From contig JAJYWS010000026.1 in NCBI GenBank assembly GCA_021791335.1, positions 1 to 48,244 of the forward strand: a DNA stretch of 48,244 bases, given 5' to 3'. Positions 1-48,244 of this stretch are shown here, in pieces. The DNA comes from Thermoplasmata archaeon. GTDB taxonomy: Archaea; Thermoplasmatota; Thermoplasmata; Lutacidiplasmatales; UBA184. The notes beneath the pieces are model-generated. The model was given only the letters and a program-made list of their open reading frames with translations, searched no databases and had not been told where the DNA came from. How positions within the stretch are numbered: the stretch's first letter is position 1; every line of letters begins with the position of its first letter. A program made the position numbers and the translations under genes.

Positions 1-2
1 AG

Positions 3-2195
3 TTCACCACGGGCTACGAGACCTACCAGACGGGGGTCGGGAACTATACGGTCGTGGAACGACCGGCCGCCGGCTGGACCTTCGCGGGCTGGGGGTCGAC
101 CTCCGGCATCCGGATGATCACCTTCGGAAGCACGTCGAACTTCGTCCTCGAAGGCACGCAAACCTACTACGGGATCGTGGCGGCGTTCTTCTCCCCGGCG
201 GTCAAGATCGTCGATTCGCCGACGTCGGGAGGCGAGGTCGCCTTGGCCAGTCAGGGTGACCTACCCCAGCCGTCCGGGCTCACCTACCTCATGTCCCCGG
301 GCACGTACACGCTCGCCGCGGCGCCGAACTCCACCTACGTGTTCAGCTCCTGGTCGGTCAGCAGCCCGGCCGCGCTCTGGATCACCAGCCCCAGCCGGGC
401 GATCACCAACCTCGTGGTCAACGAGTCCGGCACGGTGACCGCCAACTTCGCCTCCATGTCCGCCGGCGGGCTGGAACTCTGGCTCAACGACACGGCCGCC
501 GCGGGGGGGCGGATTCTCTTCAACTATCAGCTCTACTCCGACGGCCAGTCGAACGGTTCGGTCGGGGCCGGGGAGTATACGGCCTTCGCGATTCCGAATG
601 TGGGGTATCTCTTCAAGGGGTGGTCGACCCATGGCGGAATCACGATCCAGGGTAACGTGGCCACCATCGCCTCGGCGAGTGGCACCGGTTCGTTGACCGC
701 CCTGTTTGTGACCCGACCGGTAATCGTCGGGATGATCGGGTACGGAACCATGGAACTCAACCACGCCGTGGTGGGGACCGGTACCTCGACCCCGCTGACC
801 CTCGGCAACTACAGCGTCTCCGTGGTCCCCCCCAACTCGACCCGCTTCCTGGGCTGGGTCGCTTCCGGAGCCGTTTCCGTGCTGAATCCCGGCGCCGAGA
901 ATACGACCGTCGAAGTGAGCGGACCGGGTACCCTGACCGCGCAGGAGCGGGGAGCCCCCCTGGTGGCCGGTGCGGTCGGCACCCTCACGGTCGGTCCCAT
1001 AACCCTCGGCACCAACCTGACCCTCTTCGTCAACGCGACCGGTTCCGGGCCGTTCAGCGTGCTCTGGGCCGGCCTGCCCGGATGCACCGGCCGCGGGGGC
1101 AGGCTGTTCACCTGCGCTCCCACCCGGTACGGCATCTACAACGTCACGGCCTACGTCACCGACGCCTTCACCAACGGGGCCTACGCGCTCCCCTTGGAGC
1201 TCGAGGTCGTCTCACCGTTCGAGATCGTGAGCTTCCTCGCGGCGCCCAGCACCGTGGACCTCGGAGCGAACCTCACCGTCCAGGTGGTCGTTTTGGGCGG
1301 CACGTCGCCGTACACCTACTCCTTCAGCGGCGTTCCGGGGTGCACGGCGATCAACGGGTCCACCGACGTCTGCGCCCCGTCGGCGGTGGGCGCCTTCAAC
1401 CTGACCGTGGTCGCCACCTCGGGGAACGGGCTCATCCGGAGCCAGAGTCTGCCCGTACAGGTGAACCCGGCACTCGAGCTCGTTTCCTTCACCGCGACTC
1501 CCCGGGCCCTCACCCTCGGCGCCCCCCTGCATCTCGCGGCGCGGCTTTCGGCCGGGACCACCCCGTACCACTTCGAATATCTCGATCTCCCGGTAGGCTG
1601 TCACACGGTGGATGCCTCGACCCTGGCGTGCGTTCCCGGGGTGGCGGGGATTTACAACATCACCCTCTACGGGAACGATTCGGGTGGGGGTTCCGTCTCC
1701 CAATCCCTGGAGGTGGCCGTCAATCCTGCGCCCTCCATATCCAGCTTCGTCGCCGTGCCCAACTCTGTGAGTGCCGGATCGCCGATCGCCCTCACGGTGA
1801 ACGTGAACGGAGGCACCGCCCCGCTGACGTACAACTATACGGGGCTCCCGACGGGCTGTGCGAGCCAGAACAGCTCGGTCCTCACCTGCACCCCCCAGAT
1901 CCCCGGCCCGTACGTGGTCCGGGTGACGGTCACCGATGCGGACGGAGTGACGGCGACCAGCATCGTCGCGATCTCGGTCTCTTCGGCACCGGCGAGCGGG
2001 TTCTCGCTCTCGGGGAGCACGCTGCTCATCCTGGGCATCGTCATCGTGGCCCTACTGGTCGCCGTGGTGGCGGTGCTCCTCTTCCGCAAGCGCAGCCCGC
2101 CCGCTGCCCGAGCAACGGGACGACCGGCATCCCCCGCCCCCGCGGTTCCCCCCCGGAGCCCTCCGGGCGCGAACCCTCCCGGCCCGAGGAGCTGA
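3..2195 (+). CDS. Large secreted/membrane-anchored surface protein with tandem Ig/PKD-like repeats (5' truncated by window edge)
   Basis: Frame stays open upstream of the listed start to base 3 (FTTGYETYQTGVGNYTVVERP...), so the start at 54 is artificial. Repeats with paired Cys (LPxGCxxxNxSxLxCxP..GxYNxTVxVTD), a C-terminal TM helix and a basic/Pro-rich tail. Confidence 0.8.
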   Translation, partial: FTTGYETYQTGVGNYTVVERPAAGWTFAGWGSTSGIRMITFGSTSNFVLEGTQTYYGIVAAFFSPAVKIVDSPTSGGEVALASQGDLPQPSGLTYLMSPGTYTLAAAPNSTYVFSSWSVSSPAALWITSPSRAITNLVVNESGTVTANFASMSAGGLELWLNDTAAAGGRILFNYQLYSDGQSNGSVGAGEYTAFAIPNVGYLFKGWSTHGGITIQGNVATIASASGTGSLTALFVTRPVIVGMIGYGTMELNHAVVGTGTSTPLTLGNYSVSVVPPNSTRFLGWVASGAVSVLNPGAENTTVEVSGPGTLTAQERGAPLVAGAVGTLTVGPITLGTNLTLFVNATGSGPFSVLWAGLPGCTGRGGRLFTCAPTRYGIYNVTAYVTDAFTNGAYALPLELEVVSPFEIVSFLAAPSTVDLGANLTVQVVVLGGTSPYTYSFSGVPGCTAINGSTDVCAPSAVGAFNLTVVATSGNGLIRSQSLPVQVNPALELVSFTATPRALTLGAPLHLAARLSAGTTPYHFEYLDLPVGCHTVDASTLACVPGVAGIYNITLYGNDSGGGSVSQSLEVAVNPAPSISSFVAVPNSVSAGSPIALTVNVNGGTAPLTYNYTGLPTGCASQNSSVLTCTPQIPGPYVVRVTVTDADGVTATSIVAISVSSAPASGFSLSGSTLLILGIVIVALLVAVVAVLLFRKRSPPAARATGRPASPAPAVPPRSPPGANPPGPRS

Positions 2196-2257
2196 GGCGA
2201 CTCTTCCCGCACCGAGGCGCCGTGCGGCCCAAGGACAGCGTCGCGGAGTGAGGCCGG

Positions 2258-3715
2258 ATGCGCCGGGGCCGGACGGCCGAACTGGTCTACGGCTACCTCC
2301 AGCGGCATCCGAGCCTGCGCCGAGGACTCGAGGAGGGCATCATCAGCCCGACTGCTTTGGCGCAGTGGATTGGGTCGGCCCACCTCGCCCCCAGCTCCCG
2401 GGAGGCCCTCGCGGTCGGTATCCGACGCGTCGAGGTGACGCTCCGGGAGGAGCACCGGACCGCGGCCGGCCGGATCCCGCTCCGGGACGCCCGGCCGCGG
2501 CTCTATGAAGGCTACACGCTGACCCGAATCCAGGACCACCCGTCCACCTGGAGCGCGCTTGATGTCTGCGCCCCGGCGGTCGAGGCCGCCTTGGAGTCCC
2601 CCCGGGCCTTCATGGCAATCCAGCAGGGGGCCCCATCGTTGCTGATCCTCGCCCCCTCCGACCGGCTCGCCCCGCTCCTGGCCCGGATCCCGCCAGAGCT
2701 CCACCAGGGGATCTGGCCGGGGCTCACCGTGGCCGGGATCGACCTCGAGTCGGTGGCGCCCGAGACCCCGGGCGTCATCGCCGCTCTGGACGACACCCTG
2801 GCCCGGGTCAACCTGATCCCTCGGCTGATGCTCGGGGTCGGTCACGAGTTCCGATGGGTCGGCTCGTCGGAGTCGGCCCGCCAGATCGAAGAGTCGATCC
2901 GACAGCGGATGGAGGCGCCGGGCGCACTCTCTAAAGCGGCCCGGCGCCTGCCCAAGAACCGGGGGGCCGTGGTGGAGGCTCAGAACGACGCAGGGGCCAG
3001 TGCGGCGGAGGTGGCCCGGGCCTACATCGACCGGCACCCGAGTGTCGCCGACTGCCTGGCCTATGGCATCGTCAATGTGACGCTCCTCGCCCGACGGATA
3101 TCGGAAGAGACCCGGGATCCCCGGATCGACGCGTTGGAGATGGCGATCCGACGCTATCCGGTCCTGAGCGACCCGTCCAAGACCGTCGAGGGTCGGCTGC
3201 TGGAGGTCGTCGCGGCCAGCCGGGTGGAGGTCCGGACCCGGGTCGCCCTGGTCTCGATCCCGCCGTCGTCGGAGTTGTTGCGGACCATTCTCGCCCGGGA
3301 GGCGATGGAGGCCCGAAGCCAGCGTCGGCTCTTCCAGATCCTGCAGGGGCCCTCCCAGGTCACCATCCTCTGCGAGTCGGAGTACGTTCCCCTCCTGCGG
3401 GAGCACGCCCGGAGCCGTCGGGAGGTTGCGGCGATCTGGGACGGCCTCACGGCGCTCACCGTGGAGAGTCCCCGGGAGGTCTATGAGACCCCGGGGGTCG
3501 TCGCCTACCTCGCCGGGACCCTCTCCCGGCAACAGATCAACTGCGTCGAACTCATGAGCCTCAACACCGAGTCGACGTTTGTCGTCCACCAGGCGGACGG
3601 GCCGCGGGCCTTCCAGGCCCTGTCGGAACTGGTGTTCGACCTCAAGGGGAGTTCCCCGTCCCGGGAGGGGGTCACCCCCCGACGGACCGCCCGGCGCCTC
3701 CGGGGCCGGCCGTAA
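2258..3715 (+). CDS. ACT-domain-containing putative regulatory protein with internally duplicated architecture
   Basis: 485 aa. Two ACT-like segments (ETPGVIAALDDTLARVNLIPRLML and ETPGVVAYLAGTLSRQQINCVELMSL), each preceded by a similar helical segment (LQRHPSLRRGLEEGIISPTALAQWI / IDRHPSVADCLAYGIVNVTLLARRI). Confidence 0.65.
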   Translation: MRRGRTAELVYGYLQRHPSLRRGLEEGIISPTALAQWIGSAHLAPSSREALAVGIRRVEVTLREEHRTAAGRIPLRDARPRLYEGYTLTRIQDHPSTWSALDVCAPAVEAALESPRAFMAIQQGAPSLLILAPSDRLAPLLARIPPELHQGIWPGLTVAGIDLESVAPETPGVIAALDDTLARVNLIPRLMLGVGHEFRWVGSSESARQIEESIRQRMEAPGALSKAARRLPKNRGAVVEAQNDAGASAAEVARAYIDRHPSVADCLAYGIVNVTLLARRISEETRDPRIDALEMAIRRYPVLSDPSKTVEGRLLEVVAASRVEVRTRVALVSIPPSSELLRTILAREAMEARSQRRLFQILQGPSQVTILCESEYVPLLREHARSRREVAAIWDGLTALTVESPREVYETPGVVAYLAGTLSRQQINCVELMSLNTESTFVVHQADGPRAFQALSELVFDLKGSSPSREGVTPRRTARRLRGRP

Positions 3716-3809
3716 CGCCGCCCCGTCGGCATCCCGCCCGAGCCTTCGGCCGAGGTCGAAAGGAAAAATAGCAACGGCGCGATACGTGGGACGAGGGGCC
3801 AGTTCGGGA

Positions 3810-6800
3810 ATGAGGTCGAGGCTGGGCCGGGGGGCGCCGACGACGGGGGGTCGCTGCCCTCCGTTTTCCGTACTGGCGCTGTCCGTGGTCCTGGTGATCT
3901 CGGGCCTTGCGGGGGTCCAGACCGGCCCGACCGTTCGGGCTCCGTTCCGGGGCCCTGAGTTGCCGGCCATCCCGGACTCCTCCCGTGCCGGGTCGTCTCG
4001 GCCGGCCGGGCCCGGGGCCTCGGAGGGGTCGGACGGGGAGTACCGGGTCACCGAGACGCTAGTCTTGCCGAACGATTCCCTCCGAGCGGGCGAGTTCGCC
4101 GCCTCCAACGGGCTTGGGCCGGGTGCCCTGGTCTACGACTCGGGCCGCCGCGAGGTGTTCGTCGCCAACACCAATTCGAACTCGATCACGGCGGTCAACG
4201 GCACGACGGGCGCGATCGTCGGATCGCTGGCCGTCGGTCCCGGTCCGGCCTCGCTGGCCTACGATCCCTCCTTGGGGACCATCTATATCGCCAACGGGAG
4301 CTTCGGCTCTGTGGCGACCTCCCAGAGCTCGATCTGGGAGTTCAACGACACGACCTACCAGGGGTCGGCCATTCCGACCGGGACCGAGCCGAATGCCGTC
4401 GCCTACGACCCCCAGAACGAGGAGGTGTTCGTGGCCAACTCGGGGGCCAACACGGTCAGTGTCATCAACGCCACCAACTCGAGCTTGGTTGCGACGGTCG
4501 CCGTGCCCTCCGCGGCGTGGGGGATCGCGTACGATGCGTGGCTCAACGAGGTCGTTGTGGTCCTGATGGCCACCGGCAGCGTGACCTTGATCGACGCCGG
4601 CAACCTCACGATCCGGGCGACCGTGCCGGTCGGCCTCAACCCCTACGTCGCGACCGGGGCCGGCCCGGGCGGCGCCATCGTGGTCGGCAATGAAGGGTCG
4701 GACAACGTCACCGTCCTCAACGGGACGACCGGTCGGACCGTCGCCTCGATCCCGGTGGGATCGGTCCCCGACGCCGTCCAATACGATCCCCTCAACGGGG
4801 AGGTGTTCGTGGCCAACGCCAACTCGGACAACCTCTCGGTCGTGAACATCTCCCGCGATACGGTGGTGGGTTCGATCCCGGTCGGCAGCGGACCGGACGC
4901 CTTGGCCCTCAACCCGACCCACCAAACGCTCTACGTGGCGGAGGGCAACGGCAATGCGCTCACCTTCGTCAACGCCACCACCTGGGCGACCGGGAAGAGC
5001 TACCTTTTGGGTCTCCAGCCGGTGGCCGCGACCTTCGACCCCGTCCAAAACCAGCTCTACATTGGCGATAGCGACTCGGACCTGGTCTCGGTCGTCAACC
5101 TGACGGGACCGAACCTGGTCGAGAATATCCCGCTGCCCGACGATCCCGCCGCGGGCGCGTTCGATCCGGCGCTCGATCAGATCGCCATCGCGGAGTCCAA
5201 CGGGACCGACCTCGCCCTCCTGGATGGCGCCAACCTGAGCCAGGTCGGCCAGGTCGCGGTCGGGGCCGACCCGGATGCCGTCGCCTACGCCGCCGCCCTC
5301 GGCGAGTGGATCGTGGCGAACGGCGGCTCGGGGACGGTTTCGATCCTCAATGCGACCGACGACGCACCCGTGGCCAACCTGACCGTGGGGATCTATCCCG
5401 ACTCGATCGCCCTCGTGCCCGGCCAAGACCTCGCCGTCGTCGCCAACGGCTACTCGGACAACGTAAGCGTCCTCAATCTGAGCCTCAACCGGGTCGTCGC
5501 CACCCTGGCGGGCGGGCTGGACCCGGTCGATGTCGCATACGACCCGATGACCGCCCAGGTCCTGGTGGCGGATGCGCTCTCCGGCCAGATCGAGGCGTGG
5601 AACCTTACGGGGGGAAACTTCAGCGCGGCGAGTGTGGGGGCGACCCCCATTTCGGTGGCGGTCGATCCCGCCACCGGGGCCTGGATCGCCGCCGATCAAG
5701 CCTCCAGCAGTCTGGCCATCGTGCCGCCGGGGAACCGGTCGGTCCAAGGCCGGGTGACTGTCGGATCCGACCCGACGCAGGTGCTGGTCGATCCGTTGAC
5801 CGGGACGATCTACGTGGTCGATCTGGGGAGTGCCTCGCTCTCCGTCGTCGAGCCCCAACTGTATCCGGTGAACGCGAGCGAGTTCGGGCTCCCCTTGGGC
5901 ACCGGCTGGAGCCTGAGGCTCGCCGGCGGGCCGACCGTGGATTCGACCGCCCGCACCCTCGCCTGGAACCTGACCAACGGAACCTATCGGTATCAGGTCG
6001 TCTCGCTCTACCCCGACCGGATCGACCCCGCCCCGGGCAGCTTCGTCGTGGACGGTGCGCCCCTCGAGCTTCAGTTCCTCTTCCGCCAGCCCTACACCAT
6101 CTCGGTTGCGGAGATCGGCACCCCGAACGGCTCGGCCTGGTGGTTTAACCTCTCCGACGGGCAGAGCTTCGTCTCCCGGGGCCCGAGCCTCGAGTTCCCC
6201 CTAGTGAACGGGACCTTCGCCTACCTCGCGACGACCTCGGTGCCGGACCGGGCCCCGGTCTCGGGAGAGCTGAACGTCTCCGGAGCCCCCCAGAGCCTCC
6301 GGGTGCGGTTCCGTTCCCAGTTCCCCGTGACCGTGCTCGCCGTCGGCCTCCCCCCAGGGGCCGCCTGGACCTTCAACCTGAGCGGCGGCGGCGCACGAAC
6401 GACCGACGGCCTTTCGATGAGTTTCCCCCTCGTGAACGGCAGCTACGCCTACCGGGCGGGCGCTCCGGACTCGGGACGGATGTCGGTGTCGGGTCGCTTC
6501 AACGTGAGCGGAGCTCCCTTGGCCCTCACGATCCGATTCGTACCGTTCTTGAGCCCGGTGACCCTCACCGTGTCGGGACTTCCCGCCGGCATGGGCTGGT
6601 CGATCCAGTTCGAGAATGGGACGACCCTCACCTTCAGCACCAACCCCGTGGCCCTCGACCAGCCCAACGGGAGCTACACCTTCTCCGCCTCGGCGGCCGA
6701 CCCCAACTACGGGGCTCCGAGGGTCACCTATCGGGTGGACGGAAGCCCGGTCCAGCTCAACGTGGCGTTCCGCCTTCCGGACTACTCGGTCCGTTTCGTC

Positions 6801-7391
6801 CCGGTGGGAATCCCCGCGGGGACCCCTTGGTGGCTGGCCCTTCCGACCGGCACCTGGAGCAGCCCCTCGGGAGGCCCGATCGTATTGAATCTGGCCAATG
6901 GGAGTTACGCCGTGCGGGCCGGCTCCCAAACCGGTTCGTTCGAGGCTCCCCTCCATCTGTCGGTGGTGGAGGGTGAGAATCGGACCGTGATGCTCAGCTT
7001 CTCACCGGTCCTCTTCGAGGTCACCTGGGTGGCCATTGGGCTACCCAACGGCACCCCGTGGTCGGTCGCGGTCGACGGCGTCCCGGCCGTCTCCACGAAC
7101 CTCTCCATCGAGGCGGCGCTGATGAACGGCAGTTATCCGTTTTCCATCCGCGCACCGGCCGGCTATCGCGTCGAGAACCTTACGGGCGTCGTTCAGGTCC
7201 AGGGCCGGTCGGTCGTGGTCCAGGTCGACTTCCGGGCCAACGCCCCTCCCCCGGGCCCCGGGACCTCGGGCTGGCTCGTTCCACTCCTCGCGCTACTGGG
7301 GGTCGGTGCGGTCGCGGTGGCCGCCGTATCGCTCAGCCGGTCCCGAACCCGCCGGTTCCACGAGAATTGGGAACCCCCACGCCGCCGGTGA
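3810..7391 (+). CDS. Secreted YVTN-type beta-propeller surface protein with six C-terminal ~75-aa repeats and a C-terminal TM anchor
   Basis: ORF track begins at 3579, but a signal-peptide-like start is the ATG at 3810 (MRSRLGRG...FSVLALSVVLVISGLAG); an in-frame GTG at 3786 is also possible. About 14 blades of the type VFVANxxSNxxxVVNxTT..VxxIPVGxxPxxxAYDP. Six repeats of the type V..VGLPxGxxWxFxLxxG....NGSY. Confidence 0.8.
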   Translation: MRSRLGRGAPTTGGRCPPFSVLALSVVLVISGLAGVQTGPTVRAPFRGPELPAIPDSSRAGSSRPAGPGASEGSDGEYRVTETLVLPNDSLRAGEFAASNGLGPGALVYDSGRREVFVANTNSNSITAVNGTTGAIVGSLAVGPGPASLAYDPSLGTIYIANGSFGSVATSQSSIWEFNDTTYQGSAIPTGTEPNAVAYDPQNEEVFVANSGANTVSVINATNSSLVATVAVPSAAWGIAYDAWLNEVVVVLMATGSVTLIDAGNLTIRATVPVGLNPYVATGAGPGGAIVVGNEGSDNVTVLNGTTGRTVASIPVGSVPDAVQYDPLNGEVFVANANSDNLSVVNISRDTVVGSIPVGSGPDALALNPTHQTLYVAEGNGNALTFVNATTWATGKSYLLGLQPVAATFDPVQNQLYIGDSDSDLVSVVNLTGPNLVENIPLPDDPAAGAFDPALDQIAIAESNGTDLALLDGANLSQVGQVAVGADPDAVAYAAALGEWIVANGGSGTVSILNATDDAPVANLTVGIYPDSIALVPGQDLAVVANGYSDNVSVLNLSLNRVVATLAGGLDPVDVAYDPMTAQVLVADALSGQIEAWNLTGGNFSAASVGATPISVAVDPATGAWIAADQASSSLAIVPPGNRSVQGRVTVGSDPTQVLVDPLTGTIYVVDLGSASLSVVEPQLYPVNASEFGLPLGTGWSLRLAGGPTVDSTARTLAWNLTNGTYRYQVVSLYPDRIDPAPGSFVVDGAPLELQFLFRQPYTISVAEIGTPNGSAWWFNLSDGQSFVSRGPSLEFPLVNGTFAYLATTSVPDRAPVSGELNVSGAPQSLRVRFRSQFPVTVLAVGLPPGAAWTFNLSGGGARTTDGLSMSFPLVNGSYAYRAGAPDSGRMSVSGRFNVSGAPLALTIRFVPFLSPVTLTVSGLPAGMGWSIQFENGTTLTFSTNPVALDQPNGSYTFSASAADPNYGAPRVTYRVDGSPVQLNVAFRLPDYSVRFVPVGIPAGTPWWLALPTGTWSSPSGGPIVLNLANGSYAVRAGSQTGSFEAPLHLSVVEGENRTVMLSFSPVLFEVTWVAIGLPNGTPWSVAVDGVPAVSTNLSIEAALMNGSYPFSIRAPAGYRVENLTGVVQVQGRSVVVQVDFRANAPPPGPGTSGWLVPLLALLGVGAVAVAAVSLSRSRTRRFHENWEPPRRR

Positions 7392-7419
7392 TGAGGAGCG
7401 TCAGGCCCCGGTCTAGCGG

Positions 7420-7426
7420 TATATAA
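7420..7426 (+). promoter_or_regulatory. Archaeal TATA box (TATATAA) for the downstream surface-protein operon
   Basis: TATATAA centred ~26 nt before the GTG start at 7449, consistent with a leaderless transcript. Confidence 0.55.
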
Positions 7427-7448
7427 CCCCGGCCCACTATGCCGAACC

Positions 7449-10400
7449 GTGGCTCTGCAGAGGTTCCGCCCGGGCTGGGGTGGACGGAGTAGCCTTGGAT
7501 TTGGGATCGTAGTGGCCGTGACCCTCCTCATGATTGTAGGCGGGTCGGGGTGGCTCCCGACAGCGGGAACCTCGGGGGCCGGCTCGGCCGCGCCCACGAC
7601 GGCGGCGGCCATCTCCTCTCCGGGAGTTGTGGGGGCGGGATCCGGAACATCCGCCGCGCTGGTCAACGGCAGCTTCTACGGGGTCAATGATTCGGTCAAC
7701 CCGGTAGCCAAGGACCATGCTCTGTGCGGCCTGGTGGGATTTACGTCGTACAACTTTGGAACGGTGGTTGAGAATTTTACCTATCGTGATTGTGCCTCCG
7801 GTGCCCAGAACCCTTCGTTGGTCAACTTGGCCAACGGCAACGTCGGGGTCGGTTACTCGGTACTCACCAACCTGACCACCTCGACCTGCGCCGGCGCCCA
7901 GAACCACACCCTGAGCACGGTGGACTTCCGGGTTTCCGCGAACGACGGCACCACCTTCGGGCCTGCGGTGCAGATCTCGAACTCCACCTGCGACTACCTG
8001 CAGTCGATCGAGCCGGCCTTTGCCACCGGCCCCAACGGTCAGATCGACTCGGTCTTCGTGGAGGAGAACCAGAACAATTTCTCGCTCTGGAACCTCTCCA
8101 TGAACTATATCAACCGCAGCGCGGACGCTTTGGGCTTCACGGTCTCCAACAACAACGGGAGCAGCTTCCAGCCGGTCCGCACGATCCTGGCCGGCTCCAA
8201 CATCGCCCGGCCCCAGATTGCGACCTTCGGGCAATCGATCTACATCCTCTACTATGGCATCAACAACTCGACGACCAATCCATTGCCGGCCTCTCCGCTC
8301 TCGGTCGGGTCGTATAGTCTTCCCCCTACCTATCCCGTTACCCTCCGGATGATCTATTCGAACGACAACGGAGCGACTTGGAGCACCCCGATCACGATGC
8401 CCGGGCTCAACAAGGCCTACAATTACAGCGTCTCCTCCGCCTCGATGGCGGTCAACGCGACCGGCGTTGTGGGCGTGGTGTACGCCACCAACCTGAGTTG
8501 TGCCGAGTTCGTCTATTACTCCTTCAGCGGTTCGACCTACTGCGAAGCCTACGGCTATCAGCTGGTCAGCACCACCTCGTCGACCAACGGCACCAGTTGG
8601 ACACCCCTCTCGCTCATCGCGGGGCCGACCGAGGTCGGTGAGGTGCTCTGTGGTCAGTACACCACCGGGGTCGAGATCAACTTTGATTGCTACGCGAGCC
8701 CATTCCAGTGGGGGCCGTACGTCTCCTTCGAGTGGGGCGCCTCCAGTCCATCGACCATGTATGTCGCATGGAGCGGGGCGTACATCTACGACACGAACGG
8801 AACCATCTACGTCCCCCAGACCCGTGAGGGCTCGAACGAGACGGGGGCCAATGCCACTACCGCCACTTACTTCTACGGTGACGCCGGTCTCTTTTCGGGC
8901 GTCTCCTCCAACGCGGGCCGCTCCTGGAATACCACGGTTGTCGTTGCGCCCACGCCGATCGGAGGAATGGGGGACTACTACGTCAGCCCTTCCATCGCCC
9001 AAGGCAACGGCAAGTTGTACCTCACCTACGGAGTGCAGAACAACACCTACTGCTATGGGGGGTCGTGTAGCCCCGTTTCGGATGCCTATGCCTACTACAT
9101 CGCCACGGGGACGGGCGGGCTCCACTGGAACTCTCCCGTCCTCGTGACCTACGCCCCGGGAGCCTACTTCTACGGGATGGAAGGTTCCTGGGCCGGGTAC
9201 AACACCGCCAGCATTATCGACTCCAACCAGCTGGCGGTCTCGGCTTTCGCCCTTCCCCAGCCGTATCTGTTCAACTATTACTATGAGTACAAGATTATCG
9301 GAGGAATCTACTACTACAACTATTTCTACAACTACAGTGGTTCCGATAACCTGACGGTCGCCCACAGTTGGGATGGTGTGATCCACCCCATCACCTACCA
9401 GGAGGTCGGTCTGCCGACCAACAAGACCTGGTCGATTACGCTATCGGGCAATGTCTTCTCGACCAACCGGAGCTCCATTACGGTCCAGAACTTCCCGAAC
9501 AACACGGGAGTCCTCTTCTCGACCCCCGCCCTCCCCGTCGGTTTCTGGTCGCAGTATGAAGCCCTCTCGCCAACCGCGGGCTTTTATGCGTACAATCAGA
9601 CTCAGACCGTCAATGTCACCTATCAGGCCTTCTATGGGATCGAATTTTACTATAACCCCCTGTCGGTCCAGTTTGCCGACCTCTACTTTACTGTCGGGTC
9701 GGCATACTATGAGTACTATCACTACGCCACACCGGGCTACACCTACAATTATGTCTACCCCGCATTCCCGTGGTACTTCGCCAACGGGACCGCGTTGACG
9801 TTGGGCACGGCTGGGAACTTCAATGCTTATGCTCCAGTCTCCTACTATACCGGGACCGGGCAGGGATCTGTCAATGCCACCGGCGCCACCGCGACGGTGC
9901 ACACTGACGGCCCGATCAACGAGACCCTATGGTTCGGGGCGTTTGGAGTCTACAATGTGACCTTTATCCCACGCGGCCTTACGAATGGGCTCGCGTATTC
10001 GTTCCAATTCGACGGTCAGACCTACTCGGCGGTCTCCCCCGCCAACGTGACCATCCACGACGTCTATACCGGCTACTACTCGATCTCAGACCTCAAGGCC
10101 AACTCCTCGACCCCCGGGTGGATGTACTTTGGTCAGGCTTCCTCTAGCGGCCTTTTGGATGTCCCGGCCTCGCCCTACGTTTACCTGAACTTCTCCTACG
10201 CATATGTCGATGTGGCGGCCACCCCCGGGACCGTGAGCTTCCACGCGAGCCAGTTGCGGAGCGGCGATGTCTGGCGGATCGCCTTCAACGGGACCAGCCT
10301 GAGCTCTACGACGCCTTGGATCAACATTACCACTCACCCCGGTACCTTCCAGGTCACCGCGTATCCGGTCGAAGCGTCGGCCAACGATACCGTAGCCTAC

Positions 10401-11930
10401 GCACCGATCAACCTCCTGCCCGGGACTTTGCTGTCCGTCACTCCCGGAACCACGTACAATTTGACCTATGCGCTCTCGTACCACGTCATGGCGATGGGCG
10501 CGTTCGGCGGGTCGGTGAGTGGCCTCACCAACGGGTGGGTGGTCCCCGGTACCGTTCTCCACTACACCGCTTCGCCTCACGCGAACTATCAGTTTGGCGG
10601 CTGGAAAGGTGTCGGTGCTGGATCGTACACCGGGGCGAACACTACCATGAATGTTACAGTCGGAGGACCGATTACCGAGACTGCCGCCTTCACCGCGTTA
10701 CCCGCGAACCGGTTCAACCTGACGTTCGACCAGACCGGCATACCCAACGGGACGTATTGGTCGGTCCAGGTGGGCACCCAGGGGTATTCCTCGGACCAGC
10801 CCACCCTCGTCGTCCCGGACCTGTACTCCTGTTCAGCGGGCAGTTCCGGTCAGTACGCGATTGCGGTGCCCGACGCCTATCTCAATTCCAGCGTGAGCTC
10901 GGGAACCCGGTGGGTTCCGGGAACTGTGCCGTCCTCGACATGTACTTCGGGCTTTACCGTCGTCCCGATCAAGTACACGACCCAATACCTGGTGAACGTC
11001 ATTGCCGGAAACGGTGGGTCGGCCGCCCTGACCTTGAACGGCGTCACCACCGCACAGCCGACTTGGGCCAACGGGCTGGCCACGGTCAGCCTGGTCGCCC
11101 AGCCCTCGCCGGGTTACGCGTTTGCGGGATGGGTCGGCACGGGCACGGGAAGCTACTCCGGTCCAAGCCAGGTCACCAGCATCTTCCCCGGCTCGCCCAT
11201 ATCGGAGGTCGCCAGCTTTGCCGCCATCGTCATTCCACCCCCGCCGAGATATGTGGTCGAGCTGCACGATCTCTCGCCGTTGGCTGCGGGGACCAGCTGG
11301 TCGATCACCTGGGAGGGCGTCGGTTATACTTCGCTCACCCCATGGATCAACGTCACCAACCTCCTCTCGGGCACCTACTCGCTGGGGGTCCTGACCGTAC
11401 TCTCTCCGGACGGCTCGACCCAGTACGTTCCGCAGTTCTCCCAGAAGGCGATCAGCGTTAACTCGAACAGCACTGTCGGGATTTCGTTCAGCACATCGTA
11501 TCACGTCGTGATCCAGTCGACACCGGGCGGAAACATCACCTCGCCGGCCACCTCCAACTCCTTTGTGCTCTCAGGGACCTCTCTTCTTCTCAATGCCACC
11601 CCCCTGAAGGGCTACTACTTTGTGGGTTGGGTCGGAACCGGGAGCGCCTCGTATACGGGCTCTTCTCCCAACTGGACCATCGTCGTGAGCTCGCCCATCT
11701 CTGAGGTTGCCACCTTCGCCAAGCTTTCGCCGCCCGCCAGTACGAGCGGGTTCCTCTCCTCGGTCAGTTCCCCACCCGCCATCGCTGGCCTTGCCGGGGT
11801 GGGTCTGATCGTAGGGTTGGTCGTCGGACTCCTGGTCTTCCGACGCCGCAAGGCCACGCCGCCCTCGGCTCCGGGCCGCCCGAACTCCGTTCCACCGGCG
11901 AATCCATCACCGAAGGGAGGAAAGCCATGA
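7449..11930 (+). CDS. Secreted sialidase/BNR-like propeller surface protein with InlB-like repeats and a C-terminal TM anchor
   Basis: 1493 aa. N-terminal hydrophobic signal; Asp-box-like motifs (SNDNGATWSTP, SSNAGRSWNTT, NNGSSFQPV); repeats such as FGGSVSGLTNGWVVPGTVLHYTASPHANYQFGGWKGVGAGSYTG; C-terminal TM plus RRRK and a Pro-rich tail. Confidence 0.8.
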   Translation: MALQRFRPGWGGRSSLGFGIVVAVTLLMIVGGSGWLPTAGTSGAGSAAPTTAAAISSPGVVGAGSGTSAALVNGSFYGVNDSVNPVAKDHALCGLVGFTSYNFGTVVENFTYRDCASGAQNPSLVNLANGNVGVGYSVLTNLTTSTCAGAQNHTLSTVDFRVSANDGTTFGPAVQISNSTCDYLQSIEPAFATGPNGQIDSVFVEENQNNFSLWNLSMNYINRSADALGFTVSNNNGSSFQPVRTILAGSNIARPQIATFGQSIYILYYGINNSTTNPLPASPLSVGSYSLPPTYPVTLRMIYSNDNGATWSTPITMPGLNKAYNYSVSSASMAVNATGVVGVVYATNLSCAEFVYYSFSGSTYCEAYGYQLVSTTSSTNGTSWTPLSLIAGPTEVGEVLCGQYTTGVEINFDCYASPFQWGPYVSFEWGASSPSTMYVAWSGAYIYDTNGTIYVPQTREGSNETGANATTATYFYGDAGLFSGVSSNAGRSWNTTVVVAPTPIGGMGDYYVSPSIAQGNGKLYLTYGVQNNTYCYGGSCSPVSDAYAYYIATGTGGLHWNSPVLVTYAPGAYFYGMEGSWAGYNTASIIDSNQLAVSAFALPQPYLFNYYYEYKIIGGIYYYNYFYNYSGSDNLTVAHSWDGVIHPITYQEVGLPTNKTWSITLSGNVFSTNRSSITVQNFPNNTGVLFSTPALPVGFWSQYEALSPTAGFYAYNQTQTVNVTYQAFYGIEFYYNPLSVQFADLYFTVGSAYYEYYHYATPGYTYNYVYPAFPWYFANGTALTLGTAGNFNAYAPVSYYTGTGQGSVNATGATATVHTDGPINETLWFGAFGVYNVTFIPRGLTNGLAYSFQFDGQTYSAVSPANVTIHDVYTGYYSISDLKANSSTPGWMYFGQASSSGLLDVPASPYVYLNFSYAYVDVAATPGTVSFHASQLRSGDVWRIAFNGTSLSSTTPWINITTHPGTFQVTAYPVEASANDTVAYAPINLLPGTLLSVTPGTTYNLTYALSYHVMAMGAFGGSVSGLTNGWVVPGTVLHYTASPHANYQFGGWKGVGAGSYTGANTTMNVTVGGPITETAAFTALPANRFNLTFDQTGIPNGTYWSVQVGTQGYSSDQPTLVVPDLYSCSAGSSGQYAIAVPDAYLNSSVSSGTRWVPGTVPSSTCTSGFTVVPIKYTTQYLVNVIAGNGGSAALTLNGVTTAQPTWANGLATVSLVAQPSPGYAFAGWVGTGTGSYSGPSQVTSIFPGSPISEVASFAAIVIPPPPRYVVELHDLSPLAAGTSWSITWEGVGYTSLTPWINVTNLLSGTYSLGVLTVLSPDGSTQYVPQFSQKAISVNSNSTVGISFSTSYHVVIQSTPGGNITSPATSNSFVLSGTSLLLNATPLKGYYFVGWVGTGSASYTGSSPNWTIVVSSPISEVATFAKLSPPASTSGFLSSVSSPPAIAGLAGVGLIVGLVVGLLVFRRRKATPPSAPGRPNSVPPANPSPKGGKP

Positions 11931-14900
11931 GTCTTCAGAGCCGGCTTCAGGTCTTCGGGGGGCGCCGGATCCATGGTCGCCTCCCGGACTGGGCCAGTAC
12001 GGCCGTCTTGCTCCTCTTGGTCGTCTCGATGGCGCTCGGATCGATCCAGGTTTCGGGCCCGACGGCCACCGTGGCCACAACGCCGACCGTCACGGGGAGT
12101 CACAGCCTTTCGGCTCTTTCGTCCTCCCCTCTGCCGTCCACGGGCCGCTCTCTGAGCGCCTCTCCGGGACAAGCCCCTGTCCTTTCGAACCCCTTGACCA
12201 CCGGCTTGGTCCCGAGCGGCGGCGTGGTCAATTCCACAGGCCGCGGGGTGTTCTTTACCAACCAGCAGTTGGCGAATCCAACACCCGGAAACCAGACCTG
12301 CGCCAACATCTACGTCTACTACAACGGGGTGTGCACGAACACCACGAACTCTCCCGTGATCGTACACACGTCAAACGGTTACTACGTCACCGCTTACAAC
12401 GCGATGACCAACCAGACCGGTTGCCCCACCACCCGGCCCTACACCACGAGCGAGATCGGGGTTTCGGTTTCCAAGGGATCCCCGAACAGCTGGTCGACGC
12501 CCACCTACCTAGTCGACTCTACTTGCTCCAATTCGACCCACGCTAACGACTATCCGAGCGCCTGGTCACCGACCATGGTGGCATTGCCCAACGGGACACT
12601 GGCCTTGGCGTACATCGAGTACAACTGGTCGATCGGCAACCTGACCAGTCCGACCTGCTATGACGTGTTCCCCGAACTTCAATCGCTGCAGTGCCTGACC
12701 TATGATCGCCTGGTCTTTACCGAGAGCTTCGACAACGGCACCTCCTGGACCACGCCCCAGGTGATCAACCAATCGGCCCCGAATCTGAACGGCAACAGCA
12801 CGGGGATGCAGGACCCCCAGGCTCCGAACCTGGCCGTCTTCGGCAACACCCTCTACCTCGCCTGGGAGAACCTTACCTCGCCCGATTACTACTTCATTTC
12901 GTCACAGATTCACCTTGTCGTCTCCATTAACGGCGGCCGGAGCTGGGGTTCGATGATCAATCTGCCCGTCCAGCCGGGAACCTACTACGGGACCCAGACC
13001 TCGGGTGCGACGGCCGCGAACATGCTGGTCAGCCCCTCCGGTGAGTTGTTCTTGGCGTATATCACCAACTACACATCGGCCCAGTTCTGTCAGGGATTCA
13101 GTTGTACGACCGTTTTCACCGTATCGGTGATGCTGGCGCGGTCCACCAACAACGGCAGTTCGTTCCACTATTCGCGCATCCAGGTCGTTCCCGCCAACGA
13201 CCTCATCGGCTACTGGTACCCCTTGGTGGCCACGGCGCCCAAGCTGGCCTATTCCCCGTCGACCCAGCAGCTCTACGCGGTCTACTCGGGCGGCATCTTT
13301 GGGACCTACTGCTATTACTATGCAAACCCCCCGTACTGCTACGCCGACGAGACACCGAACACCCTGTGGTTCTCCCATTCGTCCAACAACGGCTCGTCCT
13401 GGGCAACTCCGAAGCTGGTGTTCCCCGGGATTACCGACTCGAGCTATAGCGCCGAGTCGGCGATCTACAATCCCTCGATCGCGGTATCGTCCTCCGGCGA
13501 GGTGTATATCCAGGCCTCCTACCTCAATGAGACCCAATGTTTCACTCTGTTCGGCTACTCGGGCTACTGCGGGGAGACGGTCCAGCTCTTTACGACCTCG
13601 ACGACCAACGGAACCAGCTTCGGCAACCCCTACTACGTCTCTCCCGAGCTGGCCCGGGTTTCCCCGGATATGTGGGACGGATTCCAGTCCTCGATGGTTA
13701 TGGTCAATTCCACTCCGACCTTGGCATGGAGCCAGAACTCCTGTCCTGTCTGGAACATCACGGGGGGCTGTTTCTGGCCCTACAGTTACGGGAATACTCA
13801 CATTGAGATCTCTCAGTTGTTCAACGGTACCGGCGCCACGCTGACCTTCCAGGAGGCCAACCTCAAGGCTGGATTGAACTGGTCGGTCGATGTCCTCGGC
13901 AACGCCCGACAGGGCAGCGCGGGCACCCGACTGGTGATCAGTGGCGTTCCGCTGAACCAGTCCTATCCGTTTGCGCTACCTTGGGTCAATCAGAGTTACG
14001 GCGTGGCCTTCCAACCGACGGCAACGCCCGGCTCCCCGGTCAGCGTATCCTCGAACTCCACCACGGTCTCGGTGGACTTTGGTGAGGCCTATCTGGTTCA
14101 GGTGTCCACTACACCTCCGCCCATCCCGGGCGGGGATGGGTTCAACTGTCTTTATGCCACGTACAACTACGAGTGCACGAATTATATCGTCAGTCCCGAC
14201 ATCGGGAGCACCTGGATGCCGGCCAACTCCAGCATGGCCTACTCGATCACCTCGAATAGTGCGGTCATGCCGACCTGCTTCATGTGCCTCAACCTCAGCT
14301 TCCAGTCGTGGACCGGAACCGGTACCGGAAGCTTCACCACCACCAACCCCAACGGGAGCACGACCGTCCGGGGACCGATCAATGAGTCGGCCAACTTCCA
14401 GCTTCTCAGTGTGTGCGACGCCGGGGTCTGCAGTCCCATCAATTACACCTACAACTTCACCGAGTCCGGGCTCCCCAACGGGACACTCTGGGCGGTCTCG
14501 ATCAACGGAAACGTGAGCTATTCCAATCTCACTTACCTAGATTATAACGGTAGTGCGGGGCCCCTCAACTACTCTGCCTGGGCGGTCTATTACAACCAGA
14601 CCGATTCCTACATCCCGACCTCGAGTCCCGCCTCTCCGCTCAACATCATGACGGGATCGATCATCAACATCCACTACCGGCTTCAGCCGACCGCCGGTCG
14701 GACCGTGAACCTCACCATCCAATCGGCCGGGCTTCCGGCCGGAACCAGTTGGTCGGTGGGATTTGGCGGGGGCAGTTCTGGGTATGAGTTGAGCACGAGC
14801 TCGACTCTCTCCGTCTCCGTCGTGGCGGGCACTTACCTTCTCAACTCCTCGGCAATCTACACCCAGACGGGCGTGGCCTACGTGCCGTTGTTCTTCTACA

Positions 14901-16483
14901 TCGCGACCCACGAGACCGAGCTTGTCAGCGCGAACTACACGAGGGGTCCAGTCCCGACGCACTTGACCTTCTCGATCTCGTCCACTGTCGTCATCGTCTA
15001 CACGCGCGAGTATCAGGTGTCAGCCTCGGCCGGGCCGGGGGGATCGGTGTCACCGACCCTCCTCTGGGCGTCCTTGGGTCAAACGGTTAACCTTACCGCG
15101 ACCCCCTCGACGGGATACGAATTCGTTGGGTGGAGTGGGACCGGGGCCGGAGCGATCACCTCCACCAATGCTTCGATCCTCTTGGTGGTCCGGGGTGTTG
15201 TCAGTGAGACCGCCACCTTCCGACTTATCGTGCCCACCTTTACGGTCACGGTGACCGCTCAAGGACTTCCCTCGGGCACCAGCCTGACCGTCCAGCTGGG
15301 CAGCCAGACCTACAGCGGTCCGTCGCCACTTACCATCGCCAACCTGCTGAACGGCTCCTACGCCTTCTCGACGCCCACGGTCTACTCCCCAACGCTGACG
15401 GGAACTCGGTACCTGGTCAGTGCGGTCTCGACGTTGTACGGCATGACTCCCTCTGGCCTGGTCATCTCTTCGAGCGGAAACATCAGCCTGACCTACACGA
15501 CCCAGTATCTGGTCCAGGTCGGATCCGTGATCAACGGGAGTTCCCAGCCGTCCCCCGGGAGCTACTGGAACAACTCCGGGACCCAACTCAACCTGACCGC
15601 TCTCCCGAACAGCGGCTACTATGCCCTCGGATGGAACGGAACCTACAACTCGACGGGAACAGTGCTTTCTGTCACATTGCACGGTCCGATCTACGAAGTG
15701 CCGAACTTCGCGGTCTACTACCCGCCGGCACCAGCCACGTATACGCTGACCGTCAGTGAGACCGGCCTTCCCAGCGGAACCAGCTGGGGGGTCGTTGTCG
15801 GAGGCATGGGCCTGTCGACGGTTTCAGGTAGCCTGACCTACAATGGGCTCAACGGCTCCTACCCGCTCTCGGTGCCGACGGTCTCGGGAGGCGTTGGCGT
15901 CCGCTACGTCGCCGGGGCCGCCACGCCGCCGGGAGTCACGGTCGCTCAGAACGCCTCTCTGACGATCCAGTTCGTGACGCAGTACTTGGTCACCTTCCAG
16001 AGCTCCGCGGGCGGGAACCTGACCCAGGCCACCCAGTGGGTCCCTGCGGGGACCACGCTTAGCGTCTCGGCGGTCGCTCAGTCCGGATATCGGTTCAGCA
16101 ATTGGACGGGCCAGGGGGCTGGAAACTACACGGGGACCTCCTCGACGGCCAACCTGACCGTCAATGCGCCGATCACGGAGCTCGCGGCCTTTGTCCCGAC
16201 CAGTTCGGGCGGTTCCGGGGCCTCGTCCGGCACCTCCTCGTCGAGCATGGCCGCGATCTCCTTCGGACTGCTCGCCGTGCTGCTGGTCGTTGGGCTGGTG
16301 GTCGCCTTTGTGATCCGCCGTTCCCAAGGCTCGAAGCCGGGCGGAGGGGCGCCGAAGACGTCGACGACCCATGCAGCTCCGGCCAGCCCCTCCTCTGGAG
16401 CCGGTTCCAAGCCGGCCGGTGCCCCACCCGCCACTCCGAGCGAGCCGATGACGATCTACCAGGGCCCCGGGTCGAAGAAGTAG
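11927..16483 (+). CDS. Paralogous secreted sialidase/BNR-like propeller surface protein with InlB-like repeats
   Basis: 1518 aa. Same architecture as the preceding gene (SINGGRSWGSM, STNNGSSFHYS, SNNGSSWATPK; GYEFVGWSGTGAGAIT); 4-bp ATGA overlap with the upstream gene; upstream SD-like GGGAGG. Confidence 0.8.
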   Translation: MSLQSRLQVFGGRRIHGRLPDWASTAVLLLLVVSMALGSIQVSGPTATVATTPTVTGSHSLSALSSSPLPSTGRSLSASPGQAPVLSNPLTTGLVPSGGVVNSTGRGVFFTNQQLANPTPGNQTCANIYVYYNGVCTNTTNSPVIVHTSNGYYVTAYNAMTNQTGCPTTRPYTTSEIGVSVSKGSPNSWSTPTYLVDSTCSNSTHANDYPSAWSPTMVALPNGTLALAYIEYNWSIGNLTSPTCYDVFPELQSLQCLTYDRLVFTESFDNGTSWTTPQVINQSAPNLNGNSTGMQDPQAPNLAVFGNTLYLAWENLTSPDYYFISSQIHLVVSINGGRSWGSMINLPVQPGTYYGTQTSGATAANMLVSPSGELFLAYITNYTSAQFCQGFSCTTVFTVSVMLARSTNNGSSFHYSRIQVVPANDLIGYWYPLVATAPKLAYSPSTQQLYAVYSGGIFGTYCYYYANPPYCYADETPNTLWFSHSSNNGSSWATPKLVFPGITDSSYSAESAIYNPSIAVSSSGEVYIQASYLNETQCFTLFGYSGYCGETVQLFTTSTTNGTSFGNPYYVSPELARVSPDMWDGFQSSMVMVNSTPTLAWSQNSCPVWNITGGCFWPYSYGNTHIEISQLFNGTGATLTFQEANLKAGLNWSVDVLGNARQGSAGTRLVISGVPLNQSYPFALPWVNQSYGVAFQPTATPGSPVSVSSNSTTVSVDFGEAYLVQVSTTPPPIPGGDGFNCLYATYNYECTNYIVSPDIGSTWMPANSSMAYSITSNSAVMPTCFMCLNLSFQSWTGTGTGSFTTTNPNGSTTVRGPINESANFQLLSVCDAGVCSPINYTYNFTESGLPNGTLWAVSINGNVSYSNLTYLDYNGSAGPLNYSAWAVYYNQTDSYIPTSSPASPLNIMTGSIINIHYRLQPTAGRTVNLTIQSAGLPAGTSWSVGFGGGSSGYELSTSSTLSVSVVAGTYLLNSSAIYTQTGVAYVPLFFYIATHETELVSANYTRGPVPTHLTFSISSTVVIVYTREYQVSASAGPGGSVSPTLLWASLGQTVNLTATPSTGYEFVGWSGTGAGAITSTNASILLVVRGVVSETATFRLIVPTFTVTVTAQGLPSGTSLTVQLGSQTYSGPSPLTIANLLNGSYAFSTPTVYSPTLTGTRYLVSAVSTLYGMTPSGLVISSSGNISLTYTTQYLVQVGSVINGSSQPSPGSYWNNSGTQLNLTALPNSGYYALGWNGTYNSTGTVLSVTLHGPIYEVPNFAVYYPPAPATYTLTVSETGLPSGTSWGVVVGGMGLSTVSGSLTYNGLNGSYPLSVPTVSGGVGVRYVAGAATPPGVTVAQNASLTIQFVTQYLVTFQSSAGGNLTQATQWVPAGTTLSVSAVAQSGYRFSNWTGQGAGNYTGTSSTANLTVNAPITELAAFVPTSSGGSGASSGTSSSSMAAISFGLLAVLLVVGLVVAFVIRRSQGSKPGGGAPKTSTTHAAPASPSSGAGSKPAGAPPATPSEPMTIYQGPGSKK

Positions 16484-16531
16484 ATGTCGTGAGGGATTCA
16501 GGGGACAATCTGGTCGGAAGGAGTTAGAACC

Positions 16532-16969
16532 ATGGATGTACCGTTGTATGCGCTCGCTCTGGTCGCTTTCGGCATCCTCTTTCTGGTTGTCGGGATGTTC
16601 CTCGTCTGGGTACTGCTGATCTGCCTGATTTTGATCTTTCTCTACCTGGCCCTCCGGTACCACCCGCTCCCAGACTCCTACCCGTTCGGGGCGGGAGATA
16701 CCTTGGTCACTGCGATCTTTGTGGGGGTGACCTGGGGGATTTTCACGCTCCTCGGTCCCAAGAGCCCTATCCCACTCATCGGGAACGGGCTGACCTACAC
16801 CTCCAGCACGGCTATCCCGTACTCCGCGATCATTGGGATCACCCTCCTGCTTTTGGTGGGATTCCTTCTGATCGGCGCCTTTGTGATTCCCCGCTTGACC
16901 TCCGGCGGGAGCTCGCAGGGCGGTGGCGATGGCGGCGGCGGCGGAACCCAGACGGTAGGGGCCCGGTAA
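16532..16969 (+). CDS. Small multi-pass membrane protein with a Gly-rich C-terminus
   Basis: 145 aa, about four hydrophobic helices, C-terminal GGSSQGGGDGGGGG; SD-like GGAAGGAG upstream of the ATG. Confidence 0.6.
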   Translation: MDVPLYALALVAFGILFLVVGMFLVWVLLICLILIFLYLALRYHPLPDSYPFGAGDTLVTAIFVGVTWGIFTLLGPKSPIPLIGNGLTYTSSTAIPYSAIIGITLLLLVGFLLIGAFVIPRLTSGGSSQGGGDGGGGGTQTVGAR

Positions 16970-16986
16970 GATCGGGACACGCCCCC

Positions 16987-17012
16987 GGTGAGGTTCCGCT
17001 GCGATCCTCACC
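16987..17012. other. Inverted repeat GGTGAGG-N12-CCTCACC between convergent genes
   Basis: Perfect 7-bp arms at 16987-16993 and 17006-17012 in the convergent intergenic gap. No T-tract. Confidence 0.35.
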
Positions 17013-17093
17013 CCATACGGCCGGTAGGTTTACCTCTCGGTGGGTTCGGGGTGGGGAGAGTAATCTTCGTCCAGCGCCGACAGGTCTCCGGAG

Positions 17094-18368
17094 CTACCGG
17101 GAGATGGGGCCAGCCAGCACGATCACGGCGTGTCGGGAATCGAACCCTTTCACCCAGGCTTCCAGGAGCTCCGCTGAAGTGATGGCCCGGATCCGTTCGG
17201 GCCAATCGACCAGGTAGCTCTCGGGGTAGCCGTACCGGCCGATCTCGATGGCCCAATGATGCGCCGTGGAGGTGGTCTCCAGATCCAGGGGGATGGAACC
17301 GATGGCACTCTCCCGGATGCGGCGAAGCTCTTCCGCGTCCGGGGCCTCCCGGGCCAGCCGTTCGATCTCATCTTCGAGGAGCCGGAGGGCCCGGTCGGCC
17401 TGCCGTGGGGAGGTACCGGCCTGGAGTTCCCAGTATCCTCCCCAGGAGAGGGCCGACAGCTGGCTCGAAGCGTGGTAGGCCAACCCCTCCCGTTCCCGGA
17501 TCACCTGAAAGAGTCGGGAGAGGACCGGTCGCCGTCCGAGAAGCTCATCGGCGAGTTCCGCCGCCGGGTAGAGGGGGGAGTGCCGGGCGAGGCTCACCGA
17601 CCCGATCCGGAGCTCCACCTGGGACTGCCCGGGGAGCGAAATCCGGGCCGGCCCACGCGACGGCGGCCGGCGCTGCCCCCCTGTGGGGGGAGTCGTCGCC
17701 GGCCGATCGGCCGGCCAACGGTCCATGATCTGGGCCACCGAGCGGACCAGCCGGGCGGCCGGCCCGGGGTGGGTGACGATGACGACCCCGCCCCGGCCTG
17801 AGTAGTGCCGCCGGTGGAACGTCGCAAGGTCGGACGGTCGGATTCGGGAGACGGATCGGAACGTCCCCGCCCCGGACTCCCGGTAGGGATGGCCCGGGGG
17901 GAAGAGCCGACGGTGGAGCTCGGTCTCGGCCCGCAGCGATGCGATCTGGCGCTCCCGCAGTTGGGCCTCGACAAGCTCCCGGCGGATCCGGTCGATCTCG
18001 TGCGGCGCGAACCGGGGTGAATTCAAAACCTCCGCGAGGAGCCCGATGAGCCGGACGTACTCGTCGGCCGGACCCTCAACCTGGAGGTGGACCATCTCCG
18101 GGTCGGTCGAGACCGCCAATGCTCCGCCCCGCCGGTCGATCTCCCGGAAGAGGGCGGCCCGGTCGAGCCGGGTGGTCCCCGCGAGCAGGGCCTCGGCGGT
18201 GATCTCGGCCAGGCCCTCCTGGCCGGCGGGATCGAACCCATGACCAGCCGGGCCCAGGTAGCTTGCCGCGAACCGATGACTCCCCTCCGGGCCCGGTTGG
18301 ACGACCAGTCGGGCCCCGCCGGGAAGGTCATGGAAGGAGACCCGACGTGGGTCCCGGCGTTCAGGCAT
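17094..18368 (-). CDS. M16-family peptidase-like protein, non-catalytic (HxxEH-lacking) subunit type
   Basis: M16 fold signatures (YLGPAGHGFDPAGQEGLAEITAEALLAGT..., REREGLAYHASSQLS) without an HxxEH motif; adjacent to a catalytic M16. ATG at 18368 preferred over GTG at 18377. Confidence 0.8.
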   Translation of the reverse strand: MPERRDPRRVSFHDLPGGARLVVQPGPEGSHRFAASYLGPAGHGFDPAGQEGLAEITAEALLAGTTRLDRAALFREIDRRGGALAVSTDPEMVHLQVEGPADEYVRLIGLLAEVLNSPRFAPHEIDRIRRELVEAQLRERQIASLRAETELHRRLFPPGHPYRESGAGTFRSVSRIRPSDLATFHRRHYSGRGGVVIVTHPGPAARLVRSVAQIMDRWPADRPATTPPTGGQRRPPSRGPARISLPGQSQVELRIGSVSLARHSPLYPAAELADELLGRRPVLSRLFQVIREREGLAYHASSQLSALSWGGYWELQAGTSPRQADRALRLLEDEIERLAREAPDAEELRRIRESAIGSIPLDLETTSTAHHWAIEIGRYGYPESYLVDWPERIRAITSAELLEAWVKGFDSRHAVIVLAGPISR

Positions 18369-19683
18369 CCTCCGCACCTCCGATCGGTTCGTAGATCACC
18401 GTCGATCGGCCCTCAGCCACAAACAGGTGGCGGGCGGCCTCAAGGATCTCCTGTCCGGAAACCCGCTGGAACGCCCGGTAGAGGGTCCCTTCGAGCGCCC
18501 GGCCCCCGAGGGTTTCGAAGAAGCCGAGCCGGAACGCGGTCCGACTCGCCCCCTCGTAGGCGGCTTCCACCCCCCGACGGGCCCGCGTGCGGACCTCGGC
18601 CAGCTCCCGGGCCGAGGGCGGCCGGCGGGCCAGACGCTCCGTCTGGGTGAGGATGGCCTCCTCGACCTTCGCCGCCGGTACCCCGGGGGCCGCCTGGGCC
18701 TGGATCGTGAAGAGGCTCGGGTCGACCCGGGGGGGCCAGTGGCTGGTCGCCCGGACCGCGAGCCCGGAGTCGACCAGGGCCCGGTAGAGCCGGGAGTTGG
18801 GGCGGTCGGATCGGTGACCTCCGGCCCCGCCCCCCCGGAAGAGGGCCACCTCCCCGCCCAGCAGGGCGTCGAGGGCGAGCAGGGCCGGCGTGTCGGGGGA
18901 GTCGAGCGCCGGAGCCCTCCAGCCGATCTGGAGGAGCGGCGTGGTGCCGGGGCCCCGGAGCGTCGCCCGTCGCTCGCCCCGGGCCGCCGGTTCGGGCGGC
19001 AGAGGCGCGGGGATCTCCCCCGAAGCGGGCAACCCTCGGAACCGCCGCTCGATCTCCCCGCGCAGGGCGGCGGGATCGAAGGCTCCCGCGACGACCAGCG
19101 TGGCGTTCCGGGGGCCGTAGTACCGCCGGTAGTACTCCCGCAATTCGGCGGGCGTGATCCGCTCGATATCCTCCCGGCGGCCGAGGGCGTCCCAGCGGTA
19201 CGGGTGCTGCCGGAACGCGAGCTGGTAGAGTTCCTCCTCGACCCGGAACTGGGGCCAGTTCTCGTTGCCTTCCCGCTCCGACAGCACGACGGTCCGTTCC
19301 CGCTCCACCTCGGCGTCCTCGAGCTGGGCGCGGGTCATCCGGTCCGCCTCGATGTCGAGGGGGACCGCCCAGAACTCCCGCGGGACGGTACTAAAGTACG
19401 CCGTAAAGTCACTGTCGGTGAAGGCGTTCAGGGTGCCTCCGACTTCGATGATCGCCCGGTCGATCTCGCCTTTGGCGTACCGGGGGCTGCCCTGGAACAG
19501 CATGTGCTCGATCCAGTGGGAGGCGCCGGTGATGCCGGGCCACTCCTGCCGGGATCCAACCGAGTACCAGACCCAGACGCTCACCGTGGGGCTCTGGGGG
19601 ATGGGGGCCAGGAGGACCCTAAGACCGTTGGCGAGCCGATAACGGCGGGTCACAAGTGGGTGGGTCGCCAGCGCTCGCCCCAT
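18361..19683 (-). CDS. M16-family zinc peptidase, catalytic subunit type
   Basis: HWIEH zinc motif in GITGASHWIEHMLFQGSPRYAKGEIDRAIIEVGGTLNAFTDSDFTAYFSTVP. Confidence 0.9.
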   Translation of the reverse strand: MGRALATHPLVTRRYRLANGLRVLLAPIPQSPTVSVWVWYSVGSRQEWPGITGASHWIEHMLFQGSPRYAKGEIDRAIIEVGGTLNAFTDSDFTAYFSTVPREFWAVPLDIEADRMTRAQLEDAEVERERTVVLSEREGNENWPQFRVEEELYQLAFRQHPYRWDALGRREDIERITPAELREYYRRYYGPRNATLVVAGAFDPAALRGEIERRFRGLPASGEIPAPLPPEPAARGERRATLRGPGTTPLLQIGWRAPALDSPDTPALLALDALLGGEVALFRGGGAGGHRSDRPNSRLYRALVDSGLAVRATSHWPPRVDPSLFTIQAQAAPGVPAAKVEEAILTQTERLARRPPSARELAEVRTRARRGVEAAYEGASRTAFRLGFFETLGGRALEGTLYRAFQRVSGQEILEAARHLFVAEGRSTVIYEPIGGAEDA

Positions 19684-19812
19684 CGATCCCCCCTATCGCC
19701 GGCCCAGATAAGGAGCCGCCCGTCCTCCGTACACTCGGTCGTTCGGCGATGCCGCTCATGAGGACGCCTCTCCATCCAAACCGTTATGCGAGCCGGCCTC
19801 CCACCCCGGCGC

Positions 19813-20661
19813 ATGAACCGCTGGCTTCGGCTGGCCCGGATCCCTAACGTTGCGGTCTCCGTGGTGGGTACCGTGGTCGGAGGCTGGGCCGCCCGGGGAG
19901 TGGGCTTCCAGTTGACCGGCCCGGAGTATCTCTATCTCCTACTGGCGGCCGCCTCGACGGGCCTCGTGACCGCGGGCGGCAATGCGCTCAACGACCTGCT
20001 CGACCGGGAGGGGGACCGGGCGAACCACCCCGACCGGCCGCTGGTGACCGGGGAGATCGGGGCGGCCTCCGCGCGAGGCTTTGTGATCGCGACGTTGGTC
20101 GTCGGGATCGCGGTGGTCATCCCCGTGATGCGGGCGGCCCCGGGGGTCGGCGTTCTGCTCGCCCTCGCCCTCGCGGCGGTCCTGAGCTATGAGTTCTGGT
20201 TCAAGGCGGTCGGCTTCCTCGGCAACCTGGAGGTCGCCTTCCTGACCGGCCTGGTCTTCCTCTACGGCGCGGCCAGCGTCGGCCCGGTCGGACCGGTGGC
20301 GGCGCTCGCCGGCATGGCGTTTCTGGCCACCCTCAGCCGGGAGGTGATCAAGGACATGGAGGACATGGAAGGCGACGTGGGGCGATCGACCCTGCCCCGG
20401 CGCTACGGGTTGGGCGTCTCCAGCTGGGTCGCCCGCGGCGCCATCGCGGGGGCCATCGCCCTGAGCGCCGTTCCGTTCTGGGGGCTCGTGCGCTGGGGCT
20501 CCCCCGCCGGGATTATGTACCTCGCGCTGGTCCTCGCTGCCGATGCCGTCTTTGTGGTCTCCGTCGCCGGCCTGCCCCGCCGCCTCCATGGGTGCCAGAC
20601 CGTGAGCAAGCTGGCCATGGCGATCGCCCTGCTGGCCTTCCTCGCGTTGGCGTTCCGGTAG
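19813..20661 (+). CDS. UbiA-family prenyltransferase, probable digeranylgeranylglyceryl phosphate synthase
   Basis: NDLLDREGDRANHPDRPLVTGEI and DMEDMEGDVGRSTLPRRYG motifs, multiple TMs; ATG at 19813 (MNRWLRLARIPN) preferred over the ORF start at 19786. Confidence 0.88.
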   Translation: MNRWLRLARIPNVAVSVVGTVVGGWAARGVGFQLTGPEYLYLLLAAASTGLVTAGGNALNDLLDREGDRANHPDRPLVTGEIGAASARGFVIATLVVGIAVVIPVMRAAPGVGVLLALALAAVLSYEFWFKAVGFLGNLEVAFLTGLVFLYGAASVGPVGPVAALAGMAFLATLSREVIKDMEDMEGDVGRSTLPRRYGLGVSSWVARGAIAGAIALSAVPFWGLVRWGSPAGIMYLALVLAADAVFVVSVAGLPRRLHGCQTVSKLAMAIALLAFLALAFR

Positions 20662-20670
20662 GTCGGGCAG

Positions 20671-21423
20671 ATGGTCGGTGCCGTCGAGCGTCAACTCCAG
20701 GTCCTCCTGACGGGGGGGCCCTTGCATTTCACCCTCATCGATCCCGAGAAGTCCCCCGGTCCCCGGGCGGCCGCGATCGCCCGGGCGGCAGCGGGGGCCG
20801 GAAGCCATGCGATCCTGCTGGGGGGATCGACCGGCATCTCCCCGGAGGGGATGGGGGCGGCGGCCCGCGAGATCCGGGCCGCGGTCCCGCTCCCGACGAT
20901 CATCTTCCCGGAGGGCCCGGGCTCACTGACCGGCGAAGCCCACGCGGTCCTCTTCATGAGCATGCTCAATTCCCGGAACCTCGGGCTGGTCATTCGGACC
21001 CACGCCCGGGCGGCTCCGGTCGTCCGACAGCTGGGGCTCGAGGCGATCCCGATGGGCTACCTCGTCATTGCCCCGGGGATGCGGGTCGGCGAGGTGGGCG
21101 AGGCCGATCTCGTCGGCCGAGAGGAGGTCGAACGGGCGCAGGGTTTTGCCCTCGCCGCGGAAATGCTGGGGATGCGGTTCGTCTATCTGGAAGCGGGTTC
21201 CGGAGCGCCGGCGCCGGTGCCCGCGCCGATGGTCCGGGCCGTCCGTTCGGTGCTCTCGATCCCCCTGGTCGTGGGGGGAGGGATCCGCAGCGGTGCGGAG
21301 GCGGCCCAGTTGCTTTCCGCCGGGGCGCAGATCCTGGTCACCGGTACCATTACCGAGGAGGAGGGAGTCGGCTCGGGCTTCCGGTCGATTCTCGCGGAGG
21401 TCCAACGTGCCCGCCGAGGGTAA
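20671..21423 (+). CDS. Geranylgeranylglyceryl phosphate synthase (PcrB/GGGPS family)
   Basis: FTLIDPEKSPG..., ILLGGSTGIS, FPEGPGSLTGEAHAVLFMSMLNSRN, PMGYLVIAPG, VGGGIRSGAEAAQLLSAGAQILVTGTI. Confidence 0.93.
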   Translation: MVGAVERQLQVLLTGGPLHFTLIDPEKSPGPRAAAIARAAAGAGSHAILLGGSTGISPEGMGAAAREIRAAVPLPTIIFPEGPGSLTGEAHAVLFMSMLNSRNLGLVIRTHARAAPVVRQLGLEAIPMGYLVIAPGMRVGEVGEADLVGREEVERAQGFALAAEMLGMRFVYLEAGSGAPAPVPAPMVRAVRSVLSIPLVVGGGIRSGAEAAQLLSAGAQILVTGTITEEEGVGSGFRSILAEVQRARRG

Positions 21424-23257
21424 GATCCCCCCGGACCCTGTGGGCTCTCCCCGGAGCCCCCATCTTCCTCGATCGGTCCGCAGCCACTTCATGTTCCGGG
21501 CCCCGCCCCCCTGGGCGACGGCCCTACTGCTGATCCCGGTGAGCCTCCTCTTGGCGGGTCTGGTCTGGTGGCCCGGGGGGGGGTGGATCGAGCTAGCGGA
21601 GGGTTTTCTCTGGGTCTTCTTCGCCCCCGCCCTCATCGCCACGCTGCTCACCACCCCCATCGCCTCGGCCCTAGGGGGCCGGCTCGAGTGGCGCCGGGCC
21701 GCCCTCCTCGCCCTCTCGGTGCTCCTGCTCGAGCTCCCCCTCGCGGCCGTCGCCCGGCTCGCCTTCGACGGGTTCCCGCAGTACCTCCCCGCCCTCGCGA
21801 TGCTGCCGCTGTTTCTTCAGGGACCGGCCACCTGGTTCCGGCACATGACCCTCTTCGGGGTTTCCCGGGCCAGCCACCCGGCATCGATCCTCCCCACGCT
21901 GATCCAGCCGGCCCTGGCCGTTGTCGGGGTGCTCGCGATGTACGGCGTCAGCCCCGCCCTTCTCCTCGCCGGCGTCGTCTTTGTCCTGTTGGGGTTCCTG
22001 TGTTCGGCCCTGCTGCTCCGGGCGGCCGATCGTCCCCTGCAGCGGGAGTTCCACACCTCGGGGGTGGCGCTGATCCGGCCGATGCTCGATCATGTCAACG
22101 GCCGGGACCCTTCGGCGACCCGGGAGCTGGAGGCGTTCTTTTCCCGGTTCTCGATCCCCGCCAACCTGTCGGTCCGGCTCCTGACCTTTCCGGGGCCGGA
22201 CCGGGTCCGGGCCTCGATCGCCCTCCCCACCGTCCATCCGGGGCCCTTCGCCTCGCTCGGGGCGAGCGACCTGCCGCGCAAGGTGGCGGATCGGTTGGGA
22301 CCGGCGGCCGGCACGGTCTTCGTGCCCCACACCCCGTGCGATCACGATCTCGACCTCCCGAGCCGGGCGGAGATGGACCGGGTGTCCGACGCCTGCCGGG
22401 AGCTGCTCGAGGGTCTCGGCCCCGTCGGCCCGGTCGAACCCGTGCGGGCGAGCCCGCTCGTCTCCCCGTACGCCGGAAGCCTCGCCCGGGCCCAGCTGCT
22501 CGGCGATACGGCGTTGGTCCTGGTCACGCAGGCGCCCGAACCGACCGACGACATTGCCTTTTCGGTGGCCGATCGGGCGGTCCGTGAGGCCTCCGGCCGG
22601 ACCGGCCTCTCCGTGGCCCTGATCGATGCCCACAACTCCTACATCAAGGACCAGGGGGACATCAGCTACGGGACCCCGACCGCGGAGCGGTTGATCCGGG
22701 ATGTCGCTGCGGCGGTCGAGGCCGCCCGGACGGCCGCACAGCTCTCCCCGCTCGAAATCGGGACCTCGGCCCGCACCCACTACCGGATCGGAGCCGACGG
22801 CATCGGCCCCCTCGGGATTCGGGTGCTGGCGATCCGCACGGCCGGGTCGACGTCGGCCTACGTGCTCATCGACGGCAACAACCTTCTGGTCGGTCTCCGG
22901 GATCCGATCGTTCGTGCCCTGGAGACTCTGGTGGACCACGCCGAAGTGCTCACGACCGACAACCACGTCGTCCACGAGGTGGATGGGGGGATCAACCCCG
23001 TCGGCGAGCGGGCGCCGCTCGAGCGGTTGACCCGGGAATCGACGGAGCTGCTGCGGGAGGCGATCCGGGACCTGACCCCGGTCGGGGTGCGCAGTGCCTG
23101 CCGGGAGCTCCCCTCGGTGCCGGTCCTCGTCCCGTCGTTTACCGCCCGGCTCCTCACGTCCCTCAGCGACACGATGGCGATCTTCTCGAATGCCCTCCTC
23201 TCGACCCTTTTCCTCCTCCTGGCCGTCTCGACGGCCGTGCTGCTGGTGAAACCATGA
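21407..23257 (+). CDS. DUF2070-like archaeal membrane protein
   Basis: N-terminal TM bundle; C-terminal soluble domain with HPGPFASLGASDLP, PHTPCDHDLDLPS, LIDAHNSYIKDQGDISYGT; C-terminal TM. Start could be GTG 21407 (overlapping GGGPS) or ATG 21491. Confidence 0.75.
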   Translation: MPAEGKIPPDPVGSPRSPHLPRSVRSHFMFRAPPPWATALLLIPVSLLLAGLVWWPGGGWIELAEGFLWVFFAPALIATLLTTPIASALGGRLEWRRAALLALSVLLLELPLAAVARLAFDGFPQYLPALAMLPLFLQGPATWFRHMTLFGVSRASHPASILPTLIQPALAVVGVLAMYGVSPALLLAGVVFVLLGFLCSALLLRAADRPLQREFHTSGVALIRPMLDHVNGRDPSATRELEAFFSRFSIPANLSVRLLTFPGPDRVRASIALPTVHPGPFASLGASDLPRKVADRLGPAAGTVFVPHTPCDHDLDLPSRAEMDRVSDACRELLEGLGPVGPVEPVRASPLVSPYAGSLARAQLLGDTALVLVTQAPEPTDDIAFSVADRAVREASGRTGLSVALIDAHNSYIKDQGDISYGTPTAERLIRDVAAAVEAARTAAQLSPLEIGTSARTHYRIGADGIGPLGIRVLAIRTAGSTSAYVLIDGNNLLVGLRDPIVRALETLVDHAEVLTTDNHVVHEVDGGINPVGERAPLERLTRESTELLREAIRDLTPVGVRSACRELPSVPVLVPSFTARLLTSLSDTMAIFSNALLSTLFLLLAVSTAVLLVKP

Positions 23258-24903
23258 GGCGATCCGCCCCCGAGAGTCCCCCTGCGCCGATCACCCTCCC
23301 CGAAGCCGATGCGCGGCTGGGCGGACCGACGGCCCGCGAGTGGCTGACCGAATTGGTCGCGGCCCAGCCGACCAACCTCGAGGATCCGGCCCATGGTCGC
23401 TGGGAGAAACCGAACTACCGGGAGGCGGCCCGCCTCATCGAGGCGAAGGCGCGCTCCCTCGGCCTCTCCGTACGCCGGTACGACCCGAGTGTCGAGGCGG
23501 CCGATCCCACCCCCTTCCGGGGGATCCCCCGGCCGAACCTGATCCTGGATCTGGACCGTTCGGCCCCGCGAACCCTGCTCATCCTGACCCACTTCGACGT
23601 GGTGCCGGTGCCGGCGGAGCAGCGGGATCGCTGGAAGAGCCCTCCGAACACCCTGACGTTCCGGCCGGACGGACGCTTCTACGGGAGGGGGTCAAACGAT
23701 GATCTGGGCAGCGGGGTCGTCGCGACCCTGATCGCCCTTCAGCGGCTCCGTGAGCGGCCCGAACTCGGGTGGAACATCCGGACGATCGTCGCCTGCGACG
23801 AAGAGACCGGCGGCGAGGGGGGGATCGAAGCGCTCAAGGAGCATGACCTCGAGCTGGCGCCGGACGATCCCGGCCGGTTCCTGAGGGCCGACGCGGCCCT
23901 CATCCCCGACGGGAGCCCCGAGGTCACCGCCGGCTCCTCCGGCCTGGCGTTCCTGAGCGGGGAGTGGCCCTCCGCGGCGCCGCTCACGTCGATCGTCGGG
24001 TTCGGTCGGTGCCTGATCGAACTCCATGAGTTCGTCCGTCAGTGGAAGTCGGTCTACGCCTCGCCCGACTGGCCGGATCACGGGGCCCCGGAACCGGTGC
24101 TGACCGGGCGGGCCACGCTGACCCAGTGGGATGTTGAAATGCTCCCGGCCCCGGAGGTCCGGCCGCTCCGGCTGCGCCGGGCGCATGCCGAGACCGACGC
24201 CGGAAACCAGATCCCCGGTCGCGTGACCCTGCTCTTCGAGGCCACCGAAGAGGGCCGCGCGTGGGTGGCGGCGGAAATCGATCGTCGCCGGGGAACGGCC
24301 CACCCGTTGGAGTTCGCCCGGACCAGCGCCCTCAGGATCCCGGCCGACGCTCTCGCCCTGCAGGTGGTCGGCCGCGCCGCCCATGGAGGCTACCCGCACC
24401 GGGGGGCCAACCCGGTACCGGCGGCGCTCGACCTCCTCTCGGATGCGATGGCGGCCGGCGTCCTTGACCCTCAGGCCACGGGCACGGCGACCTCCACGAT
24501 CGACCTCCGTCTGGTGCCCGAGATGGAGCTCGAAGCGGGACTTTCGGCGGCCCTGGGCCATCTGGCCCCCCAGATCCGGGCCCGATTCCCCGGAGCCCGG
24601 GTCACCGCCCCTGCGAATCGGTCCCGGTCGGGCTACGCCTTGGCCCCCGGGCATCCCCTCCTGCTTCGGCTCGGGCCGATCATGAGGGAGACCCTCGGCG
24701 CCCAGGGGGTCGTCGGGGAGTACGGCGGTACCGACGCCAGCGCGCTCCGGGGCCTGCGGACCCCCGCCGGCGAACCCCTGCCCGCGGTCGTCTTTGGGTC
24801 GATGGACCGGGACGCCCATATCCACGACGCCGAGGAGAGCGTCGACCCCCGTCGGCTCGCCGGGGTCATCGAGACGATCGTGCGGTTTGTGACCGACGTG
24901 TGA
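23254..24903 (+). CDS. M20-family metallopeptidase/deacylase (ArgE/DapE-like)
   Basis: LILTHFDVVPVPAEQRDRWKSPP...FYGRGSNDDLGSGV, CDEETGGEGGIEAL, AHGGYPHRG, GEYGGTDAS; ATGA overlap with the upstream gene. Confidence 0.88.
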   Translation: MRRSAPESPPAPITLPEADARLGGPTAREWLTELVAAQPTNLEDPAHGRWEKPNYREAARLIEAKARSLGLSVRRYDPSVEAADPTPFRGIPRPNLILDLDRSAPRTLLILTHFDVVPVPAEQRDRWKSPPNTLTFRPDGRFYGRGSNDDLGSGVVATLIALQRLRERPELGWNIRTIVACDEETGGEGGIEALKEHDLELAPDDPGRFLRADAALIPDGSPEVTAGSSGLAFLSGEWPSAAPLTSIVGFGRCLIELHEFVRQWKSVYASPDWPDHGAPEPVLTGRATLTQWDVEMLPAPEVRPLRLRRAHAETDAGNQIPGRVTLLFEATEEGRAWVAAEIDRRRGTAHPLEFARTSALRIPADALALQVVGRAAHGGYPHRGANPVPAALDLLSDAMAAGVLDPQATGTATSTIDLRLVPEMELEAGLSAALGHLAPQIRARFPGARVTAPANRSRSGYALAPGHPLLLRLGPIMRETLGAQGVVGEYGGTDASALRGLRTPAGEPLPAVVFGSMDRDAHIHDAEESVDPRRLAGVIETIVRFVTDV

Positions 24904-25497
24904 ATGGGGGCCGGGATGGGAATCCCCGCACCGTGGAACTCCCTCGCCGCCGTGATCTGGGTCCTCCTCCCGGCCCTGATCGCGAACGCCCTCGCGACCC
25001 TTCCGCGCGGGCGCGGACCGCCGATGGACTTCGGCCGGAGCTGGCCCGGGGACGGCCGGAGGATCCTCGGCAGCTCGAAGAGCTGGTCCGGCTTTTTTTT
25101 CGGGTCACTCGCGGCCGCTCCGTTCGGCCTCCTTGAGGCCGAACTGATCCTCCTGGCGCCGCCCTCGCTCCAGCTCGTCCCGAGCCTCGGGTCGAGTCTG
25201 GAGGCGGCGCTGCCCTTGGTCCTGATGGTGAGCTTCGGCGCGATGATCGGGGACGCGCTGGGCTCGTTCTGCAAGCGGCGTCTGGGCCGTCCGAGCGGGG
25301 CCCGCACGCTGCTCCTGGACCAGCTGCCGTTCGTGCTCCTCCCGATCGCCTTAGGGCTCCTCTTCTATCCGACCCTCTTCGGGAGCGTCTTTGGAAGCCT
25401 GACGGCGATCTTATGGCTCCTCGTGCTCACCCTCGGGCTGCACGCAGGCTTCAACTGGATCGGATTCAAGGTCGGTCTCAAGAAGGTACCATGGTAG
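24904..25497 (+). CDS. carS: CDP-archaeol synthase (CarS, DUF46 family)
   Basis: 197 aa membrane protein; GDALGSFCKRRLGRPSGARTLLLDQLPFVLLPIALG matches the CarS signature region; located with GGGPS and DGGGPS. Confidence 0.88.
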   Translation: MGAGMGIPAPWNSLAAVIWVLLPALIANALATLPRGRGPPMDFGRSWPGDGRRILGSSKSWSGFFFGSLAAAPFGLLEAELILLAPPSLQLVPSLGSSLEAALPLVLMVSFGAMIGDALGSFCKRRLGRPSGARTLLLDQLPFVLLPIALGLLFYPTLFGSVFGSLTAILWLLVLTLGLHAGFNWIGFKVGLKKVPW

Positions 25498-26039
25498 ACG
25501 CCGCCTCCCCCCCCAGCCCCGAAGCGATCGCCCGGACCCTGCTCGATTCGGGGTCGGTCCGGTTCGGGCAATTCACGCTCGCGTCGGGGCAGACCTCCGA
25601 TGTCTACGTGGACGTGAAACGGGCCTGGACGGTGCCCGCCCGGCTCCGCCTGCTGGCCGAGGCGTTGGCCGACCGGGTCGGGATCGCCGACCGGCTGGCC
25701 GGGATGGAGCTCGGCGCGGTGCCCCTGGTCGTCGCGACCGCGCTTCGCACCGGACATCCGTTCGTCGTCATTCGAAAGGCCTCGAAGGAGCACGGCACCC
25801 GGCAACGCTTTGAAGGAGAGATCCGGCCCGGCGAGCGTCTCCTGCTGATCGAGGATGTGGCCACCACGGGCGGAAGCTCGCTCGAGTCGATTGCGGTCCT
25901 CCGGGGCCAGGGCGCGATCGTCGACCGGGCGCTGGTCGTCGTCGACCGGGAGAGCGGCGCCGTCGACCGCCTCGCCGCGGTGGGCGTCCGTCTCGAAGCC
26001 TTGGTCACCCTGTCCTCCCTGAGGGGCCGCCAGCCGTGA
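25491..26039 (+). CDS. pyrE: Orotate phosphoribosyltransferase
   Basis: FGQFTLASGQTSDVYVDVKRAWT, RKASKEHGTRQRFEG, LLIEDVATTGGSSLESI; ATG at 25491 preferred over ORF start 25413. Confidence 0.93.
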   Translation: MVDAASPPSPEAIARTLLDSGSVRFGQFTLASGQTSDVYVDVKRAWTVPARLRLLAEALADRVGIADRLAGMELGAVPLVVATALRTGHPFVVIRKASKEHGTRQRFEGEIRPGERLLLIEDVATTGGSSLESIAVLRGQGAIVDRALVVVDRESGAVDRLAAVGVRLEALVTLSSLRGRQP

Positions 26040-27100
26040 CCGGCCGCTTGCGTTCTGACGGCACCGCCGAGTGGAGCGATCCCGCCGAGGCCTCCACCCT
26101 CTATGCCCGGGGCTACTTCGGCACCCTGCAGCCGGGCGGCGGACTCCGCCTGGACCGCTACGAGACCGCGTACCTGACCGAGATGGGTCGGGCCGAGGTC
26201 CAGGGGCCGAGGGCACCGGCGACTCCCTGGCCGGAGGTGTTCCGCCGGGCCGCCCGGGCCGAACCGGGGTTCGGGGTCCGCTACCTGGTCTACCGGGACC
26301 TCCGGCAGCGCGGCTATGTGGTCCGCTCGTCGCCTCCGCCCATCGCATTTGCGGTCCTGCCGCGAGGAGGGACCCTGCACAAGACGCCGGCCCGATACTG
26401 GGTGGACGCCCTGAGCGAACGGAGTCCGTTCGACCTGGGCCATCTCCTCGGGTTGACCGACCGGGCCCAGGCGACCAAGAAGAGCCTCCTCCTCGGCGTG
26501 GTCGACGAGGAGTCGGATCTGACCTACTACCGGTTGAAGCTGAGCCAGCCGACCGGTGCGCTGACCGCTGCGCCGCTCGACACCGTCGCCACGGGCTGGC
26601 TCTCGGAGGATCGGGTCCTGCTCTTCGACCCCGGCCCGGTGGCCAGCCTCGGACGGAATCTCGCCTACGGTTCCCAGGTCGGGGCCCGCCTCGAGCTGAG
26701 CCTCCTCGAGGCCGCCTACCTGCAGGAGACCGGCCAGTTGGTCCTGCGGGATGCCCGCAGCGGGCGGGCGATCCCCCGGGCCCAGTTCGACCGGCGGGCC
26801 GCTCGGCTCGACCGACGGTTCAACGAACGGCTCGCCACCTACCGGCACCTTCGGGGGCGCCGGCTGGTCGTGAAGACGGGGTTCAAGTACGGGGCCCACT
26901 TCCGCGCCTATCCCCGGAACCCGGAGCAGGTCCACGCCCGCTACCTGGTCCAGGCGGTTCCGATGCACCATGTCGCCGCCTGGTCGGAGATCGCCGGAGC
27001 GGTCCGGGTGGCGCAGGGGGTCCGCAAGGAGTTTCTCCTGGCGGCGGTGGACTCCAATGCCCCACCCCGGTTCCTGGCGATCGAGCGGATCCGCCCGTAG
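26036..27100 (+). CDS. endA: tRNA-splicing endonuclease (two-module, ~350 aa type)
   Basis: KTGFKYGAHFRAYPRNPEQVHARYLVQAV...GAVRVAQGVRKEFLLAAVD (catalytic Y/H/K pattern), with an N-terminal degenerate module; GTG start overlaps the pyrE stop. Confidence 0.88.
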   Translation: MTGRLRSDGTAEWSDPAEASTLYARGYFGTLQPGGGLRLDRYETAYLTEMGRAEVQGPRAPATPWPEVFRRAARAEPGFGVRYLVYRDLRQRGYVVRSSPPPIAFAVLPRGGTLHKTPARYWVDALSERSPFDLGHLLGLTDRAQATKKSLLLGVVDEESDLTYYRLKLSQPTGALTAAPLDTVATGWLSEDRVLLFDPGPVASLGRNLAYGSQVGARLELSLLEAAYLQETGQLVLRDARSGRAIPRAQFDRRAARLDRRFNERLATYRHLRGRRLVVKTGFKYGAHFRAYPRNPEQVHARYLVQAVPMHHVAAWSEIAGAVRVAQGVRKEFLLAAVDSNAPPRFLAIERIRP

Positions 27101-27132
27101 GTGGAGCCCCGGCGAGTCGCGCCGAACGGCGC

Positions 27133-27939
27133 CTAATCGGCCCGGCGCCGTGAGCGCCGGGCGACGGGCGCGGGGCGCTTGGGCGACGGTCCTTCGGGCT
27201 CGGACTCGAGCGTGCGGAGGTGTTGGAGCAGCGCATCGTGCTTGCGTTCATCCGCTTCCATGCTCTCCCAGAGGAGGCGCATCACCCCCCCGAGTTCAGC
27301 GCCGAGCCCCGCGCCGGAGGCCGCCTCCGCCCGGTGTTCCCGGGCGATCATCCGGTCGACCTCCTCCCGTCGGACTCCGGAGGGGGCGGTCCGGCTGATC
27401 CCCCGGGCCAGCTGGCTTTCGATCGAGGCGGCGATCTCGGCGTGGCGGAGGCTGTCGGAGGCGATCTGGCGGAAGACGGCCCGGGTGAGCTCGTCCCGCG
27501 ACTTCTGGGCGAGCCACATGCAGTCGGCCACGGCCCGCTGCTCCGCCCGGATCCGGGCCCGCAGCCGCTGGCGGAGGAGGCGCTCCCGGGGGCGGTCCAA
27601 CGCCCGCTCGACCGGTGCCGAACCCCGCTCCTCCAGCGCCGCGCACTTGAGCGCCGCCTCAAGGATGATCGCGGAGGCGGCCCGGGTCGGCTCCGAGCTC
27701 ATCGAAAGCTCCTGGGCGGCCTGCCGGATCAGCCGCTCCTCCTCGGGGCGGCGGGGCCGGTCGCTCAGTTCGACCTTCATCCGGTGGCCGGACAGATACT
27801 GTGAGATCGCCGAGGGGGCGATGCCCAGTCGGGCCGCCGCCCGCCGGGAGGAAAAGCGGAACCCCTCGACCAGCTCCCGCGCGACCAGGGCCTGGATCCG
27901 ATGGACCCAGAGGATGGGAGGCCGGGACGTCGGGGGCAT
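27133..27939 (-). CDS. XRE-type HTH domain fused to a putative ferritin-like four-helix domain
   Basis: HTH: SSRRAAARLGIAPSAISQYLSGHR. Helical C-terminus with RAEQRAVADCM, ASDSLRHAEI, MIAREHRAEA, MEADERKHDALL (ExxH-like). Confidence 0.65.
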   Translation of the reverse strand: MPPTSRPPILWVHRIQALVARELVEGFRFSSRRAAARLGIAPSAISQYLSGHRMKVELSDRPRRPEEERLIRQAAQELSMSSEPTRAASAIILEAALKCAALEERGSAPVERALDRPRERLLRQRLRARIRAEQRAVADCMWLAQKSRDELTRAVFRQIASDSLRHAEIAASIESQLARGISRTAPSGVRREEVDRMIAREHRAEAASGAGLGAELGGVMRLLWESMEADERKHDALLQHLRTLESEPEGPSPKRPAPVARRSRRRAD

Positions 27940-27964
27940 CGGTAAGACGGAAGGGGCCCCTTGG

Positions 27965-28028
27965 GATAAAGGGATTGTTCACAACGTGACGAAGAACACA
28001 GCCACGGTCACGGCCGGTCATTTAAATA
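27965..28028. promoter_or_regulatory. Divergent promoter region with two TATA-like elements and a TCAC-N3-GTGA inverted repeat
   Basis: Minus TATA-like CTTTATC at ~27965-27971 (~28 nt before the ATG at 27939); plus TTTAAATA at 28021-28028 (~28 nt before the ATG at 28053); TCACAACGTGA at 27979-27989 between them. Confidence 0.45.
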
Positions 28029-28052
28029 CTGATCTGGGGTGCAAACCCCCGC

Positions 28053-28853
28053 ATGGAGGGCAGTTTCTTCCTCTTCACGGCGCTCGTGGTCGCGATGGCG
28101 CTCGCGATCTTCCTCTCGTTGCCGGTCGTCCTGAACCGTCGGGCGATGGGCGGTCGCACCCTGGTCCTCCTGAATGCGGGCGCCATCGGGATCCTTGCGT
28201 TTCTTTTGGCCGACATCTTTTCCGATGTCGCGCCGCTGCTGGCCAGCGCTTCGACCGCCTACTTGACCGATCCGGCCCTTGACCTGGTCTTCCTGGGCGG
28301 CCTCGCCCTCGCGTTCGGCCTGCTGATGTTCGCGGAGGGCCGGCCGAACGACCGACTCCGGGCTCCGGCCGGCACGGAGGTGTCCGAGTCGGCGTGGCGA
28401 CTCTCCTTCATCATCGCCTTGGGCATCGGATTCCAGAATCTGACCGAGGGCTTGGTCTTCGGGGCCTCCTGGGCGGCCGGCCAGGTGGGCCTTGTGGGGG
28501 TGGTCTTCGTCGGCTTCTTCCTCCAGAACATCACCGAAGGGTTCCCGATCGTCTCCCCGCTCCTCGGTCGGGTGGAGGCCCCGGCCCGGTGGCGGCGGCT
28601 CACGGGCCTCTTCCTGATCGGCGGGATCCCGACGATCCTCGGCGGCTTCATCGGGTTCCGGTTCAGTCCAGTCCCCCTCCTGATCTTCTTCGATGCCCTC
28701 GCCATGGGGGCCATCCTGTACGTCTTGCTCCCGATGCTCCGGGGGGCGCTCCGGTCCCAGGCAACCCCGGAGGCGACCCGGTACCGCGCCCGGCTGGTCT
28801 ACTGGGGCATCCTGGTCGGGTTCCTCGTCGGGTTCCTGGTGAACGCACTCTGA
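28053..28853 (+). CDS. ZIP-family-like metal transporter
   Basis: About 8 TMs; ZIP signature positions GIGFQNLTEGLVFG and FFLQNITEGFPIVSPL. Confidence 0.78.
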   Translation: MEGSFFLFTALVVAMALAIFLSLPVVLNRRAMGGRTLVLLNAGAIGILAFLLADIFSDVAPLLASASTAYLTDPALDLVFLGGLALAFGLLMFAEGRPNDRLRAPAGTEVSESAWRLSFIIALGIGFQNLTEGLVFGASWAAGQVGLVGVVFVGFFLQNITEGFPIVSPLLGRVEAPARWRRLTGLFLIGGIPTILGGFIGFRFSPVPLLIFFDALAMGAILYVLLPMLRGALRSQATPEATRYRARLVYWGILVGFLVGFLVNAL

Positions 28854-29635
28854 GAGCGGCCGGAGGCAAGCGCCCGGACGAGCTTCCGAGCCGGGTCGTC
28901 CCCGTCGCCGTTCGACCAGATCTCCTCCAGGGCCGAACCCACGATGACCCCGTCCACACCGAGGCGGGCCGCCTCACGGGCCGTGGTCGCGTCCCGAATA
29001 CCGAAGCCGGCCAGGATCGGGAGATCGGGGGCCGTGTGACGGACCGTCTCCACCAGGGGCTTCAAGGGCGGTGCCGGGTTCGACCCTCCGCGGCCGGTGA
29101 TGCCGTAGCGGCTGACCAGGTAGAGGAATCCCCGGGCCGAACGGGCCACCGTCCGGGCCCGGTCGGGGTCGGCGCCCGGGGCCAAAAACCGGACCAGATC
29201 GATTCGGTGGGACCGGGCGCGGTCGGACCATGCCCGGGCCTCGTCCTCGGCGAGGTCGGGGACGATCAGCGCGGACGCCCCGGCCTCGGCGAGTTCCTCC
29301 AGCGGCCTCCCCGCTCCATCCCGCAGGAGGGGGTTCACGTAGGACATCACCGCGACCGGAAGGACCGTGGCGGCCGCCTGGACGGTCGCCAGCACGTCCT
29401 TCCAGCCGGTCCCGTGTTCGAGCGACCGTGCCGCGGCCTCCGCCAGGATCGGGCCGTCGGCGATCGGATCCGAAAACGGGATGCCGACCTCGACGGCGTG
29501 GGCCCCGGCCTCGCGCAGGATCCCCAGACGGTGCCTGACGGTCGGGGTGCGCCGTCGATCGGCCAATAGGTAGGGAACGACCAGGAATTCGCCGCGATCC
29601 CGCGCTTGGCGCAGTCCCTGCGCGAGCGGGATCAT
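28799..29635 (-). CDS. trpA: Tryptophan synthase alpha subunit
   Basis: [68 protein letters not shown]. Confidence 0.93.
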
Positions 29636-30780
29636 GCGGAGAGCCCCTCCAGATCCTTGTCACCGCGACCCGAGAGGGTCACCACAATGTGCTGGCCCCG
29701 GCGCCGGCGGGCCTCCCGAACCGCCGCGTACACCGCATGGGCCGATTCCAGGGCCGGAAGGATCCCCTCATCCTCGGCCAGCCAGTGGAACGCGCGCAGC
29801 GCTTCCTCGTCATGGACCGCCCGGTATCGGGCTCTCCCGCTCTCCTTGAGCTCGGCATGCTCCGGTCCGACCGCGGGGTAGTCCAGTCCCGCGGAAAGAC
29901 TCGCCGTCTCGAGGACCTGCCCGTCCGGGTCCTGCAGCAGGTAGGAGTAACTCCCGTGAAGCACGCCGGGGGTGCCGCGCGTCAGGGAGGCCGCCCCGGT
30001 CGCATGCCCGGCCGGCCCACCGGCCTCGATCCCGAGGAGTTCGGTCGGCTGGCCGAGCAGGGGGTGGAAGGTGCCGATGGCGTTGCTGCCGCCGCCCACG
30101 CAGGCGACCGCGAGATCGGGGGGGCCTCCCCACGCCGCCCGGCTCTGACGAAGGATCTCCCGGCCGATGACGCTCTGGAAGGCCGCGACGATCGTCGGGA
30201 AGGGGTGCGGCCCGACCACCGACCCGATGAGGTAGTGGGTCGTCGGGAGGTTTTCGGTCCAATCCCTCAGCGCGGCGTTGATCGCATCCTTGAGGGTCCG
30301 ACTTCCGGTGGTCACGGGGACCACCCGGGCGCCGAGGAGCCGCATCCGCAGCACGTTCGGCCGTTGGCGGGCGATATCCCGCTCTCCCATGTAGACGATG
30401 GTCTCGAATCCCAGGGCCGCCCCGACCATGGCCGTGGCCACGCCGTGTTGGCCGGCCCCGGTCTCCGCGATGAGCCGGGGCTTGCCCATCCGACGGGCCA
30501 GGACCGCCTGGCCGATCGCGTTGTTGATCTTGTGCGCCCCCCCGTGGAGGAGATCCTCCCTCTTGAGCCAGATCTCGGCCCCCTTCCCTCGAAGGGTCAG
30601 CCGGGGGGCCCGGTAGAGGGGTGTCGGCCGGCCCGCATAGGTGCGGAGACGGTCGGAGAGCTCTGCGCGGAACTTCGGGTCGCGGCGCGCCGAGCCCCAT
30701 GCCCGCTCCAGTTCGCGGAGCGCCGGAACCAGCGTCTCGGGGACGTAGGCGCCTCCGAACCGCCCGAAGCGGCTAGGCAT
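29632..30780 (-). CDS. trpB: Tryptophan synthase beta subunit
   Basis: [59 protein letters not shown]. Confidence 0.97.
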
Positions 30781-31417
30781 GGTTCGCCTCCGCGGCCTCG
30801 ACGGCGTTCAGGAACGCGCGGATCCGGTCGGACGACTTGACGCCGGGGGACGATTCGATCCCGCTCGAGGTATCGACCCCCCACGGTCGGGCCCGACGCA
30901 GCGCCTCCCCGACGTTCTCGGGTGTGAGTCCTCCGGCGAGGATGAGCTTCCGTCCCGGGTGCGCCTCGCCGAGGGCGGCCGCCGCGTCCCAATGGGCGAT
31001 CTGTCCGGTACCTCCCGGACGGGCCGGGTCGTCCGAGGAGTCGAGATGGATCCGGGGGAACTCCTCGGCCGGAGGCAGCGCCGGAAGCGAGGCGGCGTCG
31101 GGCGGTAGCGGGAAGGACGGGACCAGGTGGTGCCGCTCGAGGAAGTCCAAACCGTCCGGTATCGACCCGTAGACCTGGATCCGGTCGACGCCGACCTCAT
31201 CGAAGAGCGCGTGGATCCGGTCCGCGCTGGGGCCGACCACGACCGCCCACGCCTCCGTCCCCTGGGGGACGGCCGAGACCAGGGCGGCCGCTTGCTCAAG
31301 GGAGATGCTGCGGGGAGACCCCGGCACCTCGACCACAAAGCCGGCCGCACCTCCGGCCGGGAGCAGATCCATGAAGTCGGTCGACGTGAGGCCGCACAAC
31401 TTGACAAAGGTCTTCAT
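30773..31417 (-). CDS. trpF: Phosphoribosylanthranilate isomerase
   Basis: [19 protein letters not shown]..., [49 protein letters not shown] at 31417. Confidence 0.93.
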
Positions 31418-32208
31418 CCGTGATGCCCTTCCCCCGGCCCCCGGAGGGAGGCGAGGAACCTCAAGGGGTCTTCGCTCCGGGCCACGGCGCTCCCGACCAG
31501 GATCGCGTCGGCCCCCCGGCGCCAGAACCACTCGGCGGTCTCCGGGCCGGTCACTCCGCTGAGCCCGACGACCGCCGTACGGTGCGAGAGTGCCCCGAGC
31601 GTGGCCGAGGCTGTGGCGCGGTCGATCTCCAGCGTGTCCAGGTTCCGGACGTTGACTCCGATGAGGTCGGCCGGCACCCGGTCGACCCAATCCAATTCGT
31701 CCGGTGCGTGGAGCTCCAAGAGCACCTCCAGGCCCAGCGCATGGGCCCGGTCGGCGAGTCCGGCCAAGGGGACCTCGATGCCCGCCCGGGGGAGCGAGGC
31801 CAGGAGGAGGATCGCCGAGGCTCCGCTCCGCGCCGCGCAGTCGACCTGTCGGGGATCGATGACGAAGTCCTTGAAGAGCGCCGGTCGCGGGTCGTTCCGG
31901 GTGAGCTCTCTCAGATCGCTCGGGGACCCTTGAAAGTGGGGGGCGGCCGTGAGGCACGAAAGGCCCGCAACGGGGGCACCCCGGAGACGGTCAAGAAACT
32001 CATCGATCCGGTACTGCGGGAGGGGATGACCGGAACTTCCGGGAGCAGCCCGCTTGTACTCCACTATCAGGGCCTGCCGGCCCGCCGAGTGGAGCGCCTC
32101 CCGAAGGGAGGGGTGCGGCCGGGGCTCGGTGGCCGGTGATGCGTAGCCCCCGGCCTCGATGATCGGTCGGAGCTCCCCGACCATCTGCCGTAGAAATCCC
32201 CGGGTCAT
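31414..32208 (-). CDS. trpC: Indole-3-glycerol phosphate synthase
   Basis: LIVEYKRAAPGSSG, FKDFVIDPRQVDCAARSGASAILLL, LLELHAPDELDW, IGVNVRNLDTLEID, VGLSGVTGPE; ATG at 32208. Confidence 0.93.
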   Translation of the reverse strand: MTRGFLRQMVGELRPIIEAGGYASPATEPRPHPSLREALHSAGRQALIVEYKRAAPGSSGHPLPQYRIDEFLDRLRGAPVAGLSCLTAAPHFQGSPSDLRELTRNDPRPALFKDFVIDPRQVDCAARSGASAILLLASLPRAGIEVPLAGLADRAHALGLEVLLELHAPDELDWVDRVPADLIGVNVRNLDTLEIDRATASATLGALSHRTAVVGLSGVTGPETAEWFWRRGADAILVGSAVARSEDPLRFLASLRGPGEGHHG

Positions 32209-33245
32209 CTCGGCTCCTCCGGCCACTCGTCGCCCGCGGCCAGTTCCCGAAGCCGGCCGAGGAGTTCCTTGGGACGCCCGGAGTCGATCAACTCCCGAGC
32301 GCGGACCACCCCGGCCTCCAGACTGGGGGAGCGTCGGGCCAGAACGAGCGCCGCGGCGGTGGTCAGGACCACCGCACCCCGTCGCGCACCGGGGGCTCCG
32401 GCCAGCAGCGCCTCGGCGGCCCGGGCCGACGCCCGGGGGCGGAGGGCTCCCCAGGCGCCCCGGCGTTCCGCAGGCTCGAGCAGGGTTTCGGGCCGGAGGG
32501 TTGCCGACCGGGGTCGGGATCCCAGAGCCCACCAGAGGGAGGTGGGGTTCTGGGGGGAGATCTCGTCGCACCCCTCCGAGGAGCTGAGACCAACCACACG
32601 TCTGACGCCGCGTCGTCGCAGCGCGTCGACCAACAACCGGGCCGACTCGGCGTCTGGGGCTCCCACCAACTGGTAGGTGGGCCGAGCCGGGGTGATGAGG
32701 GGGCCCATGAGGTTGAAGACCGTCCGCCGACCGAGGGTCCGGCGTGCGGCCGCGACCCGGGCCACGGCAGGATGGAAGAGCGGGGCATGCAAGAAGGCGA
32801 TCCGGTAGCGCCGATACGTCGCCCGTGCGAACGACCGGGAGCGGGCGACCGGGAGTCCCCAGGCCTCCAGGAGATCGGTGGAGCCGGTGAGCCCGCGGGA
32901 ACTCCGGTTCCCGTGCTTGATGACCGGGATCCCGTCGGAGGCCACCACCAGCGCGCTCACCGTCGAGACGTTGAACGAGGGGACCGGGGCTCCCCCCGAC
33001 CCACACAGGTCGATCGTTTGGTCCGTCGAGGGGACGGGAAACGGGCGCATCTCCCGGCGGAGTACCTCGGCCCAGCGATGGAGGCGAGCTCCGGTGAGCG
33101 GCAGGTCCTGGATCCGCCGGAGCAGGGCGAGCCGTTCGCCGTCGTCGGTCTCCGGCCCGATGAGCCGTTCAAAGAGACCTTGGGCGGGATGCGGCGCGGG
33201 CTCGGGGGATCTTCGTCGGGGGGGCCGGGGGCGGGGGGTATTCAC
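32205..33245 (-). CDS. trpD: Anthranilate phosphoribosyltransferase
   Basis: DLCGSGGAPVPSFNVSTVSALVVASDGIPVIKHGNRSSRGLTGSTDLLEAWG, RTVFNLMGPLITPARPTYQLVG; GTG start at 33245 overlapping the trpG stop. Confidence 0.93.
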   Translation of the reverse strand: MNTPRPRPPRRRSPEPAPHPAQGLFERLIGPETDDGERLALLRRIQDLPLTGARLHRWAEVLRREMRPFPVPSTDQTIDLCGSGGAPVPSFNVSTVSALVVASDGIPVIKHGNRSSRGLTGSTDLLEAWGLPVARSRSFARATYRRYRIAFLHAPLFHPAVARVAAARRTLGRRTVFNLMGPLITPARPTYQLVGAPDAESARLLVDALRRRGVRRVVGLSSSEGCDEISPQNPTSLWWALGSRPRSATLRPETLLEPAERRGAWGALRPRASARAAEALLAGAPGARRGAVVLTTAAALVLARRSPSLEAGVVRARELIDSGRPKELLGRLRELAAGDEWPEEPR

Positions 33246-33826
33246 CGGCGCACCTCCGCCAGGAAGTTGGCCAGGATGGTGGGCCCCTCCGGAGTCAGGT
33301 ACGACTCCGGGTGGAACTGCACGCCCCAGAGCGGCCATTGAGTGTGACGGAGGCCCATCAGGATTCCCCCGCTCCCCCAGGCGGTCGGCTCGAGGGTCGC
33401 GGGCAGCCTTCGCGAGTCGACGAGGAGCGAGTGGTACCGGGCGGCCCGAAACGGGGACGGCACCCCCCGGAACAGCCGATCCCCCGCATGGACGATCCGA
33501 TCGGTGTCCCCATGCACCGGTTCGGGGGCCCGGACAATCCTCCCCCCGGAGTATTCCGCGATGAGCTGATGACCGAGACAGACCCCGAGGATCGGTCGGG
33601 ACGATCCCCATCGACGGAGGATGGCCCGGCTGAGCCGTGTCCGCCGGGGGTCGGAGGGCTGGCCCGGACCCGGGGAGAGCACGATCGCCTCCGGGTCGGC
33701 CGCTTCGGCCTCGGCCCACGGTCGGGTCGACCTCAGGCAGCTCACCCGGGCCCCTTGGCGCGATAGCTCCTGGACCAGGTTCTGGGTGAACGAATCCTCA
33801 TGGTCGACGACCAGGACCCGCGTCAT
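33242..33826 (-). CDS. trpG: Anthranilate synthase glutamine amidotransferase component
   Basis: VLVVDHEDSFTQNLVQEL, VLSPGPGQPSDP, ILGVCLGHQLIAEYSGG, GVQFHPESYLTPEG. Confidence 0.94.
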   Translation of the reverse strand: MTRVLVVDHEDSFTQNLVQELSRQGARVSCLRSTRPWAEAEAADPEAIVLSPGPGQPSDPRRTRLSRAILRRWGSSRPILGVCLGHQLIAEYSGGRIVRAPEPVHGDTDRIVHAGDRLFRGVPSPFRAARYHSLLVDSRRLPATLEPTAWGSGGILMGLRHTQWPLWGVQFHPESYLTPEGPTILANFLAEVRR

Positions 33827-35019
33827 GGGGACCCCGCAAGGACCGACTCGACCAGGGCGAGCTTGGCGAGGGTCTCCTGATACTCCCGACGGGGTTCGGA
33901 ACGGTGGACGATGCCGGCGCCGGCGGCGGTGTAGAGGCGATTCCCCGCCGCAAAGCCGGTGCGGATCGCCAGGGCCCAATCGGCCCGGTCATGGCCCGAG
34001 ATCCAGCCGACCGCGCCGGCATACGGCCCCCTCCAGGTCCGTTCCTCGGCCCGGAGCAGCTCGGTGGCCCGGATCTTCGGCGCCCCGGAAACGGTCCCGG
34101 CGGGCAGGGTTACGGCCAGGGCCTCCCAGGCACCGACCCCCTTCGCCAACGAGGCTTCGACCCGGCTCACGAGGTGCTCCATTCGGGCGACGCGCAGCCG
34201 TCGCTCGGTCCAGCGGAGCCGTACCGTCCCCGGGCACGCGATCCGCCCGAGATCGTTCCGGGCCAGGTCGACGAGCATCCGATGTTCGGCGAGCTCCTTG
34301 GGGTCGCGCGTGAGCGGCCGGCGCCCCCGGCCCTCGCGGCCGAGGGGCCGGGTCCCCGCGATCGGGTTGACCCGTCCCCATCGACCCTCGACTTCGACGA
34401 CCGACTCCGGTGAGGCTCCGACAACCTCTCGGTCGCCGAACCGGAGATAGTAGAAGTACGCCGACCGCTCCGACGCCCGCAGTTCCCCGGCCCGGTCCAG
34501 GAGATCCGCCGGCCGGTCCCAGCCGCGCCGGTGCGACAGGACGACCTGGAACGCTTCTCCCGCCCGGATCTGTGCGACGAGGTGCCGGACCGAGCGCTCA
34601 TAGGCCGGGCGGCTCAGGGAGTCCTCCCGGGGCACCCCGGGGCGGCGGCGGGTCCGACGGAGCCGGAGCCTTCCCACCGGCAGCCGGACGGTCCGGACCG
34701 ACTCCAGCCGGGCGAACTCCCCCAGCGGAAACGGGGCCCGGCCCGGCGGGCTCCCGAGCATCGGCTCTAAGAGGCCCACCCCATCGAACCCCAGGTAGCC
34801 GGCAACGGCCCGCCGACGGTGCCCCCGAAGATACCGGTCGGAGGCGCGGCCCAGACCCTCCCAGCTGTCCTTCGGGCCCACCGGTTGCGCGGGCTCGGGG
34901 GAGATCGCCCACTGGGCCACCCCCCCATTGCCCTCGGGACCGGTCCGCTCGAAGTAGGCCACGGTTTCCGCCGTCCGGGCGCCGGCGGCCGATACAAACT
35001 CGATCCAGGGATCGGTCAT
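33823..35019 (-). CDS. trpE: Anthranilate synthase component I
   Basis: AGEAFQVVLSHR, ASPESVVEVEGRWGRVNPIAGTRPLGREG, AEHRMLVDLARNDLGRIACPGTV, LPAGTVSGAPKIRATELL. A PabB-type role cannot be excluded by eye. Confidence 0.9.
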   Translation of the reverse strand: MTDPWIEFVSAAGARTAETVAYFERTGPEGNGGVAQWAISPEPAQPVGPKDSWEGLGRASDRYLRGHRRRAVAGYLGFDGVGLLEPMLGSPPGRAPFPLGEFARLESVRTVRLPVGRLRLRRTRRRPGVPREDSLSRPAYERSVRHLVAQIRAGEAFQVVLSHRRGWDRPADLLDRAGELRASERSAYFYYLRFGDREVVGASPESVVEVEGRWGRVNPIAGTRPLGREGRGRRPLTRDPKELAEHRMLVDLARNDLGRIACPGTVRLRWTERRLRVARMEHLVSRVEASLAKGVGAWEALAVTLPAGTVSGAPKIRATELLRAEERTWRGPYAGAVGWISGHDRADWALAIRTGFAAGNRLYTAAGAGIVHRSEPRREYQETLAKLALVESVLAGSP

Positions 35020-36335
35020 GGTCGGGGCGGAATCTCCACGAGCGCCCGATGGAGCGCCCGAAGGGTCGGACCCAGATCGGCGGTACGGACCGCCAGCGAG
35101 AGCGCCCGGGGGGTGGCGGCGACTCCGAGGGTGGTCCGGAGGATGCTCCGCGGCAGGCGGTACAGATCCTCGAGGATCCGCTCACCGATCGCGATGACCA
35201 TCTCCACCTCCTGAGGCGGTTCGACCGTCATCTCCCGATGCTGCACCAGACGGGCCAGGGCCCTCCGGGCCGTGCCCGCCTCCCGGGATTCCACGATCGC
35301 GCAGAGCATCGTCGCCGACGTGTAGAGCTGGATGACGTTCACCTGGGCCGCGGCCAGGCACCGGGTGACCTCGGCCATGATGCCCGGCTGTTCCCGGCCC
35401 CCCGGCACGCGGAGCCCGAGGAGGCGGAGCGAAGGGAGGACGGTCAGGGCTCGGGGGGTCCCGTGGTCGATCGCCGGGCCCACGGTGGTGGTCTGCCGAG
35501 GATCCGCCAGGGATCGGACGAGGATGGGGATGCGGGCCTGCCGCGCCGGCTCGATCGCCCAGGCATGCAGGACGCGGGCGCCGAACTGGGCCAACTCCTC
35601 GGCCTCCTCGTAGGAAAGGTAGCCGAGCGGCCGGGATCGGGGGACCCAACGGGGATCGGCCGACCGGATCGATACCCGCTGCTTGAGGAGCTCGACCCGA
35701 CGCGCGCCGAGCATCGCTCCGAGGGCTGTCGCGCTGTAGTCCGAACCGCCCCGGCCGAGGGTGGTGATCGTCCGGCCCGGCCCCTGCCCGAAGAAGCCGG
35801 TCACCACCGGGATGCGATCGGCCGCCCAGACCCGATCGATCCTCCGGCGCACCGTCGCTCGCGAGGCCTCCAGCCGGATCCGGGCCGCCCCGAAGTTCCG
35901 GTCGGTCCTGAGCCCCAGCCGGTCGGCGTCCAGGGAGGTCGCGGCGAGCCCTCGAAGGTTCATCTCATGGGCCAACCACACGGCCGCCAGCCGTTCCCCC
36001 TGCGCGGCGAGTCGATCGAGCTCGGAAGGCTCGCGGGATCGGGACGCCACGATCCCCCGCAGCGTCGCGTCCACCGTCTGCAGGATCGGATCGATCCCCG
36101 GGGCGGGTACCGGATGGCGCCGGCGAAGTTCATCGAGGAGCCGTGGGATCCGAGTCGAACGGACCGGGGGCCGGGCCGATTGGAGGAGCCGGTCGGTCAC
36201 CCCCTCCCGGGCCGAGACCACCACCAGGAGTGGGTTGCCCGGACCGCCCCGGAGCCGGATCCAGCGCACGACCCTGGCGGGATCGGAAAGCGCGGCCCCG
36301 CCGAACTTGAGCACGATCGGCGCCGGATCAGTCAC
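35016..36335 (-). CDS. Aspartate kinase with ACT-type C-terminus
   Basis: IVLKFGGAALSDPARV, VVVSAREGVTDRLL, VVTGFFGQGPGRTITTLGRGGSDYSATALGAMLGA, IMAEVTRCLAAAQVNVIQLYTSATMLCAIV. Confidence 0.92.
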   Translation of the reverse strand: MTDPAPIVLKFGGAALSDPARVVRWIRLRGGPGNPLLVVVSAREGVTDRLLQSARPPVRSTRIPRLLDELRRRHPVPAPGIDPILQTVDATLRGIVASRSREPSELDRLAAQGERLAAVWLAHEMNLRGLAATSLDADRLGLRTDRNFGAARIRLEASRATVRRRIDRVWAADRIPVVTGFFGQGPGRTITTLGRGGSDYSATALGAMLGARRVELLKQRVSIRSADPRWVPRSRPLGYLSYEEAEELAQFGARVLHAWAIEPARQARIPILVRSLADPRQTTTVGPAIDHGTPRALTVLPSLRLLGLRVPGGREQPGIMAEVTRCLAAAQVNVIQLYTSATMLCAIVESREAGTARRALARLVQHREMTVEPPQEVEMVIAIGERILEDLYRLPRSILRTTLGVAATPRALSLAVRTADLGPTLRALHRALVEIPPRP

Positions 36336-37410
36336 GGCCCCTCCCCGCGGTGAGTTCGATCCCCCGCCGGTCGACCAGTTCGGCGTTCAAGACCGATCCT
36401 CCGGCCCCCCCCCGCACGGCGTTGTGGGTGAGGGTGAAGAACCTCAGGAACGGGGGATCCCAGCGGATCCGGCCCACGACCGCGGCCATGCCTTGGGCCC
36501 GCCGAGGCGATCCCGCCCAGCGGTCCCGCAGGGGTTGGGGACGGTCGGCTTCCCGGCGCAGCAGGATCGGGGGAGACGGCGCCGTCGGGAGCCGCTCCGC
36601 TCGAAGGGGATCGAAGTGGCTCCAGGCCCGCTCCAACTCGGCCCGTGGGGGGCGTTGGGTGGCCTCGACCGTCACGGCCAGCAGGTGCCCCTCCCGGGTA
36701 CCGACCCGGGCGCACTGGGCCAGGACCCGGCAGGGCCAGGGGCCGATCCGCCCGCCCCGGCGGCGGCCCAGGATGCGGGCCGTTTCGCGTTCGATCTTCT
36801 CTTCCTCCTCCGGGATGTACGGGATGACGTTGTCGGTGATCGCCAGCGAGGGCACTCCGGGGAGACCGGCCCCGCTCAGGGCCTGGTAGGTCGTCACCTG
36901 GATCGTCCGAGGAGCGAGCAACTCCTTCACCGGGGCGAGCGCCAGGACCAGTCCGGTCGTCGAGCAGTTGGCATTGGCCACCAGGAGGCCCCGACCCCGT
37001 GGACGTCGGTCGGCCAGTCCCAGGTGATCCGCATTGACCTCCGGGATCAAGAGCGGGATCTCCGGGTCCATCCGGTGATCGGCGGCGTTCGAGAAGACGG
37101 CCATCCCCTGGCGGGACAGCTCGCTTTCGATGGGACCGGCGATGCCGGAGGGGAGTGCGGAGAAGATCGCGCGGATGCCGCGCCGCCGGAGCGCCGACGG
37201 TCCGACCGTTTCCACGGGCCGACGGGCGAGGGCCTCCGGGGGAGGATCGGCAAGATGCCAGAGGTCCTCCAGCCGGGAGCCTCGGCGCCGGGCGGTCCCT
37301 CCCAGGACCTGAAGGTCGAACCGCGGGTGGTCGGCGAGGAGGCGGACGAACTCCTGGCCGATGTACCCGGTCGCCCCGAGCACGGCGACCGGAATCCGCT
37401 CCTCGGTCAT
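36328..37410 (-). CDS. asd: Aspartate-semialdehyde dehydrogenase
   Basis: PVAVLGATGYIGQEFVRLLADHP, VANANCSTTGLVLALAPV, TTYQALSGAGLPG, NVIPYIPEEEEKIERET; ATG at 37410. Confidence 0.93.
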   Translation of the reverse strand: MTEERIPVAVLGATGYIGQEFVRLLADHPRFDLQVLGGTARRRGSRLEDLWHLADPPPEALARRPVETVGPSALRRRGIRAIFSALPSGIAGPIESELSRQGMAVFSNAADHRMDPEIPLLIPEVNADHLGLADRRPRGRGLLVANANCSTTGLVLALAPVKELLAPRTIQVTTYQALSGAGLPGVPSLAITDNVIPYIPEEEEKIERETARILGRRRGGRIGPWPCRVLAQCARVGTREGHLLAVTVEATQRPPRAELERAWSHFDPLRAERLPTAPSPPILLRREADRPQPLRDRWAGSPRRAQGMAAVVGRIRWDPPFLRFFTLTHNAVRGGAGGSVLNAELVDRRGIELTAGRGRD

Positions 37411-38495
37411 GGCAGAAACCCTCCCCGGAGGGCCAGGTCGGCCAGCGCCATCGCGGTGACCGACTCCAACGCCACCACCGCCCGGGGGACGATGCAAGGG
37501 TCGTGCCGCCCGGTCACGGTGACGGTGGTGTCGGTATGGTCCCGGAGGTCCACCGTCGCCTGAGGTCGGGCGATCGAGGAGGTGGGTTTGACCGCGAACC
37601 GGACCCGCAGCGGCATGCCCGTCGCGAGCCCCCCGAGGATGCCCCCGGAGTGATTGGTCCGGGTCTCCACCCGGTCGCCGACCCAGTGGAATGGGTCGTT
37701 GTGCTCACTCCCCCGCATCCGAGCCGCCCGGAACCCGGCCCCGAACTCGACGCCCTTGACGGCCGGGACGGAGAAACCGGCGTGGGCCACCACGCTCTCG
37801 ATGGAGTCGAAGAACGGTTCGCCGAGACCGACCGGGAGTCCGGTGGCTCTCACCTCCACGATGCCCCCCAAGCTGTCGCCCTCGCGGCGGGCCGCCCCGA
37901 TCGCCTCGGCCATCGCCTCCGCTACGGCCGGGTCGGGCGTGCCGACTTCGTGGAGGTCGCGTCGGGCCCTGAGCTCGGGGATCGACCATGATTCGGGTAC
38001 CGTCGCCTCGACCCCGCCGATCGACTGGGTGAAGCCGGCGACCTGGATCCCCCGGGGACCGAGCAGCTGGCGGGCGATGCTGCCGGCGATCACCAACCCC
38101 ACCGTCATCCGGCCGGAGAAGATTCCTCCCCCGGAAAGGTCGGCCTCCTCCCCGTACCGGATCCTCGCCGGATAGTCGGCGTGCCCCGGCCTCGGCGTGT
38201 ATCGGAGTCGGTCGTACGGGCCCCGCTGGACATCCGTGTTGGCCACATGGGCCCGGATCTCCCCGCCGTCGCTGCGTCCCTGGACGATACCGGAGTCGAT
38301 CACCAGCCGATCCTCCTCCTGACGTCGGGTCGCGAGACGACGCCCGACCGGACGGCGTCGGTCCAGGTCGGCTTGGATCTGCTCGAGATCCAGCGGAGTC
38401 CCGGCGGGGATGCCCGAGATCCGGGCCCCGACCTCGGGTCCATGGCTCGATCCGAAGATGGTCACGCGCATCCGAACACCCCACTCCATGCTCAT
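37407..38495 (-). CDS. aroC: Chorismate synthase
   Basis: IFGSSHGPEVGARISGIPAG, YDRLRYTPRPGHADYPARIRYGEEADLSGGGIFSGRMTVGLVIAGSIARQLL, GGILGGLATGMPLRVRFAVKPTSSI; ATG at 38495. Confidence 0.96.
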   Translation of the reverse strand: MSMEWGVRMRVTIFGSSHGPEVGARISGIPAGTPLDLEQIQADLDRRRPVGRRLATRRQEEDRLVIDSGIVQGRSDGGEIRAHVANTDVQRGPYDRLRYTPRPGHADYPARIRYGEEADLSGGGIFSGRMTVGLVIAGSIARQLLGPRGIQVAGFTQSIGGVEATVPESWSIPELRARRDLHEVGTPDPAVAEAMAEAIGAARREGDSLGGIVEVRATGLPVGLGEPFFDSIESVVAHAGFSVPAVKGVEFGAGFRAARMRGSEHNDPFHWVGDRVETRTNHSGGILGGLATGMPLRVRFAVKPTSSIARPQATVDLRDHTDTTVTVTGRHDPCIVPRAVVALESVTAMALADLALRGGFLP

Positions 38496-39772
38496 CGCAG
38501 TTTCTCCATCCTGACCCCGGCCGAGCCGAAGGCCGTACGAAAGGTCGGAAACGACTTGGCGGCCGACTCGCTGGGCCCGAGGATCGACGGCTCCGGCAAA
38601 GCCAGGGCGGCCACCAATGCGCTCAGGAAGAGCCGGTGGTCGGCGAGGTCGGTGCGCCGGAGCGATCGGGGGGGACTCCGCCCGACAATCTCGATCTCGT
38701 CCCGGGTGACCCGGGTCCGGGCCCCGAGCGATCGGGCGAGCAGGGCTGTGGTCGCCCGGCGGTCCGACTCCTTGAAGGCGGCGTGGCCGGCCCCCCGCAG
38801 TCGACTCGGGCCCGGGGTCAGGGCCGCCAGGACTCCCGCCAGGGGTAGAAGGTCGGGGGAGCGGGTGAAGTCCCAGACAAAGGGACGGCGCTCGCCGGCG
38901 CCGACCGAGGCCCCGTCCGGACGCCGGGTCACGCGGGCACCCCACGCCTCGAGGAGATCCAGCACCTCCCGATCGGCCTGGGGCCACTGGGGCCCCATCC
39001 CCGAAACCGTTACCCGGCCCCCGGAGACCGCGGCCCCGGCCCACAGATAGGCGGCCGAGGAGGCGTCGGTCGGAACCGCGAACCGATCGCCCCGGTACTG
39101 TTGTGACCCGGGGGTGGTGAAGAGCCGACCGTCTCGCTCGGCGTCCACCCGGTGATAACGGAGCACCGCCAACGTCGCGTCCAAGTACGGCTCGGAGACA
39201 ATCGGCCCTTCCAGACGGACCCGGGACGGTCCGTCCAGGACGGGAAGGGTCAGGAAGAGGGCCGAAGCGAACTGGGAGCTTTCGGACATCGGCAGGGTCA
39301 CGGTCCCCGAGTGGAGAGGGCCCTGGAGCTGGAGTGGGAGACCGCCGTTCCCGGCCCGTGGGGAATGTATCCGGGCGCCCAGGCGACCGACGGCCCGAAG
39401 GAGGGGGGCCAGGGGTCGCGCTCCCAGCCGGGGAGCCCCGATCAGGCCCACCGGGGCGCCAGAGAGGGCGGCGAGGGGCACCGCGAATCGGAGGGTGGTT
39501 CCCGACTCGCCGCAGTCGACGCGTCGGAGTCGGGAGGGCCGGCTCGACCCGGGGGTCAGGGTCCAATCGGAGGCGCGCCGCTCAACGTGGGTACCGAGGG
39601 CCCGGAGCAACCGCACGGTCGCCCGCGTGTCTTCGGAGTCCAGGGGCCGGAGCAGCCGGAACCTCCGCCCGGCCAGATGAGCCGCGACCAGGGCCCGATG
39701 GGTGTAGCTCTTCGACGGCGGGCCTCGGACCGATCCGCGGAGGGATTGCGGGGTGACCCGAAGGCGACTCAT
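38492..39772 (-). CDS. aroA: 3-phosphoshikimate 1-carboxyvinyltransferase (EPSP synthase)
   Basis: GPPSKSYTHRALVAAHLAG, DCGESGTTLRFAVPLAAL, SSQFASALFLTLPVL, DASSAAYLWAGAAVSGG, KESDRRATTALLARSLG; ATG at 39772. Confidence 0.93.
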   Translation of the reverse strand: MSRLRVTPQSLRGSVRGPPSKSYTHRALVAAHLAGRRFRLLRPLDSEDTRATVRLLRALGTHVERRASDWTLTPGSSRPSRLRRVDCGESGTTLRFAVPLAALSGAPVGLIGAPRLGARPLAPLLRAVGRLGARIHSPRAGNGGLPLQLQGPLHSGTVTLPMSESSQFASALFLTLPVLDGPSRVRLEGPIVSEPYLDATLAVLRYHRVDAERDGRLFTTPGSQQYRGDRFAVPTDASSAAYLWAGAAVSGGRVTVSGMGPQWPQADREVLDLLEAWGARVTRRPDGASVGAGERRPFVWDFTRSPDLLPLAGVLAALTPGPSRLRGAGHAAFKESDRRATTALLARSLGARTRVTRDEIEIVGRSPPRSLRRTDLADHRLFLSALVAALALPEPSILGPSESAAKSFPTFRTAFGSAGVRMEKLR

Positions 39773-40617
39773 GAACGCCCTCCGCCCATGGGGCCGCGAC
39801 CCAATCGGCCCACCGAGAACTGCCGACCCTCGGCGGGAAGGACCGCGCCGATGGAGGGAAGCCGGTCGGGCGGACCTACCGCGACCAGCGCCGGTCCCAT
39901 CCCCGAGACCCCGGCCGCGATCGCGCCCGCCCGGCCCATCGCCGCACGGATCTCCGTAAAGTCGTAGCCCATGGCAGACTCGACCAGGAGGCCGTTGGCG
40001 TCGAGGGCGGGGGCCAGGTGGCCTTCGAGGACCATCCGCTCGACCGGCTGGGCGCTCGACCGGAGCCCCGCGAACCGGGCGACCGCGGTCGGCGACGGCG
40101 GGTGGGTCCGATCGGGCACAAAGACGACCGCCCCCCAATCCGGGGGGACGGGGTGGGTGAGGAGCCAACGATCCTGCCGGTTGTCGGTCACGACGACCCC
40201 GTCCACAAGCCCCGCCAGAGCGTCGTCCAAGGCGCCGGTCGCGCTGAGGCCCACCGACCGTCCGACTCGGGCCGATAGACGGGCGATCTCGAAGGGGGTC
40301 GGGTGGGCCCCCAGGAGGTCGGCGACCGCGGCCAGCGTGGCCGAGGCCACCGCGCTCGAGCTCTTGAGGCCCCGCCCGGCGGGGATCTCGGAGCGGATCT
40401 CGACCTGAATCCGGGGCGTTTCCGACCCGCCCCACTCGGTGCGGCCCACCTCGATGGCCCGGGTCACCAGGGGGCTAGCTCCGGCGGAGGGGACGGGGTC
40501 GGCTTGGAACCTCGCCTGGACCTCGACCGCCAGCGGCAGGGCCGTGGCCGCTCCGATCCCGGTGAAGAGGGCGTTGAGGAAGGTCATCGCTCCCGTCGCC
40601 CGCCCTATGCCTCGCAC
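39769..40617 (-). CDS. Archaeal GHMP-family shikimate kinase
   Basis: IPAGRGLKSSSAVASATLAAVADLLG (GHMP P-loop), GLSATGALDDALAGLVDGVVVTDNRQ, GVSGMGPALVAVG; GTG start at 40617 retains the conserved N-terminus RGIGRATGAMTFLNALFTGIGAATAL. Confidence 0.9.
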   Translation of the reverse strand: MRGIGRATGAMTFLNALFTGIGAATALPLAVEVQARFQADPVPSAGASPLVTRAIEVGRTEWGGSETPRIQVEIRSEIPAGRGLKSSSAVASATLAAVADLLGAHPTPFEIARLSARVGRSVGLSATGALDDALAGLVDGVVVTDNRQDRWLLTHPVPPDWGAVVFVPDRTHPPSPTAVARFAGLRSSAQPVERMVLEGHLAPALDANGLLVESAMGYDFTEIRAAMGRAGAIAAGVSGMGPALVAVGPPDRLPSIGAVLPAEGRQFSVGRLGRGPMGGGRS

Positions 40618-42107
40618 GGCTCTGCCTCCCGGAGCGCCTCCTCCACGAGTCGATCGGAGGGCGGCGTGCCCCACCAGATCCCGTACGAGGCGGCGGCCTG
40701 GTAGAGCAGGAGCCGCAGCCCGGATTCGTAGGAGGCGGCCCGGGCCGCGGCCGCGTTCCGAAGGCTCGGATCGGTCGCGGCGTAGACGAAGTCGAGCAGG
40801 TGACCCGAAGGGGCCAGCATCTCCCGGATCGGCAGGGCGTCTCCCGAGGGTCCGCGGCCGACCGGAGTGGCGTGGATCACCAGCGAGCTCGCCCGCCCCC
40901 GGCCGGGGGTCCAGCATTCGACTCCGAACTCACGGGCCAGTTGCTCGGCCATCAGGGCCCGGCGTCCCCAGATCGCCACCCGGGCACAGTGTTCCCGCCC
41001 CGCGACCACGGCCGACCGGGCCGCCCCTCCCGTGCCGGCCACCACCAGATCCTCCCCGCTCCAGACTCCCGAAACCTTCAGTTCGGTGAGCCTCCGCTGG
41101 ACCGCGTAAAGGTCGGTATTGTCGGCCCGGACCGTCGAGCCCTGGAAGGTCAACGTGTTGGCGCTGCCCACCGTTTCGGCGCTCGGCTGCCGCCGGTTCG
41201 CCGCCGTGAGCGCCGCCTCCTTGAAGGGCGCGGTCACATTCACTCCCCGCAGGCCTCCCTCGGCCAGCTTCGGGAGGATGCGGATCAGTTCCTGGGCCGA
41301 TTCCGGTTCGAGGGCCAAGTAGAGGCCCGCCCGGTCCTCGGCCCCCATCCAGCGGTGGTGGATCCACGGGCTCCAGGATCGGGCGGCGGGCCGCCCCACG
41401 ACAGCCAGGATCGGCGCCGGAGGTTCGGCTGCGTAGAACCGTCGAAGCCGGTCGACCGGTAGCTGGGCCGGATCGACCCGGCGGCTCACGTCGGTCGGCC
41501 GACGTTCGGGGGGCGCCGCAAACACATAGGGCAGACCGAGGCGCCGGCCCCAGGCCCGTTGGAGTGGGCCGGCCGGGCCGGTCGCCAGGAGCGTGACCCC
41601 CGAACGGGCCGCGGCCTGAGCGCGCGCCAAGATCTCGTCCAGGCCGGGGCCCAGGGTCACCGAAACGACGACTTTGCGAACCGCTCCCGAAGGGACCGGG
41701 TGCTGGAGCTCCCGCGCGAGGTCGGAGGGGGTCGCTTCCGGGGAGAGATGGGTCGACACCCAGACGGCCGGAGCCGGGCCCCCGGCGCCGCGGGCCGGGA
41801 GAGCGTCCCGGGCCGCCTCAAAGTCGATGGCGGCCCAGCCGGCCCCACCGACCCGCGCGCGAAGCCTCGCCCGCTCTGCGGGGTCGTCCGGACCTTCTCC
41901 CCCCTCCGCCCGCGAGCGCAGCGTCAGGAGGAGAGGAACAGGGCTCGGCAACAGTTCGCGGGCGCGGCTCCGATCCGGCTCCGACCATCGGTCCAGGCGG
42001 ATCTCGGCCATGTCGGCGCCGGCCCGGTGGGCGTCCGCAAGCTCCGTCCGGGCCTCGTCGAGACCCCGGGCCGTGAGCGTGACCACCAGGCGGGGAACCC
42101 CGTTCAT
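40605..42107 (-). CDS. Bifunctional type I 3-dehydroquinate dehydratase / shikimate dehydrogenase (AroD-AroE fusion)
   Basis: N-half AroD-like (MAEIRLDRW, VRKVVVSVTLGP). C-half AroE-like (GVNVTAPFKEAALTAANR, AETVGSANTLTF, ADNTDLYAVQRRL, VVAGTGGAARSAV, GLRLLLYQAAASYGIWWG). Confidence 0.9.
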   Translation of the reverse strand: MNGVPRLVVTLTARGLDEARTELADAHRAGADMAEIRLDRWSEPDRSRARELLPSPVPLLLTLRSRAEGGEGPDDPAERARLRARVGGAGWAAIDFEAARDALPARGAGGPAPAVWVSTHLSPEATPSDLARELQHPVPSGAVRKVVVSVTLGPGLDEILARAQAAARSGVTLLATGPAGPLQRAWGRRLGLPYVFAAPPERRPTDVSRRVDPAQLPVDRLRRFYAAEPPAPILAVVGRPAARSWSPWIHHRWMGAEDRAGLYLALEPESAQELIRILPKLAEGGLRGVNVTAPFKEAALTAANRRQPSAETVGSANTLTFQGSTVRADNTDLYAVQRRLTELKVSGVWSGEDLVVAGTGGAARSAVVAGREHCARVAIWGRRALMAEQLAREFGVECWTPGRGRASSLVIHATPVGRGPSGDALPIREMLAPSGHLLDFVYAATDPSLRNAAAARAASYESGLRLLLYQAAASYGIWWGTPPSDRLVEEALREAEPCEA

Positions 42108-43132
42108 CGCTCCTCGATCGACTCCTCGATCGCCTGCCCGAGATGCCGGCCCGGGGGGAACCGGCAGCCGACCAAGCGGTCGCCCGGGCGAAGACCGGTC
42201 ACCGGCGTTCGGCCGCGAGGCCCCGAAAGTCGTACCGTCTCCGCCTCCTGGACGAAAAGGGTGCGACTCCGGCCTTCGACAGTGACCTCCAGCAGCGTCA
42301 GGGGTCGACGTTCGATCTTGATCCGGCCGACCCGTACGGAACGGCCGTCCGCACGGGGGTCGCTGACGAACACCGCGTCCCCGGGGACGAGTTCGGAGAG
42401 GTATCGGGTCGTCCCGTTGGCCAGGAGGACATAGGAGTGGGCCGCGCCGGCGTTGACCCGAAAGGAGCGGGGCCGGGTGTAGGCCGAGCCCTCCGCCTCA
42501 CTGGCCACATGGAAGAGGAAGGCGGCGGTGCTGCCCACCAGCAACCCCTCCGACGGCCGCAGGATGGAGGTCGTATCCACGAGGACCCGGTCCCCCATGC
42601 CCGCCGGACGGAGGCTCCGGAGCCGGGCGAGCGTCCAGCCGGCCAGCGCAGGCGGGCGCGCCTCGAGAGCCGCCTCGACGCTGTCCACCGCGTCGAGCGA
42701 GTCGGCCGGAACCACCACGGCGTGGGCCCCATGTTCCAACGCGCCGAGTGCGGCCGGTAGCTCCGAGGGCCCATCGATCAGGGCCCAGACCCTAAACGAG
42801 GTTCCGGCATCGGCCCGGAGGTTTTCGAGGGGAATGACCCGGTCCCGGACCCACTCGACCGCCACCGCCCCCTCGCGAGCCCCGACCTCCCGAGCCCGGG
42901 CGAGGGCGGCGGGCGAATCGACCCGGACGATCGGGATCGGCGGGCCGTCCGGCCGGGGTCGCAGCTGGCGGCCGATCCGGTCGTAGATCCGGACCGTGCT
43001 TGTCGGCTGTCGGAGATCTTTCGGAGGAAGCACCAGCATCCCGAACCCGCGCCGCACCGCGTACTCGGCAATCCGTGTCCTCTCCGGGAGCGAATCGGCC
43101 GTGGGCTGGATGGCGACCCGCTCCCGCGTCAC
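42104..43132 (-). CDS. 3-dehydroquinate synthase II (archaeal type)
   Basis: GMGDRVLVDTTSILRPSEGLLVGSTAAFLFHVASE, RPRSFRVNAGAAHSYVLLANGTTRYLSEL, VEGRSRTLFVQEAETVRL. Confidence 0.92.
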   Translation of the reverse strand: MTRERVAIQPTADSLPERTRIAEYAVRRGFGMLVLPPKDLRQPTSTVRIYDRIGRQLRPRPDGPPIPIVRVDSPAALARAREVGAREGAVAVEWVRDRVIPLENLRADAGTSFRVWALIDGPSELPAALGALEHGAHAVVVPADSLDAVDSVEAALEARPPALAGWTLARLRSLRPAGMGDRVLVDTTSILRPSEGLLVGSTAAFLFHVASEAEGSAYTRPRSFRVNAGAAHSYVLLANGTTRYLSELVPGDAVFVSDPRADGRSVRVGRIKIERRPLTLLEVTVEGRSRTLFVQEAETVRLSGPRGRTPVTGLRPGDRLVGCRFPPGRHLGQAIEESIEER

Positions 43133-43890
43133 GGAGTCGATCCGTCCCCGTGCAGGAGTGCGCCGATGCGGCGGGCCAGAGGACCCACCGGCGGGCGCTG
43201 GAAGAGTTTGCGTCCGATGCAGATGCCGGCTCCGCCGGCACTTCGGACGGCGCGGAGCGTGGCGAACAGCGCCTCCTCCGTATCGGTCTTCGGGCCGCCC
43301 CCGATCAGGATGGGGACGGGAGTCGTTGAGACCGTCCGGCCGAACTCCCCCGCATCACCCGGATACGGGATCTTCACCAGGTCGGCGCCCAGATCGGCGG
43401 CCGCCCGGGCAGCGTGCCGCACCTCGGCCGGAGCCACCGGTCCCGGCCGGACCACATAGACCATCGCCAGCAACGGGATCCCGAGCCGACGGCAGTCGTG
43501 CGCCGTGCGGCCGAGCGCTTCGATCATCTCGGGCTCCTCGGGAACCCCGAAGTTGACTTGGACCGAGACGAGGTCCGCCCCCAGACCTACGGCGTCGGTG
43601 ACGCGGCCCACTTGGACCTTCCGCTGCTGGGTCGTGCCCAGGCCGGTGGACGCCGAGAGGTGGACGCCGAGCCGGGTGGTCGGCCCGAGGAATGGGGCGA
43701 CCGTGCGCACCGCCCCCGGGGGGACGATCAGAAGGTCGGCCCCGGCGTCGGAGAGTTCCTTCGCCAACGGTGCAGTGGATTCCAGCCCCTCGATCGGTCC
43801 CAAGGTGACCGAATGGTCCAGCGGGACCGCAAAGAGGCCCCGGGCAGCGCTCGGCAAGAGGCGTCGCATCCGAATTTCGGTTCCGTTCAT
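43129..43890 (-). CDS. 2-amino-3,7-dideoxy-D-threo-hept-6-ulosonate synthase (ADH synthase, class I aldolase family)
   Basis: RGLFAVPLDHSVTLGPIEGLE, VHLSASTGLG, GADLVSVQVNFG, GADLVKIPYPGD, PVPILIGGGPKTDTEEALF, GAGICIGRKLFQ; ATG at 43890. Confidence 0.91.
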   Translation of the reverse strand: MNGTEIRMRRLLPSAARGLFAVPLDHSVTLGPIEGLESTAPLAKELSDAGADLLIVPPGAVRTVAPFLGPTTRLGVHLSASTGLGTTQQRKVQVGRVTDAVGLGADLVSVQVNFGVPEEPEMIEALGRTAHDCRRLGIPLLAMVYVVRPGPVAPAEVRHAARAAADLGADLVKIPYPGDAGEFGRTVSTTPVPILIGGGPKTDTEEALFATLRAVRSAGGAGICIGRKLFQRPPVGPLARRIGALLHGDGSTP

Positions 43891-43921
43891 ACTCCCTCTC
43901 GAAGGTTGAGCCCAATCGAAA

Positions 43922-43991
43922 GGGAGGCACGGGGAAGGCGGCGAGGGGTGGCCGTCGGCCACCGTCGGTCGGCACCCTCCCGGTGCCTCCC
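43922..43991 (-). promoter_or_regulatory. Putative attenuator-like leader RNA with mutually exclusive inverted repeats
   Basis: Minus-strand arms: A GGGAGGCAC (43991-43983) pairs perfectly with E GTGCCTCCC (43930-43922). Alternatively GGCACC (43987-43982) pairs with GGTGCC (43976-43971). A nested hairpin GGTGGCC-GAC-GGCCACC lies at 43963-43947. Confidence 0.45.
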
Positions 43992-44088
43992 GATCACCAG
44001 AGCCACGGCATGGCCGCTCCGGTGAGACCGCCTGTGAAAACAAGCCGGCTCGCCGGGTCTGCCATCGGACCTAGGACCCTCCCGGTGC
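43974..44088 (-). repeat. 13-bp exact direct repeat GCACCGGGAGGGT (minus), copies at 44076-44088 and 43974-43986
   Basis: ACCCTCCCGGTGC on plus at 43974-43986 and 44076-44088. One copy is immediately downstream of the candidate TATA, the other is in the attenuator-like segment. Confidence 0.5.
43994..44011 (-). CDS. Putative tryptophan-rich leader peptide (MPWLW)
   Basis: Minus strand ATG CCG TGG CTC TGG TGA; SD-like GGAG at 44020-44017, 5 nt before the ATG; lies ~100 nt upstream of the first aro gene. The in-frame tail AAMPWLW appears at the end of ORF-track entry 43994..44236. Confidence 0.45.
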   Translation of the reverse strand: MPWLW

Positions 44089-44095
44089 TATTTAG
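44089..44095 (-). promoter_or_regulatory. Candidate TATA box (CTAAATA) for the aro-asp-trp operon
   Basis: Minus-strand CTAAATA overlapping the stop of the upstream gene. Expected start ~44066 gives a ~175-nt leader that contains MPWLW. Confidence 0.4.
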
Positions 44096-44820
44096 CGTTG
44101 ATTGGCGGCGACCGCTCGGCGGTACACTCCGTCCACCAAGAGCGCGTGGATGGAGAACCCCCGCAACATCTGGTCCCACATCTGCTTGCGCACCTCCGGC
44201 GTCGATGCAAAGGAGGCGACAATCTCGCCAATCCACTGACTGTGCTCGACGTCGGCCGTGACATGGAGCCGGTAGTATTCGAGGTTCTCCTCCGGTACCC
44301 CGTAGTGGTTCCGGAAGGCCGGGAGGAGCCGGGCACAGAGCGGGACGTTGGGGGGCTCCGAGGAACCGGCGGCCGAGACATAGAACGGATTGACCCGGTT
44401 CGTGTACAGAAAATCATCGATCGCCACCATGGTGCTGGGCAGCAGCTCGGCCGACTGGACCTTCGCCCGCGGTACGCCGAGACCCTCGCAGAACCGAAGC
44501 CAGAGTTCGGGATGGCCGGGCTCCTTGCCCTTGGGGTCCCCCGCCTCTTCCACCAGCTGATCCAGGATCATGCGTCGATACCGGTCGTTCTTGGGCTCCC
44601 AGGAGCACTGGCTGAACCGCTCCGCCATGGCGATCGGGACGCAGGCGAGCCATGGGTAGAACTGCTGGACCCACTCCTGGACGACCGGCTTGGGGATCTT
44701 GCCCTGCTCCAGTTCATGGAAGAATGGATGGGTGGCGAACGGGTGGTTCTTGAGCTTGAAGTCGGTCAGCTCATCGCGAAATCGAGCCCCTTCGTACCGG
44801 ATCCAAGGCGCCTCGGTCAT
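44092..44820 (-). CDS. CADD/PqqC/TenA-like heme-oxygenase-fold (putative diiron) protein
   Basis: QLVEEAGDPKGKEPGHPELWLRFCEGLG and LHVTADVEHSQWIGEIV (H-x3-D-x2-H); ATG at 44820 (MTEAPWIRYEGARF). Confidence 0.75.
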   Translation of the reverse strand: MTEAPWIRYEGARFRDELTDFKLKNHPFATHPFFHELEQGKIPKPVVQEWVQQFYPWLACVPIAMAERFSQCSWEPKNDRYRRMILDQLVEEAGDPKGKEPGHPELWLRFCEGLGVPRAKVQSAELLPSTMVAIDDFLYTNRVNPFYVSAAGSSEPPNVPLCARLLPAFRNHYGVPEENLEYYRLHVTADVEHSQWIGEIVASFASTPEVRKQMWDQMLRGFSIHALLVDGVYRRAVAANQR

Positions 44821-44880
44821 GGGCGAGGCAGCGGCTTCGGTTATTTGGTCGGTGGGGTTCCTATGTAAACCTCCGTAGTT

Positions 44881-46230
44881 ATGCTTCATTCCGGAGCTTC
44901 CAGCCCGATGAGCGATCCCCCGCTGCGTTCCCCGTCCCTGGTTCCGCGCTACGGCCCCCTCCAGGGGGTTCGGGTATTGGATTCCGCCCGCTACGTGGCC
45001 GGCCCGTGGGCGTCCACCTACCTGGGGGAGTTCGGAGCGGAAGTGATCCATATCGAGGGGCCTCCGTACCACCGGCCCTATGCCGATCCCAGCCGCACGT
45101 TGATTCCGACCCTGCCGGAGGGCGCCCCGCCGGAGGAGAGCGTCTCCGAGTCCTGGGTCCAGTATGCCCGCAACAAGCTCTCCCTAGGGCTGGATCTCCG
45201 GCATCCCGAGGGCCGAGCGATCTTCCTGGATCTCGTCCGGCACTCGGACATCTGGATCGAGTCGTCCCGACCGGGGACCTACGATCGACTCGGCCTCGAC
45301 GATGCCACCGTCTGGGCCGCCAACCCCCGGCTCACGGTGGTGCACGTCTCGGGGTTCGGCCGGACCGGGCGACCGGAGCGGGTGGGGGCCCCTTCGTTTG
45401 ATCTCATCGGTCAGGCCTACAGCGGGTACCTCTCCCTCCAGGGCGAGCCGGACCCCGCCCCACCGATGCGGGCGGGCACCGCACTCAACGACACGGTGAC
45501 CGGTCTCGCCGCCGCGGCGGCGGCGCTGATGGGCTACATCTCCGCCCAGCGAACCGGCCGGGGCCAGGCCGTCGACGTAGCCCAGTACGAGGTGTTCTTC
45601 ACGCTGCTCGAGAACCTGGCGCTCGACTACTTCGTCCGGGGGGTGGTGCGGGGCCGGTACGGGCGGGGCCATGCCCGCCTCCATCCCTATGATGTGCACG
45701 AGGCCCGCGACGGGTGGGTGGTATTTGCCGCACCGACCCCAGAGACTTGGCGCCGGACCAAGGAGCTGATAGGATTCACCGATCCCGGGTACGACGATCC
45801 GCAGTACCGCGCCAGCCACCGGGCGGTGGTGGACGCCGCGATCGCGCGCTTCTGCAGGGAACGGAGTCGGCAGGAGCTCGAGGAGCTCGGCAAAACCCAC
45901 GACATCGCCATCTCCCGGATCTACGATATCGCGGAGATTGCGCGGGATCCGCACTATCGGGCCCGGGAGATGTTCGTTGAGTGGGTCGACCCGGTCGCGG
46001 GCCGGGTGAAGGGCGCGGGGGTGGCGCCGAAATTTTCGGTGACCCCGGGGGGGGTCTGGCGGGGAGCCCCCTGGCTCGGGCAGGACAACCAGGCGGTGCT
46101 GGAGCACCTCTTGGGGCTCTCCCCTGAGGCTGTGGGCCGTCTGGAAGCGACCGGGGTCATCGGGGAGGACCCTCCTCGCACCCCCCCTCGGCCGATGGCG
46201 GCACCCTTCTTTGAGCGGGAGGGTCTATGA
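44881..46230 (+). CDS. Family III CoA-transferase (CaiB/BaiF type)
   Basis: LQGVRVLDSARYVAGPWASTYLGEFGAEVIHIEGP, YARNKLSLGLDLRHPEGRAIFLDLVRHSDIWIESSRPGTYDRLGLD, GYISAQRTGRGQAVDVAQYE. Confidence 0.92.
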   Translation: MLHSGASSPMSDPPLRSPSLVPRYGPLQGVRVLDSARYVAGPWASTYLGEFGAEVIHIEGPPYHRPYADPSRTLIPTLPEGAPPEESVSESWVQYARNKLSLGLDLRHPEGRAIFLDLVRHSDIWIESSRPGTYDRLGLDDATVWAANPRLTVVHVSGFGRTGRPERVGAPSFDLIGQAYSGYLSLQGEPDPAPPMRAGTALNDTVTGLAAAAAALMGYISAQRTGRGQAVDVAQYEVFFTLLENLALDYFVRGVVRGRYGRGHARLHPYDVHEARDGWVVFAAPTPETWRRTKELIGFTDPGYDDPQYRASHRAVVDAAIARFCRERSRQELEELGKTHDIAISRIYDIAEIARDPHYRAREMFVEWVDPVAGRVKGAGVAPKFSVTPGGVWRGAPWLGQDNQAVLEHLLGLSPEAVGRLEATGVIGEDPPRTPPRPMAAPFFEREGL

Positions 46231-47384
46231 GAGCCACTCCTCCCCCGTTGCCGACTGACCCCTTGGTTCCGGATCTGGTCGAATTCTGCGAACAGCACCG
46301 ACTGGCCGAGTTGGCCGCTCGCCTGGATCAGAAGCCCGAGTTTCCCTGGGAGATTTTCCGGCAAATGGGCCGGGCCGGCTATCTGGGGCTCACGGTCCCC
46401 TCCGACCGAGGGGGAAGGGGACTCACGGCCGGGCGGGCCGCCATTCTCCTCTTCCACCTCGCCTACCGGTCGGGAACCACCTTCGCCAAGCTGAGCCTCC
46501 AGCCGGAGTTCGCGAGCGTCCTGGGCGAGCACGGTAGCCCGGAGCTTGTGGCCGAGTACTTTGAACCGATGCTCCGGGGGGAATCCTTGGTCGCCAACCA
46601 GGTGACCGAGCCGGCCGCGGGCTCCGACGCGGGGGGCATCCGGCTCGCCGCCGTCCGGCAGGACCGGGAGTACCGTCTGGATGGGGTGAAGACGGAAGCC
46701 GCCTTCGCGATCGATGCTCCCGCTGCCATCGTCTACGGTCGCAGTTCCTCAGATCCCGGAACCCGTGGGATCTCGGCCTTCTTGGTCGAACAGGACCGGA
46801 CCGGGATCCGGCGGAGCTTGAGCTTGCCGGACCTCGGCGAGCGCTGGATGCGCCGAGGGCAAATCGAATACCAGGGGGTCCGGGTGCCGGACGACCACCG
46901 GCTCGGTCCCGAAGGGAGCGGATTCAAGTTGGTGCGCACTGAACTCACGCGGGAGCGGGGACTTCTGGCGGCGATCTACCTCGGCGTGGCCCGGGCCGCC
47001 TGGGACCGGACTCTTCTCCACGCCGCCCAGCGAAGCGCCTTCGGCGAGCCTCTGGCTCGCCAATCGGCGGTGCGGGATCGGCTGGTCGATGCGTGGGCGG
47101 AGCTGCAGTCGGCTTGGCTCCTGGTCCTCTGGGCCCTTGAACGGTTCGATCGAGGCGAGCGCGCCGACGCACATACCGCCCTGGCGAAGGCCACAGCCAC
47201 CCGCGTCGCCCTGGAGGTCATCGACACCGCCCTCCAGTTCCATGGAGGTCGGGGATACTCCTCGGAACTTCCGTTCGAGCGCTGGTGGCGCGATGTCCGA
47301 AGCGGGGGGATCGCGCACGGGCCCACCGAAATCATGCGGCGTATCGCCGCCCAGGGGCTGTGGCGCGAGGATGAACCGCACTGA
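46227..47384 (+). CDS. Acyl-CoA dehydrogenase family flavoprotein
   Basis: VANQVTEPAAGSDAGGIRLAA, ERGLLAAIYLGVARAAWDRTLLHAAQRSAFGEPLARQSAVRDRLVD, ALQFHGGRGYSSELPFERWWRDVRSGGIAHGPTEIMRR; 4-bp overlap with the CoA-transferase. Confidence 0.9.
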   Translation: MRATPPPLPTDPLVPDLVEFCEQHRLAELAARLDQKPEFPWEIFRQMGRAGYLGLTVPSDRGGRGLTAGRAAILLFHLAYRSGTTFAKLSLQPEFASVLGEHGSPELVAEYFEPMLRGESLVANQVTEPAAGSDAGGIRLAAVRQDREYRLDGVKTEAAFAIDAPAAIVYGRSSSDPGTRGISAFLVEQDRTGIRRSLSLPDLGERWMRRGQIEYQGVRVPDDHRLGPEGSGFKLVRTELTRERGLLAAIYLGVARAAWDRTLLHAAQRSAFGEPLARQSAVRDRLVDAWAELQSAWLLVLWALERFDRGERADAHTALAKATATRVALEVIDTALQFHGGRGYSSELPFERWWRDVRSGGIAHGPTEIMRRIAAQGLWREDEPH

Positions 47385-47481
47385 GACTTTCCGTGGGCCT
47401 TCGACCTTGGTTGCTGGGGTGCGGGAAGGCCCGTCCGGGCCGTGGCCGCCGCAAACCCCACCCGTTCGGCGCGGCGCGGGC

Positions 47482-47928
47482 TCAGCGCACCCGACGCCTG
47501 CGCCTCGGCGTCGTCCGCCCAACCTTGGCCGCAGCCTGTCGAGGGGCCCGCAACTTGAGGGTGGCCCGGACCATGGCGGTCGGCACTTCAAGCAGCCAGA
47601 AGATGTTGCCGTCCGGGTCCTCAAACTTCGCCATTGACCCCCACGCCTGCTTCTGGGGAGGCGAGGGGAAGCGAACGCCGTGCTTGGACATCCGGGTGGC
47701 TAGGGTGGTCAGATCATCGGTAATGAAGGCGATGCCGGTGTCCCCGGGCTCCAGCGGCGCAAAGCCTTCGCAGAGGTGGAGGATCAATCGCTCTCCCGGC
47801 GGCCCGACCAGGATCGCGTGCCCCTTTCCTCCAATGGTATGCGAAGCAAACCCGACCGCCTTCTGCCACCATCGGGCGGAGGCCCGAGCATTGGAAACGA
47901 CTACAGCAACGTCCGCCAGTGCTAGCAT
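47482..47928 (-). CDS. VOC/glyoxalase-fold protein
   Basis: LADVAVVVSNARASARWWQKAVGF...HAILVGPPGERLILHLC...WGSMAKFEDPDGNIFWLLEVP; TATA-like ATATTATAG at ~47953-47961 on minus, ~29 nt upstream. Confidence 0.82.
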   Translation of the reverse strand: MLALADVAVVVSNARASARWWQKAVGFASHTIGGKGHAILVGPPGERLILHLCEGFAPLEPGDTGIAFITDDLTTLATRMSKHGVRFPSPPQKQAWGSMAKFEDPDGNIFWLLEVPTAMVRATLKLRAPRQAAAKVGRTTPRRRRRVR

Positions 47929-47980
47929 CGGCTTCGTCTACCCAACCCCCGGGCTATAATATCATCTACAATACCATCTC

Positions 47981-48005
47981 GGAACACTTTACTAGTGTAG
48001 TGTCC
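47981..48005. repeat. Imperfect palindrome GGAACACTTTACTAGTGTAGTGTCC, possible IS end
   Basis: GGA(A)CACT...AGTGTCC arms just upstream of the transposase remnant, in a local AT-rich patch. Confidence 0.35.
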
Positions 48006-48054
48006 TCTAATTGACTATGCTTATATCCGGGCAGACCTATGGCGCTCTGTGCGC

Positions 48055-48244
48055 GTGGCCCCGCCCCTCTCCCTAACCTCGGAGGAACGTCAGCGGCTCG
48101 AGAGCTGGGCACCCTGGGCAACACCTGCGCCCTCTGGCGGAACCGATTCCACCGCCTTCGACTCGCGGGCATCGAGCAAGACGCCCCGCGTCCCGGTGGC
48201 CCTCTTCGTCTCCCCGATGCCACGATCCGCGCGATCGTCCACGA
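48055..48244 (+). pseudogene. Degraded IS630-family transposase N-terminal region (internal deletion/frameshift; truncated by window)
   Basis: GTG-frame VAPPLSLTSEERQRLESWA, then a frame change to LGNTCALWRNRFHRLRLAGIEQDAPRPGGPLRLPDATIRAIVH, resembling the IS630 N-terminal HTH and PGRP-linker region with middle residues missing. Confidence 0.6.

Follow-up and report, generated by a model that had tools for sequence, protein, structure and literature searches.

Codon-sensing attenuation is a textbook bacterial mechanism. In the bacterial trpL leaders (Escherichia coli; Corynebacterium and Streptomyces in PMC1262725), a short ORF with tandem or nearly tandem Trp codons precedes the trp genes, the position of the ribosome sets which of the mutually exclusive arms pair, and the body of the peptide is not conserved; these features recur, or are predicted to recur, in the archaeal leader described here. 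In translational attenuators of the ermC and cat type, the stalling of a ribosome within the leader ORF opens a helix that holds the SD of the following gene, as we propose for this locus. The LEU element of Actinobacteria combines a leader peptide containing codons for the regulated amino acid with pairing to the leuA SD and has no terminator (PMC1262725), and the present leader resembles it in all three respects. The regulators described for archaeal trp operons are limited to two transcription factors, TrpY in Methanothermobacter and Tar in Thermococcus (PMC6737238), which share with the system proposed here the end-product control of aromatic amino acid operons. We found no report of an archaeal leader-peptide attenuator in the open-access literature, and given this scope of the search we do not claim priority.

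Judging from sequence comparison and folding models, we consider it probable that the archaeal aro-asp-trp operon analyzed here is controlled by a ribosome-mediated Trp attenuator, in which a leaderless uORF gates translation of the first gene through its SD. The parts of this reading differ in strength. On the comparative evidence a Trp-codon leader peptide is very likely and ribosome-dependent switching is likely; for the output, gating of first-gene translation is the best explanation, and polarity on the rest of the operon is plausible. The preliminary description held in essence that an archaeal aro-asp-trp operon has a Trp leader peptide and alternative hairpins; the comparative tests support this, with changes to the ORF and to the switch that are given below.

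The operon and its leader ORF

The window, a stretch of 48,244 nucleotides, is part of the 1.41-Mb genome of a soil archaeon and carries the operon on its minus strand; the leader element is also present in dozens of relatives. Pfam assignments give the gene order aroA' (from 43890), aroB', aroDE, aroK (GHMP), EPSP synthase, chorismate synthase, asd, lysC and trpE-G-D-C-F-B-A (to 28799), bearing out the aro-asp operon ending in trpEGDCFBA that had been read from the sequence. The first gene, aroA' (43129–43890), is of the ADH (2-amino-3,7-dideoxy-D-threo-hept-6-ulosonate) synthase type and belongs to the DeoC/LacD family (PF01791, E 1.1e-32). The genes from aroB' through lysC occupy 35016–43132, in an order that is the same in relatives, and the seven trp genes occupy 28799–35019. 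The 5' neighbor of aroA' runs in the same direction and encodes a protein of the TENA/haem-oxygenase-like superfamily; its stop codon overlaps a TATA box, TAAATA, at 44089–44094.

All sequence elements of the preliminary description were found on the minus strand where it had placed them, including ATG CCG TGG CTC TGG TGA at 44011–43994, an 18-mer that is single-copy in the genome. This had been read as an SD-led ORF of five codons encoding MPWLW. We rejected ATG 44011 as the start codon, since this inner ATG is missing in nearly all relatives and an ATG at 44065 is present in all of them. MPWLW is instead the tail of a leader-peptide ORF of 23 codons plus TGA (43994–44065), MADPASRLVFTGGLTGAAMPWLW*, rather than a separate peptide. 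The first regulatory Trp codon (TGG, 44003–44005) is matched in 62 of 63 leaders by a Trp codon here or elsewhere within the last four, and the second is directly followed by the TGA stop (43994–43999). From the first base of the TATA box to ATG 44065 the distance is 29 nt, a leaderless spacing from which we infer that transcription starts at or beside the uORF ATG. A start downstream of 43994, for example a leaderless one at aroA', had been named as the arrangement that would speak against an attenuator; the TATA box puts the start upstream of the ORF. The two bases before the ATG are CG (44066–44067 in the window); among the 49 genus leaders, 44 have G at −1 and 39 have C at −2, and leaderless promoters of this group may have an initiator element here.

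Thirty close relatives gathered by aroA' similarity share a strongly conserved block, TGG CTC TGG TGA AC GGGAGGCGCC GGGAG GGCGCC. Scans of genomes of the genus and of GTDB representative genomes yielded 49 distinct leaders of the genus. A covariance model built from these and run on 400 genomes of the class added 11 leaders from five other genera. With two leaders of genus g28 recognized by eye and one further leader of the original genus that has a long spacer (L077), the total is 63, spanning six genera of one Thermoplasmata family (order UBA184 / Ca. Lutacidiplasmatales). The named records among the leader-bearing genomes are Thermoplasmata and include genome UBA184, which has been assigned to Ca. 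Lutacidiplasmatales (PMC9287336). The class-wide search of 400 genomes gave no real match outside this family; its sole match elsewhere, in genome G171, resembles ordinary coding sequence, has no leader ORF and was discarded. Additionally, the element is absent before aroA' in nine loci from other families of the order and class.

The layout of the ORF, which is the same in the five further genera, is tightly kept. Among the 49 genus leaders, the distance from the start of the TATA box to the ATG is always 28–31 nt, and the ORF measures 69, 72 or 75 nt (exactly 72 in 42), always a multiple of three, with no in-frame stop in 930 body codons. The spacer to aroA' occupies all three mod-3 classes in the same leaders. 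An aroA' start further upstream was considered, the frame being open back to a TTG at 44043, but this spread of spacer lengths shows that open frame to be due to chance.

The Trp codons are confined to the end of the ORF. None occurs in the 930 body codons of the genus leaders and two stand at the end, TGG-TGA closes the ORF in 63/63 leaders, and a second Trp codon lies within the last four codons in 62 of 63. The genus ORFs end in WLW (46 leaders) or in WPW, WSW or GSW (one each), and those of the other genera in WSW, WAW, WGW, WWW, PWW or WSWW, so the Trp codons are constant and the residue between them changes. Differences between close pairs are spread evenly over codon positions 1, 2 and 3 (47, 53 and 40), indicating that the peptide body is not under amino acid selection. 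Relatives thus do have the short Trp-codon ORF that the preliminary description expected upstream of aroA', with a peptide that drifts outside the Trp residues. The Leu codon between the Trp codons (44000–44002 in the window) is CTC in 46/49 genus leaders, with no synonymous change, and the other genera have Ser, Ala, Gly or Trp in its place. Pairing of the CTCTGG codons with the GGGAG sequence downstream was considered as a cause of this invariance and rejected, as it is lost where that loop varies, and no other partner accounting for the codon was found.

Association of the leader with trp genes

Eleven leader-bearing genomes have contigs long enough to follow the operon, and in all 11 it runs on into trpE-A. 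Within the genus, trpE was found in 45 of 53 leader-bearing genomes, the other eight being fragmented MAGs that are 56–83% complete, and in none of the 16 leaderless genomes that have aroA'. Every leaderless operon examined lacks trpE, C, B and A, and trpF is the only trp gene left in most of them. On the aroA' protein tree the leaderless state requires two losses, one in a clade of 13 and one in G063, whose sister has the leader; together with the absence of the trp genes, this indicates that the leader was lost with them twice, independently. In genus g24, one genome (G120) carries the leader directly before trpE instead of aroA', the leader there accompanying trpE, and in three of the four g24 genomes trpE has no leader in the ~300 bases read upstream.

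Two lineages of the genus have operons without trpE, trpC, trpB and trpA and no trpE anywhere in their assemblies (loci L118–L121 and L134–L144; genomes G010, G017, G024, G007, G063, G085, G065, G078, G074, G079, G061, G075, G076, G077 and G084). Both are predicted from gene content to be Trp auxotrophs. Retention of trpF in the same operon in most of these genomes suggests another role for TrpF there. The aroA' spacers of L121 (G007) and L135 (G085) contain GGGAG/GGCGCC-like fragments without the TATA box and uORF, which resemble the remains of a decayed leader. Among seven genomes of the genus examined (G000, G028, G001, G032, G101 and G062 included), HisG (PF01634) turned up in one; histidine synthesis may be missing from most of these archaea or may involve an unrecognized enzyme.

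Alternative folds and access to the SD

Arm A, GGGAGGCACC (43982–43991), starts 2 nt after the uORF stop and can pair with either of two partners; the sequence GGGAGGCAC reported previously lies within it at 43991–43983. In the proximal hairpin, GGCACC (43987–43982) pairs with arm B, GGTGCC (43976–43971), around a GGGAG loop (43977–43981). In the distal form, arm A makes 9 bp with arm E, GTGCCTCCC (43922–43930), which lies ~50 nt beyond it; the GGGAG loop then pairs with CTTCCC upstream of E, and an inner hairpin, GGTGGCC/GGCCACC (43947–43963; arms 43963–43957 and 43953–43947), tops the long A:E rod. A point absent from the preliminary description is that the CTCCC of the distal arm also pairs with the SD of aroA'. 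The anti-SD segment CTCCCTTTCGA (43916–43926), which overlaps E, forms an 11-bp helix in the MFE structure with the SD region TCGAGAGGGAG (43892–43902), position 43926 through 43916 pairing with 43902 through 43892. The 16S 3' end of the same genome carries the expected anti-SD, CACCTCCT. The 172-nt leader as a whole is more stable than 200 of 200 shuffles (z = −4.56).

Both pairings are preserved across the relatives, in agreement with the alternative hairpins originally proposed. Folds of the stretch that begins with A and runs to the SD contained a long rod with at least 6 A:E pairs in 60/60 leaders; an A:E-like far pairing appeared in only 22% when the part 3' of B was shuffled. The A:B pairing is possible in 60/60. 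RNAalifold on a MAFFT alignment recovered only the A:B hairpin (7 pairs, one with a double change), since E is unaligned across species, and anchored folding of each sequence was used in its place for A:E. Covariation in the A/B and A/E arms, looked for as a further check on the original proposal, is present but limited in extent. A GC-to-AU double change in A:B separates the window genome and its nearest relative from the 47 others: position 8 of arm A is A in the window genome and its sister, with matching changes in B and E. Compensatory or G-U changes also occur at positions 4, 5, 7, 11, 14 and 15. Because arm A hardly varies, few positions contribute to the covariation, and a large part of the case for A:E is one-sided G-C/G-U change.

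To relate these folds to the position of the ribosome, each leader was folded from successive 5' boundaries, with the ribosome edge placed, as in bacteria, at 16 nt from the P-site codon. A stall at the first Trp codon then corresponds to a boundary at +1 after the stop and a ribosome at the stop codon to +10. Mean predicted SD accessibility was 0.43–0.44 at the first-Trp boundary and 0.22 at the stop boundary (49 leaders), falling in 38 of the 49 and rising in two (Wilcoxon p 2e-11). This drop of 0.204 compares with −0.017 ± 0.024 when the segment from B to the SD was shuffled; the SD is purine-rich and E pyrimidine-rich, and the shuffles cover only in part the pairing expected from composition. 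In the 11 leaders of other genera, which were not used to set up the test, predicted accessibility went from 0.52–0.56 to 0.21 at the same position. For roughly one leader in four, that of the window included (0.08 to 0.00), little change is predicted, because the E:SD helix wins in both states.

By the same edge rule, a stall at the second Trp codon behaves like a ribosome at the stop codon. The masking of arm A by a stalled ribosome, as first proposed, applies to the second Trp codon and the stop and does not hold for the first Trp codon, where arm A should be left free. It is this free arm A that would bring out the right sign of the response, low Trp being ON. The predicted sign would fit a biosynthetic operon, with the SD open during a first-Trp stall and closed once translation of the uORF is finished.

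Proposed mechanism, alternatives and relation to known systems

In the mechanism we propose, transcription would begin at or next to the ATG of the short leaderless ORF, and a ribosome would read ~20 unconstrained codons before meeting the Trp codons right before the stop. If charged tRNA-Trp is scarce, the ribosome would wait at the first Trp codon with its leading edge just short of arm A. Arm A would then be free to form the long rod with E; with E tied up in the rod, the first gene's SD would stay open and the aro-asp-trp operon could be translated. If Trp is plentiful, the ribosome would reach the stop and cover arm A, and E would be left to pair with the SD, so that the first gene is no longer translated; the remaining transcript may then be lost through polarity. 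Without a ribosome, A:B may also draw A away from E.

A less favored but serious alternative keeps the same Trp-codon sensor and gives it a transcriptional output, the ribosome's position deciding whether FttA/aCPSF1 or a pausing RNA polymerase stops within the leader, much as rho-dependent attenuators work in bacteria. Transcription and translation are coupled in Archaea, and competition between FttA/aCPSF1 and the ribosome has been proposed (PMC8116511); the long A:E rod could affect RNA polymerase, and a long operon would gain by sparing transcription. Against this, it is the SD to which the 3' arm is tuned, and the predicted gate disappears once the spacer is shuffled. Additionally, no U-tract was found in any of the 49 leaders, the longest T run being at most 4 nt, which argues against an intrinsic terminator and confirms the earlier remark that no strong U-tract is visible. 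Among the outputs that had been left open (anti-termination, pausing or translational control), sequestration of the SD is the most likely, rather than termination.

It is unlikely that the element instead works in the manner of TnaC, with a nascent WLW sensing free tryptophan, arresting at the stop and covering A so that E closes the SD and high Trp is OFF. Such a reading would account for a last codon that is Trp in 63/63 leaders and for an arm A that follows at once after the stop, and a ribosome held at the stop does give the OFF fold. However, known arrest peptides require several fixed residues in the exit tunnel. The leader peptide lacks such conserved residues: comparison of the bodies within the genus and of the peptides between genera revealed none besides Trp, and the middle residue varies freely from genus to genus.

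We regard it as improbable that the conserved block is a DNA operator or RNA site for a TrpY-, Tar- or TRAP-like regulator, with the ORF incidental. The archaeal trp control known so far does consist of transcription factors (PMC6737238), and TGGCTCTGG and GGGAGGCGCCGGGAGGGCGCC are almost invariant in the genus, even at the third position of the Leu codon. In the other genera, however, the constraint on CTC is gone and the Trp codons remain. A binding site would also leave unexplained an ORF whose length is held to multiples of three, with a fixed start and an unconstrained body, and two mutually exclusive pairings that are kept through sequence change. Finally, a functional microprotein or a chance feature of a GC-rich spacer is very improbable: the frame is open and stable hairpins are common in GC-rich sequence, but the body shows no amino acid constraint, and chance is already refuted by the conservation of an element that six genera share, that was lost along with the trp genes and whose fold and gate shuffles do not reproduce.

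If the SD-gated Trp attenuator is true, codon-sensing attenuation extends to a second domain of life, with archaeal ribosomes serving as a sensor of tRNA-Trp charging. Its confirmation would mean that Archaea evolved or retained leader peptides of the codon-sensing kind, which there use leaderless initiation and SD gating. The element would then be a natural reporter linking archaeal ribosomes, RNA folding and possibly FttA polarity.

A search of the leader against Rfam returned no family at gathering score, Trp_leader included, and only chance matches to miRNA models, far below cut-offs, so a known RNA family was set aside. Relative to bacterial trpL, the system is archaeal, its uORF is leaderless and its Trp codons abut the stop, whereas the bacterial ones lie several codons before it; its operon starts with aro and aspartate-pathway genes, and in place of a U-tract terminator a competing hairpin is predicted to close the SD. 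The ermC and cat attenuators respond to antibiotics through drug-induced stalling, whereas here the proposed signal is the Trp codons and the genes are biosynthetic and archaeal. In the bacterial LEU element the pairing partner of the SD is the run of codons, in a pseudoknot-like fold, while in the archaeal leader it is a separate arm, E, and arm A mimics the SD. TrpY and Tar are DNA-binding transcription factors, whereas the evidence here favors an RNA that acts in cis and is read by the ribosome. Thus, the kind of mechanism proposed is one known from bacteria, and what would set the present case apart is the domain in which it is found, leaderless initiation, Trp codons abutting the stop, and gating of the SD by an arm that mimics it.
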